DNA of 64,000 bases from contig NZ_JAVDYJ010000001.1 of the NCBI RefSeq assembly GCF_031458395.1, forward strand, positions 2,232,001 to 2,296,000, in the 5' to 3' direction. The translations under genes and the position numbers were made by a program. Source of the stretch: Enteractinococcus fodinae. GTDB lineage: Bacteria > Actinomycetota > Actinomycetes > Actinomycetales > Micrococcaceae. The notes beneath the pieces were generated by a model. It was not told where the DNA came from and did not search any database. It saw only the letters and a program-made list of their open reading frames with translations. This document shows positions 1 to 64,000 of the stretch, in pieces. The first letter of the stretch is position 1, and every line of letters begins with the position of its first letter.

Positions 1-110
1 TCGAAGGCGAAGTCACCGACGACGTCTTGGATCGTGCCAGAACCTTGGCAGCAGAATTATTCGCTAACCCCTCGACCGAATATATTGCCAACGTCGAGGT
101 GGCCAAATGA
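1..110 (+). CDS. purS: PurS C-terminus (partial), FGAM synthase small subunit
   Basis: The first 110 bases read open in frame 3 and end in TGA, giving about 35 residues that end in ANVEVAK. The piece fits the C-terminal helix and strand of PurS, the small subunit that bridges PurQ and PurL in the formylglycinamidine ribonucleotide synthase of purine synthesis. The start lies outside the window. The stop overlaps the purQ start as ATGA, so the genes are probably translationally coupled. The assignment rests mainly on the purS-purQ-purL gene order, because the visible piece is short. Confidence 0.8.
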   Translation, partial: EGEVTDDVLDRARTLAAELFANPSTEYIANVEVAK

Positions 111-838
111 GCGAACCCAACATTGGCGTCGTAATGTTCGACGCGGCAACCGATGCGGCCTCGGTCATTCGAGCCGTCGAGCTGGCCGGTGGCACACCGG
201 TCACCTTGCACCCCAAGACAACGGTCGCCCCGGACCTGGCCGACCTCTCTGTGGTCATTCTGCCGGGCGGATTTTCCTACGGTGACTATCTCCGGGCCGG
301 CGCCCTGGCGGCGACGCAGCCGATCATGCGGGTCCTGGCGGAAGCCGTCGAAGCCGAAGAGATCACCGTTATCGGATTGGGCAATGGCTTCCAAGTACTG
401 ACTGAAGCAGGCCTGCTACCGGGTGCGTTTGTCGCCAACGCCACCCCCCGATACCACCACACCGAAGTGGACTTCATTATCGCCAATAACAGCTCGGCCA
501 TGACCAACGCCTATGAACTCGGCCAACAAGTTCGCCTCGTCCAAAAAGGCGCCTACGCCCAGTACACCGCGACAGCCCAAGAGCTGGAAGCGCTCGAAGA
601 ACGAGGCAATGTACTCATCCGCGCCAAAGACTCTGCAACCGGTTCCGATATTGCGGGAATTAGCTCGGCTGACGGCCTGGTGTTGGGACTGATGGCAAGC
701 CCAGAGTATGCGATCGAAGAAGGCTTCGGAACAGACCATCCAGACGGCCCCGGTATGGGTGTGGATGGTCAAGGATTATTTGTCTCAGTTGTGCGTGCTG
801 CCGGTGCGATCAACGGTGAAGGAGTTGTCGGTGAGTAA
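107..838 (+). CDS. purQ: PurQ-like glutamine amidotransferase subunit lacking catalytic Cys and His
   Basis: This 243-residue protein aligns end to end with PurQ, the class I glutaminase subunit of FGAM synthase, which hydrolyses glutamine and channels ammonia to PurL. PGGFSYGDYLRAGA (residues 53-66) and NGFQVLTEAGLLPG (93-106) are clear family signatures. The nucleophile motif GICNGF, however, reads GLGNGF, with Gly92 (codon GGC at 380-382) where Cys is expected. The motif PHPE reads ASPE, with Ser198 in place of the catalytic His; only Glu200 of the triad remains. Other conserved stretches, such as the HGEG region, are also altered. The frame is intact and overlaps both neighbours, so this is a full-length gene and not a decayed one. 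It may be a structural subunit of an ammonia-dependent complex, or an intact PurQ may exist elsewhere. Confidence 0.9.
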   Translation: MSEPNIGVVMFDAATDAASVIRAVELAGGTPVTLHPKTTVAPDLADLSVVILPGGFSYGDYLRAGALAATQPIMRVLAEAVEAEEITVIGLGNGFQVLTEAGLLPGAFVANATPRYHHTEVDFIIANNSSAMTNAYELGQQVRLVQKGAYAQYTATAQELEALEERGNVLIRAKDSATGSDIAGISSADGLVLGLMASPEYAIEEGFGTDHPDGPGMGVDGQGLFVSVVRAAGAINGEGVVGE

Positions 839-3131
839 AGAACAACTAGATACGGTCGCCCACGCCGACCAGACCCCCGAGGCGGAGCAGTCATGGGCAG
901 CGCTGGGGTTGAACGCTGAGGAATATCAGCGCATCCGCGATATTCTGGGACGCCGCCCAACCGAAGCGGAACTGGCGATGTATTCCTCCATGTGGTCGGA
1001 GCACACGTCCTATAAATCCTCTAAAGTTCACCTGCGCCAGTTCGGCGAAAAAACCACCGACGAGATGCAGCGCAACATGCTGGTGGGCCTGGGCGAAAAC
1101 GCCGGCGTGGTGGATCTAGGTGACGGTTGGGCCGTGACCTTCAAGGTCGAATCCCACAACTCACCCTCCTTCTTGGAACCCTTCCAGGGTGCCGCCACCG
1201 GGATCGGTGGCGTGGTGCGCGACATCATCTCGATGGGCGCTCGCCCGGTCGCGGTGCTCGACTCGCTGCGGGTCGGCCACGAAGACCACGAAGACACCGC
1301 TCGCATCGTCAAAGGGGCGGTGGCCGGTGTCGGGCACTACGGCAACATCCTAGGGGTGCCCAATATTGCCGGGGAGATCTCCTTTGACTCGGTATTCCAG
1401 GGCAACCCGCTGGTCAACGCCGGAGCTGTCGGAGTCTTGCGCCACGAAGACTTGCGCTTGGCGCAGGCCTCGGGCACCGGCAACCGGATCGTCCTCTTCG
1501 GTGCTCGTACCGGTGGCGATGGCATCGGTGGCGCGGCGATGAGCTCCGCGGCCTTCGATGATGAAGGCGCGGCCAACACCCCGGTCGTCCAAGCCGGCGA
1601 CCCGCTGCAAGAAAACGTGATCATCGAAGCCACCCTGGAACTGTTTGCCAAGTCATTGGTCGAAGGGATCCAGGACTTGGGTGCCGCCGGGATTGCCTGT
1701 GCTACCAGTGAGCTCGCCGCCGGTGGTGACGGGGGCATGCACATCGAACTGACCCACGTCTTGTTGCGCGATGAAGGCCTGACCGCCGGGGACATTTTGA
1801 TGTCGGAATCTCAGGAACGCATGATGGCCGTGGTCACCCCGGACAATGCGGCCGCGTTTGAAGAGATCATGGCCAAATACGGGGTGGAGTACTCCTGGCT
1901 GGGTGAGGTCAACGACTCCGGCCGGTTGACAATTGACTGGAACGGCGAACGCATTGTCGATGTGGACCCCACGACCGTCGCAGACGGCGGACCGGTGTAC
2001 GACCGACCATATGCGCGCCCAGACTGGCAAGACACCGTACAAGCCGATACGTTCCGCGCCTCAACTGCTGCAGCTGACCTACCCCAGACCGGCGAAGACC
2101 TCAAGGCTGCCGTCATCGAACTGATGAGCTCAGCCAATATGGCCGATCGCTCCTGGATCACTTCCCAGACTGACACCTCGGTGGGTGGCAACACCCGCCA
2201 GGCCGCGCCAAACGACGCAGGCGTGGTCCGGGTCGATGAAGAAACCGGGATGGGCTTTGGGTTAGCCATCGACTGCAACTCCCGCTATGTCTACTTGGAC
2301 CCCTATCAGGGTTCGCAGCTGGCCGTGGCCGAGTCCTACCGCAACGTGGCCACCTCGGGAGCCACCCCAATGGGTATCTCCGACGGGTTGAACTTCGGCT
2401 CCCCCGAAGACCCCGGCGTGATGTGGCAGTTCGCTGAATCTACCCGCGGGATTGCCGATGCGTGCATGGAGCTGGGCGTCCCGGTCACCGGCGGCAACGT
2501 CTCGCTGTACAACCAGACGGTTGATACCCCGATTCACCCAACCCCGATGATCGTCACGCTGGGCCGCTACGACGATGTCGCCACCGCGGTCCCCTCGTGG
2601 CTGCACCCAGCCTTCGACGGATCAGCGATCTACCTGCTGGGCGAGACTTTCGATGAACTGGACGGCTCACAGTTTGCCCACCTGCGCGGTCACTTAGGTG
2701 GCGTGCCGCCAAGGGTTGACCTCGCCAAAGAGCGGCAACTGGCGGGTCTATTGTCCAACGCTTCACGCACTCACATGCTTGATGCAGCCCACGATCTTTC
2801 CGATGGTGGCCTGGCCGGTGCCCTAGCCGACATGGTACTCACCGCCGGGGTCGGTATGCGTATTAACCTCAACTACGTCACCGAACGCGACGGCATCGAC
2901 GCGTTCACCGCGCTGTTTTCGGAATCGCAGGGCCGCGCACTGGTGGCCGTCCCGCTATCCGAAGAAGTCCGCTTCCGCGGAATCACCGAATCCCGCGGCT
3001 ACCCATCGTTGCGCATCGGTGTTGTCGACGCTAACTCGGCGGCCCTGGAAATCCAGGACCTCTTCACCGCGAGCATTGATGAACTACGCGAAGGCTGGGC
3101 CACGGCTCTGCCACGCCGTTTCGGACACTAA
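831..3131 (+). CDS. purL: Phosphoribosylformylglycinamidine synthase subunit PurL
   Basis: PurL is the ATP-dependent synthetase subunit of FGAM synthase, converting FGAR and ammonia to FGAM in purine synthesis. The 766-residue product has the length of the small actinobacterial PurL. It carries the N-terminal SEHTSYKS motif, the ESHNSPSF and GGVVRDI substrate/ATP-loop motifs and the internally repeated AIRS-like halves (GGNVSLYN in the second half). I chose the GTG at 831 because GGAG lies 6 nt upstream and it overlaps the purQ stop; longer frames would run into purQ. Its catalytic motifs look normal, in contrast to PurQ. A strong hairpin follows the stop. Confidence 0.95.
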   Translation: MSKEQLDTVAHADQTPEAEQSWAALGLNAEEYQRIRDILGRRPTEAELAMYSSMWSEHTSYKSSKVHLRQFGEKTTDEMQRNMLVGLGENAGVVDLGDGWAVTFKVESHNSPSFLEPFQGAATGIGGVVRDIISMGARPVAVLDSLRVGHEDHEDTARIVKGAVAGVGHYGNILGVPNIAGEISFDSVFQGNPLVNAGAVGVLRHEDLRLAQASGTGNRIVLFGARTGGDGIGGAAMSSAAFDDEGAANTPVVQAGDPLQENVIIEATLELFAKSLVEGIQDLGAAGIACATSELAAGGDGGMHIELTHVLLRDEGLTAGDILMSESQERMMAVVTPDNAAAFEEIMAKYGVEYSWLGEVNDSGRLTIDWNGERIVDVDPTTVADGGPVYDRPYARPDWQDTVQADTFRASTAAADLPQTGEDLKAAVIELMSSANMADRSWITSQTDTSVGGNTRQAAPNDAGVVRVDEETGMGFGLAIDCNSRYVYLDPYQGSQLAVAESYRNVATSGATPMGISDGLNFGSPEDPGVMWQFAESTRGIADACMELGVPVTGGNVSLYNQTVDTPIHPTPMIVTLGRYDDVATAVPSWLHPAFDGSAIYLLGETFDELDGSQFAHLRGHLGGVPPRVDLAKERQLAGLLSNASRTHMLDAAHDLSDGGLAGALADMVLTAGVGMRINLNYVTERDGIDAFTALFSESQGRALVAVPLSEEVRFRGITESRGYPSLRIGVVDANSAALEIQDLFTASIDELREGWATALPRRFGH

Positions 3132-3143
3132 GAACCAACACTG

Positions 3144-3176
3144 AACTGGTGGGATGCTGCAGGCATCCCACCAGTT
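3144..3176 (+). terminator. Hairpin terminator after purL
   Basis: A perfect 14-bp inverted repeat (3144-3157 with 3163-3176) encloses a 5-nt loop, 12 nt after the purL stop. There is no long T run, as is common in actinobacterial terminators. It separates the purine operon from the ATPase gene. Confidence 0.7.
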
Positions 3177-3271
3177 GTGCTGTACAGCAATAATCCAGCA
3201 CGGGAATGGCTCTGGTGTACTTGCATCTCGTTAGAATAGTCCTAGTTGAAAACGTATTGATGAGGTAGGCA

Positions 3272-5905
3272 GTGTCCGAGTCCACCCCGCTGCACGACAG
3301 TGCGGCAGCGTCTGGCCGTGGAAGCTCCCAAGTGGACATCACGGCCGAAAATCGCCACGGATTGTTGCAAGCCCGCGGCGTGACCGACCCGGGGGTCATC
3401 GATGACCAGCGTTTATTGGACTACGGCCTCTCGACCCAAGAGGTCAAACAGCGCACCGACCTGCAGCTGAACAACATCCAACCCGATGACACCTCGCGCT
3501 CACTGATCGCGATCCTGCGAGCGCACGTCTTCACCTTATTCAATCTGGTGATCTTTCTGTGTGCGCTCGGCATCGTAGCCCTCGGCCGCTGGTTGGATCT
3601 GCTCTTTGCCATCGCCGCGGTGACCAACGTGATCATCGGGGTCGTGCAAGAGTATTCAGCCAAGCTCAAACTCGATCGCATTGCGCTATTGCATCAGGAC
3701 GGCATCGTCGTCCGACGCAATGGGGAAAACGTCGAAATCAACATCGCTGAGGCCGTGCTCGATGATGTCGTCTTTTTGCGGGCCGGAGATCAAGTCCCCG
3801 CCGACGGGCTCGTGCTGGCGTCTGAAAGTCTGGATGTCGATGAATCGCTGATCACCGGAGAAGCCGACGCCGTCTATAAACCCGCGGGGGCGACCGTTTT
3901 ATCGGGCACTTCGGTCGTTGCAGGCAATGCCTATTTTCGGATCACCGGTGTCGGCCAAGACTCTCATGCGGCACAACTGACCACCCGCGCCCGACAATTC
4001 ACCAAAGCCCACTCCGAACTCCGCACCGCCCTAGATAAGGTCGCCGGCTGGATCACCATCGCGCTGATCCCGTTGATCGCTGTGGTCTCCTGGGGCCAGA
4101 TCAAGGCCCTAGGTGGTTGGCAGCAGGTGGTGGCCGATGGCAGCCTTGATTCGGCGCTGGTTGCTACCATCGCCGGGATCACCACGATGATCCCGCAAGG
4201 CCTTGCCTTGATGACGACCATTTCATTTGCGGTGGCTGCCCTGAATTTGACCAGTAAAAAGGTGCTGATCCAGGAACAGCCCGCCGTAGAAATCCTGGCC
4301 CGCGTCGATACCGTGTGTCTGGATAAGACCGGTACCCTGACCGAAGGCAGCATGCAATTTTCGTCGGCCACCCAGCTGGCAGAGACGGATCGTGGCTGGC
4401 GACTCGTGTTGGGCCACATCGGGGCTGACCCCAATGCCAATATCACCGCTGCCGCCCTGCGTGAACCGTTCCCCCAGACCCCGGAGCTACCGCAGACCGA
4501 TGCTATCGCGTTTGCTTCGGAGCGACGTTGGTCAGCATTTGCCTTCGGATACCCCGGCGATACCGATGCTGCTGCTGGAGCCTGGGTCCTTGGCGCCCCC
4601 GACGCGCTCATCGATGCGCTGCAAGTTGATGCCTCCACGAAACACGCGTTCCACGAGCGCACCCGGAAGCTAGCAGCCACCGGGAAACGCACCATGATGT
4701 TGGCGCATTCAACCACGCCGTCTTCCACAGCTTTTGAGGACCATCCATGGTTTGGGGACTTTACCGAGCTCCCGGATGACCTCTCCCCTGCCGCGGTGTT
4801 GACCTTCGATGAAAAAGTCCGGGATGACGCGCGAGAAACGCTGGAATTCTTCCAGGCCCAGGGTGTGGAACTGAAAGTCATCTCTGGCGATTCCCCACAC
4901 ACGGTTGCCGCGGTGGCTCGCCAAATTGGGTGGGACCACACCGGCCCCGGCTATGACGCACGAAACTTGCCGGACACCCTCGAGGAGATGGCCGAGGTGA
5001 TGACACAGTACTCGGTTTTTGGTCGAGTCTCACCCGACCAGAAGGAGCTGATGGTCAAGGCCTTACAGCATCGCGATCGTGTGGTGGCAATGACCGGAGA
5101 TGGGGTCAATGATGCCCTGGCCGTGAAAACCGCCGACCTGGGGATCGCGATGGGAGATGCAGCAGCAGCGACCAAAGCCGTCTCGCGTATGGTGTTGCTC
5201 GATTCCAAATTCTCTCGTCTGCCGCATGTACTGGCCGAGGGGCGCAAGGTTATTGCCAATATGGAGCGTCTGGCGCACCTGTTCTTGGCCAAGACGACCT
5301 ACGCTTTCGTGTTCGTCTTGTTCTTCTCGTTGTTGGCCTGGCAATACCCTGCTCTGCCGCGCCAGATGTCGACCGCTGATTTCCTCTTTATCGGGTTGGC
5401 GTCATTTATCTTGGCGCTCATGCCCAATGCTCGGCGTTACGTCCCGGGGTTTTTGTCCCGTGCTCTGAAGTTCGCCATCCCGTCGGGCATCGTGCTGGCC
5501 GCAACTTTGTGGGGTATCAATTGGTATGCCCGTGTGTGGGCCGGCGACATGAGTGGCGTCTTGCCTTGGGCTGGTGACGATCCCGGCGCACCGTTGGTGA
5601 TGGAGCAACTCCAAACGGCCACCTTCATTACCCTGACTCTGACTGGGTTGTGGTTGCTCAACGTGGTGTCGCGCCCATTGAACTGGCAGAAGCTGTGCTT
5701 GCTGGTGCTGTTGCACATCGTGTTCGTGCTCGTGGTGGTCACCCCGATTTCGCAGTGGTATCACGAGTTCATTTTGCCGCCCACGCCCATTGTCGTCGCC
5801 GCGGTTGGGATAGCAGCGTTGGGTGCCGCGGGCATCGAGGTCGTGTATCGCATTCACGACGCTCGGGTGGCAGACACTCTGGAAGGCACAAGGTCGCAGA
5901 CCTAA
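3272..5905 (+). CDS. Cation-transporting P-type ATPase, CtpE-like
   Basis: This is an 877-residue P-type ATPase, an integral membrane ion pump powered by ATP. It shows the phosphorylation motif DKTGTLT (Asp351), the actuator loop as TGEA (residues 195-198, versus TGES in most pumps), the ion-site IPQGL in the fourth membrane helix (307-311) and the hinge TGDGVND (608-614). About two helices precede the actuator domain, two flank the phosphorylation domain, and six follow at the C-terminus. There are no N-terminal heavy-metal domains and no CPC motif, so it is not a copper or zinc pump. The HAD-IC layout resembles mycobacterial CtpE, reported as a calcium pump; the ion here is an inference. 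I use the GTG at 3272, with GAGG upstream. Confidence 0.85.
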   Translation: MSESTPLHDSAAASGRGSSQVDITAENRHGLLQARGVTDPGVIDDQRLLDYGLSTQEVKQRTDLQLNNIQPDDTSRSLIAILRAHVFTLFNLVIFLCALGIVALGRWLDLLFAIAAVTNVIIGVVQEYSAKLKLDRIALLHQDGIVVRRNGENVEINIAEAVLDDVVFLRAGDQVPADGLVLASESLDVDESLITGEADAVYKPAGATVLSGTSVVAGNAYFRITGVGQDSHAAQLTTRARQFTKAHSELRTALDKVAGWITIALIPLIAVVSWGQIKALGGWQQVVADGSLDSALVATIAGITTMIPQGLALMTTISFAVAALNLTSKKVLIQEQPAVEILARVDTVCLDKTGTLTEGSMQFSSATQLAETDRGWRLVLGHIGADPNANITAAALREPFPQTPELPQTDAIAFASERRWSAFAFGYPGDTDAAAGAWVLGAPDALIDALQVDASTKHAFHERTRKLAATGKRTMMLAHSTTPSSTAFEDHPWFGDFTELPDDLSPAAVLTFDEKVRDDARETLEFFQAQGVELKVISGDSPHTVAAVARQIGWDHTGPGYDARNLPDTLEEMAEVMTQYSVFGRVSPDQKELMVKALQHRDRVVAMTGDGVNDALAVKTADLGIAMGDAAAATKAVSRMVLLDSKFSRLPHVLAEGRKVIANMERLAHLFLAKTTYAFVFVLFFSLLAWQYPALPRQMSTADFLFIGLASFILALMPNARRYVPGFLSRALKFAIPSGIVLAATLWGINWYARVWAGDMSGVLPWAGDDPGAPLVMEQLQTATFITLTLTGLWLLNVVSRPLNWQKLCLLVLLHIVFVLVVVTPISQWYHEFILPPTPIVVAAVGIAALGAAGIEVVYRIHDARVADTLEGTRSQT

Positions 5906-5931
5906 CGCAACGCCATTAGGTGCACCCCGGG

Positions 5932-6621
5932 TTATTCGGCTTGCAGTGGCTCCCAGGTGAGTGGGCTGCCGTCACCACAATTGAACGTTACCGGGCGGGT
6001 GGATTCATCAGGGTTCGCTTCATCGGGAATACCTTCGTCATATTCCACACGGACTACCCACGTGGCGGGGTCCACTTCAGCCAGTGTCTCGGCATCTTTT
6101 GGATACGTTGCATTGAACGTTCCATCTTGGAGTTCGGGGCTGGTGTCCTGTTCGATTTCGTCCTCGTTCGTGCGAACCCCACTAAAAATCATCTCTCCGG
6201 CTTCATAGGTCGTATCAAGCTCGGCCAGGTCATCGACTGCTTCGCCTTGTAACTCAATGATGAAGCTGACTTCTCCCTGCTCCGTGAGCAACGTATCTGG
6301 ATTAAAGAAGTCGCCGGTCATCGTGACTTCGTACGCGTCTTCGGTTTCACGCAGCTCTGCGGTATCCAACGTGTCACCGGAATAGTCTGCCGGGCCATCT
6401 GTCTGCTGATCGCTTGGCTCTGGATTGAACTCACAACGTGCCAGTCCAGGCTCGACGGTCCCACCGGCATCCGAATCGATCTCCTCGGATGGGGCCATGG
6501 TGTCTTGTTCAGCGTCTTCACCGGTATCGACGGAGTCTTCGGCTGGCGCGGTGCACCCTGCCAGCGCCAACAGGGCAAGCATTGAGGTGGTCACTGTTGC
6601 TTTCGCTAGACGTGTCGTCAT
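5932..6621 (-). CDS. Putative secreted lipoprotein, function unknown
   Basis: The 229-residue product begins with a lipoprotein signal peptide (MTTRLAK, a hydrophobic core, then LALAGC with the lipid-modified Cys at residue 23). A strongly acidic, low-complexity linker rich in Asp, Glu and Ser follows. The rest is a soluble domain with two further Cys residues (CEFNP and FNCGDG) that could form a disulfide. AAGGA precedes the ATG. I do not recognise the folded domain. The gene is convergent with the P-type ATPase, with 26 nt between the stops. Confidence 0.75.
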   Translation of the reverse strand: MTTRLAKATVTTSMLALLALAGCTAPAEDSVDTGEDAEQDTMAPSEEIDSDAGGTVEPGLARCEFNPEPSDQQTDGPADYSGDTLDTAELRETEDAYEVTMTGDFFNPDTLLTEQGEVSFIIELQGEAVDDLAELDTTYEAGEMIFSGVRTNEDEIEQDTSPELQDGTFNATYPKDAETLAEVDPATWVVRVEYDEGIPDEANPDESTRPVTFNCGDGSPLTWEPLQAE

Positions 6622-7088
6622 GGTGGCCTATCCTTCTCCGATTGACTACTGAACGTTAACAGTGACATTATCTCAGGCTGATCTGCACAGAAAGAGCTGA
6701 GCTGTCGGAGCGGTAGCAAGAGTCTGAGGCAGGAGCAAGGCCCGGGGTCAGAATCCCCCGGGCCTTGGTACCGCAACCACAGAACCTCAGCGGTACTGCA
6801 GGATAGAATTTCCCGCCTCATATAACCACACAGGAACAACACATCTGCGTCTTCGGTAGCACCGCAAGTCTTCGCGACCTTCGGCATCTACCAGATGGTT
6901 TCCATCGTGACTCCATTATGCGTGTGACACCCATCACAGTCAACCCTTTGCTGGACAAATTTTTATCAGCATTGGGCGTCGACGAAGGGGTCCTCCGCAA
7001 AACCGTGGGTGACTTGGGGCAAGGAGGCTACTACGACATCGCAGGGAGAGCTTCTCTGCTCAGTCTCATCACCGGCAAGCTACGCAGC
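6622..7088. other. Intergenic region with one hairpin
   Basis: This stretch of almost 470 bases lies between the lipoprotein start and the end of the decayed oxidoreductase. It contains a hairpin at 6737-6766. I find no credible gene: short frames on both strands lack family similarity and ribosome sites. It probably holds the lipoprotein promoter plus sequence left from decay of the neighbouring gene. Confidence 0.5.
6737..6766 (-). terminator. GC-rich hairpin, probable terminator
   Basis: A 10-bp perfect stem AAGGCCCGGG / CCCGGGCCTT encloses a 10-nt loop. It lies downstream of the minus-strand oxidoreductase remnant and upstream of the lipoprotein, so it probably ends minus-strand transcription from the 7-8 kb genes. 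Confidence 0.55.
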
Positions 7089-7856
7089 TCACCGGATCCC
7101 CACTTCTGGATATGGTTGCTCGGCGACGATTCGCTGGTAACCCAGATTCTTCAAGTCGATCGACCGATACTCGCCGGTGAGAATATGTTCGGCCAGGCCA
7201 CGCCCGACACCGAGCGCGTGCATGAATCCGTAACCCAAGAAACCGGCGGCGAAATAAAAGTTTTCGAACTGCCCGGGTGCGCTGCCAATGATGGCGTGAC
7301 CGTCGAAGCGGTTCTGATCATACAACCCCAAGTACGCTGTTCGACAAGGCGTCCTGCGGCAGGCAACCGGTGTTCTAGCGCAGGCTGAACGACTTCGGGA
7401 TAGTAGTGCGGACCGATGATGACGTCCTCGCCACCGGGATGATTGAAGTCGACCAGTCCGGCTGAGACGCCACCGGCGTGGGCATCGATAGCCAGCCCGG
7501 CAACATCTTTGATGAACGGCAGATAGTTCAGGCTGCGCTCGGCAATCGCATAGCACTCATGCCGGCGATGAACAGATACCCGTTGGGCTGCCAGTGCCTC
7601 TGATGCGGGTTGGCCGTCTACAGCCACCACTCGTCCCAGGTTTTCAAAATTTACAGCGTGTACTACGGCAGCGCAATATTTTCCGGTCGGGTGAATAGCT
7701 GAAGAATCCCCCGGTGCCTTTCCCCGTGGCGGCAGTCGCGTAGGTCAGGTCGCGCTCAAATATCAGCACATCCAGTTCTGGGTCGGCCAATTCGAGATGC
7801 AGCGCGGTGGCATAGCCGACGATGCCACCGCCAATGACGATGACGGTTTCAATCAA
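7089..7856 (-). pseudogene. FAD-dependent oxidoreductase (DAO family) remnant, frameshifted and internally deleted
   Basis: Three pieces of one protein lie in two minus-strand frames. The N-terminal piece (7856 down to about 7690) has the FAD dinucleotide motif VIGGGIVGYATALHL and a following TGKGTGG. The middle piece (about 7640-7350) contains the SLNYLPFIKDVAGLAIDA and GGEDVIIGPHYYPEVV segments. The C-terminal piece (about 7335-7089) contains GLYDQNRFDGHAIIG, then FYFAAGFLGYGFMHALG and GRGLAEHIL, typical of the glycine/sarcosine oxidase-like FOXRED1 group. Relatives are roughly 370-400 residues long, but only about 250 codons of space remain, so roughly a third is lost between the first and middle pieces. 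At least two frame changes (near 7640-7690 and 7300-7350) make this a pseudogene. It would have followed the CoA-binding gene in one transcript. Confidence 0.85.
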
Positions 7857-7877
7857 TGATCCGTCTGTCTATTGGCC

Positions 7878-8330
7878 TCACATGCGCCAACCGAGTGATC
7901 GCATGCGACCCTCAATTGATGGACACGTATCAGTCACCACGTTGAGGCCGGCAGCCAGTGCCTTATCGACCGCCGCCGGACTATCAACGCCGATTTGGAA
8001 CCAGAGATTTTTCACGCCCTTGCGGATCGCTTCGTCGACCACCCCAACGGCAGCGTCACCATTCACAAAAACATGCACGACATCGATCGGGTGCGGTATT
8101 TCTGCGAGGCGGCCGTACGCTCGCTGACCATTCACGGGCTCGCGGCGTCGGTTGACCGGGATCACGTCCATGCCCAGTTCGGATTGTAGAAAGGCTGCGA
8201 TGGATTTCGCGACACGACCCGGAGTGTCGGTGAGGCCCACAACGGCCCAGGTCGCGCCCGCGTCCGTGAGGAGAGTATCAACGAGTCCGGGAGCATTAGC
8301 CGCCTGAGGGCTGTTCGAAAGTTGAGTCAT
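7878..8330 (-). CDS. CoA-binding domain protein (YccU-like)
   Basis: This small (150-residue) single-domain protein has a Rossmann-type CoA-binding fold. Landmarks are WAVVGLTDTPGRVAKSIAAFL near the N-terminus, VIPVNR, the IDVVHVFV segment, then LWFQIGVDSPAAVDKA and a C-terminal TDTCPSIEGR. Such proteins resemble the CoA-binding part of succinyl-CoA synthetase; their role is unknown. A GTG at 8354 would add eight residues, but it overlaps the Crp-like site at 8347-8362, so I use the ATG at 8330. A paralogue occurs at 60016-60528 beside metY. The decayed oxidoreductase follows 21 nt downstream. Confidence 0.75.
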   Translation of the reverse strand: MTQLSNSPQAANAPGLVDTLLTDAGATWAVVGLTDTPGRVAKSIAAFLQSELGMDVIPVNRRREPVNGQRAYGRLAEIPHPIDVVHVFVNGDAAVGVVDEAIRKGVKNLWFQIGVDSPAAVDKALAAGLNVVTDTCPSIEGRMRSLGWRM

Positions 8331-8346
8331 GGCACCACTATAGAGA

Positions 8347-8362
8347 TGTGACACACGTCACG
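8347..8362. promoter_or_regulatory. Candidate Crp/GlxR-type operator
   Basis: The 16-mer TGTGACACACGTCACG matches the Crp/GlxR pattern TGTGA-N6-TCACA at nine of ten specified positions. It lies between the divergent CoA-binding gene and the ThDP-like gene, just upstream of both starts, so it could control either. The assignment is by motif only. Confidence 0.5.
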
Positions 8363-8432
8363 TCTAGCGTGGTGATTTACCTTCGTTGTTTCAAACCGTA
8401 TCCTTAGAGTTGGTAAATCTTCAGGAGGTATC

Positions 8433-9974
8433 GTGGCCCAAGTGGTGTATTCAACGCGGTTAGCCCAGCTCTGTGCGGCTACCGGCGTGGAAACTGTGTT
8501 CATTCCCAAACAACTGTGGAACTCACAGCTCACCGATGCTTTTGGTGACGCAGAGGGCAATATCGCCACGATTGATGGAGTGACCGAGATCCACTACAAG
8601 GTCGTCAACACGGGGACCGCTGATGGGGCGGTCATGGCAGCTGCCGGATACCGTCAAGCCGGCGGCCCTCCCGCCGCCGTCGTGCTAGATGCTTCCCAGG
8701 ACTTCCTGTCCACTCTAGAGACCATCGGTCAAGCAGCGCGGGACAAGCTGTCGATGGTGGTGATTGTGGTGGAGCCCGATGAGAAGTTCAACGGGGTGCA
8801 CGCTAACTGGGCGGGACTGTTGACCGGCGTCGGTGCAGTCGCCGTACCGGCCGGCGACGCAGAAAACATTTCCCAAGCCATGGTTGATGTCATTGAGGGG
8901 CTCAATAAACAGCTACCTTCGGTATTGCTGGTGGACCCCGAAAACCTAAACACCGAGATCACCGACGAAGCGGAACCAGAATTTGCCGCACCCCGCACCG
9001 GAGCAGTCCCGCAAACCTCGCAGGTCGTGCGGGCCGCAAAATCCTTAGCGCAGGCGCGCTGGCCGCTGATTATTGCTGGCCGAGGTGCCCGTCACGCCAA
9101 GTCAGCTATGGTCGAATTGGCCAACACCACTGGGGCACTGCTGGCTACCTCTGCCGGAGCGCACGGGCTGTTCGAAGATCAGCCCTACAATATCGGGCTC
9201 ATGGGCAAAATCGCTACCCCTTCAACCGCTGAATTAGCTCGAGGCGCCGACGTCATTGTCTCCTTTGGCTGTGCGCTGGATGACTGGACTACCCGCGAAG
9301 GCAAACTCATCGACCCCAACGCGGTACTTATTCAGGTCGATACGTCGCCTTGGGCCGTGGGCCGTTTTCTTCCGGTCTCGCAGTCATTAATCGCTGACGC
9401 ACAAGCGGTGGCAACCGTGCTTGACCTTGAGGTCAGCAAACTCTTGAGCGAACCGAAGGTCGGTTACCGCACCGAGCAAACCCGCAAACGTTTAGAGACC
9501 AAGTACTGGAACTCTCGGCCAATCCCCGAGCACCAGTTGCGCGAAGATACCGTCGATCCGCGCGCCTTTTTGGCTCGACTCGAAGAGGTCTTGCCTAGGC
9601 AGCGGACGGTCGTCGTGGATCAATCGGCACAGGCCGGATACGCAACCAATTATTTACGGGTCCTCGACCACGAAGGGTACGTGTTTTTCCCAAGTGGTGC
9701 GGTGGTCGCCGGGATGGGTGCTTCCATCGCCCGCGAGGACCGCATGATCACGGTGGTCACACACGAGTCCGGACTGATGGATTCGTTGGCTGATTTTCGA
9801 ACTGCGGTGTCGAACTTGCAACGCGGCGCACTGGTGGTCTTCCAGCAAGAAGCACCGGTGGTCGAAATGGCCCGGTACTATGGCCTGCCTGTCCATGAGA
9901 TCACCAGTCTCGATCAGTTGCATGAGGGATTATTTGAATCTGGCGTGGTCGTCTTAGCGGTGCAGCAACATTAA
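8433..9974 (+). CDS. ThDP-dependent enzyme homologue (acetolactate synthase fold) without ThDP motifs
   Basis: The 513-residue protein has the three-domain layout of acetolactate synthase and pyruvate decarboxylase. The N-terminal domain includes DGAVMAAAGYRQAGGPPA (residues 64-81), the central domain has WPLIIAGRGARHAKSAM, and the C-terminal domain has SGAVVAGMGASIAREDRMITVV. The catalytic glutamate that normally sits in a conserved RHEQ motif is Ala63 (GTAD at 61-64). The Mg-ThDP motif GDG...N, which should follow MITVV, reads HES at 444-446, and the downstream Asn pair is absent. It therefore probably cannot bind ThDP in the usual way and may be a pseudoenzyme or regulatory subunit. The GTG start is supported by AGGAGG 5-6 nt upstream. 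The function is unknown. Confidence 0.75.
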   Translation: MAQVVYSTRLAQLCAATGVETVFIPKQLWNSQLTDAFGDAEGNIATIDGVTEIHYKVVNTGTADGAVMAAAGYRQAGGPPAAVVLDASQDFLSTLETIGQAARDKLSMVVIVVEPDEKFNGVHANWAGLLTGVGAVAVPAGDAENISQAMVDVIEGLNKQLPSVLLVDPENLNTEITDEAEPEFAAPRTGAVPQTSQVVRAAKSLAQARWPLIIAGRGARHAKSAMVELANTTGALLATSAGAHGLFEDQPYNIGLMGKIATPSTAELARGADVIVSFGCALDDWTTREGKLIDPNAVLIQVDTSPWAVGRFLPVSQSLIADAQAVATVLDLEVSKLLSEPKVGYRTEQTRKRLETKYWNSRPIPEHQLREDTVDPRAFLARLEEVLPRQRTVVVDQSAQAGYATNYLRVLDHEGYVFFPSGAVVAGMGASIAREDRMITVVTHESGLMDSLADFRTAVSNLQRGALVVFQQEAPVVEMARYYGLPVHEITSLDQLHEGLFESGVVVLAVQQH

Positions 9975-10028
9975 CCTCTGGTCGCGTACCTATTCGCGCT
10001 AATCGGTTCCATGTGGTGAGCTGGGTGT

Positions 10029-11045
10029 ATGAGTGCTGTTCCACTGTCGATCCTTGACCGCGCCAACACCCGCCTGGTTGATGGCCGTCCCGTCGACGCC
10101 TCGGTTATCCTGCAAGAGGTCACCACGCGAGCTCAAGCAGCCGAAACCCTGGGGTACCAGCGATTTTGGGTGGCTGAACACCACGCGGTCCCCGGCATCG
10201 TCGGGTCAACACCAACGCTCTTCTTAGCTCACCTTGCCTCAGCGACGTCGACTATTCGGCTAGGTACCGGCGGCATTATGGTCCCCAGTCACCAGCCGCT
10301 GGTGATCGCTGAACAGATTGGTACTTTGCAAGCACTGTATGGCACTCGCATCGACGCCGGTCTGGGGGCGTCCGTGGGCTTTACCAAGCCCGTTCGCGAG
10401 GCCCTGCGTCACAATACCAACGCCAAAGAGCACTTCTTTGACGATGTCGATGAGGTCCTTGACTACCTCGATGGCACTGCCGCCATTACCGCATATCCCC
10501 AGGACGAATCCCGCACGGAACTGCATGTGCTCACTAGTGGCGGCTCAACTGAATTTGCCGCAACCCGGGGTATGGGGCTGGTCCTTGGCGGCCCATCAGT
10601 GACTCGCGGGCTAACATCCCCTGGAGAGCGCTCCCCCGTTGCAGCACAGTACCGTGAACAATTCGTGGCGGCGACGTCGCGCAATCAACGGCCACACGTC
10701 ATCGCGTCGGTCAATGTCGCCACGGCGGATTCCACCTCCGCAGCCCAGCAGCTCGTCTTATCCGAAGCCTGGGCGCTGACTCAATCCAGAACTACCGGGG
10801 TGTTCGGCCCCTTAGAAGACCCCGCCACGATTGATCTTTCAGCCCTGTCCGCTCAACAGCAGCGGCGACTCGATAGAGCATTAGAGTCCACGATTTATGG
10901 CACACCAGATGAGGTCATGGAACAGCTCGAAGCGGTGGTGGCCTACACCCAAGCCGACGAGATCATGGTGACCGGTAATATCTGGGATCCAGCGGCGCAG
11001 CTGACCTCTGATCAGTTACTGATAGAAGCCTGGCTCGCCCGCTAA
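10029..11045 (+). CDS. LLM class flavin-dependent oxidoreductase (MsnO8-like)
   Basis: A 338-residue bacterial luciferase-like (TIM-barrel) monooxygenase, predicted to use reduced FMN and oxygen. The N-terminal PLSILDRA, the AAETLGYQRFWVAEHHAVPGIVGSTPTLF segment, RLGTGGIMVPSHQPLVIAEQIGTL and RIDAGLGAS are typical of the MsnO8/YhbW group. It starts 54 nt after the ThDP-like gene on the same strand and ends facing the marR gene. The substrate cannot be told from sequence. The ribosome site is weak, so the start is less certain than the family. Confidence 0.85.
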   Translation: MSAVPLSILDRANTRLVDGRPVDASVILQEVTTRAQAAETLGYQRFWVAEHHAVPGIVGSTPTLFLAHLASATSTIRLGTGGIMVPSHQPLVIAEQIGTLQALYGTRIDAGLGASVGFTKPVREALRHNTNAKEHFFDDVDEVLDYLDGTAAITAYPQDESRTELHVLTSGGSTEFAATRGMGLVLGGPSVTRGLTSPGERSPVAAQYREQFVAATSRNQRPHVIASVNVATADSTSAAQQLVLSEAWALTQSRTTGVFGPLEDPATIDLSALSAQQQRRLDRALESTIYGTPDEVMEQLEAVVAYTQADEIMVTGNIWDPAAQLTSDQLLIEAWLAR

Positions 11046-11057
11046 ATCCGGAGGCTT

Positions 11058-11555
11058 TTATCGACCTTTTGGTGGGCCAGTGACTTCGCCGTGCGGCGAG
11101 ACGGCTTCGGCAACACGGGCTGCTGTCTCCCCCAGCGCCCGGGCTTGCTCTTCCGTGAGCTGGTCAAAAATGGCCTGCTGGACCGCTTCGACGTGACCCG
11201 GGGCGATTTCTTCGACCTTGTCCCAGCCAGCGTCGGTCAGCACCCCGAGGGTATACCGACCGTCTTCAGGATCCACAATGCGCTCGACCCAGCCTGCCTT
11301 CATCATCCGGGAGATGACGCGCGACAAATGCGAGAGCGTCATGTTCGCAATCCCGGCCAACTCACTGAGGCGAATCGACCGATTCGGCGCTTCTGAGATT
11401 TGCGACAGCGCGTAATACTCATACAGACTCAGCCCCGAGTCCTCACGCAATTGCTGGTCGAGCTTGGTGGGCAACCACGTCATCAGCGACCACACTGCTC
11501 GCCACGTAAAGTCTTGTTCCTCATTGAGCCAGCGAATTTCAGATGCGTCAGTCAT
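11058..11555 (-). CDS. MarR family transcriptional regulator
   Basis: A 165-residue winged-helix regulator. The recognition region reads LSELAGIANMTLSHLSRVISRMMKAGWVER, followed by the wing DPEDGRYTLGVLTDAG, and helices on both sides form the MarR dimer interface. It is divergent from the aldo/keto reductase at 11659. The 100-bp gap holds two matching operator-like repeats, so it probably represses itself and the reductase gene. MarR proteins often sense phenolic or oxidising compounds; the ligand here is unknown. Confidence 0.9.
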   Translation of the reverse strand: MTDASEIRWLNEEQDFTWRAVWSLMTWLPTKLDQQLREDSGLSLYEYYALSQISEAPNRSIRLSELAGIANMTLSHLSRVISRMMKAGWVERIVDPEDGRYTLGVLTDAGWDKVEEIAPGHVEAVQQAIFDQLTEEQARALGETAARVAEAVSPHGEVTGPPKGR

Positions 11556-11568
11556 ACCCTCAGCTTAC

Positions 11569-11621
11569 ATGACTTGCTATGGCAACTGACTGCAGCTAGG
11601 TTAGTTTCCATGACAAGTCAT
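11569..11621. promoter_or_regulatory. Paired MarR operator candidates between marR and aldo/keto reductase
   Basis: Two copies of a 22-bp element, TGACTTGnnATGGnAACTnACT, lie in opposite orientation and match at 18 of 22 positions. Each contains a partly palindromic 16-mer (11572-11587 and 11603-11618). The centres are 31 bp apart, about three helical turns, so two dimers could bind the same DNA face. The position between a MarR gene and a divergent target is the classical one. Confidence 0.65.
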
Positions 11622-11658
11622 CATTCCGGCTTGCACCAGATGTTTCCAAGGAGCTCAT

Positions 11659-12600
11659 ATGACCCGCATTCCCCGTACCGGTCTCGATATCTTCCCGCTC
11701 AACCTTGGCGGTAACACTTTTGGCTGGACATCGGATCGCGATGCATCCTTTGCCGTCTTGGATGCCTTTGTGGAGGCCGGCGGGAACTTCATCGACACCG
11801 CAGATCTATACTCCGTATGGGCCGAGGGCCATGAAGGTGGCGAGTCGGAGACGATTATCGGCCAATGGCTGACCGCTCGCGGCAACCGCGACAAAGTCAT
11901 CATTGCCACCAAGGTCGGCGGACTCCCAACGCGTCCAGGACTGAGCGTAGAAAACGTCGAAGCTGCCTTGACGGAATCCCTGAAGCGTCTTCAGACCGAT
12001 CACGTCGACTTGTACTACGCCCATTATGATGACGAAAATGTTGCCATTGTGGACCAAGTGCGTCACGCTCACAGTCTCGTGGAGTCCGGCAAAGTCAAGC
12101 ACCTAGCCCTGTCGAACTACGCGCCGGAACGTATGCGCGAATGGTTCGAAACCGCAAAAGCCGAGGGCCTGACCTTACCGGTTGCGATTCAGCCACAATA
12201 CAACCTGTTGCATCGTAAAGACTATGAACAAGGGTATGGTCCAATCGCCCAAGAATTCGAAGCCGCCGTCTTCCCGTACTTCGCACTGGCTTCGGGCGTG
12301 CTGACCGGCAAGTACCGCTCGAAAGCCGACATCGAAGGCAAAGCTCGCCAAGGTTTCGCCGAGGATCTCATTACCGATGACGCCCTGCACGTTGTGGACG
12401 CCATCGTGGAGATCGCTGAGGCTCGTGGGGTCGAGCCAGCTACAGTCTCCCTGGCGTGGCTTCTGGCCAAGGGCGTGACCGCTCCGGTTGCTTCGGCTTC
12501 TGCCCCGGACCAGCTGCCAGCTCTGATGGCCATCGCAGATCTGAAACTCACCGACGAGGAAGTTCACCAGCTCGATACGGCCTCCCAGCCGTTCGCCTAA
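11659..12600 (+). CDS. Aldo/keto reductase
   Basis: A 313-residue NADPH-dependent TIM-barrel oxidoreductase. The catalytic tetrad is visible: Asp and Tyr in FIDTADLYS, Lys in IIATKVGG and His in LYYAHYDD. The C-terminal APVASASAPDQLPALM region is the expected cofactor-binding part. AAGGAG precedes the ATG. It is divergent from marR with a shared operator region, so induction by the MarR ligand is likely. A hairpin follows. Confidence 0.9.
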   Translation: MTRIPRTGLDIFPLNLGGNTFGWTSDRDASFAVLDAFVEAGGNFIDTADLYSVWAEGHEGGESETIIGQWLTARGNRDKVIIATKVGGLPTRPGLSVENVEAALTESLKRLQTDHVDLYYAHYDDENVAIVDQVRHAHSLVESGKVKHLALSNYAPERMREWFETAKAEGLTLPVAIQPQYNLLHRKDYEQGYGPIAQEFEAAVFPYFALASGVLTGKYRSKADIEGKARQGFAEDLITDDALHVVDAIVEIAEARGVEPATVSLAWLLAKGVTAPVASASAPDQLPALMAIADLKLTDEEVHQLDTASQPFA

Positions 12601-12630
12601 GCTTCGATTCTCGACTCACGACGCATAGTG

Positions 12631-12662
12631 CGAGGGCGGCTGCCGCAGGGTAGCCGCCCTCG
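12631..12662 (+). terminator. Hairpin terminator after aldo/keto reductase
   Basis: An 11-bp perfect stem CGAGGGCGGCT / AGCCGCCCTCG encloses a 10-nt loop, 30 nt after the stop. Confidence 0.65.
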
Positions 12663-12683
12663 TTATACAGAAGGAATTCTTTG

Positions 12684-13784
12684 ATGACATCCACGGTCGG
12701 ATTAAATTTGACTGACTTGCCAGCCCACCCAGGAACGGTCTTCGTCGCCGGGGACGGTGGTCTGTTGGGCAGTTACGCTGCCGAGTTGTACCACCAGCTT
12801 GGGTGGACGGTCCACGGGGTGAGCCGTCGAGCGCTCCCCGAGGTCCCATGGGTCCACCACCGCGCTGACTTACTCGATGAACAGGCTGTTAGTGAACTGG
12901 CCCAAGTCGAAGGGCTAGCCGAGGTGACCCACTTGGTTTTCGGCGCATACATTGAACGTGACACCGATGCGGAACTCATCGAAATCAACGATGCGTTGTT
13001 AGAAAATACCTTAGAGGTGCTCCGGCAGGCCGGAGCGAACCTGAAACACGTGACGATCTATCAGGGCGGAAAAGCCTACGGGCACCACCTCGGGTTTTTC
13101 AATACCCCTGCCAAAGAATCAGACCCGCGACTCATCGGGCCGCATTTCTACTACACGCAAGAAGACCTCCTGCGCCAACGCGCACAAGAACGGGGTTTCG
13201 ATTTCACGGTGCTGCGTCCCGAGGGCGTGACCGGGTACGCGACCGGCAACCCCATGAACCTGTTGTTAGTCATCGGGGTCTATGCGGCCATCAGTAAAGA
13301 GCTTGGGTTACCCTTGCGCTTCCCAGGCACCCGGACAGCCTACGACGTGCTCTACCAAACCACCGATGCCCAACTGTTAGCCCGAGCCACCGTGTGGGCG
13401 GGTGGGACAAAAACGGCTGCCGGCCAGGTCTTTAACGTCACCAATGGCGATCAGTTCCGCTGGTCACAACTCTGGCCGCGGTTCGCCGAGCATTTCGGCA
13501 TGGCCTACGCCCCACCCCAACAGATGTCGTTAACCGAAACCATGCCGGCATTGGCCGAAATCTGGGACAGACTGGTGCACCGCCACGACCTGCAACCCAC
13601 CCCGTATCACGAGTTAGTCGGGTGGGGTGTTGGAGATTTCTTATTCCAGCACGAAGCTGACAACATCACCTCGACCGTGAAGATCCGTCAGGCGGGTTTC
13701 GCCGATGCTCTCGATACTGAAACGCGTTTATTGGAACTCTTTGATCAGCTGGTGGAACAAAAAGTTCTGCCGCCATTGCGGTAG
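12684..13784 (+). CDS. PRISE-type SDR oxidoreductase (progesterone 5-beta-reductase-like)
   Basis: A 366-residue extended short-chain dehydrogenase. The NAD(P) motif near the N-terminus is VFVAGDGGLLGSYAAELY, and the GVSRR segment after the second strand suggests NADPH. The catalytic region reads HVTIYQGGKAYGHH, where the Lys/Tyr arrangement and later FTVLRPEGVTGYATGNPMN segment match the VEP1/PRISE group of enone reductases. These enzymes reduce activated C=C bonds; the natural substrate in bacteria is not known. ATG at 12684 is preferred over the adjacent TTG because AAGGA lies 8 nt upstream. Confidence 0.8.
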   Translation: MTSTVGLNLTDLPAHPGTVFVAGDGGLLGSYAAELYHQLGWTVHGVSRRALPEVPWVHHRADLLDEQAVSELAQVEGLAEVTHLVFGAYIERDTDAELIEINDALLENTLEVLRQAGANLKHVTIYQGGKAYGHHLGFFNTPAKESDPRLIGPHFYYTQEDLLRQRAQERGFDFTVLRPEGVTGYATGNPMNLLLVIGVYAAISKELGLPLRFPGTRTAYDVLYQTTDAQLLARATVWAGGTKTAAGQVFNVTNGDQFRWSQLWPRFAEHFGMAYAPPQQMSLTETMPALAEIWDRLVHRHDLQPTPYHELVGWGVGDFLFQHEADNITSTVKIRQAGFADALDTETRLLELFDQLVEQKVLPPLR

Positions 13785-13794
13785 TGCGCGCGAC

Positions 13795-13832
13795 AAAACG
13801 CCCACAACCAGCATGCTGGTTGTGGGCGTTTT
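13795..13832. terminator. Perfect-palindrome bidirectional terminator
   Basis: A 38-nt perfect palindrome has arms beginning AAAACGCCCACAACC and ending in CGTTTT. It sits between the convergent PRISE reductase and flavin monooxygenase genes. The A run on one side and the T run on the other fit an intrinsic terminator for both directions. Confidence 0.85.
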
Positions 13833-13856
13833 CGCATTCTAGTCCCTGAACGGGTG

Positions 13857-15245
13857 TTAGACCAGTGAGCTGGCCCCGAGCTTATAGCTGGCACCAACGT
13901 GGGTCTCGGGGAGGTGGTCGCCCTGGCCGAAGAGTTTATGGCGCAGGGTGCCCTCGGAGTATTCGGTCTTGTAGCGGCCGCGTTCCTGGAGTTCTGGGAC
14001 AACGTATTCAACGATGTCTTCGAAGGTTCCCGGGGTGATGTGGTAGGCCAGGTTGAAACCATCGACGTCGGTTTCGTCCTGGATCCTGATAAGCTCTTCT
14101 GCAACCGTGGCGCCGGATCCGATCAGGACCGGTCCGAAACCACCGACACCAACCCATTCGGCGAGTTTACGAACGGTCCATTCTTCGCCGTCGCCGGAAG
14201 CCCTGCGGAAGGTTTCGGCAGCCGATTGGATTGCATTGGATTCGATGTGGCCGATGGGAGCATCCAAATCATATTTGGAAAAGTCGGTGCCCATCCAACC
14301 TGACATCAGCGACAGCGCGCCTTCAACATCGGCATACTGGGCAAGATCCCGGTACTTCTCCTGTGCTTCGGCATCCGTTGCACCGGTGACAACGGTCTGC
14401 ATCCCAAAGACTCTCATGTCATACGGGTCGCGGCCGGCTTCGACCAGTGCCGCACGGGTTTTGGCGATTGACTCGCCCAGCAATTCTGGGGTCGGTGAGT
14501 TCATAAAGGTGGCTTCGGCATGTTTGGCACTAAAAACACGCCCACGGGTCGAGGCGCCGGCCTGATAGATGACCGGGGTGCGCTGTGGCGACGGTTCGGT
14601 CACCGCTGCACCTGGTACCCGGAAGAATTCGCCTTCGTGAGCAATGTTGTGAACTTTGGTGAAGTCGGTGAAGACGCCTGATTCGCGGTCGAATTGCACC
14701 GCATCGTCTTCCCATGACCCTTCGAGGAGTTTGTAGATGACTTCGAGGTATTCATCCGCGTGGTCATAGCGACGATCGTGTTCCATCTGATCGTCGTTAC
14801 CCATGTTGCGGGCCGCCGATGGGAGGTAACCGGTCACAACGTTCCAGCCCACGCGGCCGTTGGTGAGGTGATCCAGGGTGGCCAGGCGACGAGCGAATGG
14901 GAAAGGGTGCTCATAGGCGGTGCCGGCTGTAACCCCGAAACCGAGGTGCTTGGTCACGGCAGCCATGGCAGAGACCAGCAGGAAGGGGTCGTTGACGGGC
15001 ACCTGCGCACCCGAGGTCAGTGCAGCATTGGAGTTGCCACCGTAAATATCGTAGGGCCCAAGAACATCGGCGATGAAGAGCCCATCGAACAGCCCTTTTT
15101 CTAGCGTCTGGGCCAGATCGGTCCAGTAGGACAGCTTATTGTAGTCTCGGGACTGGTCTTGCGGGTGGCGCCATAGGCCTGGTGATTGGTGTCCGACACA
15201 GTTCATGTCGAAAGCGTTGAAGAGGATTTGACGTTGTGATGCCAC
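13857..15245 (-). CDS. Flavin-dependent monooxygenase, NtaA/SnaA/DszA/SoxA family
   Basis: A 462-residue LLM-type monooxygenase of the family that includes nitrilotriacetate, dibenzothiophene and dimethylsulfide monooxygenases; it needs FMNH2 from a reductase. Signatures include HQSPGLWRHPQDQ at the N-terminus, GLFDGLFIADVLG, FPFARRLATLDHLTNGRVGWNVVTGYL (the family hallmark) and QAGASTRGRVFSAKHAEATF. I use the GTG at 15245, which follows GGAAGGAG by 8 nt; an upstream ATG would overlap the ribosome site. A SAM riboswitch lies directly upstream, so it is probably made only when SAM/methionine is low, and a role in freeing sulfur from organosulfur compounds is likely. Confidence 0.85.
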   Translation of the reverse strand: MASQRQILFNAFDMNCVGHQSPGLWRHPQDQSRDYNKLSYWTDLAQTLEKGLFDGLFIADVLGPYDIYGGNSNAALTSGAQVPVNDPFLLVSAMAAVTKHLGFGVTAGTAYEHPFPFARRLATLDHLTNGRVGWNVVTGYLPSAARNMGNDDQMEHDRRYDHADEYLEVIYKLLEGSWEDDAVQFDRESGVFTDFTKVHNIAHEGEFFRVPGAAVTEPSPQRTPVIYQAGASTRGRVFSAKHAEATFMNSPTPELLGESIAKTRAALVEAGRDPYDMRVFGMQTVVTGATDAEAQEKYRDLAQYADVEGALSLMSGWMGTDFSKYDLDAPIGHIESNAIQSAAETFRRASGDGEEWTVRKLAEWVGVGGFGPVLIGSGATVAEELIRIQDETDVDGFNLAYHITPGTFEDIVEYVVPELQERGRYKTEYSEGTLRHKLFGQGDHLPETHVGASYKLGASSLV

Positions 15246-15257
15246 GATGAATGCTCC

Positions 15258-15345
15258 TTCCATCGGTTCTGGCGGTAGCACCTTCCCACACGGGTGGTTG
15301 CTGCGGCGTCGTCGAGCCAGATCTCTTAGCCGCTCTGGATGGTTA
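15258..15345 (-). ncRNA. SAM riboswitch (SAM-I-like) upstream of flavin monooxygenase
   Basis: Read on the minus strand, the element starts with P1 strand CCATC (15342-15338), then AGAGCGGCTAAGAG, the core GCCGCAGCAACCAC and GGTGCTACCGCCAG, and closes with P1 strand GATGG (15264-15260). These match the S-box consensus (AGAG, GGCAACC-like, GGTGCTAA-like and terminal P1). The 3' P1 strand abuts the Shine-Dalgarno GGAAGGAG, so ligand-bound P1 could block translation. It is nearly identical in its core to the elements at 15624 and 20064. Confidence 0.85.
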
Positions 15346-15623
15346 CAGCTACCGATTCAAACACATTTGTCCCCAAGATTGCCAGTCGAATCGTCATATT
15401 GTTGCCTTGTGTTCGCTCCCCGAATCGTACACCCTAGTCAGCTATCAGTAACGTCGGCAGAAAACACTCACGGAGTTCATTCCCTGCCTTCGGGATAGTG
15501 GAGCAGGGCTGTCCCCCATCCACGGCAACGGTCGGTTCGCTCCGAACATGCCATTGTCCAGTAGGCAACGCACCGTAACAATAATTTTCCTTTTGACCCA
15601 TGATCAGCATAGGATCGTTGAAC
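15346..15623. promoter_or_regulatory. Divergent promoter region between two SAM riboswitches
   Basis: These 278 bases separate two head-to-head riboswitches and must carry promoters for both the monooxygenase and the ABC operon. AT-rich tracts suitable for promoters lie near 15350-15410 and 15580-15620 (with a TTGACC box at about 15593). I see no credible gene; a weak CCCTGC/GCAGGG hairpin lies near 15483-15510. Confidence 0.5.
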
Positions 15624-15710
15624 GTAACCATCCAGAGCGACTGAGAGACTTGGCTCAGTGAAGTCGCAGCAACCACCCGAAGGGCAGGTGCTAACGCCAA
15701 GACTCGATGG
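15624..15710 (+). ncRNA. SAM riboswitch (SAM-I-like) upstream of sulfonate-type ABC operon
   Basis: P1 strand CCATC (15628-15632) pairs with GATGG (15706-15710). Between them lie AGAGCGACTGAGAG, AGTCGCAGCAACCAC and GGTGCTAACGCCAAG, the conserved S-box core. A compensatory pair is visible: GCGACT with AGTCGC here replaces GCGGC with GCCGC in the other two copies. The GGAG of the ribosome site overlaps the end of P1, and the ATG follows at 15723, which fits translational control. Confidence 0.85.
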
Positions 15711-15722
15711 AGTGATTTTTTC

Positions 15723-16517
15723 ATGACGCTCACAGCATCCAGTCCTGCAGTAGTCTGCCGCAATGTCGGCCGAGCCTTCGGTACCAACGGCACCACCCGC
15801 CAGATCTTGACTGACATCAACCTCGAGGTCGCACCCGGAGAGATCATTGCCATCATCGGTGCCTCCGGGTCCGGAAAATCCACCTTGCTACGTGCCCTGG
15901 GCGGGTTGGATGTCGGATGCACCGGCCAGGTGCACATCCAAGACACTCCCGTGGCCGAATTCGATCCACGGTGTGCCATCGGGTTCCAAGAACCCCGACT
16001 GATGCCCTGGGCGAGCGTGGCGGACAACGTTGCCCTGGGACTACCCGACGGAACGGGCAAAGCTGCTGGCAAACACCGCGTCGATGAGCTCTTGCAGCTT
16101 GTCGGTTTGGAGCACGCAGCCGATCATCGCCCGCGGGAAATCTCCGGCGGCATGGCCCAACGCGCTTCCTTGGCACGTGCGATGGCCCGCGACCCCGAAA
16201 TCCTGTTGTTAGATGAGCCCTTTGGTGCCCTCGACGCGTTGACACGCATCAAAATGCAGCAACTGCTGTTGGACGTACATGCCAAAACCGGTACCACCAC
16301 AGTGATGGTCACCCATGATGTTGACGAAGCCTTGCTGCTGTCAGATCGCATCATCCTGTTGGATCACACCCCGCACATCGAAGGCGCGACGATTGCCAAT
16401 ATTTTCACTCCACCCGTACCTCGGCCACGCGCCAGCCATGACCCCGCACTAGTTTCGTTACGGGAGCAACTGCTGACCGGTTTGGGCGTACAACCACTTG
16501 CATCTTCGAAAGGCTAA
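15723..16517 (+). CDS. ABC transporter ATPase, sulfonate/nitrate/taurine type (SsuB-like)
   Basis: A 264-residue ABC ATPase energising uptake by the permease at 17496. Walker A is GASGSGKST (residues 46-54), the signature is ISGGMAQRASLARAMA, Walker B is ILLLDEPFGALD and the switch His lies in MVTHDVDEAL. The protein belongs to the SsuB/TauB/NrtD group. It is the first gene of a three-gene operon with 3-nt spacers and is preceded by a SAM riboswitch, which points to a sulfur-containing substrate (aliphatic sulfonate or similar). Confidence 0.9.
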   Translation: MTLTASSPAVVCRNVGRAFGTNGTTRQILTDINLEVAPGEIIAIIGASGSGKSTLLRALGGLDVGCTGQVHIQDTPVAEFDPRCAIGFQEPRLMPWASVADNVALGLPDGTGKAAGKHRVDELLQLVGLEHAADHRPREISGGMAQRASLARAMARDPEILLLDEPFGALDALTRIKMQQLLLDVHAKTGTTTVMVTHDVDEALLLSDRIILLDHTPHIEGATIANIFTPPVPRPRASHDPALVSLREQLLTGLGVQPLASSKG

Positions 16518-16520
16518 CTC

Positions 16521-17492
16521 ATGTTACTTCCACGCAAAACACTTCCCGCTGCAATCCTGGCCGGAGCGCTGGCACTGACCGGATGCGCCGGAGAAAACGC
16601 TGACGCCGGTGAGACCGAATCGCTGCGCATCGACTACGCCACCTACAATCCCTTGTCGCTGATCATCAAAGACCAAGGCTGGTTGGAAGAAGAACTTGAT
16701 GGCGAGGTTGAATGGGTCTTTTCTGCTGGCTCGAACCGCGCCAATGAAAACCTGCGCGCCGAGGCTATCGATGTCGGCTCTACTGCAGGCTCAGCTGCCC
16801 TACTATCCCGTTCAACCGGGACACCCATTCAGACCATTAGCGTCGTTGGCAACGTCGAATGGACCGCACTGGTCGTTCCAGAAGACTCCGCGATCGACAC
16901 CGTAGAGGATCTTGCCGGGCACTCGGTTGCGGCCACCCGTGGCACCGACCCGTACTTCTTCCTCGTTCAAGCCCTAGAGGAAGCCGGCCTTGAGCTGTCG
17001 GAGGTCGAGGTGCAAAACGTCCAGCACGCTGACGGGTTCACCGCCTTGAATAACGGCTCCGTTGAGGCCTGGGCCGGACTTGATCCAATCATGGCCGGAG
17101 GTGAAGACTCGACCGAGTTCTTACTCCGTGATGTAGATCTGAACACCTACTCGTTTGTGAACGCGACCGAATCGTTTATCGAGGACTCTCCAGAGGTTGC
17201 CCAGCTCGTGGTCGATACATATGAGCGTGCCCGCGACTGGGCGTTAGAGAATCCCGAAGAAACCGCAGAGCTGCTGGCCGAGGAAGCTGAAATCGACCTC
17301 GATGTTGCCACCATCGTGATCGAAGAACGCTCTGGTTTCGATATCAGCCCCGTACCCGGTGAAGATCAGGCCCAGGTGTTGGCTAATATCGCACCGATTT
17401 TCGTTACTTCGGGAGACGTTGACAACCAAGAAACCGTTGACGAAGCCCTCGAGACGCTGTTCGCGCCCGAGTTCGCCCAGAATGCGGAGTAA
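16521..17492 (+). CDS. ABC transporter substrate-binding lipoprotein (SsuA-like)
   Basis: A 323-residue periplasmic-type binding protein anchored by a lipidated Cys (signal peptide with LALTGC). The mature part has the two-lobed NMT1/SsuA layout: LRIDYATYNPLSLIIKDQGWLEE, then the ligand-site segment EAIDVGSTAGSAALL, IQTISVVGN and the hinge VAATRGTDPYFFLV. The surface is very acidic, as in halotolerant organisms. It lies between the ATPase and permease genes, so it would deliver an organosulfonate or related compound; the ligand is inferred from the riboswitch and family. Confidence 0.85.
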   Translation: MLLPRKTLPAAILAGALALTGCAGENADAGETESLRIDYATYNPLSLIIKDQGWLEEELDGEVEWVFSAGSNRANENLRAEAIDVGSTAGSAALLSRSTGTPIQTISVVGNVEWTALVVPEDSAIDTVEDLAGHSVAATRGTDPYFFLVQALEEAGLELSEVEVQNVQHADGFTALNNGSVEAWAGLDPIMAGGEDSTEFLLRDVDLNTYSFVNATESFIEDSPEVAQLVVDTYERARDWALENPEETAELLAEEAEIDLDVATIVIEERSGFDISPVPGEDQAQVLANIAPIFVTSGDVDNQETVDEALETLFAPEFAQNAE

Positions 17493-17495
17493 TCC

Positions 17496-18353
17496 ATGAC
17501 CGCGATCGACCACTCCGAAGTCGCCAGTAAACGCCAGCCCCCAACACCCAGTGACACGCCGATCACCCCGGCCCCCGCCACGGACAAGCCAAGACTGCTA
17601 GACCGCAAAGGCGTCAAACCCGCCGTGGGGTTCCTGGTGCCCCTTGTCCTGCTGATCGCCTGGTGGGCGGTTACTGACGCCGGAGTCTTTACTCCCGTGC
17701 AGTTACCGTCTCCCTCTGCAGTGATCGAGGCTACCGTGGGCCTCATCCAGCGCGGTGACCTGTGGCTACACATCGGAATCTCGGTACAACGGGTCCTGAT
17801 CGGTTTTGCAATCGGTGCGGTGTTAGGCATGATCTTTGGTGCCGTCCTGGGCCTGTCCCGGTGGGCTGACGCACTGCTGACGCCCCTGTTGGGTGCACTC
17901 CGGGCGGTCCCATCGCTGGCCTGGGTTCCGCTGCTGATTCTGTGGATGCAGATCGGCGAGGATTCCAAAGTCACGCTGATCGCTATCGGTGCGTTTTTCC
18001 CGGTCTTTACCACCCTGTATGCCGGCCTGCAGCATGTGGACCCACACCTGGTCGAAGCCGGGCGGGCCTTCGGATATAAAGGTGTTCGACTGTTCAAAAC
18101 CGTCCAACTGCCCGCTGTCGTTCCCTCGATCTTCTCCGGACTACGACTAGCACTGGCCCAGGCTTGGTTGTTCCTGGTGGCCGCCGAACTCATTGCCTCT
18201 TCAATGGGGCTTGGGTTCTTACTCACCGATTCGCAAAATAATGGTCGCACTGATCGACTGATCCTGGCGATCATTCTGTTGGCCGTACTCGGTAAACTCA
18301 CTGATACCCTGCTGGGCCTGGCAGAGAAACGCGCCATCGCCCGCTGGACATAA
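17496..18353 (+). CDS. ABC transporter permease (SsuC-like)
   Basis: A 285-residue inner-membrane permease of the SsuC/TauC/NrtB type with about six helices. A polar, Pro-rich N-terminal tail of about 40 residues precedes the first helix. The EAA loop that docks the ATPase is EAGRAFGYKGVRLFKTVQLPAVVPSIF, with G at the expected place. It is the third gene of the operon, 3 nt after the binding protein. Confidence 0.9.
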   Translation: MTAIDHSEVASKRQPPTPSDTPITPAPATDKPRLLDRKGVKPAVGFLVPLVLLIAWWAVTDAGVFTPVQLPSPSAVIEATVGLIQRGDLWLHIGISVQRVLIGFAIGAVLGMIFGAVLGLSRWADALLTPLLGALRAVPSLAWVPLLILWMQIGEDSKVTLIAIGAFFPVFTTLYAGLQHVDPHLVEAGRAFGYKGVRLFKTVQLPAVVPSIFSGLRLALAQAWLFLVAAELIASSMGLGFLLTDSQNNGRTDRLILAIILLAVLGKLTDTLLGLAEKRAIARWT

Positions 18354-18363
18354 CACGCAGGAG

Positions 18364-18672
18364 CTAGGCCCTTGGTGCCAGTATGCAGACGCCTAGTCCG
18401 ATACCACTATTTTCCAGGGGCTGAGGCTCAAGAAAACGTTGAACCGAGGTTGTCAGGATCCCGGCGGCCGTCACGAAGGTCATCCACCTTTCAACGGCAG
18501 CGGCAGAATACTCAACCTTGCTATGCCCGTCGATGTGATTGCGGCCAGGTGGTTTCAGCTCGACTTTGAGCGCGACCAGCGCGACACTAGCCGCCACCAG
18601 GTTGACCACAGCTTCTGCTGGATCAGGGAACAAATTCACTGAGCCGGTCAATCGCCGGCGCATCCTTTTCAA
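18364..18672 (-). pseudogene. Cation diffusion facilitator (CDF) transporter fragment
   Basis: About 100 codons on the minus strand resemble the N-terminal membrane part of a CDF metal-efflux protein: LTGSVNLFPDPAEAVVNLVA, then the loop HIDGHSKVEYSAAAVE and a third helix ending at PQPLENSGIGLGV. The order and spacing match CDF proteins (LTGS.AL..D..HS.VN, GH.KAEY..A..E). The first helix, the remaining helices and the whole cytoplasmic domain are missing, and the first metal site Asp-x-x-x-Asp is disturbed (DPAEA). Family members are about 300 residues, so this is a truncated remnant without visible ribosome site. Confidence 0.75.
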
Positions 18673-18711
18673 CAGAATCGTTGCTGTCTAGTCGCCCAGC
18701 TACCAAAATTC

Positions 18712-18740
18712 TTACAGTGTCCTACCCTGCCGCGTATGAT
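18712..18740 (+). promoter_or_regulatory. Sigma-70-type promoter of a leaderless gene
   Basis: A -35 box TTACAG (18712-18717) and -10 box TATGAT (18735-18740) are separated by exactly 17 bp. Transcription would start about at A18748, the first base of an ATG, so the mRNA is predicted to be leaderless. The -10 box overlaps an alternative ATG at 18736, which argues against that start. Confidence 0.65.
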
Positions 18741-18747
18741 CGTGGCT

Positions 18748-20019
18748 ATGACGACTTCAGGAACTCGCATCGCAACGCAACGCCACACCGCGGTGGAACA
18801 GCTGGCCCCGGTGCTCTCCGATGCCAACCCGGTCTTAGGTGTCATCGATTTCAACGTCCTCGACCAACTGATCGAACATCTTCACGAGGTCTACACCGAA
18901 GACTGGATTCGCCACACCATCGCCGTGGGCACGATGAGCCTGCCCGGCGTGCTGGAACACTTCCGCGCTCGCGGGCTCGGCGTCCAGACCGCCTCGGCAA
19001 CCGAGTTGGAGATTGCCCAGCACTCCGGCATACCGCTGTCTGAAGTTGTGCATAACGCGCCGGTCAAAACCCTGACGCAGCTGCGCGATATCACCGATGC
19101 AGAACTGAGTTTCAGTGTCGATAACTTTGCTGAGCTAACCCGAGTCGATGGGCTGCTTCAAGACCCACACAACTATGAAGGCTCAATCGGTTTACGCGTT
19201 ACACCCCAAGCATCCGCTGAGGACGACGCGACTACATGCGCTCACATGGGTATCGGGCTGCGCGATCACCGCAACGATTTATTCGAGACGTTTTTGGAAC
19301 GCAGTTGGTTGACGCAACTTCACGTCAGTTTTGATACGCCACCAACCTCGCTGCAGCAAACCGCCGAGCAGGTCGCTGCCGTCTATCAATTCGCAGAAGA
19401 TATTGAGCACGCCGCCGGGGCACAGCGGATCTTCCGGTTGTACTTCCCCGCCGGTATCCCGGTCAATGTCGTCTCGGATGAAGTTCAACCAACCTTCGAC
19501 AACCACCGGTTCGTGCACCACGCGATGATGCCGGAGCTATTCGACAGTAAATACGAAATCGTCAGCGAAATCAGTGCCCCACTGACGGCTAAAGCCGGGA
19601 TGATCCTGGCGCGCGTCGAATACACCAAAGATCTTGATGGCCGCATGATCGCCGTTATCCACGCCGATGCTCAATATCAGCCCGAAAGCATCCGAGTCGC
19701 AGCCTACGATAGCGACGGCCGGTACAAAGACGACCTGCAGCACTATTATTATGATCTTGCCGGACCCACCGGGCTGGTGGCCCAACGGGTTGAACTGCCC
19801 GAGCTGGAAGCCGGCGATATCGTGGCAATCCTTGATGTGGGCGCTACCGCATTTAGCATGACAGCAGCGTTTACCGCACCCGTATACGGCATCCGGGCCG
19901 ATGGGCTGCTGACCGAGTCTTCGATTCTCAACGCCGGCCGCTCCACGGCCGACCTCGCCAAAGCCGCCGGCATCTATCAACCCACGAAGCTCTTGCATTA
20001 TCCTGCTGACACAATGTGA
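18748..20019 (+). CDS. LysA-type (fold III) PLP decarboxylase homologue lacking PLP residues
   Basis: The 423-residue protein aligns along its length with diaminopimelate-decarboxylase-like type III PLP enzymes (the group with ARVEYTK, VVSDEV..TF and MPELFD segments). Every cofactor motif is replaced. The lysine of YAVKAN is Gly61 (IAVGTMSLPGVL). The HVHVGSQ motif reads LHVSFDT. The phosphate-binding GGG loop reads YFPAG, the EFGRS loop reads EISAP, the Cys of the CESGD-type motif is absent, and the Tyr of GAYxFS is Ala (GATAFSM). It is therefore predicted not to bind PLP covalently. The frame is intact and has a good promoter. It may be a regulatory or scaffolding pseudoenzyme; its partner is unknown. 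A SAM riboswitch and acsA follow. Confidence 0.75.
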   Translation: MTTSGTRIATQRHTAVEQLAPVLSDANPVLGVIDFNVLDQLIEHLHEVYTEDWIRHTIAVGTMSLPGVLEHFRARGLGVQTASATELEIAQHSGIPLSEVVHNAPVKTLTQLRDITDAELSFSVDNFAELTRVDGLLQDPHNYEGSIGLRVTPQASAEDDATTCAHMGIGLRDHRNDLFETFLERSWLTQLHVSFDTPPTSLQQTAEQVAAVYQFAEDIEHAAGAQRIFRLYFPAGIPVNVVSDEVQPTFDNHRFVHHAMMPELFDSKYEIVSEISAPLTAKAGMILARVEYTKDLDGRMIAVIHADAQYQPESIRVAAYDSDGRYKDDLQHYYYDLAGPTGLVAQRVELPELEAGDIVAILDVGATAFSMTAAFTAPVYGIRADGLLTESSILNAGRSTADLAKAAGIYQPTKLLHYPADTM

Positions 20020-20063
20020 CATCCTGATTTTCCCATTTCCGAAATTTTGCCTAAAGTAAGTGC

Positions 20064-20149
20064 GTACCCATCCAGAGCGGCTAAGAGATCTGGCTCCACG
20101 ACGCCGCAGCAACCACACGTAGTGCAGGTGCTACCGCCAGAACCGATGG
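20064..20149 (+). ncRNA. SAM riboswitch (SAM-I-like) upstream of acetyl-CoA synthetase
   Basis: P1 strand CCATC (20068-20072) pairs with GATGG (20145-20149). The core has AGAGCGGCTAAGAG, GCCGCAGCAACCAC and GGTGCTACCGCCAG, almost identical to the element at 15258 on the other strand. The end of P1 runs into GGAAAGG, the likely ribosome site for the TTG at 20163. Control of an acetate-CoA ligase by SAM is unusual. Confidence 0.85.
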
Positions 20150-20162
20150 AAAGGTTTACTTC

Positions 20163-22280
20163 TTGACGCACTCCCCTGTCCACACCACCGACACCTCCGT
20201 GACCTACCGAGCAGGTCTGGCCACGGAGCTTTTTGGCGAGCAATACGCTCCGTTGCCAAATGGGCTGCCGGGTCCTCTGCCCCAGGCGATCGTGGATGCC
20301 GCAGACCCGGACGTGAATCCCGGTCGAGCACCGCACCAGGCCCACCATCGTCCTGATGCGACCGGCAACCAGGTCGATGAAGCACACCGGATGGCGTATT
20401 GGGAAGCCGCCGCCAACCGCCTGCGCTGGGATACGCCCTTTGAGACGATCCATTCCTGGACTAAACCGGACGCGGAATCTCAGCGTGGCCCCGAAGCCCG
20501 CTGGTTTGCCGACGGAAAGCTCAACGTGGCCGAGAACTGCGTGGACCGACACGTAGCGGCCGGGCATGGCGACAAGGTTGCGCTGTATTTTGAGGGTGAA
20601 CCCGGTGATCGCCGTGCCGTCACGTACCGAGACCTGCTCCAAGAAGTCTCCCAAACCGCTCATGCGTTGACTGAACTGGGCATCAAGGCTGGCGACCGCG
20701 TGGTTGTTTACCTGCCGGTGATTGTCGAAACCGTGGTCATTGCCCTGGCTTGCGCCCGAATCGGCGCAGTCCATTCGCTGGTCTTTGGTGGGTTTTCTGC
20801 CGACGCGCTCAAGTTCCGGGTCGAAGATACCGGCGCCAAACTGCTGGTCACCTCCGACGGGCAATTCCGGCGCGGTAAGGCGGTACACGTCAAAGCAGCC
20901 GCCGATGAAGCCGTGGCCGGGGACAACAATATCGAACACGTGCTCGTCATCAACCGCACGGGTCACACTGACATTCCGTGGACCACAGGCCGCGATGTCT
21001 GGTGGGACGATATCGTCACCAAACAACCCACCGAGCATACCTGTGAGTATTTCGACGCCGAACACCCGCTGTTTATTATGTACACTTCGGGCACGACGGG
21101 TCAGCCCAAAGGACTTGTCCACACTTCTGGCGGGTATCTGACCCACGCTTCGGTGACCTATGATTTTCTATTCGCCAACCCAGACGTCTCCCAACGTGAT
21201 GCCGATGTGCACTGGTGCACCGCGGATCTGGCCTGGGTCACCGCCCACACCTACGAGATCTACGGGCCACTGTCCAACGGTGCGACTCAGGTGATCTACG
21301 AGGGTGTACCCAATGCCCCGCATACTTCGCGGCATTTCGAGGTCATTGAACGCTACGGGGTGACCAGCTACTACACCGCACCAACACTGTTGCGTTCGTT
21401 GATGGGATGGCACGAAAACGGCCCGTCTGCGGACTATGATTTGTCATCCATCCGGCTGATCGGCACCGTCGGGGAAGCCGTCAACCCGGAAGCCTGGCAG
21501 TGGGCTCGCACCCATATCGGCCGAGACACCCCGGAAGGTGTGCCAATGGTGGATACGTGGTGGCAGTCCGAAACCGGCGCGACCGTCATTTCACCACGCC
21601 AGACTGATACCACCTTCAAACCTGGTTCGGGATCACGGCCCCTACCGGGCGTAAACGTCGCGGTCGTCGATGACGCTGGAAAGCCTGCGGACACCAATGA
21701 GCAGGGCGTCATCGTCGTAACCCGCCCCGGCCCCGGCGCCGCCCGGACGGTATGGGGCAACCCGCAACGCTTCTACACATCGTACTGGCAGGACTATCAC
21801 TGGACAGAAGACGGCCGTGGCTGGTTCCTTGCCGGCGACGGGGCCAAAACCGATCAAGATGATGACATCTGGATCCTGGGACGCATCGATGACGTGATCA
21901 ACATTTCGGGCCACCGACTATCGACCATTGAGATTGAATCAGCATTGGTTTCCCATCCAAATGTGATCGAAGCTGGCGTCACCCCGGTACCCCACCCCAA
22001 GACCGGGCACTGCGCTATCGCCTTCGTCGTGCCACGCGGTGAGTTCAACGATGAGGCCGCAAAACACGAACTGACACAGCTGGTTGCCAAACAGATTGGT
22101 CCGGTCGCAAAACCCAACGACATCGTTTTCGTTCCTGACGTTCCGAAGACGCGTTCCGGCAAGATCATGCGTCGACTGCTGACCCAGCTCTACACGGGTG
22201 ACACGCTGGGTGATACCACCTCACTGCAAAATGAACCGGCCGTCGACAGCATCGCTAAAGTCTTACAGCACCGCTCCTAA
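20163..22280 (+). CDS. acsA: Acetyl-CoA synthetase (acetate-CoA ligase)
   Basis: A 705-residue AMP-forming ligase making acetyl-CoA from acetate, ATP and CoA. The N-terminal NVAENCVDRH, the P-loop YTSGTTGQPKG (residues 307-317), the acetate-pocket TWWQSETG, the RIDDVINISGHRLSTIEIE hinge and the acetylatable Lys667 in RSGKIMRR are all present. The N-terminus is about 50 residues longer than usual. The best start is the TTG at 20163, about 8 nt after GGAAAGG at the end of the SAM riboswitch. One explanation for the riboswitch is that methionine synthesis through O-acetylhomoserine consumes acetyl-CoA (inference). A strong hairpin follows. Confidence 0.9.
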   Translation: MTHSPVHTTDTSVTYRAGLATELFGEQYAPLPNGLPGPLPQAIVDAADPDVNPGRAPHQAHHRPDATGNQVDEAHRMAYWEAAANRLRWDTPFETIHSWTKPDAESQRGPEARWFADGKLNVAENCVDRHVAAGHGDKVALYFEGEPGDRRAVTYRDLLQEVSQTAHALTELGIKAGDRVVVYLPVIVETVVIALACARIGAVHSLVFGGFSADALKFRVEDTGAKLLVTSDGQFRRGKAVHVKAAADEAVAGDNNIEHVLVINRTGHTDIPWTTGRDVWWDDIVTKQPTEHTCEYFDAEHPLFIMYTSGTTGQPKGLVHTSGGYLTHASVTYDFLFANPDVSQRDADVHWCTADLAWVTAHTYEIYGPLSNGATQVIYEGVPNAPHTSRHFEVIERYGVTSYYTAPTLLRSLMGWHENGPSADYDLSSIRLIGTVGEAVNPEAWQWARTHIGRDTPEGVPMVDTWWQSETGATVISPRQTDTTFKPGSGSRPLPGVNVAVVDDAGKPADTNEQGVIVVTRPGPGAARTVWGNPQRFYTSYWQDYHWTEDGRGWFLAGDGAKTDQDDDIWILGRIDDVINISGHRLSTIEIESALVSHPNVIEAGVTPVPHPKTGHCAIAFVVPRGEFNDEAAKHELTQLVAKQIGPVAKPNDIVFVPDVPKTRSGKIMRRLLTQLYTGDTLGDTTSLQNEPAVDSIAKVLQHRS

Positions 22281-22301
22281 CGCGGCGGGAAACTCTGCAT
22301 T

Positions 22302-22347
22302 AAACCAATGATGGTGGAGACCGCAGGGTCTCCACCATCATTGGTTT
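22302..22347. terminator. Bidirectional hairpin terminator between acsA and membrane protein gene
   Basis: A 21-bp perfect stem (22302-22322 with 22327-22347) closes a 4-nt GCAG loop, and a T run follows on the plus strand. It lies between convergent genes and would end transcription both ways. Confidence 0.85.
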
Positions 22348-22378
22348 TCAGCGCTTCGCGCTGTGCTACGTTATTCTT

Positions 22379-23176
22379 TTATCGCACTGGTGTGCGGGTC
22401 ACATCATCTTCGTGACGGGTGTGGACGCTTCGCGAACCACCGGCACCTGCAAATCCTGCGACGACAGCACCAATCAATAGACCGGCGACACTCCACCAGG
22501 CGCTGGTTGCCAGATCATCTTGGGCTTGCTGAGCAGTGTCCTCAGCTTCTTGCTGAGCTTGCTCCAGATCCTGCTGATCTACGTCTGCTTCGTCAGCAGC
22601 ATTGCCAAGGTCTTCGGTGGTGATTTCGGTTTGCTGCAGGGCTCCCTGGGTAAGGTTACCTACGGCACCCCCGAGTGCACCGAGTACGCTAGCGCCGACC
22701 CAGCCCACGAGCACGAGGGTCGCTACCAGGGAGGTTGCCCAGGTGGCGATACCGTGCAGGAAGCCAGCTCGGATGGACAGCATACCGGAGACGAACCCGG
22801 CGATCCCCAGAGCAACAATTACTGCAATTGCGCTCCAAATTCCGACCGCTGTACCTCCGGCTTCTTCTAAGCCGAGGCCGATGCTGACCAAACCGAATAC
22901 AAAGACCAACGCAATGAACGTCACCACGCCGGCGAAGATCGCACCCCAGGAGACGTTCGTGCGTCGCGGCGCTGGTTCATCAGTACCGATGAACGAATCG
23001 CGGGTGGTGTGATCGTGGTGTTCCACTCTGTCAGTGCGGCCCACTCTGTCAGTGTTACCAGTCGCGCCGACTGCCGTTGCGCCGTGCTCTCCCGATGTCG
23101 CGGCATGGTCACCACCGCCGTGATCGGGTGTTACTGGGTCTCTGCCGCTACGAGATGTCGGGTTCGTTTCTGTCAT
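22379..23176 (-). CDS. Membrane protein with coiled-coil segment, unknown function
   Basis: A 265-residue protein with a hydrophilic N-terminal tail rich in Gly, His, Thr and Asp (residues 1-75, including a tandem TDRVGR/TDRVEH repeat). Three hydrophobic segments follow, the first beginning NVSWGAIFAGVVTFIALVFVFG. A charged, Gln/Glu-rich segment (about 190-225, likely coiled coil) precedes a final membrane helix and a short basic tail. The SWGAI.AG start of the first helix is common in actinobacterial envelope stress proteins next to PRC-barrel genes. The ATG at 23176 follows GGAAGGATG. It probably belongs to the stress cluster upstream. Confidence 0.75.
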   Translation of the reverse strand: MTETNPTSRSGRDPVTPDHGGGDHAATSGEHGATAVGATGNTDRVGRTDRVEHHDHTTRDSFIGTDEPAPRRTNVSWGAIFAGVVTFIALVFVFGLVSIGLGLEEAGGTAVGIWSAIAVIVALGIAGFVSGMLSIRAGFLHGIATWATSLVATLVLVGWVGASVLGALGGAVGNLTQGALQQTEITTEDLGNAADEADVDQQDLEQAQQEAEDTAQQAQDDLATSAWWSVAGLLIGAVVAGFAGAGGSRSVHTRHEDDVTRTPVR

Positions 23177-23250
23177 GATCATCCTTCCGTTGCGCGACCT
23201 GAAACGGTCGCCGCCTTGAGATGGTCAGGCAATTTCACGATGTGCGGGAG

Positions 23251-24072
23251 TTAGCGATTGGTGTCGCGATCTCCGCGAGTCACATCGTCTGTTTCCACGT
23301 CGATCTTCTCTTTGCGGACTTCATCGCCAACAGTTTCTGTGTCAACGACCTTGCGCTTGCCAACGTTGACCTTCTCGGTCGCGACAGTTTCTTTATCGAC
23401 GACTGGACGTTCTTCGTGCAGCGTGATGGTTTCGTCAGTCTCTTGGGCGTTATCCAAAGAACCCGCACCGGCACGAGCCTGTGGCGAGTTAGGATCGACT
23501 GGTTCACGTTCTACAACGAGTTCTTCACGTTCGACTGGCACATCGACCTGCTCGCGTTCGGTGACAACACGTTTGCGTAGGCGAGCCTTGCCAGCGACGT
23601 GGTCCTCCTTGCCAACTTTGAGGTGTTCTTCGCGGGCAACGGCCTGTTCGCCGCCTTCAGCTGCTGCGACAGGATCACCAGCTGTCGGTGCTCCTGCTGC
23701 TGGCGCGCCGGCTGCTGGGCCACCTGCTGCAGGTGCATTGGTGCCAGCGCCACCGGTGGTGGTCAGACCGTAGTATTCGAAGATTTCGCGCTCTTCGGAT
23801 GGTTCAAGGTGACCATCAGGATCGATGTTTGGCGCATCTTTGATGAAGTCTTTGGTGAACGGCACCTTGAGGTCGCCATCTGCAATGGGCTGAGCCGCAT
23901 CGAGTGGGACGAAGGTTTCTTTCAGACCAAATAAGCCTGTGCTCACGGTCGCGAAACGAGGTTCATCCGTTTGATCATCAAGGTAGATTTCTTTGACGGT
24001 TCCGACCTTTTCGTTGTCCTGGTCGTAAACAGTTGCGTCGTCAAGGTTCTCGAGATTGAAGTTCTGTGTCAT
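23251..24072 (-). CDS. PRC-barrel and DUF2382 (YsnF/AvaK) stress protein
   Basis: A 273-residue cytoplasmic protein. Residues 1-100 form a PRC-barrel (VYDQDNEKVGTVKEIYLDD, then FVPLDAAQ and VPFTKDFIKDAP). An Ala/Gly/Pro linker with repeated AAGAP units spans about 105-140. The C-terminal DUF2382 domain has the typical REEHLKVGKE start, two ERE..V.VPVEREEL-like strands, and the TVATEKVNVGKRKVVD end. Such proteins are general-stress factors (YsnF in Bacillus); the biochemical role is unknown. AGGAAG precedes the ATG. It is separated from DUF3618 by 224 bases and probably has its own promoter. Confidence 0.9.
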   Translation of the reverse strand: MTQNFNLENLDDATVYDQDNEKVGTVKEIYLDDQTDEPRFATVSTGLFGLKETFVPLDAAQPIADGDLKVPFTKDFIKDAPNIDPDGHLEPSEEREIFEYYGLTTTGGAGTNAPAAGGPAAGAPAAGAPTAGDPVAAAEGGEQAVAREEHLKVGKEDHVAGKARLRKRVVTEREQVDVPVEREELVVEREPVDPNSPQARAGAGSLDNAQETDETITLHEERPVVDKETVATEKVNVGKRKVVDTETVGDEVRKEKIDVETDDVTRGDRDTNR

Positions 24073-24296
24073 GTTGAAGCACTTCCTTTCTGAGATGCTC
24101 GAGCCGATCCGGGGTCACCGGGGCTCTTTCAATTTTCACTCTAACGATGATGGTGTTGAGAAACAACAGCCGATATCTGTTGAATTTTGCCTGTTGATGA
24201 AGTTACTGATGCGTTTCACCAGGACTGCACTAAATAACACCGGATGTTCATGGTTTAGTCAGGTTTAATGCAGTACTTTTTCAGGATTCGTGCAGG
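24073..24296. promoter_or_regulatory. AT-rich upstream region of the DUF2382 gene
   Basis: This 224-base gap is distinctly AT-richer than its surroundings and carries no gene. It should hold the promoter of the PRC/DUF2382 gene (minus strand) and the end of the DUF3618 transcript. I could not identify a convincing stress-sigma box. Confidence 0.4.
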
Positions 24297-24923
24297 TTAG
24301 GCTTCGCTGGTTGAATCCCTGACATCCCGGGCAGCCCGCTGAGAATCGTCTTTCAGATCCTGCGCATGCTCTTTGCTGTCTTGTTTGACATGTTCGGCCC
24401 CTTCAGCTGCGGTGTCTTTCACAGCTTGGGCTGCTTCTTGCGCTTGCGGTTTGAGGTGCTCACCAGCTTCTTGCGCGGCTGATTTGGCTTCTTCTACAAG
24501 AGGAGCAGCACGATCCTTCACCTTCTCGGCGGCCTCCTGTTCCATACGAGACGAAGGAATTAGCGATGACGCCAACAGCCCTGCCCCAAAGGCAATCAGC
24601 CCTGCAGCTAGCGGGTTGCCGCGAGTCCCAGAGGTCACCTTGTCCGGGATGTTTTGCACTGCTTCACCAGCCTGATCTCCAAGATGAGACAACTGATCGG
24701 AAGCCTGCTGTAATGCGCCAGAGTTTGAGTCGCTCTGGTTGCCAGAATCTGGCGAACCCATCACTGCTTCTCGTGCGTTCCGGAAACGATCCCGGATGCG
24801 GTCTTTCTGGCGGTCTACAGCCTTGCTGGGATCGACTTTTTCTGCCAGGGCATCTACGTCTCGACCGAGTTCGGAACGAGTTTGTTCGATATCGGTGCGG
24901 ATTTCCTCAGGATTGTTGGTCAT
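24297..24923 (-). CDS. DUF3618 domain protein
   Basis: A 208-residue protein. The N-terminal DUF3618 motif reads PEEIRTDIEQTRSELGRDVDALAEKVDPSK, followed by a basic amphipathic stretch (RQKDRIRDRFRN). A central hydrophobic segment (NPLAAGLIAFGAGLLASSLIPSS) should anchor it in the membrane. The C-terminal third is a Lys/Glu/Ala/Gln-rich helical region resembling late-embryogenesis-abundant stress proteins. It overlaps the holin-family gene by 4 nt (ATGA), forming an operon with the next two genes. DUF3618 proteins are widespread in actinobacteria beside this holin-like family. Confidence 0.85.
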   Translation of the reverse strand: MTNNPEEIRTDIEQTRSELGRDVDALAEKVDPSKAVDRQKDRIRDRFRNAREAVMGSPDSGNQSDSNSGALQQASDQLSHLGDQAGEAVQNIPDKVTSGTRGNPLAAGLIAFGAGLLASSLIPSSRMEQEAAEKVKDRAAPLVEEAKSAAQEAGEHLKPQAQEAAQAVKDTAAEGAEHVKQDSKEHAQDLKDDSQRAARDVRDSTSEA

Positions 24924-25411
24924 GGGGTCTCCTTCGTTGGATTAAGCGTGGCGGGGATGTCCTCAACGGTCTCCTGCGTTTTAGGCAGTCCTTGAATCTC
25001 CTCGAGTTTCTTCTTACCCACCAGGGCTAAGATGCCAGCAATAATGGCCCACACTGCAGCGACGATTAGCGCTGCCCAGCCCAGGTGCATGACACTTCCT
25101 AAAGCCCACATCAGGGCGGTCGATAGGAAGATCAGCAACAGCAGTGCCCCAATTGCGGCACCGACCAGCATGCCGATACCTGCACCTGCTTGTTTCGCCG
25201 ATTGAGTTGCTTCGGCCTTTGCTAATTGAACTTCCTGGCGGAAGAGCGTGCTGAGATCTTTGGACAGCCGGGAGAACATCTCCCCTAACGACTCAGTTCG
25301 AGCCCTCTGCTCTTCTTCCGATTCGGGGGCCTCGGTTGCACCGTGGTAACGCCCTGTGGTGTCCGGTTGCCCCGCTTCTGGTCCACTTGGATTCACGTTT
25401 CGCGGATTCAT
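24920..25411 (-). CDS. Phage-holin-like membrane protein (YqjE/DUF1469 family)
   Basis: A 163-residue protein. The central core matches the actinobacterial holin superfamily III/YqjE family: LSTLFRQEVQLAKAEATQSAKQAGAGIG, then two membrane helices (MLVGAAIGALLLLIFLSTALMWALG and AALIVAAVWAIIAGILALVGKK). Despite the name, these chromosomal proteins are not phage genes; they accompany DUF3618 and YqjD-like stress proteins. It overlaps both neighbours by 4 nt, so the three genes are translationally coupled. Confidence 0.85.
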   Translation of the reverse strand: MNPRNVNPSGPEAGQPDTTGRYHGATEAPESEEEQRARTESLGEMFSRLSKDLSTLFRQEVQLAKAEATQSAKQAGAGIGMLVGAAIGALLLLIFLSTALMWALGSVMHLGWAALIVAAVWAIIAGILALVGKKKLEEIQGLPKTQETVEDIPATLNPTKETP

Positions 25412-26088
25412 AGGCGACCTCCCGATTCGATATCAGGTTGGATTCCCAGGGTTTCTGTGCCGCGCACCGGTACTGCAGGTGGTTGCTGCGGCGTGGTGGG
25501 GCTAACCTGCCCACTCTGGGACTGGCCACTACGTGACTGGGATGACGACTGCTGGTCAGACTCAGCATCGCGCATACCGCGAGTCAGTCGACCGGCTATC
25601 AAGCCGGCTCCAGCAGCGATCAATAAGAACGCGCCTGGTCGACGTGAAGCGAAACGGCGCACATCTGAGAGCAACTCGCGAGGTTCTTTGGTTTCCAATT
25701 GGTGCGTGAAGGCTTCCGCGCGATCAGCAACGGTTGAGACTGCCCGAAGCACCATATCCGATTCGGGACGTTCACCCCGGCGGATCCGCTGCAGGTCGTC
25801 GGTGACCGTCCGGGACTGCTCAGCCAGCCGTTGCTGCTGTGTCGAAGCCTGTGCATTGGCTTCTTCTTGAACACTTGAAGCCAGAGATTTTGCTTGATCC
25901 ATGGCTTCGTCCTGCACCGCATGCGCCTCATGCTTGGCAGTATCCGCCACATCGTCTGCTGCCGATTGGGCCTGACCTTTCAGACGGTCAGCTTCTTGGC
26001 GGGTAGTCTGTTTTGCTTGCTCTGTGGCACTGGCGGAACGAGTGCCACCTGAAGCTGGATTATTAGATGATTCCTGATTCGTTGTCAT
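25408..26088 (-). CDS. Amphipathic helical stress/envelope protein (YtxH/YqjD-like)
   Basis: A 226-residue, low-complexity helical protein. Residues 20-100 are Ala/Gln/Glu/Lys-rich and amphipathic (resembling LEA or apolipoprotein-type helices). A segment RPGAFLLIAAGAGLIAGRLTRGM near residue 155-175 is a single membrane anchor with a glycine-zipper look. The C-terminal tail is Ser/Gln/Pro-rich and disordered. The ATG at 26088 has a perfect GGAGG 7 nt upstream. It is the first gene of the three-gene operon with the holin-like and DUF3618 genes. Confidence 0.8.
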   Translation of the reverse strand: MTTNQESSNNPASGGTRSASATEQAKQTTRQEADRLKGQAQSAADDVADTAKHEAHAVQDEAMDQAKSLASSVQEEANAQASTQQQRLAEQSRTVTDDLQRIRRGERPESDMVLRAVSTVADRAEAFTHQLETKEPRELLSDVRRFASRRPGAFLLIAAGAGLIAGRLTRGMRDAESDQQSSSQSRSGQSQSGQVSPTTPQQPPAVPVRGTETLGIQPDIESGGRL

Positions 26089-26423
26089 ATTTCTCCTCCG
26101 TCTAGATTCCGACGGTACAACCGCCGGTCTCGTTCGGGTGATGAACCAAACGCTGGAATATCTTTCCGTTTTCCAACATAACGAAGAGCATTCCGGAAGA
26201 AAACAGCTCATCTGGTGACATATCTCAAGTCCATCCGGTTCATCAATCCTTGATTCGGCAGGTGACGCCGAGCTAGATAGCGCCTGGGCGCGGATCATGA
26301 TTGAAATTTCAAGGGCCAACACTCGTTGAACACTTTTGGTGCCATCTGGGCGTATCCTGAGAAAGTACGACAATCTTCCCGATCCCCATGAATCAGGCAT
26401 TCCACCGAGTAGATGAAGGTGCT
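26089..26423. promoter_or_regulatory. Divergent intergenic region, stress operon versus MFS gene
   Basis: These 335 bases separate the minus-strand stress operon from the plus-strand transporter and must hold both promoters. I see no gene and no convincing operator. The stretch near 26160-26300 is AT-richer than the flanking genes. Confidence 0.4.
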
Positions 26424-27695
26424 ATGAACCAGCGGTCGCCAAGCTCAAAGCCGCTAGCGAATGCGTTCCAGATCTATGCGCCGTCACTGATCTATGCGAT
26501 CGGGTTAGGCGCAATTATGCCGGCTATAGCGACAGCGTCGACTCGATTTGGTGCCTCGTTGGCGTTGGCGGCCAGCACGGTCACACTCATCGGTATCGGG
26601 TCGCTCATGGCCAACGCGCCAGCTGCTCAGTTGGCCTCCCGTGCCGGCGAACGCCTGACAATGATTATCTCCGCCTTCGTCGGCACGTTGGGCGTGACAC
26701 TTTCCTGGGCAATGGTGGCCGGTTGGTTCCGGCTCGAAGCACCCGTGGATTTCGCGGGATATACCGTCGGGATCCTCATGATTGGGATGGCCGGAGCCGG
26801 GTTCAATCTCGCCCGACAGTCGTATCTTGCGGTGGCGGTGCCGATCTCGCATCGTGCCCGGGCGATGTCGTTACTGGGTGGCATGCTGCGCATCGGCGCC
26901 TTCGTTGGTCCATTTTTCGGTGCGGCAGCTCAGTCGGTGATGGGCCTGCAGGGTGCATTCGCGGTTGGTGCAGTGTGCATGGGGATCGCTGTGGTCGTAT
27001 CCCTGTTTATTCAGGAACTGGTCGACCCGAATTCACCGCCACGCGTGGAATCCACGACCACCAATCCCATCGAAATCGTCACGAACCCGACCATGACATC
27101 ATTAGCGAAAGAGCACTGGCGGATCCTGTTATCTTCCGGGCTCGGGGTCTTGTGCTTGACGGCGCTGCGCGCCTCACGTACCGCAGTGATCCCGTTGTGG
27201 GCGGAACATCTTGGGCTCAGCCCCGCGCAGGCCTCGTTGATTTACGGTGTGGCCGGCGCGGTGGATCTCATCATGTTTTATCCCTCAGGTCTGATGATGG
27301 ACCGGAAGGGCCGGCGAGTGGTGGCCGTGTCGTGTTTGACCGGGCTGGCACTTGGCACCGCAGTGGTCCCCTTGACCACGTCAAGCGCGTGGTTGATGGT
27401 TGCCGCCGTGCTCATTGGGCTGGGCAACGGATTCGGTGCGGGCATAGTCATGACGCTTGGCGCTGACTACTCCCCCGCTGTCGGACGACCAAAATTCTTA
27501 GCTCTGTGGCGGTTGCTTTCAGACACCGGTATGCTGACCGGTCCGCTGCTCATCTCAGCCGTGACGGCCATTTCCTCTCTGGCATTCGGGGTCTGGGCCA
27601 TCGCTGCGCTTGGACTGGTGGGCGCAAGCATCTTTGCCCGCGCGCTGCCGCCCGGCCCGGGCCCGGTCGTCCGGTCGAACACACCCGTTAAGTAA
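26424..27695 (+). CDS. Major facilitator superfamily transporter
   Basis: A 423-residue, 12-helix MFS transporter. The A-like motif after the second helix is short (SRAGERLTM), and the second-half equivalent is GLMMDRKGRRVV, a clear MFS motif A. Motif D-like ARASLIYG is also visible in the second half. ATG at 26424 is preferred because GAAGG precedes it; the ATG at 26388 has no ribosome site. No substrate can be named; the set-up resembles drug or sugar efflux proteins. Confidence 0.8.
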   Translation: MNQRSPSSKPLANAFQIYAPSLIYAIGLGAIMPAIATASTRFGASLALAASTVTLIGIGSLMANAPAAQLASRAGERLTMIISAFVGTLGVTLSWAMVAGWFRLEAPVDFAGYTVGILMIGMAGAGFNLARQSYLAVAVPISHRARAMSLLGGMLRIGAFVGPFFGAAAQSVMGLQGAFAVGAVCMGIAVVVSLFIQELVDPNSPPRVESTTTNPIEIVTNPTMTSLAKEHWRILLSSGLGVLCLTALRASRTAVIPLWAEHLGLSPAQASLIYGVAGAVDLIMFYPSGLMMDRKGRRVVAVSCLTGLALGTAVVPLTTSSAWLMVAAVLIGLGNGFGAGIVMTLGADYSPAVGRPKFLALWRLLSDTGMLTGPLLISAVTAISSLAFGVWAIAALGLVGASIFARALPPGPGPVVRSNTPVK

Positions 27696-27832
27696 TCCTT
27701 GCTCCACGTCTGACCCCAGGTTTTGCTGCACACTGCACCAAAAGCTTCGCCACTCATGACGTGCGCCACATGTTGGCATCATAGAATCGAGACTGGACCC
27801 ACTGTGGGTCCGAAGATGCGACGGAGGTTCAC

Positions 27833-29248
27833 ATGTCCCTAAATCTCACGACCTATGAAGATTTACTGTCTGCCATTACCGTTGACGACGGTCAAGCGGT
27901 CCACGACCCAGCCACGGGCGAGTTCATTGGCAACACCAAGATGTCAACGACCGATGATGTCGATGCGGCTGTCGCTAGGGCGCGGGAGGCGCAGCAATCC
28001 TGGGGTGCACTACCAGATGCTGAACGGTCCCAGTACCTGCACAAGGCAGCTGATGCGGTCAAGGAATCTGCCGAAGCCTTGGCCCACATCTTGGCGCGCG
28101 AAGTCGGCAAACCCTTAAACGGTCCCAACGCCCGGTTTGAAGCCGGCGCTTGCGAAGCGTGGTTGCGAGCGAATGCCGACTTCGAGATTCAAGAAGAAGT
28201 CCTGGTGGAGGATGACTCCGGCAAGGCCATCCTGTCGTATGTGCCCATCGGCGTGGTCGGAGCAATCGGCCCTTGGAACTGGCCGATGATGATTTCCATC
28301 TGGCAGCTGGCCCCATCACTGCGGATGGGTAATACCGTGGTGATGAAACCTTCGGAACACACCCCGTTGTCTGTCCAAGCCCTGGTGGCCGTCCTGAACC
28401 GAGTGCTGCCAGAACACGTCTTGCAGGTCGTGCCCGGTGCCGGCGATATTGGGCAAGCGGTTTCCGAACACCCCGATATCGACAAAATCATGTTCACCGG
28501 CTCTACCAAGACCGGCCAGGCCATCATGCGCAGCGCGGCGGCAGACATGAAACGCGTGACGCTGGAACTTGGCGGCAACGATGCCGGGATCGTGCTCGAC
28601 GATATCAACGTCGACGAAATGGCTCAGGATATTTTCTGGGGCGCATTCATCAATACCGGCCAGACCTGTGCAGCACTGAAACGGCTCTACGTACCTGCTG
28701 CGATCTACGACGAACTTGTCGAAGCGCTGGCCAAGATCGCCTCCGAAACTCCGATGGGCCAGGGAGTGTCTGAGGAAAACGTCTTGGGCCCGCTCCAGAA
28801 CGAAGCGCAGCGGAAGATCGTGGCTGATCTCGTCGAAGAAGCTCGCAAGGCCGGTGCCAACATTGTCACCGGAGGCAACCCTGATGATGATCAGCCCGGG
28901 TATTTTTACCCGGCAACGATTGTTTCCGACATTGACCAGCACAACCCGCTGGTCCAGATTGAACAATTCGGTCCAGCCCTGCCCATTATCAAATACGACG
29001 ACCTGGATCAGGCCATCGAGTGGGCCAACGAACTCGACGTCGGACTGGGGTCCTCCGTCTGGTCTTCCGATGAACAACGCGCCCGTGAAGTCGCCAATCG
29101 GCTGATCGCCGGCACCACCTGGATTAACAAACACGGTGCGGTCGATCCACGCGTGCCCTTTGGTGGCGTCAAAAAATCCGGGATGGGCCTGGAATTTGGG
29201 GTCGAGGGGCTCAAGCAGGTCGCCCTACCCAAGGTCACCGCACTGTAA
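27833..29248 (+). CDS. NAD(P)-dependent aldehyde dehydrogenase
   Basis: A 471-residue ALDH oxidising an aldehyde to an acid. The cofactor segment is GPWNWPMMI, the NAD loop FTGSTKTGQAIM, the general base Glu245 lies in LELGGND and the nucleophile Cys279 in NTGQTCAALKR; the C-terminal VPFGGVKKSGMG is typical. It resembles the succinate-semialdehyde/AldA-like group, but the substrate is not fixed by sequence. GGAGG precedes the ATG. It is monocistronic and convergent with the ATL gene. Confidence 0.9.
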   Translation: MSLNLTTYEDLLSAITVDDGQAVHDPATGEFIGNTKMSTTDDVDAAVARAREAQQSWGALPDAERSQYLHKAADAVKESAEALAHILAREVGKPLNGPNARFEAGACEAWLRANADFEIQEEVLVEDDSGKAILSYVPIGVVGAIGPWNWPMMISIWQLAPSLRMGNTVVMKPSEHTPLSVQALVAVLNRVLPEHVLQVVPGAGDIGQAVSEHPDIDKIMFTGSTKTGQAIMRSAAADMKRVTLELGGNDAGIVLDDINVDEMAQDIFWGAFINTGQTCAALKRLYVPAAIYDELVEALAKIASETPMGQGVSEENVLGPLQNEAQRKIVADLVEEARKAGANIVTGGNPDDDQPGYFYPATIVSDIDQHNPLVQIEQFGPALPIIKYDDLDQAIEWANELDVGLGSSVWSSDEQRAREVANRLIAGTTWINKHGAVDPRVPFGGVKKSGMGLEFGVEGLKQVALPKVTAL

Positions 29249-29274
29249 ATACTCGACCCGTTCAACAGCGTTAT

Positions 29275-29559
29275 TTATGCCTCCGGATCCCACCGGTATC
29301 GCTCCATGTCGATTCTGTTGCCTGGGATCTGGAGGCCTTCGTCGCGCAGCAAATCGAACTGTTGCGGTTTAGCGACCGTACCGTCGTTGCGCACAATGCG
29401 ATGCCAGGGCAGATCGCCCCCGTCTTCTTTCAATACCCATCCAACGATCCGCGGGCTCGGAGCGCCCGCGAGCGCGGCAATGTCGCCATAGGATGCCACG
29501 TGGCCCTTGGGCACGCGGGCAATGGTGTTGCGGATCCGTTCGTGCGTTGCCTCGTCCAT
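29275..29559 (-). CDS. Alkyltransferase-like (ATL) DNA repair protein
   Basis: A 94-residue protein matching the DNA-binding domain of O6-alkylguanine transferases: IARVPKGHVASYGDIAALAG, then RIVGWVLK and LPWHRIVRNDGTVA. The alkyl-acceptor Cys of PCHR is Trp (PWHR), which defines the ATL family and is not damage to the gene. ATL proteins bind O6-alkylguanine and hand it to nucleotide excision repair. A UvrA-like gene lies 1.8 kb away on the other strand. Confidence 0.9.
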   Translation of the reverse strand: MDEATHERIRNTIARVPKGHVASYGDIAALAGAPSPRIVGWVLKEDGGDLPWHRIVRNDGTVAKPQQFDLLRDEGLQIPGNRIDMERYRWDPEA

Positions 29560-29655
29560 GTTTCGTATTGTGCCACGCGGGTCGATGTTGCTCTACGATG
29601 CGCAGATAAAAGGATGTCAAAACCTCCTACTGAAAGCTAGGGTGACGGTATTACG

Positions 29656-29674
29656 ACTAATACTTCGTATTGGT
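29656..29674. promoter_or_regulatory. Imperfect palindrome upstream of Rieske/DUF2231 operon
   Basis: ACTAATAC-TTC-GTATTGGT pairs at seven of eight arm positions. It lies 46 nt before the start of the operon at 29721 and has the size of a repressor operator. The binding protein is unknown. Confidence 0.4.
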
Positions 29675-29720
29675 CCTACTGCAGCTGGACTGGCATCAAC
29701 AGACGAAAGAGGAACAGCGC

Positions 29721-30572
29721 ATGTTTGGATTATCACGAGTTGTCAAACGCATCGAAAACGAGAAATCCCTCGACAGCATCTCGAAGCCCGTTGCCGAATG
29801 GGTCTCGAAAGTAACCTCCCCGGACAAAATTAAGTACGCGCTTTCTGGCTCGTGGCTGGGCCACCAACTCCACCCACCACTTACTGATGTTCCGATTGGC
29901 GCCTGGGCCATGGCCAGCGTGTTAGACCTCACCGGTGGGGAGCAGATGCGCCCTGCCTCCCAGCGGCTTGTCGCCCTGGGCATCCTGTCCTCGATTCCGG
30001 TCGCGATTACCGGTGCATCGGATTGGTCTGATTCCTACGGCAAAGCACGTCGCGTCGGTACGGCGCACGCTCTGGCCAACTCCATGGGGATGGAATTCCA
30101 AATCATGTCGTGGTTGGCTCGTCGCAAAGATCGCCATGTGCTGGGTGCCAGCCTCTCGTTGATCGGTCTGGGCTTTACTGGCGCAGCAGGATATCTGGGC
30201 GGACACCTCTCCTTCGATATGGGAGTGGGCGTCAACCATGCAGCCTTCGAAAAACGTACCAACAAGTGGACTGATGTGGCAGCAGAAGAGGAGATCCAAG
30301 AAGGCCAGCTCCATCGCGTGACCGTCAACGACACTCCCGTCGTGATCACCCGCCACAAAGGTGACCTTCATGCGATGTCAGCCACCTGTGCTCACGCCGG
30401 CGGGCCATTGGATAAAGGCGAAATCGAAGGTGACTGCATCGTCTGCCCGTGGCACCAAAGTAAATTCCGTATCACCGACGGGACTCCGCAACGTGGTCCG
30501 GCAGGCGCTAACCAGCCGATGTGGCAGGTCCGCGCTGAAGATGGCCGCATCGCCATCCGAAGCGCGGAATAA
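29721..30572 (+). CDS. DUF2231 membrane domain fused to Rieske [2Fe-2S] protein
   Basis: A 283-residue fusion. Residues 40-165 match DUF2231, a four-helix membrane domain (LGHQLHPPLTDVPIGAW and a His-rich region around GTAHALANSM) that may bind haem. Residues 190-283 are a Rieske domain with ligands Cys223, His225, Cys242 and His245 (CAHAGG and CPWHQSKF). The domain likely passes electrons to or from the membrane part; the partner is unknown. It starts the operon with DUF2945, DUF488 and UvrA-like genes, separated by 11, 6 and -4 nt. Confidence 0.85.
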   Translation: MFGLSRVVKRIENEKSLDSISKPVAEWVSKVTSPDKIKYALSGSWLGHQLHPPLTDVPIGAWAMASVLDLTGGEQMRPASQRLVALGILSSIPVAITGASDWSDSYGKARRVGTAHALANSMGMEFQIMSWLARRKDRHVLGASLSLIGLGFTGAAGYLGGHLSFDMGVGVNHAAFEKRTNKWTDVAAEEEIQEGQLHRVTVNDTPVVITRHKGDLHAMSATCAHAGGPLDKGEIEGDCIVCPWHQSKFRITDGTPQRGPAGANQPMWQVRAEDGRIAIRSAE

Positions 30573-30583
30573 CGGAGGCTGAG

Positions 30584-30796
30584 ATGGGGACCAAATTTTC
30601 CGTCGGAGATCATGTGTCGTGGAATTCCGAGGCGGGTCGAGTCTCGGGGAAGATCATCAAGGTGCACACGGCTGACTTTGACTACAAAGGCCACACCCGC
30701 AGAGCCTCCGAGGATGAGCCGCAGTACGAGATCCAAAGCGACAAAACCGACCATATTGCGGCCCATAAAGGCAGCGCCTTACGAAAGATCGATTAG
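30584..30796 (+). CDS. DUF2945 (HVA1-type Tudor) small protein
   Basis: A 70-residue single-domain protein: KFSVGDHVSWNSEAGRVSGKIIKVHT, then HTRRASEDEPQYEIQSDKTDHIAAHKGSALRKI. This is the DUF2945 or 'hypervirulence-associated Tudor' family, a small beta-barrel of unknown function, often near DUF488 genes. GGAGG lies upstream of the ATG. Confidence 0.85.
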   Translation: MGTKFSVGDHVSWNSEAGRVSGKIIKVHTADFDYKGHTRRASEDEPQYEIQSDKTDHIAAHKGSALRKID

Positions 30797-30802
30797 GCTG
30801 CC

Positions 30803-31357
30803 GTGACACGCCCAACGGTCTATACGGTGGGGCACTCCAACCGGAGCCTCGACGAATTCCTCGAGCTTATGGTGGAGAACTCGGTCCGGCACGTCGTGGA
30901 TGTCCGCAAACTGCCCGGTTCCAAACGTTACCCGCAATTCAACGCGGATACGCTAGCTGAACAGTTGGCGGATCACGATATTGAGCTCACTCGCGCGGCG
31001 GGTCTGACCGGACGGCGCAAGGTCAGCAAAGACATCGCGTTCGGGGTCAACGCGTGGTGGCAGAATCGCAGCTTCCACAACTACGCCGATCATGCCCTAT
31101 CCGACGAGTTCCGCCAGGCCTTCACCGAACTCGAGGCAACAGCCCGAGCACAGCCGACGGTCGTGATGTGCGCCGAAGCCGTGTGGTGGCGGTGTCACCG
31201 GCGCATTATTGCCGATTATCTGCTCATGGCGGAGTACCCGGTGGAACATATTATGGGTCCCGGTCAGCTCATGACCGCTGACCTGAGCGCCGGTGCGGTG
31301 TCGCAGGATGACGGTTCAATTGTGTATCCGAAAACGGATGACACAATGGAAGGATGA
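30803..31357 (+). CDS. DUF488 family protein
   Basis: A 184-residue protein: VYTVGHSNRSLDEFLELM, VVDVRKLPGSKRYPQFN and the conserved Cys-containing segment VVMCAEAVWWRCHRRIIADYL are the hallmarks of DUF488. The conserved Cys/His cluster suggests metal or nucleic-acid binding, but no activity is established. The start is a GTG without an obvious ribosome site, probably coupled to the DUF2945 gene 6 nt upstream. Confidence 0.85.
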   Translation: MTRPTVYTVGHSNRSLDEFLELMVENSVRHVVDVRKLPGSKRYPQFNADTLAEQLADHDIELTRAAGLTGRRKVSKDIAFGVNAWWQNRSFHNYADHALSDEFRQAFTELEATARAQPTVVMCAEAVWWRCHRRIIADYLLMAEYPVEHIMGPGQLMTADLSAGAVSQDDGSIVYPKTDDTMEG

Positions 31358-33894
31358 TGAGCTCAAGTCAGCGTGATGCGCAATGTGTTCAGGTCGTTGA
31401 GGCACGGTTACATAATCTCAACAATGTTTCGGTGGAATTCCCGCGCGGTGCGGTCGTGGCCTTCACCGGGGTGTCCGGTTCCGGGAAGTCCTCTCTGGCG
31501 TTTGGCACCATCCACGGTGAGGCGCAACGTCGGTATTTAGAATCAGTGGCCCCGTTCGCGCGACGGCTCATCGGTTCGGCGGTGGATCCACAGGTCGAAA
31601 TGGTGGAGGGGATGCCACCTACGGTCGCGTTGGAACAACGGACCTCAGCTGGCGGATCACGCTCCGATGTCGGGACCATTACCGCGCTGTCGAATTCGCT
31701 ACGGCTACTTTTCTCCCGGGCGGGCGACCACCCCGATGAGGTGCTCAACCCCGATTACGGCATAGCCGGCGGCCGATTGACGGCCGGGCACTTTTCGCCA
31801 TATACCACCGAGGGCATGTGCCCGGACTGTCAGGGGGTGGGTCAACAATTCGAACCCGCCGAAGAACTCATGGTGCCCGACCCCAACCTGAGCATCATTG
31901 ACGGCGCGATCGCGGCCTGGCCCGGTGCGTGGTTAGGCAAAAACTTCCGCGAAATACTCGAAACACTGGGCGTGGATACCCACCGACCCTGGCGCGAACT
32001 CGACCAAGACACGCGCGACTGGATCCTCTACACCGACGAAACCCCGGTGATCACGGTGGTTCCGGTCCGGGAAGCCGGACGCACCCAAGGACCGTATGAA
32101 GGCAAATGGGAATCCGTCGCCCGATATTTACGCCGGACCGTGGCCGCGACCCAGTCGGACAAAAACCGTGCCCGGGCGTTTCGCTTTTTCACCGCCCGAA
32201 CCTGCCCCACATGCCAGGGTCACCGGTTGAATGCTGGCGCGCTGCAAGTTCGCTATCTCGACGAACCCATCTGGCAGCTGACCCATTTACACCTTGATGA
32301 GCTGTTGGAACGCCTCCAGCAGCGCTACGACTTTCTGCAAACCCAACCTGCCGGTGATGATGGCCCAGAGCGTGGGGCCGAACGAATCCTGCTGCCCTCC
32401 GCACTGTCTGTCTTAGAGGCCGTCAATGCGCTGGGCTTGGGTCACTTGTCGATGGATCGTCCCGCCACGACTCTCTCAACCGGCGAACTGCAACGCCTCC
32501 GGTTAGCCTCTCAGGTCCGAGAAGGCTTATTCGGGGTGGCCTACGTCCTGGACGAACCATCTGCCGGGCTGCACCCGGCCGAGAAACGCATGCTGTCCAA
32601 ACTGTTTGAACGCTTCATTGCCGATGGCAACTCCGTGTTGTTAGTCGAACACGACATGTCGTTGGTGGCCCAAGCCGACTGGGTGATTGACGTCGGCCCG
32701 AAAGCCGGGGTGGAGGGTGGCAACATCGTCTACTCGGGACCCACCAGTGGGTTGGCCGAGGCCCAAGAGTCCATCACCGCCCAGTATGTTCACCCCGGAC
32801 CCTTGGAACTAGCCGAGGCTCCGCGCCGCGAGGCCAGCGGCGCATTACACCTGACCGGGGTCACCGCCCGCACCATCGTCGATCAAGATGTGACCTTTCC
32901 GCTGGGCCAATTCACCACCGTCACCGGGGTGTCCGGCTCCGGGAAGACCACGTTGGTCACCCATGTGCTGGGCAGCCTTGTCAAAGATGCGGTCTCAACC
33001 ACCGTTACCGATGAGCCCCAAGACGAGGAAGCCACGAGTCCTGAAGATGTGCAGGTCAGGTCCGTGGAGGGGCTCGAGCAGATTCAGCGCTCAGTGCATA
33101 TTACCCAGCGACCCATCGGGCGCACACCGCGGTCGGTGGTTGCGACCTATACCGGAATCTTCGATCGGGTCCGGCGCATCTTCGCAGACACCGAGGAAGC
33201 CCAGCGTCGGGGGTGGGGCATCGGCCGATTTTCATTCAACGTCGCCGAGGGTCGGTGTCCGCAGTGTTCCGGACTGGGGCAGATCGAAGTCGAACTGATC
33301 TTCTTGCCCGGCTCCTATGCCGTGTGCCCGGTCTGCTACGGCAAACGCTTCAATCCCGAAACTCTCGAAGTGACGTGGAACGGTTACACGGTCGCCGATG
33401 TGCTGGATTTGTCCGTAACGGAAGCCACCGAAGTCTTCGCTGACGACGCGGCGGTCCTGCGCGCACTTGACGCGTTAGAAGGCATCGGTTTGGGGTACAT
33501 CACGCTTGGCCAGCGAGCGACCGAATTATCCGGCGGCGAAGCCCAGCGCATCAAACTGGCCACTGAGTTACAACGCATCACCACCAACCACACCGTCTAC
33601 CTACTCGACGAGCCGTCTACGGGTCTGCACCCGGCCGATATCGACTTGCTCAACGCACAGTTACATCGTCTGGTGGACCACGGCCACACCGTCATTGTCG
33701 CTGAACACGACCAATCGATCATCGCTTCATCCGACCATGTGATCGACATGGGACCGGGTGCCGGAACGGCCGGCGGCAAGGTGGTTGCGGCGACGACCCC
33801 GGCTGGATTAGCTACCTTGCCCGCCTCGGTAACGGGTCAGTACCTCGCGGATGCGGCGATGCTTTCTCAGGTGCCCTCGCAGCCTGCGCCATAA
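31354..33894 (+). CDS. Class II UvrA-like excinuclease ATPase
   Basis: An 846-residue ABC-type DNA-damage-recognition ATPase; canonical UvrA is about 950. Walker A motifs lie at residues 39-47 (GVSGSGKSS) and 525-533 (GVSGSGKTT). Zinc fingers are visible as CPDC/CPTC pairs in the first half and CPQC/CPVC in the second. The first signature is LSTGELQRLRLASQ and the second LSGGEAQRIKLATE. The UvrB-binding region is much reduced, as in UvrA2/drug-resistance UvrA homologues. It overlaps DUF488 by 4 nt. A role in alkylation repair or tolerance is suggested by the nearby ATL gene (inference). Confidence 0.9.
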   Translation: MMSSSQRDAQCVQVVEARLHNLNNVSVEFPRGAVVAFTGVSGSGKSSLAFGTIHGEAQRRYLESVAPFARRLIGSAVDPQVEMVEGMPPTVALEQRTSAGGSRSDVGTITALSNSLRLLFSRAGDHPDEVLNPDYGIAGGRLTAGHFSPYTTEGMCPDCQGVGQQFEPAEELMVPDPNLSIIDGAIAAWPGAWLGKNFREILETLGVDTHRPWRELDQDTRDWILYTDETPVITVVPVREAGRTQGPYEGKWESVARYLRRTVAATQSDKNRARAFRFFTARTCPTCQGHRLNAGALQVRYLDEPIWQLTHLHLDELLERLQQRYDFLQTQPAGDDGPERGAERILLPSALSVLEAVNALGLGHLSMDRPATTLSTGELQRLRLASQVREGLFGVAYVLDEPSAGLHPAEKRMLSKLFERFIADGNSVLLVEHDMSLVAQADWVIDVGPKAGVEGGNIVYSGPTSGLAEAQESITAQYVHPGPLELAEAPRREASGALHLTGVTARTIVDQDVTFPLGQFTTVTGVSGSGKTTLVTHVLGSLVKDAVSTTVTDEPQDEEATSPEDVQVRSVEGLEQIQRSVHITQRPIGRTPRSVVATYTGIFDRVRRIFADTEEAQRRGWGIGRFSFNVAEGRCPQCSGLGQIEVELIFLPGSYAVCPVCYGKRFNPETLEVTWNGYTVADVLDLSVTEATEVFADDAAVLRALDALEGIGLGYITLGQRATELSGGEAQRIKLATELQRITTNHTVYLLDEPSTGLHPADIDLLNAQLHRLVDHGHTVIVAEHDQSIIASSDHVIDMGPGAGTAGGKVVAATTPAGLATLPASVTGQYLADAAMLSQVPSQPAP

Positions 33895-34092
33895 CGGACC
33901 CGCTGCGGATTGTCCTACAGAGTATTTCCAAGCCAGGCGGAGAAACGCCGCAAGACACACCACCGACAGTAGCGGTTCAAAAATCGCCCTACCTTCCGGT
34001 ATCTACGCTCTTGTCAGCCCGCAGGCGACAACGTAGCTTAACGTACGACAAGCTGCACTTGGTAAGCATTTTGATGTGATTCGAGGAATGCC

Positions 34093-35679
34093 ATGCCGGA
34101 ATTTGAACTTGCTGGCCTCGATCTGGCGATCATCGCAGCCTATGCGCTGGGTATTGTCGCCATCGGGTTTTGGGTCGGCCGCGGTACCAAAAACTCTGAT
34201 GATTACTTCCTCGCAGGCCGAGGGATGATCTGGCCGCTGGTCGGGTTTTCGCTGATTGTATCGAACTTCTCCGGTACCCAATTTCTTGGACTAGCTGGGG
34301 CAGGATACGACACCGGCATTTCGGTGTGGAACTTCGAGTGGATGGCCACCCTCATTTTGGTGTTCTTCGCGGTGCTCATCCTGCCGATCTACCTGCAATC
34401 CAAGATCACGACCGTCCCAGAGTTCTTAGAAAAACGCTACGATCGACGCTCCCGCTACGCATTTTCCGGGTTTACCGTGTTGAGCGGGATGCTGATCGAC
34501 TCGGCCGGCGGCATGTTCGCCGGCGCAATCATTTTGAACCTGCTGTACCCGGACATCCCGCTGATGGTCCACATCGTGATTATCGCGGTCCTGGGTGGGG
34601 TCTATGTCATTCTCGGTGGACTGCGCGCGGTCATGATCACCGACACCATCCAAGGCATTCTGCTGCTGATCGCCTCCGGGACCATCTTTGTCATCCTGTT
34701 TGCCGAATTCGGGTTCGACTGGGGGATCTTCCGTGAGCTCGCCCCCGAAGATGGGTTCACGATCGCGCCTCCGGCCGATGATGACTTCATGCCCTGGCCC
34801 GGGATTTTCACCGGGGTCATCTGGTTAGGCCTCTACACCTGGATCACCAACCACGTCGTCGTCCAGCGAGTACTGGCAGCTAAGAACCTCGATCACGGCC
34901 GGTGGGGCGCGTTGTTCGCCGGTTTGATGCAGCTGCCCTGGCTCGTGCTGCTCATCTTCCCCGGGATCCTGGCCCGCGACGTGTTCCCGGAACTCGAAAA
35001 CCCCGATTTGGCGTGGCCGTCGCTGATCTTCGAGTACATGCCCGTCGGGATTCGCGGGCTGATCGTTGCCGCACTGCTGGCCGCACTCATGTCGACGTTG
35101 GATTCGGTACTCAACGGCGCTGCCAGCCTGGTCGTCAATGACTTTATAAAAACGCGCAAAAAAGAATTCACCGAGAAACAGCTACTGCGAATCAGCCGGG
35201 CCCTGGTCGGGGTCTTCATGGTCATCGCGGTCCTCTGGGCTCCGGTGATCCTGAACTTCGACACCATCGTGCAGTATTTCCAGTCGTTTTTGGGCTACGT
35301 CACCATGCCCGTGGTCGTGGTGCTAATCGGCGGGATCTTCTGGAAACGTGCCACCGCCACGGCCGCGTTCTGGACGCTGGTGGTGGTCACCTCGATCGGT
35401 GTGGTCGGGTTCGTCACCGGTGAGTTGCTAGAGCTCCACGGGATCCAGTTCCTGTACGCCACCGGAATCATGGTGGTGCTCAGCACCATCAGTTTCGTCA
35501 CGATCTCACTGATGACCCCCGCACCGGAACGTGCCAGCATCAAAGAAGTCACCTTCGACCGCAGCACCTGGGCAGAAGAAACCGAACAGCTCCGGGGCAA
35601 ACCGTGGTACAAGAACTACCGCTACCTTTCAGCGGGCGTTGTGGTCCTGACTGTCGCCGTGGTGGTCCCGTTCATTTGA
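34093..35679 (+). CDS. Sodium:solute symporter (SSS family)
   Basis: A 528-residue transporter with about 13 helices. The DYFLAGRGMIWPLVGFSLIVSNFSGTQFLGLAG segment is the SSS signature around the first helices, and LLAALMSTLDSVLNGAASLVVND carries the sodium-site Ser/Thr region. The substrate is not evident (sugars, organic acids or amino acids in this family). CGAGGA precedes the ATG. A universal stress protein gene follows 24 nt later. Confidence 0.9.
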   Translation: MPEFELAGLDLAIIAAYALGIVAIGFWVGRGTKNSDDYFLAGRGMIWPLVGFSLIVSNFSGTQFLGLAGAGYDTGISVWNFEWMATLILVFFAVLILPIYLQSKITTVPEFLEKRYDRRSRYAFSGFTVLSGMLIDSAGGMFAGAIILNLLYPDIPLMVHIVIIAVLGGVYVILGGLRAVMITDTIQGILLLIASGTIFVILFAEFGFDWGIFRELAPEDGFTIAPPADDDFMPWPGIFTGVIWLGLYTWITNHVVVQRVLAAKNLDHGRWGALFAGLMQLPWLVLLIFPGILARDVFPELENPDLAWPSLIFEYMPVGIRGLIVAALLAALMSTLDSVLNGAASLVVNDFIKTRKKEFTEKQLLRISRALVGVFMVIAVLWAPVILNFDTIVQYFQSFLGYVTMPVVVVLIGGIFWKRATATAAFWTLVVVTSIGVVGFVTGELLELHGIQFLYATGIMVVLSTISFVTISLMTPAPERASIKEVTFDRSTWAEETEQLRGKPWYKNYRYLSAGVVVLTVAVVVPFI

Positions 35680-35703
35680 TCGTGTACAACAAGGAGACGA
35701 AAC

Positions 35704-36180
35704 ATGGTGTTTTTCCCAACGGCCATTCTGGTGGGAGTCGACCACACCCGCGAGTCGACCCACGCGGTGCTCACGGCAGTCGAACTGTGCCAGGCCACGA
35801 ACTCACCGCTGCACCTGGCCCACGTCAAACTCACCTCAGGGCTCCTGCGCGGTCGGCCAATGACCCCATCACAGCGCGGTGCCACCGACGACGAAGCAGA
35901 CGCCATACTGCAAGAATTCAGTACTGTGGCGACCGAGGCCGGGTTGGCACCCACAGACGTGCATGTGCGCTACGGCGAAAACACCGAACGGGAACTCGTA
36001 CGGTTACAGAACGAGCTCTCAGCAGGCTTGCTGGTCATTGGTGAAGGGGCCACCGGCAACCTGGCGGCGCGGATGTTTCAATCCCAACACGGCTCAGGGG
36101 CTGTTGATCGCTCCACGGGCTCGGTGCTGGTGGTCCGGCCGCCCGAAGGGTTTGTGGGCCGCCGGGACCAGACCGGTTAG
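35704..36180 (+). CDS. Universal stress protein
   Basis: A 158-residue UspA-fold protein: AILVGVDHTRESTHAVLTAVELC at the N-terminus and LLVIGEGATGN and GSVLVVRPP at the C-terminus. The ATP-binding motif G-2x-G-9x-G(S/T) is partly kept. AAGGAG precedes the ATG. It is probably co-transcribed with the symporter, and its stop overlaps the convergent siderophore gene by 4 nt. Confidence 0.85.
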   Translation: MVFFPTAILVGVDHTRESTHAVLTAVELCQATNSPLHLAHVKLTSGLLRGRPMTPSQRGATDDEADAILQEFSTVATEAGLAPTDVHVRYGENTERELVRLQNELSAGLLVIGEGATGNLAARMFQSQHGSGAVDRSTGSVLVVRPPEGFVGRRDQTG

Positions 36181-37043
36181 TACTGCGGCGTGGCCTCGGG
36201 ATAGATCTGTCCGATTGGCAACTTCTTCTCGGCCTGGAACTCGTCTTCTCCCCGGCCGTAAGCCCAATACGCCGATAAGGATAGGGCAGCCCGGTCCACC
36301 CCGCGTTCATCATGCAGGTAGGCACGCAGTGCTTTCATGCTTTCGCGCTCACCATGAACAAACGCCTGGACGCGGCCTTCCCGCCACGGCAGCGCTTTGA
36401 TGGCCTGTTCTAAGACGGTCGATTCCGGGGTGAAGGGACCGCCGCGGTGCAACCAGGTGACCTCAATGCCTTCGGGGGCGACCAGGTCCCATTCGTCAGC
36501 AGCGGTGGCGACCTCGATCAGCGCGTACCCCACTGCGTCGTCGGGCATTGCCGTCAGGGCCGCACCGATGGCAGGGATCGCGGCTTCGTCGCCGGCCAGC
36601 AGATGCCAGTCAGCTTCTGGATCGGGCTGGTATTTGCCCCCGGGACCGGAAAATTGCAGCAGATCGCCAACCTTGGCCTGCTCCGCCCACGGTCCGGCCA
36701 GTCCGTCGGCCCCGTGAATGACGAAATCCATTTTCAACGTCTCGGTTGTGGGATCCACCGAATGCACGGTGTAGGTCCGGCGCAACGGCAGCTCATCGCG
36801 CGGCATCGTTTTGCGCAGTTCATCCAGATCAAACGGTGGGGTCAGCCCCGAGTTAGGATCTTGCGGCAGCAATAGTTTGACGTATTTATCTACCGCGTCG
36901 GAATCCTGGAAGTTTTTGAAGTCTTCGCCGCCGAAGGTGATGCGTCGATACGTTGGAGAAATATCCTCCACGGCGACAACCTCCATCACCATTTGGGGAC
37001 GACGGGGACGACTCCGCGTGGTGGCGGCGACTTGCTGAGACAA
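36177..37043 (-). CDS. Siderophore-interacting protein (FAD-dependent ferric reductase)
   Basis: A 288-residue ViuB/SIP-type flavoprotein that reduces iron-siderophore complexes in the cytoplasm. The FAD motif is LRRTYTVHSV, followed by DFVIHGADGLAGPWAEQAKVGD and GPGGKY; the NAD(P)H part has LLAGDEAAIPAIGAAL and the C-terminal AYWAYGRGEDE. AAGGA precedes the ATG. A TTAGGT...ACCTAA inverted repeat lies just upstream, fitting iron control. Confidence 0.9.
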   Translation of the reverse strand: MSQQVAATTRSRPRRPQMVMEVVAVEDISPTYRRITFGGEDFKNFQDSDAVDKYVKLLLPQDPNSGLTPPFDLDELRKTMPRDELPLRRTYTVHSVDPTTETLKMDFVIHGADGLAGPWAEQAKVGDLLQFSGPGGKYQPDPEADWHLLAGDEAAIPAIGAALTAMPDDAVGYALIEVATAADEWDLVAPEGIEVTWLHRGGPFTPESTVLEQAIKALPWREGRVQAFVHGERESMKALRAYLHDERGVDRAALSLSAYWAYGRGEDEFQAEKKLPIGQIYPEATPQY

Positions 37044-37063
37044 GGAAACTCCTTTGAAACGAA

Positions 37064-37105
37064 TTAGGTCATAACCTCTTTACCTAATATATGAGGCTAC
37101 CCTCA
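37064..37105 (-). promoter_or_regulatory. Possible DtxR/IdeR iron-box region
   Basis: TTAGGT (37064-37069) and ACCTAA (37082-37087) are the outer halves of an iron box, but they are spaced 12 bp apart instead of the usual 7. Next to them, AGGCTACCCT (about 37094-37103) matches nine of ten bases of the IdeR core AGGCTAACCT. The region directly precedes the siderophore-interacting protein gene. Motif evidence only. Confidence 0.4.
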
Positions 37106-37176
37106 GTCGCGGGGAATGTGAAGCGAGCTACGCGCTGAGCCCCTGCACTCCTCGCAGAGGGCAGGAGCGTGAGCGA

Positions 37177-37190
37177 TGACGTGCACGTCA
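37177..37190. promoter_or_regulatory. Perfect 14-bp palindrome upstream of gatC
   Basis: TGACGTGCACGTCA is a perfect palindrome in the 280-bp gap between the divergent siderophore gene and gatC. It is of operator size but I cannot assign a regulator. The rest of the gap (37044-37323) holds no gene. Confidence 0.4.
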
Positions 37191-37323
37191 CATTCTGTAT
37201 CATCAGCCGCTGTCACCTATGACCAGCTGATGTCCGGGGTTTACACTGGCATCATCACAGCGGCGAACCGCCCTCGTGCGATGTTCGCTATAAAAGCTCA
37301 ACACGCCTAGGCAAAGGAGCGCT

Positions 37324-37626
37324 ATGTCCGACCTGACTCGGGATCAGATTCGACACTTGTCCCAATTAGCTCACCTCAATCTCACCGACGAAGAGTTAGA
37401 TCGTGTCTCCGATGAGCTCGACCAGATCGTGGACTCCGTGGCCCGCGTTCAAGAAGCTGCGTCCGAGGATATCGAAGCCACTTCACACCCGATTGCGCTG
37501 ACCAATGTCTTCCGCGCCGATGTGGTTCGTGGGGTGCTCAGCCAAGAAGAAGCACTCTCCGGCGCCCCCGAGGCCGAAACCGGCCGGTTCAAAGTGCCCG
37601 CAATTTTGGATGAGGATGATCGATGA
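37324..37626 (+). CDS. gatC: Asp-tRNA(Asn)/Glu-tRNA(Gln) amidotransferase subunit C
   Basis: GatC (100 residues) is the small chaperone subunit of GatCAB, which converts misacylated Glu-tRNA(Gln) and Asp-tRNA(Asn). The LTRDQIRHLSQLAHLNLTDEELD start and the C-terminal GRFKVPAILDED are typical. AAAGGAG precedes the ATG. Its stop overlaps gatA as ATGA. First gene of a complete gatCAB operon. Confidence 0.95.
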   Translation: MSDLTRDQIRHLSQLAHLNLTDEELDRVSDELDQIVDSVARVQEAASEDIEATSHPIALTNVFRADVVRGVLSQEEALSGAPEAETGRFKVPAILDEDDR

Positions 37627-39176
37627 ACCACCACGAAATGATTCGGCTCACGGCCTTACAAATGGCCGAAGAGCTGCGGAAGAAAACCTTTTCCTCAGTA
37701 GAACTGACCCGGGCGCACTTTGAACGTATTTATGAGATCGATGGGACCGCAGAGGCCGGGATCCACGCGTATTTACACCTCAATGAAGACGAAGCCTACG
37801 CGGTGGCCGCTGAAGTCGATGCGATTCGCGCAGCAGGCGGCGCCGAAGCCGAGCAGCTCCACCCCTATGCCGGGGTCCCGATTGCTATCAAAGACAATAT
37901 TGTGACGATCGGGCAGCCCACGACCGCGGCGTCGAAAATGCTCGAAGGCTGGATGAGCCCGTATGACGCCACAGTCATCCGCACGATCCGCGCAGCGAAA
38001 CTGCCCATCTTGGGCAAAAACAACATGGATGAGTTCGCGATGGGCTCGACCACCGAATACTCGGCCTTCGGTGTGACTCGGAATCCCTGGGATCTTAACC
38101 GCGCCCCGGGCGGTTCGGGTGGCGGATCGGCCGCCGCGGTCGCAGCGTTTATGGCCCCGTGGGCCCTGGGCAGCGATACCGGCGGATCGATTCGGGAACC
38201 CGCCGCGTTCACCGGCACGGTCGGCACCAAACCCACCTATGGGTCGGTGTCACGCTACGGGTTGATTGCCATGGCCTCGTCCTTTGACCAGATTGGTCCG
38301 CATGCCCGCACCACCGCCGACGCCGCAGCGCTACACCAACTTATTGCCGGGCACGACCCCAAGGATGCCACCTCGTTACGCACCTCCTGGGACGGTCTGC
38401 TGGATGCCGCTCAAAACCAAGACTTGCGGGGCATGCGCATCGGGGTGCTCGATGAGCTCCAGGGCCCCGGGTTTACCGACGAAATCGACCGTCAGTTCGA
38501 AACCGTCCTGGACATGCTGCGCGATGCGGGTGCGATCGTGAGCATCGTGGAGTGCCCGAACATCAAATATGCCCTGCCCGCCTATTACCTGGTGGTCCCC
38601 TCGGAAGCCTCATCAAATCTGGCTCGCTTCGACGGGCTGCGCTACGGCAACCGGGTCGTCCCGCACGAAGGTGCCACCGCGGCCGAGGTCATGGCCGCCA
38701 GCCGCGAAGCAGGATTCGGCGATGAAGTGAAGCGTCGCATCATTCTGGGCACCTACGCGCTGTCAGCCGGGTATGTGGATGCCTACTACAGTTCGGCCCA
38801 GCGCGTGCGCACGCTGGTACAACAGGACCTGAATAAGGCGTTTGAAAAGGTCGATGTGATGATCGGGCCGACCACGCCAACGGTTGCGGTCCCAATGGGT
38901 GAGCAAGTCTCCGACCCGGTGTCGATGTATCTAGATGATGTGGTCACGACCCCGGCGAACCTGGCGGGCATCCCGGCGATTTCTATCCCGGGTGGTACCG
39001 CTGACCACGGCATGCCCGTGGGCATGCATATTCAAGGCCCAGCCAAGGCCGATGAGGTGGTCTACCGGGTGGCCGCAGGATTGGAACGGCTCATCGAAGA
39101 AGCCACCGGCGTGCCGTTTTATGACCGAGCCCCGGAACTCACCGCCGCCGTGACCATGGAAGGAGAACGCCTGTGA
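37623..39176 (+). CDS. gatA: Asp-tRNA(Asn)/Glu-tRNA(Gln) amidotransferase subunit A
   Basis: GatA (517 residues) is the glutaminase subunit, with the amidase fold. The Ser-cisSer-Lys triad is complete: Lys90 in PIAIKDN, cis-Ser165 in APGGSGGGSA and Ser189 in DTGGSIREP. The motif GGSGGGS has Gly for the second Ser of the common GGSSGGS, but that position is not the catalytic one. The gene overlaps both gatC and gatB by 4 nt. Confidence 0.95.
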   Translation: MNHHEMIRLTALQMAEELRKKTFSSVELTRAHFERIYEIDGTAEAGIHAYLHLNEDEAYAVAAEVDAIRAAGGAEAEQLHPYAGVPIAIKDNIVTIGQPTTAASKMLEGWMSPYDATVIRTIRAAKLPILGKNNMDEFAMGSTTEYSAFGVTRNPWDLNRAPGGSGGGSAAAVAAFMAPWALGSDTGGSIREPAAFTGTVGTKPTYGSVSRYGLIAMASSFDQIGPHARTTADAAALHQLIAGHDPKDATSLRTSWDGLLDAAQNQDLRGMRIGVLDELQGPGFTDEIDRQFETVLDMLRDAGAIVSIVECPNIKYALPAYYLVVPSEASSNLARFDGLRYGNRVVPHEGATAAEVMAASREAGFGDEVKRRIILGTYALSAGYVDAYYSSAQRVRTLVQQDLNKAFEKVDVMIGPTTPTVAVPMGEQVSDPVSMYLDDVVTTPANLAGIPAISIPGGTADHGMPVGMHIQGPAKADEVVYRVAAGLERLIEEATGVPFYDRAPELTAAVTMEGERL

Positions 39177-40684
39177 CCACCCACTCCCCTGCCCTCCCCA
39201 GTTTTGAAGAAACCGTCGCACAGTACGATCCGGTCTTGGGATTTGAGGTCCACGTCGAACTCAATACCGCCAGCAAGATTTTCTCGTCGGCACCCAATGC
39301 GTTCGGGGATGAGCCCAACACCAATCTCACCGAAGTCGACCTGGGCATGCCCGGTGCGCTACCGACCATGAACTACGGGGCGATCGAAGCCGCGATCAAG
39401 CTCGGTCTGGCATTGAACTGTTCAATTGCCGAGACCTGTCGGTTTGCGCGCAAACACTATTTCTATCCGGATGTTCCCAAGAACTTTCAGATCTCCCAGT
39501 ACGACGAGCCCATCGCCTTTGACGGGTGGGTTGATGTTGAGCTCGACGACGGCGAACTGTTCCGCGTGGAAATCGAACGCGCCCACCTGGAAGAAGATGC
39601 CGGCAAACTCACCCACGTGGGCACATCCGGTCGGATCCACGCGGCATCGTATGCGCTGGTGGACTATAACCGCGCCGGGGTGCCCCTGATCGAGATTGTG
39701 TCCAAACCCATCGAAGGTGCCGGCGACCGAGCCCCCGAACTTGCCCGCGCCTACGTGCGCACGATTCGTGACATTGTGCGTGCCCTGGATATCTCGGATG
39801 CGCATATGGAGCGCGGCAACCTGCGCTGCGACGCTAACGTATCCTTGCAGCCCAAGGGCGCGACCGAATTCGGCACTCGCACCGAGACCAAAAATGTGAA
39901 CTCGATGCGCACCGTGGCCCAGGCCGTCGAATACGAGATGCGTCGCCAGGCCGCGGTCTTGACCGCCGGGGACCAGGTGAACCAAGAGACTCGGCACTGG
40001 CAAGAAGACACCCGCACCACGTCCCCGGGGCGCAGCAAATCCGATGCCGATGACTACCGGTACTTCCGCGAACCCGACCTCGTCCCGATCGAAGTCGACC
40101 AAGCCTGGCTCGACCGGCTGCGCGCTGAACTACCCGAGCTGCCAGATCAGCGTCGTCGACGGCTCAAAGCCGAATGGGGCACCTCAGATGCGACCTTCCG
40201 CGATCTCGTCCACGCCGGGGCCCTCGACGTCATCGAAGCCACCGTGGATGCCGGAGCAACCCCCGAGGCCGCCCGGAAATGGTGGATGGGTGAACTCGCC
40301 CGGCTGGCACATGCGCGCGGCACCTCGCTGGAGGGGCTTGGGGTCACACCCGAAGATGTGGTCGAGGTGGAGTCCTTGGTCGCCGAAGATCTCATCAACG
40401 ATAAGATCGCCCGGCAACTGTTGGGGTATGTGGCAGACGGCGAAGGCGCCCCGCGAGAAATCGTCGCGGCACGGGCACTCGCGGTGGTCTCCGACGACGA
40501 GGTCCTCGGCCAGGCTGTAGATGCGGCCATCGCCGAACATCCGGACGCCGTCGACAAGATCACCAACGGCAAGCTCCAAGCCATCGGCGCGCTCATCGGA
40601 CCGGTCATGCGGGCCACGGGCGGTCAAGCCGATACGGGGCGTGTACGTGAACTGATCATGCACAAACTCGGGGTCGCGGAGTAA
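39173..40684 (+). CDS. gatB: Asp-tRNA(Asn)/Glu-tRNA(Gln) amidotransferase subunit B
   Basis: GatB (503 residues) is the kinase/tRNA-binding subunit that activates the tRNA-bound acid and receives ammonia from GatA. GFEVHVELNTASKIF, then RFARKHYFYPDVPKNFQISQYDEP and the HLEEDAGK and DYNRAGVPLIEIV motifs are characteristic; the C-terminal YqeY-like tail is complete. The start is a GTG overlapping the gatA stop. It closes the operon. Confidence 0.95.
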   Translation: MTTHSPALPSFEETVAQYDPVLGFEVHVELNTASKIFSSAPNAFGDEPNTNLTEVDLGMPGALPTMNYGAIEAAIKLGLALNCSIAETCRFARKHYFYPDVPKNFQISQYDEPIAFDGWVDVELDDGELFRVEIERAHLEEDAGKLTHVGTSGRIHAASYALVDYNRAGVPLIEIVSKPIEGAGDRAPELARAYVRTIRDIVRALDISDAHMERGNLRCDANVSLQPKGATEFGTRTETKNVNSMRTVAQAVEYEMRRQAAVLTAGDQVNQETRHWQEDTRTTSPGRSKSDADDYRYFREPDLVPIEVDQAWLDRLRAELPELPDQRRRRLKAEWGTSDATFRDLVHAGALDVIEATVDAGATPEAARKWWMGELARLAHARGTSLEGLGVTPEDVVEVESLVAEDLINDKIARQLLGYVADGEGAPREIVAARALAVVSDDEVLGQAVDAAIAEHPDAVDKITNGKLQAIGALIGPVMRATGGQADTGRVRELIMHKLGVAE

Positions 40685-40755
40685 GAGTTCGTCACAGCTT
40701 TCGCTGGTGGCAAGCCGATTTCGGGGCGCCTGACATCGATGTGAGAGTGGAAGCT

Positions 40756-40896
40756 ATGCAACGTTTTACTCAATTGACTGTTCGTACCCTCGGTCTGGCG
40801 CTTGCCGCCGGCCTAGCCCTGACCGGCTGCTCGTCGGAAGCCTATGAGAATCAACCCGGTGGCGTGGGCCTGGTCATGCACCAGACCAGTTCGTAG
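40756..40896 (+). CDS. 46-residue mini-lipoprotein
   Basis: A short frame after gatB encodes MQRFTQLTVR, a hydrophobic stretch, and LALTGC, a textbook lipobox with Cys25, followed by only 21 residues (beginning SSEAYENQ). GTGGAAG lies 5 nt upstream of the ATG. The mature lipopeptide would be 22 residues. It could be a genuine small lipoprotein or the start of a larger lipoprotein truncated by recombination. The stop codon overlaps the -10 box of the next gene. Confidence 0.5.
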   Translation: MQRFTQLTVRTLGLALAAGLALTGCSSEAYENQPGGVGLVMHQTSS

Positions 40897-40899
40897 ACT
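40871..40899 (+). promoter_or_regulatory. Promoter of leaderless reductase gene
   Basis: A -10 box TAGACT (40894-40899) lies 6 nt before the ATG at 40906, and TGGTCA (40871-40876) sits 17 bp upstream as a weak -35. Transcription would start at or next to the ATG. The -10 box overlaps the stop of the mini-lipoprotein. Confidence 0.5.
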
Positions 40900-40905
40900 G
40901 GGCGC

Positions 40906-41670
40906 ATGCATGTTCTTTCGCCTGGCGGCCCCGTTGATGACCCCATGGCCACATACCTGGCCGTAGACCGCTCCCAACCACGACACGAATGCTGGGTGAC
41001 CGGCCACATGGTCGCCGGCCTGGACGGCACGGCGGCCATTGACGGCAAAGTCGGGGCCCTGTCCACCGAGGTCGACCAGGACCTGTTCCGGCGGATGCGA
41101 CAGATCGCCGACGTCGTGCTCGTCGGGGCCGAAACGGTGCGCAAAGAAGGTTACGGGCTAGTCCGGTTATCCGATGAGGCCAAGGCCGCCCGCGAGCGCG
41201 AAGGGAAACCGCCCACTCCCCCGGTCGCAGTCGTCAGCGGCAGCCTAGACCTGAACTGGAATCTCAAACTCTTCCGGGAGGCCCCGTCACACGCCAAAAC
41301 AATGGTGATTACCACCGAGGCAGCTGACCCCGCCAAGGTCACCGAGGCCAAGCAACACGCCGACGTCATCACCGCTGGCACCGAGCGTGTAACACCCGCC
41401 GCAGCCCTGCAAGCACTGGCATCTCGGGGCCACGGTGTGGTGCTATGCGAAGGCGGACCGACCTTACTGGGCGAGTTCGTCGCCGCGGACCGCCTCGATG
41501 AACTGTGCTTATCGATCTCACCGGTCATGGGTGGTGACAACCTACCGGTCGGGATTATGCCCGACGGCGCGGGAATCACCACCTTCGAGCTCAAACACAT
41601 CCTGGGCGAGGCCGACACGTTGTTCTTGCGTTACGAATCCAATCCGCACGAGGGGCACAACCATGAGTAG
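40906..41670 (+). CDS. Pyrimidine/dihydrofolate reductase family protein (RibD C-terminal domain)
   Basis: A 254-residue protein with the RibD C-terminal reductase fold. HECWVTGHMVAGLDGTAAIDGKVG, DVVLVGAETVRKEGYG and VVLCEGGPTLLGEFVAADRLDELCLSISPVMGG are typical of NADPH-dependent pyrimidinone reductases. The deaminase half of RibD is absent. It may reduce a riboflavin intermediate or another pteridine-like ring. It overlaps the flavin-reductase-like gene by 8 nt, so the two are a unit. Confidence 0.85.
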   Translation: MHVLSPGGPVDDPMATYLAVDRSQPRHECWVTGHMVAGLDGTAAIDGKVGALSTEVDQDLFRRMRQIADVVLVGAETVRKEGYGLVRLSDEAKAAREREGKPPTPPVAVVSGSLDLNWNLKLFREAPSHAKTMVITTEAADPAKVTEAKQHADVITAGTERVTPAAALQALASRGHGVVLCEGGPTLLGEFVAADRLDELCLSISPVMGGDNLPVGIMPDGAGITTFELKHILGEADTLFLRYESNPHEGHNHE

Positions 41671-42172
41671 CGACGCATTCTATGATCTGATGGGTTCAGC
41701 CAATTCGGCCCTGTTAGTCGTCACCACCGCCGTCGACGGTGTGCAGGCCGGGTGCATGGTCGGCTACCACGCCCAGGCCAGCATGTCCCCACAGCACTAC
41801 ACGCTCTATTTATCCAAAGCCAACCACACCTACCGCGTAGGTCTGCTCGCGACCCATTTCGCCGTGCACTTTCTGACCGAGCACGACTACGATATGGCCA
41901 AACATTTTGCCTGCACCTCGGGCCAAGACACCGACAAATTCGCTGACCTTGCGATTGAAACCGGCGATCACGATCTGCCATTTGTCGTCGCGCTGCCCAA
42001 CCGGATGGTCCTAGAACGCATTTCGATCTTGGACGACGGTGGCGACCATGTGTGCGTCACCGCCCGGGTGGTCAGCGCCGAATCCGATGGCCACTTCACA
42101 CCCCTGCGCCTAACCGACGTGTCCGATCTGAAACCCGCCCACGGTGCAGACGAACGCATAATTCAGCCGTAG
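41663..42172 (+). CDS. Flavin reductase family protein (FMN-binding split barrel)
   Basis: A 169-residue protein with the flavin reductase fold: ALLVVTTAVDGVQAGCMVGYHAQASMSPQHYTLYLSKANHTY is the FMN-binding segment (T..DG...GC), followed by FAVHFLTEHDYDMAKHFAC and a DHVCVTARVV strand. The usual role is FMN reduction for a partner monooxygenase; it could serve the LLM monooxygenases in this window (inference). The start overlaps the stop of the preceding reductase gene. Confidence 0.8.
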   Translation: MSSDAFYDLMGSANSALLVVTTAVDGVQAGCMVGYHAQASMSPQHYTLYLSKANHTYRVGLLATHFAVHFLTEHDYDMAKHFACTSGQDTDKFADLAIETGDHDLPFVVALPNRMVLERISILDDGGDHVCVTARVVSAESDGHFTPLRLTDVSDLKPAHGADERIIQP

Positions 42173-42188
42173 TCACGTTGAGCGGTAC

Positions 42189-43865
42189 TCAAGCGGTTCG
42201 TTCTGGCACAATTCCAGGCATGTCTAGCAGCTGTTTGCGGATGATGTACTTTTGAATTTTGCCTGACGGGGTACGTGGCAGATCTTCGACCACGACGACC
42301 CGTTCGGGCCAGTACTGCTTAGCCACCCCTTTTTCCTCGAGATACGCTTGCATAGTTTCCAGAGTCAACGGGGCGGCCCCGTCTGCCATCACCACTGCAA
42401 CCGCAGCGGTCTCCTGGAGGCGCTCGTGCGGAATCGCCACGACAGCCAGAGCCTCGAGGTCAGGATGTTCATAAAGCACGTTTTCGACATAGGCGACCGG
42501 GATATTTTCGCCTCCGCGCACGATTATGTCCTTGGTCCGCCCCGCCAGCGAGAGGTAGCCGTCTTCATCCATGCTGCCTAAATCACCGGTATCAAAGTAA
42601 TCACCGTCGAATTCTTCGCGGGTCTTGTCCAGTTGGCCCAGGTACCCATGAAATAAGAACGGACCCTTAATTTGGATCCGTCCCTCAGTGCCAGCGGGCA
42701 CTTCGGTACCGTCGAAATCAACGATGCGAATATCCATGCCGTCAAGGGGGCGGCCATCCGTGGTGAAGATCTTTTCTATGGGATCGTCAGGATGTCCGAA
42801 GCTGGATAGCCCGCATTCGGTCTGGCCCCACCCGCCGAACATCACCATCTCGGGCAGTTTCGCCTTGGCCTCGGTGCCGTAGTGCCGTGGGATGGGCGCA
42901 CCCATGCACGCGAAGCGTTTGAGCGAACTCATGTCGTGACGCTTGATGCCCTCAGCTTGAAGCACATCGTGTAAAAAGGGCGTCGCCGCGGACGTGTGGT
43001 TAATCCCGTGGGTTTCCGTAAGCCGGGCGAACTCATTGGCGTCCCAGACATCCTGAAATACGCCGGTCCCACCCAGCATGATCGGCAAGCAGACCCCAAA
43101 CAAGTACCCAGTCAGATGTCCGAAGGTGGAAGCCATATGTACCACGGTGGACTCGTCCATCCCCAGTTTATCGGGCCAAGGTAAGGCTGCGGCCAGCACC
43201 GAGTTCTGGGTGTGCATAACACCTTTAGGCGACCCGGTCGTGCCCGAGGTGAACATGATCAGCGACAGCGCATTTGGCGACGGCCTCTGACTGGTGAAGT
43301 CTTTGGGTGCGGTGTCACGCTGCTTGCGCCCGGTGGCTAGGAAATCATCCCAACCGGTATAAAAATCAGAGTCATCGACGCTCGATCCCGCACGGACCAC
43401 CACGGTTTTGCGCAATCCTGGCAGCTTCTGCCGCAGCCGCTCGATCATAGCAACGTAATCGTAGTTCCGGAACTTACCTGGCACGAACAGAATATTGACT
43501 TCGGCTTTTTCGGCCATGAAGCCGATTTCGCGGTCGCGGTAGATCGGAATTAGCGGGTTCGTGACCGCTCCGACCCGTAGGGCTGCTAAGTGCGCAATTA
43601 ACCATTCGTTCCAGTTGGGTAGTTGAATGCCAATAACATCACCGGGTCCGATCCCGGCGACATCGAGGGCATGAGCGGCTACGTTCACCTGGTCTGCCAG
43701 CTGGGCGTAGGTCAGTTGGCCGGCAGAGTCGATTGAGGCCACGTGGTCCGGCCGGGCGGCAACGGCGTCGTCGAGGTAGTCGGTGAGCAGTCGGTTCTTC
43801 CAGTGTCCGGAAGCGGTGTAGGTGTCGATGTGGTCTTGGGTGAGCAGCATGTCGGCTTGTACCAT
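42189..43865 (-). CDS. aliA: Cyclohexanecarboxylate-CoA ligase (AliA-like)
   Basis: A 558-residue AMP-forming acyl-CoA ligase. The P-loop is MFTSGTTGSPKGVMHT, motif II is GWGQTECG, then FDTGDLGSMDEDGYLSLAGRTKDIIVRGGENI and the catalytic Lys in TPSGKIQKY. By itself the sequence would only say acyl-CoA ligase. The gene set beside it (BadH, AliB and BadI-like) points to activation of cyclohexanecarboxylate or a similar alicyclic acid. AAGGA precedes the ATG. Last gene of the operon, 69 nt after badH. Confidence 0.8.
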   Translation of the reverse strand: MVQADMLLTQDHIDTYTASGHWKNRLLTDYLDDAVAARPDHVASIDSAGQLTYAQLADQVNVAAHALDVAGIGPGDVIGIQLPNWNEWLIAHLAALRVGAVTNPLIPIYRDREIGFMAEKAEVNILFVPGKFRNYDYVAMIERLRQKLPGLRKTVVVRAGSSVDDSDFYTGWDDFLATGRKQRDTAPKDFTSQRPSPNALSLIMFTSGTTGSPKGVMHTQNSVLAAALPWPDKLGMDESTVVHMASTFGHLTGYLFGVCLPIMLGGTGVFQDVWDANEFARLTETHGINHTSAATPFLHDVLQAEGIKRHDMSSLKRFACMGAPIPRHYGTEAKAKLPEMVMFGGWGQTECGLSSFGHPDDPIEKIFTTDGRPLDGMDIRIVDFDGTEVPAGTEGRIQIKGPFLFHGYLGQLDKTREEFDGDYFDTGDLGSMDEDGYLSLAGRTKDIIVRGGENIPVAYVENVLYEHPDLEALAVVAIPHERLQETAAVAVVMADGAAPLTLETMQAYLEEKGVAKQYWPERVVVVEDLPRTPSGKIQKYIIRKQLLDMPGIVPERTA

Positions 43866-43934
43866 GATGATCCTTCGTCGGGGGAACTGGGTTGGCGACG
43901 CAGTGTGGTGTGGCTGTGTGGTGGGGTTTTGTAG

Positions 43935-44714
43935 TTAGATCATGGTGAGGCCACCAGAGACCGACAGGGTTTGGCCGGTCACATAGCCGGTTCGCGGGGA
44001 TACGAGGAAGGCCACGGCGTTGGCGAGATCTTCTGGTTGGGCCAGGCGTCGTAACGGGATGGACCGTTCCAGTGAGTCCCGAAGTTTTGGCGCGTCAGCG
44101 GCGACTTGGGCGAATAGCGGGGTGTCTGCCGGGCCGGGGCAGACCGCGTTGGCCGTGAGTCCGTAGCGTGCTGTCTCACGGGCCAGGGTTTTTGTGAAGG
44201 CCACGATGCCGCCTTTGGCCGCCGAGTAGACGGCTTCCCCTGAGGATCCGACGCGAGCCGCATCCGAACCCACATTGACAATCGTGCCGTGACCTTGGTC
44301 TTTCATCCGCAGCGCGACGGCTTGGGAACAGTTGAGAACACCAATCAAGTTGATGTTGATGATGCGTTCCCAGATGGCCGGGTCTTGCTCAAGAAAGGGC
44401 CCGATTTTGTCCCAGCCGGCGTTATTGACCAGAATGTCGATCACACCGTAGCGGTCCATAACCGCTTCCACCATGGCATCGACGGTGCCCCGGTCGGAGA
44501 CGTCGACACTGATGCCCATTGCGTCGCACCCAAGTGCCGCGGCAGTGTCTTGCGCTGCTTGTTCGTTTAGATCAGCGATCACGACCTTCGCGCCTTCAGC
44601 TGCCAGTCGGCGGGCGATGCCCTTGCCGATCCCGGATGCTGCGCCGGTGACAATGGCGATTTTGCCTGTAAGTCCGAGGCCTGCGATCTCTGCGGTTGCG
44701 GTGGTTTCAGTCAT
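43935..44714 (-). CDS. badH: 2-hydroxycyclohexanecarboxyl-CoA dehydrogenase (BadH-like SDR)
   Basis: A 259-residue short-chain dehydrogenase: TGAASGIGKGIA binds NAD, ILVNNAGW and the catalytic YSAAK are present. The segment SDAARVGSSGEAVYSAAKGG..AFTKTLARE and the ending SVSGGLTM match Rhodopseudomonas palustris BadH closely, as I recall that sequence. BadH oxidises 2-hydroxycyclohexane-1-carboxyl-CoA to the 2-keto form. The ATG at 44714 follows AAGGAG. 23 nt separate it from the acyl-CoA dehydrogenase gene. Confidence 0.8.
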   Translation of the reverse strand: MTETTATAEIAGLGLTGKIAIVTGAASGIGKGIARRLAAEGAKVVIADLNEQAAQDTAAALGCDAMGISVDVSDRGTVDAMVEAVMDRYGVIDILVNNAGWDKIGPFLEQDPAIWERIININLIGVLNCSQAVALRMKDQGHGTIVNVGSDAARVGSSGEAVYSAAKGGIVAFTKTLARETARYGLTANAVCPGPADTPLFAQVAADAPKLRDSLERSIPLRRLAQPEDLANAVAFLVSPRTGYVTGQTLSVSGGLTMI

Positions 44715-44737
44715 AATGGCTCCTTGTGGTAACAAAT

Positions 44738-45880
44738 TTAGGGCGCGTATTGGCGGCCCAGGTTGTGGCGGGCAATGATGAGTTTCATGATCTGAGCGGT
44801 GCCGTCGCCGATCTGCAGCCCCAGGACATCGCGTAAGCGCTGTTCGATGGGCAGATCTTTGAGATAGCCGAACTGACCATGGCTGAGCAGGCACTGGTTG
44901 ATCACGTCGTAGGCGGTTTTGGGTGCCCACCATTTACACATCGCGGCTTCTTTCGAGTGCGGCAAGTCGGCATCCTTGAGCCACAACGTTTTCTGACAGA
45001 GCACCTCGGCGGCCGTGAGCATCGTGTCTGCTTCGGCCAGTGGGAACGAGACGCCTTGGAATTTGCCGATATTCTGGTCGAATGCCTGCCGGGTACGAGC
45101 GTGTTCCCATGTTTCGTTGAGCGTCTGACGGGCTGCGCCGATGACCTGTAGACCGATCAGGGCTCGGGAGAAATCGAAGCCCTGCATTACCTGGGTAAAG
45201 GCAGTCCCTTCTTCACCCAGTAAATTGTCTGCGGGAATCCACGTGTCTGACATTTCGACAAAGCCCCGACCCACGGCGCGGGTGCCCATATCGTTTGCCC
45301 CCGTTTTGGTGAGTCCCTCGCGGTCCAGTTCCACCAGAAACGCGCTGATGCCGCGGCCGCGACGTTCCTCCGAGGTGCGAGCAAACACTACGGTGGCCCC
45401 GGCATGTAGGGCAAATGACATCGATTTTGTTCCGTTGAGCACCCATCCGCCGTCGCGACGCTGGGCAGTCATCTCCGGGTTGCCAGCATCGGAACCACCC
45501 CTGGGTTCGGATAGTCCAATGGCGACAATATCTTCCCCCGAGGTGATCTTCGGAATCCAGCGTCGTTTAATATCCTCGGAGGCATTGCGCAACAGGATTT
45601 GGGCCACCAGGGAGGCCACCACTTGTACGTAGGTGACGTTCAAGTCCGCCCTCGATAAGCGCTCAATAATCATCCCCGACGTCAGCGCACGTTCACCTTG
45701 GCCGCCGTATTCGGCTGGGATTTCCGGAGCGATGAGACCCGCCTTTCCCATGGTGGTTCGCAGTTCAACCGGAATACAGCGATCGTATTCGCGTTGCTGA
45801 TAGCCAGCGGCAAGCTGTGGCACGAGCGCTTCGGCACGGTCCAGATAGGTCTGCATGGCTGCGTCGATGGAAAAATCCAC
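44738..45880 (-). CDS. aliB: Cyclohexanecarboxyl-CoA dehydrogenase (AliB-like acyl-CoA dehydrogenase)
   Basis: A 380-residue FAD acyl-CoA dehydrogenase: IGLSEPRGGSDAGNPEM binds substrate and flavin, RQAFDQNIGKFQGVSFPLA and GDGTAQIMKLIIARH are standard. WWAPKTAYDVINQCLLSHGQFGYLKDLP resembles the AliB group. In the proposed pathway it makes cyclohex-1-ene-1-carboxyl-CoA. The start is a GTG with GGAG 6-7 nt upstream. It lies 35 nt after badI. Confidence 0.75.
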   Translation of the reverse strand: MDFSIDAAMQTYLDRAEALVPQLAAGYQQREYDRCIPVELRTTMGKAGLIAPEIPAEYGGQGERALTSGMIIERLSRADLNVTYVQVVASLVAQILLRNASEDIKRRWIPKITSGEDIVAIGLSEPRGGSDAGNPEMTAQRRDGGWVLNGTKSMSFALHAGATVVFARTSEERRGRGISAFLVELDREGLTKTGANDMGTRAVGRGFVEMSDTWIPADNLLGEEGTAFTQVMQGFDFSRALIGLQVIGAARQTLNETWEHARTRQAFDQNIGKFQGVSFPLAEADTMLTAAEVLCQKTLWLKDADLPHSKEAAMCKWWAPKTAYDVINQCLLSHGQFGYLKDLPIEQRLRDVLGLQIGDGTAQIMKLIIARHNLGRQYAP

Positions 45881-45915
45881 GGTGATCTCCTGATGGGCTG
45901 TCCTGTGGTCGGTGA

Positions 45916-46743
45916 TTAGAGCATTTTTGAGGCGAAGTCGGGGGTGCGTTTTTCTGCGAACGCTGCCGCCCCTTCTTTGCCTTCGGGAGTGGTGGCGTAG
46001 AGGTCCAGGGCCGACATCGCCATGGCGGACAGTCCGGCCTGGTGATCGGTGTCAGCGTTGAAGGATTGCTTCAAAAATCGGATGGCCGTCGGGGATTTCT
46101 CCCCGATCTCTGCCGCCCATTCCAGTGCGGCGTCCATGAGCTCATTCAAGGGTACGACTTTATTGACCAGTCCCCATCGTTCAGCGGTTTCGGCATCATA
46201 GATGTGATTGAGGAACCAAATCTCGCGAGCGCGTTTCTCGCCGACCACCCGAGCCAGGTAGGCCGAACCGAATCCGGCATCAAAGGAGCCAACTTTTGGC
46301 CCGGATTGACCAAAGCGAGCGGTGTCAGCGGCAATAGTCATATCGCACAACACGTGCAAAACGTGCCCGCCACCAATCGCGGCACCATTGACCGCAGCGA
46401 TGACCGGTTTGGGCGTGTCACGGATCAGTTTGTGCAACTGCCCGATTTCCAACATGCCGGTTTCAGACGGTCCGTAGTCGCCGGTCTCTGCGCGTTGTTT
46501 GACATCCCCGCCGGTGCAAAACGCTTTGTCACCCGCACCAGTCAAGATGATGGATTGCACTCCCCGGTCGGATCCTGCCGCCCGGAATGCGGTGATGAGT
46601 TCATCCACGGTGTGGGCCGTGAATGCGTTGTAGCGATGCGGACGATTCATCGTGATGACTGCAGTGGTGGCTTTGCGTTCGTAAGTAATGTCCGTAAATT
46701 CAGGCACCTGAAGGCCCATGGTTTGGACGTCATTGGTGGTCAT
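45916..46743 (-). CDS. badI: 2-ketocyclohexanecarboxyl-CoA hydrolase (BadI-like, ring-opening)
   Basis: A 275-residue crotonase-fold protein. [24 protein letters not shown] forms the oxyanion hole; [31 protein letters not shown] closely follows BadI and the related MenB ([26 protein letters not shown] in BadI). BadI hydrolyses the ring of 2-ketocyclohexane-1-carboxyl-CoA to pimelyl-CoA. An alternative is naphthoate synthase (MenB), but the neighbours favour BadI. AAGGAG precedes the ATG; tetR lies 17 nt upstream. Confidence 0.8.
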   Translation of the reverse strand: [275 protein letters not shown]

Positions 46744-46760
46744 AGGGAATGCTCCTTGAA

Positions 46761-47429
46761 TTAGGTGAGATCGGATAACAGGTCTGTATAGTTCTGGCGG
46801 TGTTCGGGACGAAGCGCAGCCGACAGTGCGATAGCGATCTGGTCGGCGATGTAGTCGTCCAAGGTTGTGCGGTTCTTGAAGTACCAATGCTTCAGCGCCC
46901 AGGTGTGTGCCATCATGAGGAGGTCATAGCCGAATACCGAGACGTTCATCGGCCGGATCATGCCTTGCTCATTGGCTTCGCGCAGTGCCGTCACGAGGGG
47001 TTGGGCGGTGCGGATTTCCGCATCTTTGATGGCCTGCAGACCTTCAGCGTCTAAGGTGTGCGATTCGCGGTAGGTCAACAACACGGCAGCGCGCTGGTCG
47101 TCGACCACCCGAATAAATGCTTCCAGGGCACTAGCGAGCCGACGGATCGGATCGTCGACTTGGGCGGTGGCAGCCGGTACATGCACGGCCATATCGTCGA
47201 GCACGCCGACGATCACGGCGTTGACGAGCTGCTGTTTGGAGGAGAAATACCGGTAAATCAGCCCTACCGAGACATTTGCCTCATCGGCGACAGCTTGCAT
47301 TGAGACACTTTGCGAGCCGGAAGTGGTCATGAGCCGCGCTGCCGCATCTAGTAGTTGGCGGATCCGGACTTGTGTCCGCGCAGCTTGGGCCGCCTGCGCT
47401 GGCTGCATCGTTCCCGTATCGCTTTCCAT
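46761..47429 (-). CDS. TetR/AcrR family regulator of the alicyclic-acid cluster
   Basis: A 222-residue regulator. The N-terminal helix-turn-helix is LLDAAARLMTTSGSQSVSMQAVADEANVSVGLIYRYFSSKQQLVNAV, followed by an all-helical ligand domain. It is the first gene of the minus-strand operon with badI, aliB, badH and aliA. A 25-bp dyad upstream (47466-47490) is the likely operator, so self-repression and release by an acyl-CoA is the simplest model (inference). Confidence 0.85.
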   Translation of the reverse strand: MESDTGTMQPAQAAQAARTQVRIRQLLDAAARLMTTSGSQSVSMQAVADEANVSVGLIYRYFSSKQQLVNAVIVGVLDDMAVHVPAATAQVDDPIRRLASALEAFIRVVDDQRAAVLLTYRESHTLDAEGLQAIKDAEIRTAQPLVTALREANEQGMIRPMNVSVFGYDLLMMAHTWALKHWYFKNRTTLDDYIADQIAIALSAALRPEHRQNYTDLLSDLT

Positions 47430-47465
47430 ACCTCGCCCTATCTCGTATCGACTGATCCATCATGA

Positions 47466-47490
47466 ATACTCACTCACTTTGAGTGAATAT
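47466..47490 (-). promoter_or_regulatory. Candidate TetR operator dyad
   Basis: ATACTCACTC-ACTTT-GAGTGAATAT pairs at nine of ten arm positions around a 5-nt spacer. A further TTCACTTTG repeat follows on the right. It lies 36 bp before the tetR start, between tetR and the divergent lipoprotein gene. Confidence 0.6.
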
Positions 47491-47609
47491 GAATTCACTT
47501 TGTGATCTTAGCCACGTGTATGTGCGGATTGCAAGAGTCGAGAGGAAAGTTTTTTCACCAGCCCAAACTTTCAGCTTCGCAAACCCCTGCGGTTGCTTAG
47601 ACTGGACCC

Positions 47610-48362
47610 ATGACCTCTTCTGTCTCACCACTGCTCCGCCTGTCCGCGCTCGCTGTTGTCGCAACGCTGGGGCTGAGCGCCTGCGGCTCGGATGACGCCG
47701 CACCCGAAACGCCCAGCCCAGATACCGGCAGTAGCCTCGAAGTACCCGAAGCACCCGAGGCCACCGATCAAGAAACCGAGCTCGCGGAGACTCTTGAGGC
47801 AGACTTTGAGGTCACCGACGCCGCAACGCTTGAGGACCAGTGGCCGGATTTGACCGCCATGGCGGCTGCACTGGCCGGCACGGAAAACCCCGATCTCTGT
47901 CAACAGGCCGGGGCTGAACAATACGGTTTACTCGTCGAAGCGCAACCACCCACCGTACAAGCCAACGTCGATCCCGAAGCGTTACTCGATGAACACGCCA
48001 GCGGGGAGACCGTCACGGTGTTCTACGCAAATGATGCCGTCAGCACAGCCGAGCTGCATGAGGTCCATCAGGATACCGACACCTCGTGTGTAGAAGAATA
48101 TGAATCAGCGATCGACCACAACACCAGCACTTCAGAAGTCGCTGGCCGTTCGGTCGAGGTGCACACCTGGCAGGTGGTGGCCTCCGACCAACTCACCGGG
48201 CGCATGATCGATATCATCAACGATGACATTCTGGTACGTTACGCGGCCGCCTACCCACCACAGGTCATCGCCGAAGACCTCGAAGACGATGCGGCCGAGA
48301 CCTTCAACGAAGCCGCAACCGAGCGTGCCTCCGAGGTCTTTGAGGCTGCAACAGCACAATAA
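47610..48362 (+). CDS. Secreted lipoprotein, function unknown
   Basis: A 250-residue lipoprotein: signal peptide, lipobox LSAC (Cys25), then a Pro/Glu/Asp-rich acidic linker to about residue 65. The folded part contains two Cys residues (NPDLCQQAG and DTSCVEEY) and an HTWQVVASDQLTGRMIDIINDDILVRYAAAYP segment, a beta-rich pattern as in small actinobacterial lipoproteins. A TAGACT box 6 nt before the ATG and the lack of a ribosome site suggest a leaderless mRNA. The acidic composition resembles the lipoprotein at 5932. Confidence 0.75.
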   Translation: MTSSVSPLLRLSALAVVATLGLSACGSDDAAPETPSPDTGSSLEVPEAPEATDQETELAETLEADFEVTDAATLEDQWPDLTAMAAALAGTENPDLCQQAGAEQYGLLVEAQPPTVQANVDPEALLDEHASGETVTVFYANDAVSTAELHEVHQDTDTSCVEEYESAIDHNTSTSEVAGRSVEVHTWQVVASDQLTGRMIDIINDDILVRYAAAYPPQVIAEDLEDDAAETFNEAATERASEVFEAATAQ

Positions 48363-48414
48363 GCTCCGTCAAAAGGTCCAATTGGCCCCGGGTTTGAGAC
48401 CGCGGGAGTAGCAT

Positions 48415-49776
48415 ATGGGTGTGACGCAGACACACTATGTACCCTCCGGCAGCGAAGTCGTCCAATCCCTGCCATGGAAATGGAACGTCCAGGGCCGCAT
48501 CTTTATTGTGGGCGGTCTGGGCTTCATGTTCGACGCCTGGGACGTCTCTCTCAATGGGATCCTGATCCCTCTGCTGTCCGAAGAATGGAACCTCACACCA
48601 GGCCAAGCCGCCTGGATTGGCACCGCCAATTTGTTGGGCATGGCGTTGGGCGCCTTCGTGTGGGCCACCATCGCTGACCGGATCGGCCGCAAGGCTGCCT
48701 TCACTGCGACCATCGCGGTGTTTGCGATCTTCACGGTGGCCGGTGTCTTCGCCACCGACATTGTCGTCTTTGCTATCCTGCGATTCATCGCCGGTTTCGG
48801 ACTGGGTGGTGCCATCCCGGTGGACTATGCCCTCGTCGGAGAATTCACACCCCGTAGGCACCGCGGCAGAGTGCTCACCGCCATGGACGCCTGGTGGCCC
48901 ATCGGGGCGGCACTGGCCGGATTCGTCTCAGCCTGGTTCGTGACCATGTGGGCCGACTGGCGCCCACCGTTACTGGCCATGGTCCTGCCGGCCATTCTGC
49001 TGATCTTTGTGCGACTGTGGATCCCCGAGTCGCCGATGTTTCTGATCCGCACCAATCAGCACGCCAAGGCCCGTGAGGTCATCGACGGATTAGTCGAAGC
49101 CACGGGCGCTCAACCCGTCGAATACCGGCTGGACACCATGGAAGATATCCCCAAGATGTCGACCGGGGCACTATGGGATCAGCTGCGCCGGGTATGGGCG
49201 TTTTCCTGGCGCACCACCCTGGCCGTGTGGCTGTTATTTCTGACCATCATGTTCGTCTACTACGTCTCCCTGCAGTGGCTGCCCACGTTTCTGATGGACG
49301 CCGGATTCGAACAAACCCAAGCGTTTCTGACCACCGGTGGGATGTCGGCCATCGGCCTGATCGGGGCCCTACTATCCACGGTCTTGGTCGAGCGGACCGG
49401 GCGCCGTCCTCTGTTGGCTGTTTCGGCCGTCACCGGGTCCATTCTGCTGGTGATCTTGGCCATGTTCTTACACGTCCCACCCGCCGTCCTCCCCTTGGTG
49501 TTGGCTTATGGGCTCATCATCCAGATGGCCATTCCGGTGATGTACGCCTACGCCTCAGAGGTCTACCCCACTGACCTGCGATCGTCTGGATTCGGGTGGG
49601 CATCGGCGGTATCCCGCATCTCCGCCGGGATTGGACCGCTACTCTTTGTCACGCACATGGTGCCCGCGATGACCTTGCCCGGCGCGTTCGCTTTCGCCGC
49701 CGGACTCGTCGTAGTAGCAGTAGTTGCGATGTTTTTCCTGGCGCCGGAGACCACCGGCAAAGATTTGCAGGATTAG
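48415..49776 (+). CDS. MFS transporter (AAHS/sugar-porter-like)
   Basis: A 453-residue, 12-helix MFS protein. The first helix carries FMFDAWDVSL, reminiscent of the acidic DxxD motif of aromatic-acid:proton symporters. Motif A is WATIADRIGRKAAF, the repeat is VLVERTGRRPLL, and the last loop has EVYPTDLRSSGFG as in the SP/AAHS families. It might import organic acids such as those handled by the adjacent ali/bad cluster (inference). The start could also be the GTG at 48421, 7 nt after a TAGCAT box. Confidence 0.85.
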   Translation: MGVTQTHYVPSGSEVVQSLPWKWNVQGRIFIVGGLGFMFDAWDVSLNGILIPLLSEEWNLTPGQAAWIGTANLLGMALGAFVWATIADRIGRKAAFTATIAVFAIFTVAGVFATDIVVFAILRFIAGFGLGGAIPVDYALVGEFTPRRHRGRVLTAMDAWWPIGAALAGFVSAWFVTMWADWRPPLLAMVLPAILLIFVRLWIPESPMFLIRTNQHAKAREVIDGLVEATGAQPVEYRLDTMEDIPKMSTGALWDQLRRVWAFSWRTTLAVWLLFLTIMFVYYVSLQWLPTFLMDAGFEQTQAFLTTGGMSAIGLIGALLSTVLVERTGRRPLLAVSAVTGSILLVILAMFLHVPPAVLPLVLAYGLIIQMAIPVMYAYASEVYPTDLRSSGFGWASAVSRISAGIGPLLFVTHMVPAMTLPGAFAFAAGLVVVAVVAMFFLAPETTGKDLQD

Positions 49777-49932
49777 GACTTTTAGTGTTGGATCAAAAGG
49801 TGAAAACTCGACGTCAACATCGAGTCCTGCACCATTTCTGGCAGACTTCACCCCAACCAAAGTGACCCACCGTACTCATCGGGCCGACTTTGCGTTTCCC
49901 TGTTGAGTACAGCTGAAAGGTCGGTGCGGCAC

Positions 49933-51360
49933 ATGTCTGAGCCCACGACGATGCCCGCAAATCCATTTCGAGTCATCGCGATCCTGTCGGTCGCGGCCTT
50001 TGTGGTCATTCTCAATGAGACCATCATGTCGGTGGCCCTGCCCCGGTTGATGGAAGAATTCAACATCACCGAAGCCACCGTTCAGTGGGTCACCACCGCG
50101 TTCATGCTCACCATGGCCGTGGTCATCCCGACCACCGGCTGGATCCTGACCCGGTTTCGACTGCGCAGCGTCTACATCGCCGCAATGCTGATCTTTACCG
50201 CCGGCACGCTCGTGGCCGCCTTGGCGCCGGTGTTCATCATGCTGGTCGCCGGGCGCGTGATCCAAGCCATCGGCACCGCGATCATGATGCCCCTGTTGAT
50301 GACCACCGTGTTGAACCTGGTGCCGTTTGAAAAACGCGGCCGCGTGATGGGCATCGTCGGCATGGTCATCTCGGCAGCCCCCGCGTTAGGGCCGACGGTG
50401 GGTGGCGTCATCCTTGAACAGTTCGACTGGCGCTGGATGTTCTGGACCGTGCTCCCCATTGCCGTGGTTACGTTGGTCGTCGGTGGGACCATGCTGCGCA
50501 ATATCACCGAAACCCGGCCGATGAAGCTCGACTTCTTGTCCGTTATCCTGTCTGCGGTGGGGTTCTCAGGCCTGATTTACGGGTTGAGTTCGCTGGGTGA
50601 AGCGGCTCGCGGGGTCGCGCTGGTACCGGCCTGGATTCCCCTGGCGATTGGTGGCATCTCCCTGACCATTTTTGTGCTGCGGCAACTGGCCATGGGGCAC
50701 AACGCGTTTCTCAACGTCCGGGTCTTCGCGGTACCCACGTATTCGTTTGCGATGGTGTTGATGATTGCCGCGAATATGGCGATGTTCGGCACTTTCATCG
50801 TCCTGCCGATCTATATTCAGCAGGTGCTCGGATTTGATGCCCAAGTCGCGGGCATGGTGATGTTGCCGTCTGGCATCCTGATGGGTGTGCTCGGGATTTT
50901 CGTAGGGCGTGCTTTCGATGCGGTGGGTGCCCGACCGTTGCTGATCCCCGGTTCGATCATTGGCGCTGCGGGACTGTGGGGCATGACGACACTGAACGCC
51001 ACCAGCCCGTTATGGATCCTGGTGCTATGGAACATCCTGATGGCCGTGGGGATCGGCATGATGATGGGACCACTAATGACCTCGGCACTGAGTTCACTAC
51101 CCGGGCGGTTGTATCAACACGGATCAGCGATTTTCTCAACGCTGCAGCAAGTTGCCGCGGCCGGTGGGACCGCACTGTATATCACGGTGATGTCGGTGGC
51201 GGCGGTGGTTGGGTTCGGACAGGGCGAAGACCCGTTGACCGCCCAGATGACCGGGATGCACAACGCGCTGATCTGGGGCGCGGTCATTATGCTGTTACCG
51301 GTGGTCGGTGCGATCTTCTTCCGCCCTCAACGCCACGTCGACGAACCCGCCCAGGTCTAA
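49933..51360 (+). CDS. Multidrug MFS transporter (DHA2, EmrB/QacA-like)
   Basis: A 475-residue transporter with 14 predicted helices. VILNETIMSVALPRLMEEFNITEATVQWVTTAFMLTMAVVIPTTGWI is the hallmark first repeat of DHA2 exporters (D/N in helix 1), and motif C is visible as ISAAPALGPTVGGVI. GRVIQAIGTAIMMPLL is motif B. The start is uncertain: ATG 49933 is chosen, but TTG 49903 and GTG 49924 are possible. It lies 156 nt after the previous MFS gene and ends at a strong hairpin. Confidence 0.85.
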   Translation: MSEPTTMPANPFRVIAILSVAAFVVILNETIMSVALPRLMEEFNITEATVQWVTTAFMLTMAVVIPTTGWILTRFRLRSVYIAAMLIFTAGTLVAALAPVFIMLVAGRVIQAIGTAIMMPLLMTTVLNLVPFEKRGRVMGIVGMVISAAPALGPTVGGVILEQFDWRWMFWTVLPIAVVTLVVGGTMLRNITETRPMKLDFLSVILSAVGFSGLIYGLSSLGEAARGVALVPAWIPLAIGGISLTIFVLRQLAMGHNAFLNVRVFAVPTYSFAMVLMIAANMAMFGTFIVLPIYIQQVLGFDAQVAGMVMLPSGILMGVLGIFVGRAFDAVGARPLLIPGSIIGAAGLWGMTTLNATSPLWILVLWNILMAVGIGMMMGPLMTSALSSLPGRLYQHGSAIFSTLQQVAAAGGTALYITVMSVAAVVGFGQGEDPLTAQMTGMHNALIWGAVIMLLPVVGAIFFRPQRHVDEPAQV

Positions 51361-51375
51361 GGTCCGCATAACACG

Positions 51376-51412
51376 AGTGAGCCTGCATCACACAGCGTGA
51401 CGCAGGCTCACT
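51376..51412. terminator. Bidirectional hairpin terminator
   Basis: A 16-bp stem with one mismatch (AGTGAGCCTGCATCAC with GTGACGCAGGCTCACT) separates the convergent MFS and BCCT genes. Confidence 0.8.
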
Positions 51413-51422
51413 TGCGGGACGA

Positions 51423-53435
51423 TTATTCGTCGGTTTGTCCGCGCGATCTGCCGTCTGGATCCTGCCGAGGTTGCTGCCGTTGTTGTTCCGAAGTGCTGCG
51501 CTCCTCATTGACGCGTCGCAGGTCGCGCATCCGCATACGTGTGCTCGAACCCCGTCCGGTGAGGCGCGGCCCGGTAGTCCGGGACAGCCGGTAATCGATC
51601 GGATCCCCGTCGGGGCCGTCTCGTGCCGGAACTTCCGTGGTTTCATCCAGATGATAATGTTCGCCGACGTGTTCGGTAAACAGGTCCATCCGGCGTTCCA
51701 GTTGGGCCTGGGTGGCTCGCGCGTCGTCGAGTCTCAGCCCGCGATAGACCGCCAGGGCCATAAACACCATGATGATCGAAAACGGTAACGCCGTGGCAAG
51801 GGATGCGGCCTGGAGTGCTTCGAGTCCGCCTGCCAGCAGCAGTCCGATTGCGATGGCACCTTCCAAAAAGGCGAACAGTACACGCGACCAGGCCGGTGGG
51901 TTGGGGTGCCCACCTGCGGTGAGCATATTCATCACCAGCGAGCCGGAGTCGGACGAGGTGATGAAGAACAGCACGACCAGGATGATCCCGATAATGGAGA
52001 AGACCGTACCCAAGGGCAGGTCGCCCAGCACGGTGAACAGCGAACCTTCAGGTGAAACTTCGCCGTTGGTTACCAGGTCAGCTTCGCCGAAGAGTTGCCG
52101 GTAGATACCGGACCCACCCATGACACCGAACCAGATCATGCCGACTAAGGTTGGTACCAGCATCACACCGATAATGAACTGGCGAATGGTGCGACCGCGG
52201 GAGACTCGGGCGATGAAAATGCCCACGAATGGTGCCCAGGCAATCCACCAGCCCCAGTAGAACAGGGTCCAGGTCGAGTACCAGGCGCCGCCCTCTTCAC
52301 CGGCATAGGCTCCGATGTCAAAGGACATTTCAAAGAAGTTCGCCAACCAGACGCCGACGGACTCGATGAAGTTTTCGGCCAGAAACAGGGTTGGTCCCAG
52401 CAACAGGGCCGAGACGGTCAGGACCCCGGCCAGGGACAGGTTGATTGAGGACAACCACTTCATCCCGCGACCAATGCCCGAGACCACCGAGGCGGTGGCG
52501 ATAAACGTAATGATAATGATCAGGATGATCAGCAGGGTCACGTCGTAGTCTTGCACAAAATTCAGGTGCTCGAGACCGGTCGCAATTTGTTGGACGCCCA
52601 GCCCCAGTGAGGTCGCGACCCCGGCCATGGTCCCGAAAATCGCGAGCACATCGATGGTGTCACCCAGCCAGCCGCGCACGCGTTTGGCACCGATCAGCGG
52701 TTCAAACACCCAGCGGATCGACACAGGCCGGCCGCGCCGGTGAATCGTGTAGGCGACCCCGAGGCCGAGCACACCGTACACGGCCCAGGGGTGTAAGCCC
52801 CAGTGGAGGAAGGTTTGGGCCATGCCCATCTGGGCTAGCTCTTCGGGACTGCCTTCCCACCCGGGTTTGGGGTCAACAGTTGCATAGGTCAGGGGTTCGC
52901 CGACCCCGTAGAAAATCAGGCCGATACCCATGCCGGTGGCAAACAGCATCGAAAACCATGCACCGGTCGAAAATTCGGGTTCGTCGTCGGGTGCCCCGAG
53001 CTTGATCCGCCCGTATTTGGATAACGCGACGAATAGACAGAAAATAATGAACCCGAACATGATCAGGATGTAGTACCACCCCAGCGTGTCCACGATCCAT
53101 GATTGGGCACCCAGCAGGGCCTCGCCGGAGGCATCGGGGAAGAAAATGGTGATCCCGGCTGCTAACAGCAGCACGATGATCGCCGGATAAAAGACCCGGG
53201 GACTAATCAGGCCGCGCTTAAGGGTCACGCCCTGGCGCAACAGCTTCATGGTGGTCGCATCGTCGGAGTCCAGGTTGCGGATCTGCATATCCCAGGGCAA
53301 CACATCGGAACGGTCCTGGGCCTGGAGTTCATCAACCTGTTCGTCAATCTCGGGATCGGTTTTGATCGCCGGTTCCTCGACACCACCGGGATTGTCAGTC
53401 CCTGTGGTTTCCTCTTCCTGAGCTTTGTCTGACAA
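51423..53435 (-). CDS. BCCT family osmolyte transporter 1
   Basis: A 670-residue betaine/carnitine/choline transporter with 12 helices, sodium-coupled in this family. The MGIGLIFYGVGEPLTYA loop, the LHWGLHPWAVYGVLGLGVAY segment and the FYWGWWIAWAPFVGIFIARVSRGRTIRQF signature with its Trp box are clear. A 65-residue acidic N-terminal tail and a long Arg/Gln-rich C-terminal tail are like those of osmosensing BetP. The start is a TTG with GGAGGA 7 nt upstream. It is divergent from a second BCCT gene. Confidence 0.95.
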   Translation of the reverse strand: MSDKAQEEETTGTDNPGGVEEPAIKTDPEIDEQVDELQAQDRSDVLPWDMQIRNLDSDDATTMKLLRQGVTLKRGLISPRVFYPAIIVLLLAAGITIFFPDASGEALLGAQSWIVDTLGWYYILIMFGFIIFCLFVALSKYGRIKLGAPDDEPEFSTGAWFSMLFATGMGIGLIFYGVGEPLTYATVDPKPGWEGSPEELAQMGMAQTFLHWGLHPWAVYGVLGLGVAYTIHRRGRPVSIRWVFEPLIGAKRVRGWLGDTIDVLAIFGTMAGVATSLGLGVQQIATGLEHLNFVQDYDVTLLIILIIIITFIATASVVSGIGRGMKWLSSINLSLAGVLTVSALLLGPTLFLAENFIESVGVWLANFFEMSFDIGAYAGEEGGAWYSTWTLFYWGWWIAWAPFVGIFIARVSRGRTIRQFIIGVMLVPTLVGMIWFGVMGGSGIYRQLFGEADLVTNGEVSPEGSLFTVLGDLPLGTVFSIIGIILVVLFFITSSDSGSLVMNMLTAGGHPNPPAWSRVLFAFLEGAIAIGLLLAGGLEALQAASLATALPFSIIMVFMALAVYRGLRLDDARATQAQLERRMDLFTEHVGEHYHLDETTEVPARDGPDGDPIDYRLSRTTGPRLTGRGSSTRMRMRDLRRVNEERSTSEQQRQQPRQDPDGRSRGQTDE

Positions 53436-53713
53436 CCTGTTTCCTCCAATACCTACGTGACTGAAGTTTTCTCCATCCTAAGTGCCAAGGTCGAAGATGG
53501 CACGGCCCGATAGTTCCCCCGAAAATCCGGGTCTCGCCTGGAGATCTGGTGCAATCCCGTGGTTGGGTGTGGGGCCGCGACCAGCCCACCACTACCAGGC
53601 TTGATAAAGACCTATACAACGACACCCCAAATTGCTTGAATAAAGTCACAGCCACCGCTGTGATTCTCCGGGTGTCCAGGATGTGGCACCATGCCGAAGG
53701 GATGGTGGGCAAG
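53436..53713. promoter_or_regulatory. Divergent region between two BCCT transporter genes
   Basis: This gap of 278 bases holds the promoters for both transporters. A hairpin TCACAGCCACCGCTGTGA lies near 53646-53663. I see no gene and no riboswitch that I recognise. Confidence 0.4.
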
Positions 53714-55618
53714 ATGAGCGATACAGAAGATCGGAACGTCGAACAATCGACTCCGGGACTAACCGAGGATGATCCCGCCGCTGACGTCACTAACCTTGCC
53801 GAGGACGTGCCACCGAGCCAGCGGGTCGAAGAAACCCAATCCGATGACGAGATCACGGAGCGAATCAAACGACAAGGCGTGAACATCACGCGCGGCACGA
53901 TCGCCCCGACCGTCTTTTGGCCCTCACTGATTCTCATTGTGCTGGTCGCGGGCCTGACGATTCTGGCTCCTGATACCGCCGGGACGGTGCTCAACGCCAC
54001 GCAAGGCTGGATCGTGGAAAACTTGGGCTGGTTCTACATGCTGCTGGTGGGTGCCTTCATTGTCTTCACCTTGGTCGTCAGCCTCACGCGCTATGGGACC
54101 ATCACCCTGGGCCGAGAAGGCGAAGAACCCGAATTTGGGCTCTTTTCGTGGTTTGCCATGCTATTTGCCGCCGGCATGGGTATCGGTCTGGTCTTCTACG
54201 GTGTCGGGGAACCCTTGATTTTCGCGACCGAAGATCCCAAGCCGGGTTGGCCGACGGAGCAGTCGGACCTCGGGCTCATGGCGATGGCACAAACGTTTGT
54301 GCACTGGGGCCTGCATCCGTGGGCCATTTACGCTGTGATCGGGCTTGCCTTGGCCTACGTGATTCACCGGCGCGGTCGCCCCGTCTCGATCCGGTGGGCT
54401 TTGGAGCCACTCCTGGGACAACGTGTCAAAGGCTGGATGGGTGATGTCATCGACATCGTCGCCATTTTCGGCACAATCTTTGGCATCGCGACATCCCTTG
54501 GGTTGGGTGTCCAGCAGATCGCGACCGGTCTCCAGGCCATCGGCATCATTGATGATTTTGACAACGTCTTCTTGGTCATCTTGATTATCGTCATCAGCCT
54601 CGTTGCCATGGTGTCGGTGGTATCAGGATTGGCCGTGGGGATTCGCTGGCTGTCGAACATCAATCTGTCGTTGGCCGGGATCCTGTTGATTTCTGTGATG
54701 CTATTGGGCCCCACGCTGTTCATTTTCCAAAATATGGTGGAGTCCCTTGGGGTGTACCTGGCGAACTTCCTGAACCTGACCCTGGATGTCGGAGCCTATA
54801 CGGGTGAGGAAGGGCTGGCATGGTCCAGTTCGTGGACGATCTTCTATTGGGGTTGGTGGATGTCCTGGGCGCCTTTTGTTGGCATTTTCATTGCCCGCAT
54901 CTCGCGAGGCCGTACAGTGCGCCAATTCATCACCGGAGTGCTGTTGGTGCCCACCATTGTCAGCGTGTTCTGGTTCAGCACCATGGGTGGGACGGGGTTA
55001 TACCGACAGTTCTTCGGGGCGCAAGACCTGGTGGATCCCGAAGACGGTGTCATCGTTGAAGCGGCACTGTTCAATGTGCTCGGTGACTTGCCATTGGGCC
55101 AGATCTTCTCAGGGATCGCTATCATTTTGGTGGCGATTTTCTTTATCACTTCATCGGACTCCGGCTCGTTGGTCATCGATATGCTCGCCTCCGGTGGGCA
55201 TCCAAACCCGCCGGTGTGGTCACGCGTCTTATTTGCCGCGCTCGAGGGCGTGCTGGCGATCGCGCTGCTGCTGGCCGGCGGGTTAGAAGCGCTGCAAGCG
55301 GCGGCACTGACCACCGCGCTGCCGTTCAGTTTGGTCCTGCTGTTTATGTGCTTCGCAACGTTGCGAAGCCTTCGGCTTGACCTAGCTCGTTACGACCAGG
55401 CGGTCGCTCGAGAGCGGTATGAACGCGTCAGTCATCAGTTGGCCGAGGACTTCGACGAGACCTTCGGCGAACAGGTCGATTCCCGGGTCGATGAACGCAT
55501 TGACTACCGGCTTGCCAGGACGCGGGGCGTGTTTAATCGTCAAGCGGTCAAGGATGACGTCAGACGAGACGTTCGCGGCAGACGCGGAACACGGCGCGAC
55601 GGGGACGAGAAGCGCTAG
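53714..55618 (+). CDS. BCCT family osmolyte transporter 2
   Basis: A 634-residue paralogue of the transporter at 51423, with the same motifs: FAAGMGIGLVFYGVGEPLIFAT, VHWGLHPWAIYAVIGLALAYV, FYWGWWMSWAPFVGIFIARISRGRTVRQF and FFITSSDSGSLVIDMLASGG. The N-terminal acidic tail is about 55 residues, and the C-terminus is very basic (RRDVRGRRGTRRDG). Starts upstream of 53714 are possible but lack ribosome sites. Two divergent BCCT genes suggest glycine betaine/choline uptake for osmotic adaptation. Confidence 0.9.
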   Translation: MSDTEDRNVEQSTPGLTEDDPAADVTNLAEDVPPSQRVEETQSDDEITERIKRQGVNITRGTIAPTVFWPSLILIVLVAGLTILAPDTAGTVLNATQGWIVENLGWFYMLLVGAFIVFTLVVSLTRYGTITLGREGEEPEFGLFSWFAMLFAAGMGIGLVFYGVGEPLIFATEDPKPGWPTEQSDLGLMAMAQTFVHWGLHPWAIYAVIGLALAYVIHRRGRPVSIRWALEPLLGQRVKGWMGDVIDIVAIFGTIFGIATSLGLGVQQIATGLQAIGIIDDFDNVFLVILIIVISLVAMVSVVSGLAVGIRWLSNINLSLAGILLISVMLLGPTLFIFQNMVESLGVYLANFLNLTLDVGAYTGEEGLAWSSSWTIFYWGWWMSWAPFVGIFIARISRGRTVRQFITGVLLVPTIVSVFWFSTMGGTGLYRQFFGAQDLVDPEDGVIVEAALFNVLGDLPLGQIFSGIAIILVAIFFITSSDSGSLVIDMLASGGHPNPPVWSRVLFAALEGVLAIALLLAGGLEALQAAALTTALPFSLVLLFMCFATLRSLRLDLARYDQAVARERYERVSHQLAEDFDETFGEQVDSRVDERIDYRLARTRGVFNRQAVKDDVRRDVRGRRGTRRDGDEKR

Positions 55619-55632
55619 CACGTCGCGCCTGG

Positions 55633-57240
55633 TTACGGGGTGCCGGTGGCTAACACTTGGCCGTCAGCGTCGAGCGCTTCGACAGCTACGTAGTCGGCTG
55701 CGGTCTCCAGCGGAATGGCGGTTTCGAATCCCTGTTTGTCGACGACGGTGGCTTCGGTCGCGCTGTCGGCGTCGTCACCGGTGACCAGGCGCCACTGTGC
55801 GACTTCGGTCGCGCCGTTCCAAGAAACGTAGACGTGGTCTTGATTCTGGTCGTTTTGTTGTACAACGACATCGGGGTCGGTGGTTGGGTGGCCTTCCCAG
55901 GTGCCCTTATACGCCCGGTAGCTGTCGCCCCCGGCGTCGATATCCTCGTCGTCGTGGCAGGCATCGCCGTGGCAGACGTCGTAGATCAGTTCACCGTCGC
56001 GGGTGTATTCCGAGAAGTACGGTTGACTGCCCCACCCGATGAACACATCACCATTGTCGAGTAGCTGCGTGTTGGCCATCCACCCGGACGGGCGATCTTC
56101 GGGCGGGAGGTATTCGGTGACCACCTCGGCGGTCATCGCATCTTCGTCCAGGTCCAGGCGCAGCCCGCGGGAAGACTCCTCGGCGTCGGCTTCGCGGATG
56201 TGGTTATCGAAAAGCACCAGGGTGCCGTCGGTGTCTCGGGCCGCCGAGTGCTGCCAGGCAAACACCGCGTCCTCGGACATGTCGAAATCGCTGGCGGTGC
56301 CGCCCAGTGTCCAGAGCACCTCACCGGTGTCGCGGTCCAGTTTGTATACCGCGTGGGTGTGACGGGCTGAGATCAAAATGTTGTCGTCGTCATCCAGGGT
56401 GGCGGAGTTGATGTGGAAGTAGTCATAGGGCTTGTCGCGGGTGCCCAGTTCGGCGTGTTCATCGCCGGCGTCGATGCGGTCTTGTTGTTCGGCGTATTCG
56501 TCTTCGAAGTCGTGGAGCGCCTCGGTGACCGGGACGTGGTCCAGTGAGCTCCACTCGAACAGGACCTCACCGGTTTCGATGTCGATTTCTTGGACGACGC
56601 CGTCGTGGACCCAGCCGTCGGCCGGGCCGCCGACCTCGGTCAGATCGGTTTGCGTGGTCACATAGGCCATGACGAGCATGGTGTCGTCGTCGGTGATCAC
56701 AGTGTCGTGGAAGTCGGTTTCGTGCGGGGGCAAGGAACCGCCCGTGGTGACCGTGGTGAACACGTGATAGGTGTCGTCCATCAGGTAGATGTCGCCGTAG
56801 CCCCAGCCGTCTTCGGCCGGGCCTTTAAAGTATGTCAGCACGGGTTCGCCCTGGTACTCCTGGACGCGCAGGTCAAAGTGGCCGTTATCGTTGCGGTGCT
56901 GTTTAGAGGGGTCCATCCACACGACCTCACCGGTGGCATCCAAGATGGTGGCAGCACTCGAGGGGGTGTCCGCGTCAAAGTCGGGAGTGACAAAGATGTA
57001 CTCGTCGGACTCGGCGTACTCCTCGGACCAAGCTTCGCCGTGGGTGACTTGGAGTTCGACCGGTTGCAGGTCCGGGCGAGTAACGAAGCTTTGATGCGGT
57101 GGGCCCTGCTGGGTTTCCGATTCGGCGTCCGCGGCGCCACATCCGGTCAGCGCCAGCACGACGCCGAGGGCGCTCAGACTCGGCATGACCCGGCGGCGCG
57201 AAGATTGGGGGGCCCGGTGAGTTATCGCTGCAACGTACAC
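55633..57240 (-). CDS. Arylsulfotransferase-family lipoprotein (ASST-like)
   Basis: A 535-residue secreted protein. It has a signal peptide with LALTGC (lipid-modified Cys at about residue 34) and then a beta-propeller of arylsulfotransferase type. Segments such as LDATGEVVWMDPSK, HFDLRVQEYQGEPVLTY, HDGVVQEIDIETGEVLFEWSSLDH, FHINSATLDDDDNILISARHTHAVYKLDRDTGEVLWTLGG and WMANTQLLDNGDVFIGWG are the ASST_2-like repeats. The enzyme class transfers sulfate between phenols, but activity is not assured here. The surface is very acidic. A TAGACT box 7 nt before the GTG suggests leaderless transcription from inside the upstream gene. Confidence 0.8.
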   Translation of the reverse strand: MYVAAITHRAPQSSRRRVMPSLSALGVVLALTGCGAADAESETQQGPPHQSFVTRPDLQPVELQVTHGEAWSEEYAESDEYIFVTPDFDADTPSSAATILDATGEVVWMDPSKQHRNDNGHFDLRVQEYQGEPVLTYFKGPAEDGWGYGDIYLMDDTYHVFTTVTTGGSLPPHETDFHDTVITDDDTMLVMAYVTTQTDLTEVGGPADGWVHDGVVQEIDIETGEVLFEWSSLDHVPVTEALHDFEDEYAEQQDRIDAGDEHAELGTRDKPYDYFHINSATLDDDDNILISARHTHAVYKLDRDTGEVLWTLGGTASDFDMSEDAVFAWQHSAARDTDGTLVLFDNHIREADAEESSRGLRLDLDEDAMTAEVVTEYLPPEDRPSGWMANTQLLDNGDVFIGWGSQPYFSEYTRDGELIYDVCHGDACHDDEDIDAGGDSYRAYKGTWEGHPTTDPDVVVQQNDQNQDHVYVSWNGATEVAQWRLVTGDDADSATEATVVDKQGFETAIPLETAADYVAVEALDADGQVLATGTP

Positions 57241-57250
57241 ACCATACAGT

Positions 57251-58012
57251 CTACGCCGACCAGTGCTGATATCCGATCAAATCCGACAGCGGGGTGAGCG
57301 TGATGCCCAATTCGGGCTCGGTGGCATCAATATGCCAGTCGCCGTCGGCCCAGACCAGATCTAGTACCACCGAAGTGCGGGAGGTCTCTGAGCCGTCAAA
57401 GGAGGTCACGGCCATATCAATCTGGGCGGTCTCACCGTCATAGTGGACCAGCCGGAACCCGCCCAGCGCGGTGTCGGCTTCCGAAAAGACCGTCGTGAAC
57501 AATTCGGTGGCTTCTTCTTGGTGTTCGGCGGCGTATTGCCCGGCGAAAATCTCGGGCTCGGCTTCCCAATAGGACGGGTTGGTCAACTGACCGGTGTAGG
57601 CCGAGGCGGCAAATAGCATCCCGCGCGGGGAGCGCTCAAAACACCGGAATTCCCCCTCGGTGTCATACAGGCCAGGGCCGTAAGTTTCGGAGGTTGGCAG
57701 CCAGGCGCCACGGTATTCAATCCACTCGGCATCCGGGGTGTCGGCAATCGAGCCTTCGCGGGCCACGCCACCCAGACCACAGACCGAATCGGTTTGTTCA
57801 TCGGTGTAGACCGCCGGTTGGCCGAATTCATTGTCTCGATCCAGGGTCGAAAAAATCAGGGCCATGACAACCACGGTCGCAGCCACCGCGATGCCGATGA
57901 TGGTCAGCACGCCCTTGCCCGTGGTCCAGAAGTTGGATTCTTGGGCCTGGGGCGGGTTCTCGGAGCTGGTGGGCTGGCGCCGAGTGCTGCCGGTAGATTC
58001 GCGTTTGGTCAT
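57251..58012 (-). CDS. Membrane-anchored protein of unknown function
   Basis: A 253-residue protein with a 30-residue polar N-terminus, one membrane helix (VLTIIGIAVAATVVVMALIFSTL) and an extracellular acidic domain. WVEYRGAW-like segments (WIEYRGAWLP), two Cys residues (SVCGLGG and FRCFERS) and the ending VVLDLVWADGDWHIDA resemble actinobacterial proteins of ESX/conjugation-like loci, but I do not assign a family. A TAGACT box lies 8 nt before the ATG. The ASST gene starts 10 nt after its stop. Confidence 0.75.
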   Translation of the reverse strand: MTKRESTGSTRRQPTSSENPPQAQESNFWTTGKGVLTIIGIAVAATVVVMALIFSTLDRDNEFGQPAVYTDEQTDSVCGLGGVAREGSIADTPDAEWIEYRGAWLPTSETYGPGLYDTEGEFRCFERSPRGMLFAASAYTGQLTNPSYWEAEPEIFAGQYAAEHQEEATELFTTVFSEADTALGGFRLVHYDGETAQIDMAVTSFDGSETSRTSVVLDLVWADGDWHIDATEPELGITLTPLSDLIGYQHWSA

Positions 58013-58084
58013 CGGTATTCAGTCTAGTCGGGCCGCGCTGGCGACCAGGTACTCGTCCCCCACGAGCTAACGCGGCGAGCAGTG

Positions 58085-58543
58085 TCAGAGCTGGCGCAGG
58101 TATAACAGCATGCGGGTGCCAGTGTCGGGTTCCAGATTGCTGAATCCGTGGCGCTCATAAAACCGGCGTGCATCCCTGTCGGCCTCATCAACACCGATTT
58201 GCGTCTCGCAGCACCCAAGCTCCTTGGCTCGTTGAATGAAATCCATTAACAATCTGGTCCCGATCCCTTGGGCGCGCAGGTCCGGTCGGACGTAGAGCTC
58301 TTCCAGGTAGGCCACCGGGCCATCACAGTACGGGGTCGGACGGTAGGTAATCAATGCGAAACCGCTGGGATTTTTAACCGAATCAGCGAGCAGGACAACC
58401 ACATCGTCGCGGTCTAATAGTTGTCGGAACCGCGCAGCGAAGGTGGCAACGCTGGGGGTGGATGCCTCGAATTCGGTGTTGAAGTCATACAGCAGCCCGG
58501 CAACGGTCTCGGCGTGGTCTGCGGTGGCCGCGAAGATACTCAT
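58085..58543 (-). CDS. GNAT family N-acetyltransferase
   Basis: A 152-residue acetyltransferase: LEELYVRPDLRAQGIGTRLLMDFIQRAKELG holds the acetyl-CoA motif R-x-x-G-x-G/A, and DARRFYERHGF follows. The substrate is unknown. ATG at 58543 is chosen because a TACTGT box lies 6 nt upstream, implying a leaderless mRNA; ten residues further upstream would lie in the promoter. Confidence 0.85.
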   Translation of the reverse strand: MSIFAATADHAETVAGLLYDFNTEFEASTPSVATFAARFRQLLDRDDVVVLLADSVKNPSGFALITYRPTPYCDGPVAYLEELYVRPDLRAQGIGTRLLMDFIQRAKELGCCETQIGVDEADRDARRFYERHGFSNLEPDTGTRMLLYLRQL

Positions 58544-58598
58544 ACCGGGACAGTAGCAGCCGGCAACGATCAACAGAAGACCAGTGGGGACGGGCGGC

Positions 58599-58713
58599 TA
58601 TGCTGACAGAGGATGAATTGTCGTTGGAAGTAATATCCACCCGGCGCTGCGCCGAGATTGGCGACAATAGGCGAAGGACAACGCCACTTTGCAGCTTGAA
58701 TGAAAAGGATGTC
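58599..58713 (+). promoter_or_regulatory. Structured leader of metY
   Basis: A TATGCT -10-like box (58599-58604) is followed by a leader of about 100 nt. ATTGTCG (58617-58623) pairs with CGACAAT (58662-58668) around a CGGCGCTGCGCCG hairpin, and GGCG...CGCC forms a second small hairpin (58670-58685). It does not match the SAM-I-like consensus seen elsewhere in the window. It may be an undescribed regulatory leader or just a folded 5' region. Confidence 0.4.
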
Positions 58714-60006
58714 ATGGCAGAACACAACTTTGGGTTCCGCACGCGTGCGCTTCACGCCGGAGCCGTTCCGGATGCGGTGCACGGCTCCCGTGCCGTACCG
58801 ATTTACCAGACGACGTCGTTCGTCTTTGAAACCCAGCAGGATGCGGCAGATCTGTTCGCGCTGCAAAAATACGGCAACGTATACTCGCGCATCGGGAACC
58901 CAACCGTGGCGGCATTCGAAGAACGCATCGCCTCGCTAGAAGGCGGGATCGGCGCGGTCGCCACCGCGTCCGGGCAGGCGGCCGAATTCGTCACCCTGGC
59001 CGCACTTGCCGGTTCGGGCGACCACATTGTCGCGTCCTCCAAGCTCTACGGCGGGACCGTGACCCAACTCGATGTATCCCTGCGTCGGTTTGGGGTAGAC
59101 ACCACGTTCGTTGACTCGACCGAGGTCGAGGCCTTCGCCGCGGCCATCCAGCCCAACACCAAGGCCATCTACACCGAGATCGTGGCCAATCCCTCGGGTG
59201 TCATCGTTGATCTGAAAGGCCTGGGCGAGCTGGCTGCGGAACATGGCATCCCGCTGGTGGTCGACTCTACGTTGACCCCGCCGTATCTGATCCGCCCGCT
59301 AGAACACGGCGCTGATATCGTCATCCACTCGGCCACAAAATTCCTCGGCGGCCACGGCACTACCCTTGGCGGTGTCGTCGTCGAGTCCGGTCGTTTCCCG
59401 TGGGATAACGGCAACTTCCCGCTCATGACCGAACCGGTGCCGTCCTATAACAACCTGTCCTGGTATGGGAACTTCGGAGAATTCGGTTTCCTGACCAAAT
59501 TGCGCAACGAACAGCTGCGCGACTTCGGCCCCTCCCTACCGGCCCAGTCAGCATTCCAACTGCTCATTGGTGTGGAGACCTTGCCGCAGCGCATGGACGA
59601 ACACCTGGCCAACGCCAAGCAGGTCGCTCAGTGGTTGGCCGCCGATGACCGCATCGAGTACGTGAACTATGCCGGTCTGGAAGACAACCCGTACTACGAA
59701 CGCGGCAAAGAACTCCTGCCGCTGGGCGTGGGCTCGGTGTTCAGCTTTGGCGTGAAAGGTGGCCGCAAGGCTTCCGCCGACTTTATGGCCAACCTACAAT
59801 TGGCCTCACACCTGGCAAATATCGGCGACGCCAAGACCTTGATGCTGCACCCAGGCTCGACCACCCACCAGCAGCTGTCGTCTGAACAGTTAGCATCCGC
59901 TGGTATCCCAGATGACCTGGTCCGTATTTCGGTGGGCATCGAGGACGTCGATGACATTATTTGGGACCTCGACCAGGCGTTAACCGCCGCCGTGAACAAC
60001 GCCTAA
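58714..60006 (+). CDS. metY: O-acetylhomoserine sulfhydrylase (homocysteine synthase)
   Basis: A 430-residue PLP enzyme of the Cys/Met metabolism family, forming homocysteine from O-acetylhomoserine and sulfide. GFRTRALHAGAVPDAVHGSRAVPIYQTTSFVF, NVYSRIGNPT and the PLP Lys209 in HSATKFLGGHGTTLGG are clear; the length is that of MetY rather than the shorter MetB/MetC. AAAGGA precedes the ATG. A CoA-binding protein gene follows 9 nt later, a common actinobacterial pair. Confidence 0.95.
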   Translation: MAEHNFGFRTRALHAGAVPDAVHGSRAVPIYQTTSFVFETQQDAADLFALQKYGNVYSRIGNPTVAAFEERIASLEGGIGAVATASGQAAEFVTLAALAGSGDHIVASSKLYGGTVTQLDVSLRRFGVDTTFVDSTEVEAFAAAIQPNTKAIYTEIVANPSGVIVDLKGLGELAAEHGIPLVVDSTLTPPYLIRPLEHGADIVIHSATKFLGGHGTTLGGVVVESGRFPWDNGNFPLMTEPVPSYNNLSWYGNFGEFGFLTKLRNEQLRDFGPSLPAQSAFQLLIGVETLPQRMDEHLANAKQVAQWLAADDRIEYVNYAGLEDNPYYERGKELLPLGVGSVFSFGVKGGRKASADFMANLQLASHLANIGDAKTLMLHPGSTTHQQLSSEQLASAGIPDDLVRISVGIEDVDDIIWDLDQALTAAVNNA

Positions 60007-60015
60007 GGAGTTTTC

Positions 60016-60528
60016 ATGACTACCGCAACTGAACGCAACTGGGTCGCCCCGGGCGCCGTTGATCGCCTGAAGATCCTGCAAGACACCAAGACCATCGCCA
60101 TCGTCGGGGCCTCCGATAAACTCGAACGCGCCTCGTACTTTGTGGCAACCTACCTGTTGTCCTCCTCGACCTACGATGTCTACTTCGTCAACCCGGTCCT
60201 GGCGGCCAAAGGCGGCACCATCCTGGGCCACAAGGTCTACCCATCGCTGCAAGACATTCCGGTCAAAATTGACATGGTCGATGTCTTCCGGCGTGCCGAA
60301 GACACCCCAGCCATCGCCAAAGAAGCCGCCGAGATTGGTGCCAAGTACTTCTGGTTGCAGCTGGGCATCTGGTCGGATGAGGCCGCAAAGGTGGCCGAAG
60401 AGCTTGGCCTACAGGTGGTCATGGATCGCTGCGTGAAAATCGAACACGCACGCTTCCACGGCGGCCTCCACCTGGCCGGATTCAATACCGGTGAGATTTC
60501 CTCTAAACGCCAACGTATCGACGCCTAA
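60016..60528 (+). CDS. CoA-binding domain protein (YccU-like), metY-linked
   Basis: A 170-residue single CoA-binding domain: KTIAIVGASDKLERASYFVATYLL, VYFVNP, IDMVDVFRRAEDTPAIAKEA, YFWLQLGIWSDEAAKVAEELG and VMDRCVKIEHARFHG. It is co-transcribed with metY. Because homoserine acetylation uses acetyl-CoA, a CoA-linked role near metY is plausible but unproven. A paralogue sits at 7878-8330. Confidence 0.9.
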   Translation: MTTATERNWVAPGAVDRLKILQDTKTIAIVGASDKLERASYFVATYLLSSSTYDVYFVNPVLAAKGGTILGHKVYPSLQDIPVKIDMVDVFRRAEDTPAIAKEAAEIGAKYFWLQLGIWSDEAAKVAEELGLQVVMDRCVKIEHARFHGGLHLAGFNTGEISSKRQRIDA

Positions 60529-60539
60529 CCAACAGCACT

Positions 60540-60587
60540 GCACACCGGCCGTTCGGAACCTCTCCGGGCGGCCGGTGTTGTGTTTTC
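60540..60587 (+). terminator. Hairpin terminator after metY operon
   Basis: ACACCGGCC (60542-60550) pairs with GGCCGGTGT (60570-60578), followed by TGTGTTTT. It lies 12 nt after the stop. Confidence 0.75.
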
Positions 60588-60688
60588 TGGCCTCCAGTTA
60601 CCCCGATAAGAGTGGTATTGCTCACAGCGTAGGTGTGCTGACAAGAAGATTCGTAACCTCAACGACTCATCCCTTGTTATGAGCGGTT

Positions 60689-60701
60689 CAATATTGCAAT
60701 A
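60689..60701 (+). promoter_or_regulatory. Candidate FurA/PerR operator
   Basis: Two overlapping 8-bp palindromes, CAATATTG (60689-60696) and ATTGCAAT (60693-60700), lie directly before the fur start. AT-rich inverted repeats around TTGCAAT are typical of FurA/CatR autoregulation sites in actinobacteria. Confidence 0.5.
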
Positions 60702-61208
60702 ATGGGCCGCATGAAGGCAACACCAGGAGCCGGCAACCAACCGAGCGCATTTATGCACGAGGAGCAGGCACCCAGCGACTGGCGCACAGCACTTCGGAAT
60801 GCAGGGCTGCGAGCTACCAAGCAGCGCCTGGCAGTTCTAGAAGCTATCGGCCGCCAGCCCCACGGAACCGTTGAAGAAATCCTCGACGAAGTCCGGTCAG
60901 ATCTCCCAACGATCACCATCCAATCGGTGTACGTGGTCATCAGCTCGCTTGTGTCCGCGGCACTTGTGCGCAAGCTCGAGCTCCCCGGCTCACCCGCACG
61001 TTATGAATTGGAAGGCCACGATAACCATCACCACGCGGTGTGCCGCTACTGCGGCCGGATCGAAGACATCGCGTGCGTCACCGGCAAAGCCCCGTGCCTT
61101 CACCCCGAAGCCCACCCCGGTATGACCATCGAAATCGCCGAGGTGGTGTACTCAGCTGTCTGCCACGAATGTGCGCTGGTTCGACAAGAAGAGGGCGCCC
61201 ATCACTAG
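60702..61208 (+). CDS. furA: Fur family peroxide regulator (FurA/CatR-like)
   Basis: A 168-residue ferric-uptake-family regulator. The winged helix has LRATKQRLAVLEAIGRQPHGTVEEILDEV and SVYVVISSLVSAALVRKLE. The metal-binding half has HDNHHHAVCRYCGRIEDI with two CxxC pairs (CRYC and CHEC) for structural zinc. It directly precedes a catalase gene, like furA-katG and catR-catA elsewhere, so it is probably a peroxide sensor repressing both. ATG at 60711 is an alternative start. Confidence 0.9.
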   Translation: MGRMKATPGAGNQPSAFMHEEQAPSDWRTALRNAGLRATKQRLAVLEAIGRQPHGTVEEILDEVRSDLPTITIQSVYVVISSLVSAALVRKLELPGSPARYELEGHDNHHHAVCRYCGRIEDIACVTGKAPCLHPEAHPGMTIEIAEVVYSAVCHECALVRQEEGAHH

Positions 61209-61300
61209 AACAGACAAGCTCATCGACTAACCACAACCACGAACGACACGATTCTGCGCCCCGTGCGCTGCAATAGATGAAACAGAAAGGCAAAGGTCTC

Positions 61301-62830
61301 ATGGCAGATCGAAAGACTCCGCATAGTACCGGTTCAACCACTCAGGCCGGTATCCCAGCAGTCAGCGACCGCAACTCGCTGTCCGTTGGCCGCGACGGCC
61401 CAGTGGTGCTGCACGACAGCCACCTGGTTGAAACGCTGCAGCACTTTAACCGGATGAACATCCCAGAACGCCGCCCACACGCCAAAGGCTCCGGCGCGTT
61501 TGGTACCTTCACCACGACCGAGGACGTCTCCCAGTACACCTCGGCCGCGCTCTTCCAGCCCGGTGTGGAAACCGAAATGCTGGCACGGTTCTCTACCGTT
61601 GCCGGTGAGCTGGCCTCCCCAGATACCTGGCGTGACCTGCGTGGTTTCGCCCTGAAGTTCTACACGTCAGAAGGTAACTTCGACCTGGTCGGCAACCACA
61701 CCCCGATCTTCTTCGTGCGCGACCCGATGAAGTTCACCCACTTCATTCGCTCGCAGAAGCGTCTGCCAGATTCCGGTCTGCGTGACAACACCATGCAGTG
61801 GGACTTCTGGACCCAAAACCCCGAATCCGCACACCAGGTTGCCTACCTGATGGGTCAGCGTGGCCTGCCACGCACCTGGCGTCACATGAACGGCTATGGC
61901 TCCCACACCTACATGTGGATCAACGCCGAAGGCGAGCGCTTCTGGGTTAAGTACCACTTCCTGACAAACCAGGGCTGGGAACACTTCACCAACGAAGAAG
62001 CCGAAAAAATGGCTGGCGTCGACGCTGACTACCACCGCCGTGACCTGTTCGAAGCCATCGAACGCGGCGACAACCCATCATGGGATCTGTGGGTGCAGAT
62101 CATGCCGTACGAAGAAGCCAAGACCTACCGCTTCAACCCATTCGATCTGACCAAAGTCTGGTCGAAGAAGGACTACCCACGTATCAAGGTGGGCACCATG
62201 GAGTTGAACCGCAACCCGGCCAACTTCTTCGCTGAAATCGAACAGGCAGCTTTCTCGCCAGCCAACATGGTGCCAGGCATGGGCATGTCCCCAGACAAGA
62301 TGCTGCTGGGACGTAACTTCGCCTACCAGGATGCCCAGCGCTACCGCATCGGTACCAACTTCCAGCAGCTGCCGGTCAACGCACCCAAGACCGAGGTCCA
62401 CACCTACAACTTCGAAGGTGCCATGTGGTACCACCACACCGGCAACCGCTCCGTCTACGTCCCGAACTCCTTCGGTGACTCCTGGTCGGATGAAGAAGGC
62501 ACCGTCGATGCTTCATGGGAGAACGACGGCGCATTGGTTCGTGAAGCCTACACGCTGCGTGAAGACGATGATGACTGGGGCCAGGCACATACCCTGGTTC
62601 GTGAAGTCATGGACGACGACCAGCGTCTGGAACTGATCGACACCGTTGCCGGTGCCCTGGAGACCGTCATCGAGCCGGTCCTGTCCAATGCAATCCAGTA
62701 CTGGAAGAACATTGACGAAGAAGTCGGCCAGCGCATCGAAGAAAAGGTCCGCGCCGGCTCACCACAGGGTGAACAGCAGCCAGGTGGCGATCCACTCGAT
62801 CTGAAGAAGCGCCACACCTTCACCAGCTAA
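61301..62830 (+). CDS. katA: Monofunctional haem catalase
   Basis: A 509-residue catalase that breaks down hydrogen peroxide. Distal His60 lies in [15 protein letters not shown], the distal Asn in the GN-[HT]P loop ([12 protein letters not shown]) and proximal Tyr342 in [12 protein letters not shown]. The substitution of His for the second Asn of GNN is not a catalytic position. The ATG at 61301 has AAAGG upstream. It is 92 nt after furA, and a hairpin follows the stop. Confidence 0.95.
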
Positions 62831-62851
62831 CAGCTCCCTGAAGACACGATG

Positions 62852-62882
62852 ATTCCGGTGCCCCATTCCGGGGCACCGGAAT
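62852..62882 (+). terminator. Hairpin terminator after catalase
   Basis: A 13-bp perfect stem ATTCCGGTGCCCC / GGGGCACCGGAAT with a 5-nt loop lies 21 nt after the stop and is followed by a TTT run. Confidence 0.8.
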
Positions 62883-62908
62883 TCGTGTTTAACCCAAGAA
62901 GGACTACC

Positions 62909-63577
62909 ATGCGCATGCAGCTGCCACCCGATTGGACTCCTTGGCGAGCCGAGTCCCCACTGGCGGGACGCCGCCCGACCAAAGCCGATCTCGCCGTCGC
63001 GGTCCATTCTGGCCTGGGACGCGAGGATGTGCTCCCCTACCCGACCGACGAGCAGTCTGCCGGCATGCTGCGCATGCTCATTGTTGGCATTAATCCCAGC
63101 CCGTGGACGGCATCGGTGAATGCGCCGTTCGCTCGCCCGGGCAACCGGTTCTGGCCGTCCCTGGCACAAGCGGGCATTCTCCCGCATACTGTAGACGCTT
63201 CCACCGGGCTGGCTCGTACGGATGAGCGGTTGTTAGCCGAGCTCGGGATAGGCATCACAAACTTTGTGTCGCGTCCCAGCGCCCGTGCTGATGAACTGAG
63301 CACCGAAGAATTACAGACCGGTGGCCAGCGCCTGGTAGAACGCGTGAAAGTCTTACAACCAAAAGCGGTGGCTATCGTGGGGATCACCGCTTTCCGGACC
63401 GCGTTTTCGCTGCCGAAGACGCAGCTGGGACGGCAGGAGTGGGATTTGATTCCAGGCTGGCCGGCGAGCGTGCAATTATGGGCATTGCCGAACCCGAGCG
63501 GTCTGAATGCTCATGAAACGGTTCAAAGCATCGCTGAAAAATGGCGGGCCGTGTGGGAGGCATCTGGGACGCAGTAA
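62909..63577 (+). CDS. mug: G/U mismatch-specific DNA glycosylase (Mug/TDG-like)
   Basis: A 222-residue uracil-DNA glycosylase of the MUG/TDG family that removes uracil or thymine opposite guanine. The active-site loop GINPSPWTASVNAPFARPGNRFWPSLAQAG (from residue 60) and LPNPSGLNAH near the C-terminus are the family motifs. An N-terminal extension of about 50 residues is present. AGAAGGA precedes the ATG; the hairpin at 62852 lies between it and catalase. Confidence 0.85.
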   Translation: MRMQLPPDWTPWRAESPLAGRRPTKADLAVAVHSGLGREDVLPYPTDEQSAGMLRMLIVGINPSPWTASVNAPFARPGNRFWPSLAQAGILPHTVDASTGLARTDERLLAELGIGITNFVSRPSARADELSTEELQTGGQRLVERVKVLQPKAVAIVGITAFRTAFSLPKTQLGRQEWDLIPGWPASVQLWALPNPSGLNAHETVQSIAEKWRAVWEASGTQ

Positions 63578-63620
63578 CTGGCGCGAGATGTTGCGCCGAA
63601 GGATGAGATGAGAAAAACCA

Positions 63621-63644
63621 GAGCCCCCGGAAAACCGGGGGCTC
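63621..63644 (+). terminator. Hairpin terminator after mug
   Basis: A 10-bp stem GAGCCCCCGG / CCGGGGGCTC with a tight AAAA loop lies 43 nt after the stop. Confidence 0.75.
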
Positions 63645-63761
63645 TGACACTCATCACTCACACCTTGAAGAGGTAGTTACTACTCTAAGAACCCATCATT
63701 GGGAAATACTTGAGAATTCCTGTAAATTCCCTCTGAGTCTGAGCCCGTTCATGGGAATCGC

Positions 63762-63804
63762 GAAGGCCCCGGAGGAAACTACTGGAGTTTCGTCCGGGGC
63801 CTTC
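63762..63804. terminator. Long hairpin before the right-end gene
   Basis: Outer stem GAAGGCCCCGGA (63762-63773) pairs with TCCGGGGCCTTC (63793-63804); after a G-G bulge, GAAACT pairs with AGTTTC. It probably terminates the minus-strand gene that enters from the right end. Confidence 0.7.
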
Positions 63805-63895
63805 ACTATCACTATCACTCACACCTTGAGGTACTTCAAGAATAAACATATCCGTCTTGAGAACCTCAGAGTGCCAGCTGACTAATCCCTGGGAG

Positions 63896-64000
63896 TTAGA
63901 CGTGGTGCAGGGTGATGTACTCCCGCAGCGCGGTCGCATCCGCGCCCATCTCCACGGTGTGCTGTTCCAGTTCTAGCAACTTGGCGTATTCCGGCAACAG
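63896..64000 (-). CDS. C-terminal part of an unidentified protein (cut by window end)
   Basis: The last 105 bases read on the minus strand give 34 residues: LPEYAKLLELEQHTV, then GADATALREYITLHHV and a stop. The piece is too short to assign a family. Confidence 0.55.
   Translation of the reverse strand: MLPEYAKLLELEQHTVEMGADATALREYITLHHV

Follow-up and report, generated by a model that had tools for sequence, protein, structure and literature searches.

The purQ gene at the start of the window, the 64,000-nucleotide stretch of the Enteractinococcus fodinae genome analysed here, encodes a protein that is a PurQ orthologue by descent and, judged by its motifs, not a glutaminase, because its triad reads Gly-Ser-Glu in place of Cys-His-Glu. 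We consider it probable that this protein is retained as a pseudo-glutaminase subunit of an ammonia-fed FGAM synthase, within a genus-wide switch to free ammonia. As far as motifs can tell, PurQ is the visible end of a loss of glutaminase sites that extends across the genus.

The gene (107..838, plus strand), which translation, family profiles, alignments and a fold model mark as full length and glutaminase-dead by motif, occupies the place expected of purQ, between the 3′ end of purS (1..109, plus strand; an 82-aa frame whose start lies upstream of the window) and purL (831..3131, plus strand), which encodes the small PurL synthase subunit. The frame is intact, its start overlaps the purS stop (TGA, 107–109) and its end overlaps the purL start (GTG, 831), in agreement with the full-length, tightly coupled gene described in the earlier note. 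PurS, with no NCBIfam match at E 1e-20, was identified from its place before purQ and its resemblance to the purS genes of other loci. The 243-aa PurQ carries GLGNGF at the Cys site and LMASPEY at the His site. Both substitutions named in the earlier note are thereby confirmed: codon 92 is GGC (380..382, plus strand), a Gly at the expected nucleophilic Cys, and codon 198 is AGC (698..700, plus strand), a Ser at the expected catalytic His, and alignment to Thermotoga maritima PurQ (3d54 chain D) places Gly over Cys and Ser over His. PF13507 (GATase_5) matches above its cut-off (68 bits against 27); NF002957 (169.8 against 212) and TIGR01737 (137.6 against 177.8) stay below their equivalog thresholds and are the best families for the protein despite these scores. 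A ColabFold model built from 35 sequences (mean pLDDT 84.8) has 3d54_D as its top PDB match (E 5.3e-20), which suggests that the PurQ fold is retained. The protein therefore shares with PurQ of the PurSQL complexes of T. maritima (3d54) and Bacillus subtilis its operon place, length, fold, GGFSYGDYLR loop and Glu (Glu200), and is unlike them in the absence of Cys and His and in its sub-threshold equivalog scores.

The change is a trait of the genus and, so far as motifs show, part of a genome-wide pattern. Gly stands at the Cys site in 8/8 genus genomes read (G073 partially), a count that leaves out the ninth genome, G149 (71% complete), and the His site holds Ser in six and Asn in one of the seven genomes in which it is readable. 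Aligning relatives, as the earlier note had proposed, thus identifies a clade trait, and a sequencing error at the Cys and His codons is ruled out because the Cys is missing from all eight genomes and the His from all seven readable ones. The suggestion that an intact PurQ exists elsewhere is contradicted for the host, whose genome (2.93 Mb, single contig, 99% complete) holds one PF13507 match and no second PurQ; the same profile matches in 14/14 control genomes. A PurQ match is present in 149/149 genomes of the family, and identity to the window PurQ is about 75–85% for eight genus members and about 38–47% over long matches for other family genomes. Outside the genus, Cys/His/Glu is kept in 101/102 PurQ loci (loci, not genomes, at least one genome being present twice), and a further outside set keeps Cys and His in 21/21 loci, 20 of them new. 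The one remaining locus of the 102, L073 from a Mycolicibacterium MAG, has Tyr for the catalytic Cys with His and Glu kept, and could be a MAG error.

Loss of the motif is accompanied by wider change in a protein that is still under constraint. Among positions at least 95% invariant in the outgroups, 21/84 are lost in all seven genus sequences used for PurQ, compared with 17/214 in the covered part of PurL and 3/23 in PurS, and the PurQ active-site loops beyond Cys and His are also altered. The stem branch of the genus measures 1.41 for PurQ, four times that of PurL (0.34), and 0.38 for PurS (trees of 32, 28 and 32 sequences for PurQ, PurL and PurS, respectively). Within the genus, median dN/dS is 0.099 for PurQ, 0.048 for PurL and 0.076 for PurS (21 pairs each; dS is high, so the ratios are rough), and purQ, changed as it is, remains under purifying selection. 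Medians for the dead glutaminase domains as a group span 0.099–0.133, as compared with 0.081 for HisH (4 usable pairs of 21), 0.035 for PurF and 0.032 for the GuaA synthetase domain, the last with 91% mean identity within the genus. PabB (0.105) and the CarA N-terminal domain (0.149) show that a live domain can evolve as fast as a dead one or faster. The purL gene, called normal in the earlier note, deserves that description in passing its family cut-offs (NF002290, 914.9 bits against 648; TIGR01736, 782 bits against 525.75) and departs from it at the 17 outgroup-invariant positions where every genus member differs, in most cases by a similar residue.

Profile searches for glutamine amidotransferases in nine genus genomes extend the pattern well beyond PurQ. 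In GuaA the Cys is replaced by Ser or Gly and the HPE motif is absent (9/9 genomes); in an alignment to 5tw7 the Cys column holds Ser, the His column Asp and the Glu column Ala. CarA reads GIGLGHQ and YYPE in all eight genomes with a full gene, with Gly over Cys and Tyr over His of the E. coli protein; the ninth, a C-terminal fragment, also reads YYPE, and human CPS1 entries are among the matches of the genus protein. The PabA domain of PabAB, read in six of the nine genomes, has Gly for Cys and DPA for HPE (ELA in G140) in every case, and both AsnB proteins found start Met-Ser-Ala with no Cys upstream in frame. Other enzymes are spared: Cys and HPE are kept in HisH (7/7 genomes read), and the Cys is kept in PurF (8/8) and in a GlxB-like protein (9/9). 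Together with a glutamine synthetase in 9/9 genomes, these indicate that glutamine is still made and used by some enzymes. A DNA pattern for Gly-type CarA matched 3/395 genomes across the family, namely the host and two frames antisense to other genes; it recovered only one of eight known genus CarA genes and is therefore too strict for its negative result to say much. The host genome also encodes an N-acetylglutaminylglutamine amidotransferase, an osmolyte gene, with its N-terminal Cys kept (L147:205-1971, minus strand; TIGR03104, 701.6 bits). A cluster at G000:C1:420036-426810 combines two glutamine-synthetase-like genes, an ammonium transporter, a GlxB-like class II GATase, GXGXG and Glu_synthase, and presumably resembles the N-methylglutamate pathway; in the host genome, the ammonium transporter gene adjoins the GlxB-like gene.

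For two further glutamine-dependent enzymes no match above cut-off was found. GlmS is above cut-off in 0/9 genus genomes and in 14/14 controls, and weak GlmS-like matches in three genus genomes were set aside as what, judged by eye from their sequences, look like SIS-domain regulators. PyrG gives no match above cut-off in 9/9 genus genomes with two models that are positive in 14/14 controls; five sub-threshold matches in the genus are all confined to the glutaminase end of the profile. In G063, a family member with PyrG, pyrG sits between recN and a gene that we take from its sequence to be NUDIX-like (neighbours other than RecN and PyrG being named in this way), and in all eight genus genomes with recN it is followed directly by that neighbour, the pyrG gap having closed. 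Across the family, PyrG is found in 131/149 genomes, and the 18 without it comprise eight genus members and ten others. These ten, defined by PF06418, include all four genomes of one genus (G011, G041, G065 and G088) together with G016, G029, G033, G068, G133 and G139, and most are at least 96% complete (G029, 82%). PurQ retains Cys and His in every one of these ten, so that PyrG can evidently disappear independently, and its absence was rejected as a mark of the glutaminase-loss pattern. CTP synthase matches at G104:C1:1744030-1744826 fall in two adjacent frames, possibly through a frameshift.

These observations are most readily accommodated if PurQ no longer hydrolyses glutamine and has been retained within PurSQL for a structural or allosteric role, while PurL aminates FGAR with free NH3 taken directly into the complex. 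In PurQ, GuaA, CarA, PabAB and AsnB, the glutaminase sites would have decayed where cellular ammonia was reliably high, since a steady supply would make glutamine no longer needed, and that ammonia may have come from alkaline, ammonia-rich habitats. The earlier note had offered three options, an FGAM synthase running on free ammonia, another glutaminase, and an intact PurQ elsewhere. We infer that ammonia is the substrate of PurL, and of the three options this is the best supported, because the same kind of loss recurs in GuaA, CarA, PabAB and AsnB and because, according to a review, external ammonia is a usable substrate for most glutamine amidotransferases, GMP synthetases among them (PMC10526850). 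The synthase part is conserved, as the scores and dN/dS of PurL indicate, and in the accessible text of another study a Cys-less PurF still uses ammonia (PMC3261824). Habitat as the cause of the losses would be a further step, and the link to ammonia-rich habitats is circumstantial, running through the likeness of one assembly, G140 (about 3.7 Mb in about 120 contigs): the genus likened to it grows at pH 7–11 and is chiefly of faecal and soil origin (PMC4966478). Against an ammonia-fed synthase as part of a genus-wide switch stand the spared Cys of HisH, PurF and the GlxB-like protein, the glutamine synthetase of all nine genomes, and the loss of PyrG, which is not specific to the pattern; it explains neither why those enzymes were spared nor the routes to CTP and glucosamine-6-phosphate in the genus. 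On a wider proposal we are evenly divided: that the genus, as a free-living bacterium, has replaced the channelled glutamine amide by free ammonia throughout primary metabolism, with dead glutaminase domains in the synthesis of purines (PurQ), GMP (GuaA), carbamoyl phosphate (CarA), folate (PabAB) and asparagine (AsnB), uses an ammonia-dependent substitute for GlmS, and makes CTP by an undescribed route free of CTP synthase.

Four other explanations bear on the same data. A separate glutaminase, for example a kept class I glutaminase-like protein, could dock on or feed the synthases so that glutamine stays the donor, and the host does keep candidates, namely an intact HisH, a Peptidase_C26/gamma-glutamyl-GABA-hydrolase-like protein and a PRK09065-like protein. 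We regard this as unlikely, since a single protein would need to supply five or more distinct synthases whose docking sites are still filled by the dead domains, GuaA and PabAB being fusions. The missing GlmS and PyrG invite the thought that members of the genus import their purines, pyrimidines and amino sugars, with these pathways eroding, and salvage is indeed the simplest account of both absences. Erosion fits poorly, however, with frames that are open in every genome read, with the low dN/dS of the dead domains, with the strong conservation of the synthase domains, GuaA synthetase above all, and with a PurF that is intact in 8/8 genomes, and we hold it to be quite improbable.

The retained Glu200, GGFSYGDYLR loop and fold of PurQ would also suit a site at which glutamine is still cleaved, through a rearranged mechanism that employs a different nucleophile. 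With nucleophile and His both gone, further active-site loops changed, and GuaA and PabAB also without Glu and carrying differing replacements, as in decay, this is very doubtful. Equally hard to credit is protection from toxins, in which Cys-less sites would resist azaserine, DON or acivicin, or avoid gamma-glutamylmethylamide from a methylamine pathway; the genus cluster with glutamine-synthetase-like, GlxB-like class II GATase, GXGXG and Glu_synthase genes, which presumably resembles the N-methylglutamate pathway, would speak for it. PurF and HisH are also targets of glutamine analogues, and both keep their Cys; the loss of the GlmS and PyrG genes would in addition be left unexplained.

In these pathways, to our knowledge, glutaminase and synthase are almost universally coupled by a channel for ammonia. 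Ammonia-fed amidotransferases whose glutaminase is dead are themselves a known kind: one report describes land-vertebrate CPS I, and CPS III of Oreochromis (Alcolapia), as keeping a Cys-less glutaminase domain while the synthase uses free ammonia, with vertebrate CPS I lacking the Cys and using free ammonia only (PMC7657897). PurQ has likewise lost the catalytic Cys and kept the domain, and ammonia use in the genus would be the counterpart; in animals, by contrast, one enzyme is involved, whereas the genus has several different amidotransferases so affected, including the CarA orthologue itself. Archaea offer a second likeness, in that the accessible text of a survey describes a Cys-less PurF′ proposed to be ammonia-dependent and a Thaumarchaeal PurQ with Asn for His; these are single genes, in contrast to a set of losses in one lineage, and the PurQ Cys is fully conserved in that survey (PMC3261824). 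No Cys-less PurQ is described in the available parts of two FGAM synthase papers (PMC10912719, PMC3815217), and the open-access literature searched yielded no account of losses in such a combination; within it, their spread over five or more enzymes of a single bacterial genus would be new. With several glutaminase sites lost and the dead domains under selection, the genus would form a natural set of separation-of-function variants, making directly testable the contribution of a glutaminase domain beyond its chemistry and the circumstances in which living cells can do with free in place of channelled ammonia. How such cells make CTP becomes a question of its own, CTP synthase being missing from the genus and from other sampled Micrococcaceae-type genomes.

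A comparable PurQ has probably arisen a second time. A DNA pattern for purQ with a non-T-initial codon at the Cys site, which passes over Ser (TCN), Tyr and other T-codons, was run across 396 genomes of the order, the host being the only genus member among them. It matched four: the host, G693, and G435 and G153, whose matches were discarded as not PurQ. The G693 protein, from another family (L302:1098-1790, minus strand), reads GIGNGFQ and ASPEN and is encoded beside a purL frame and a second frame that we take to be SAICAR-synthase-like. It passes both equivalog cut-offs (231.7 and 199.8 bits) and keeps most of the residues lost by the genus, and an independent, younger loss is therefore likely. 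One whole contig of G693 (555,810 bases, roughly a quarter of its genome) was compared with GuaA, CarA, HisH, PurF, AsnB, PabAB and PyrG; none of these turned up there, PurQ being the sole find.

The window carries another glutamine amidotransferase in gatA (37623..39176, plus strand; TIGR00132, 564.8 bits against a cut-off of 481.1), followed by gatB (39173..40684, plus strand; NF004013, 814 bits against 653). Compared with three solved GatA sequences, the protein keeps Lys and both Ser at the positions presumed catalytic from GatA residue numbering, and differs at neighbouring active-site residues, with GGSG for GGSS, IREP for IRQP and YGSVSR for YGRVSR. Identical changes occur in G093 (L336:33-1550), and thus in both genus copies found in the stretches compared.
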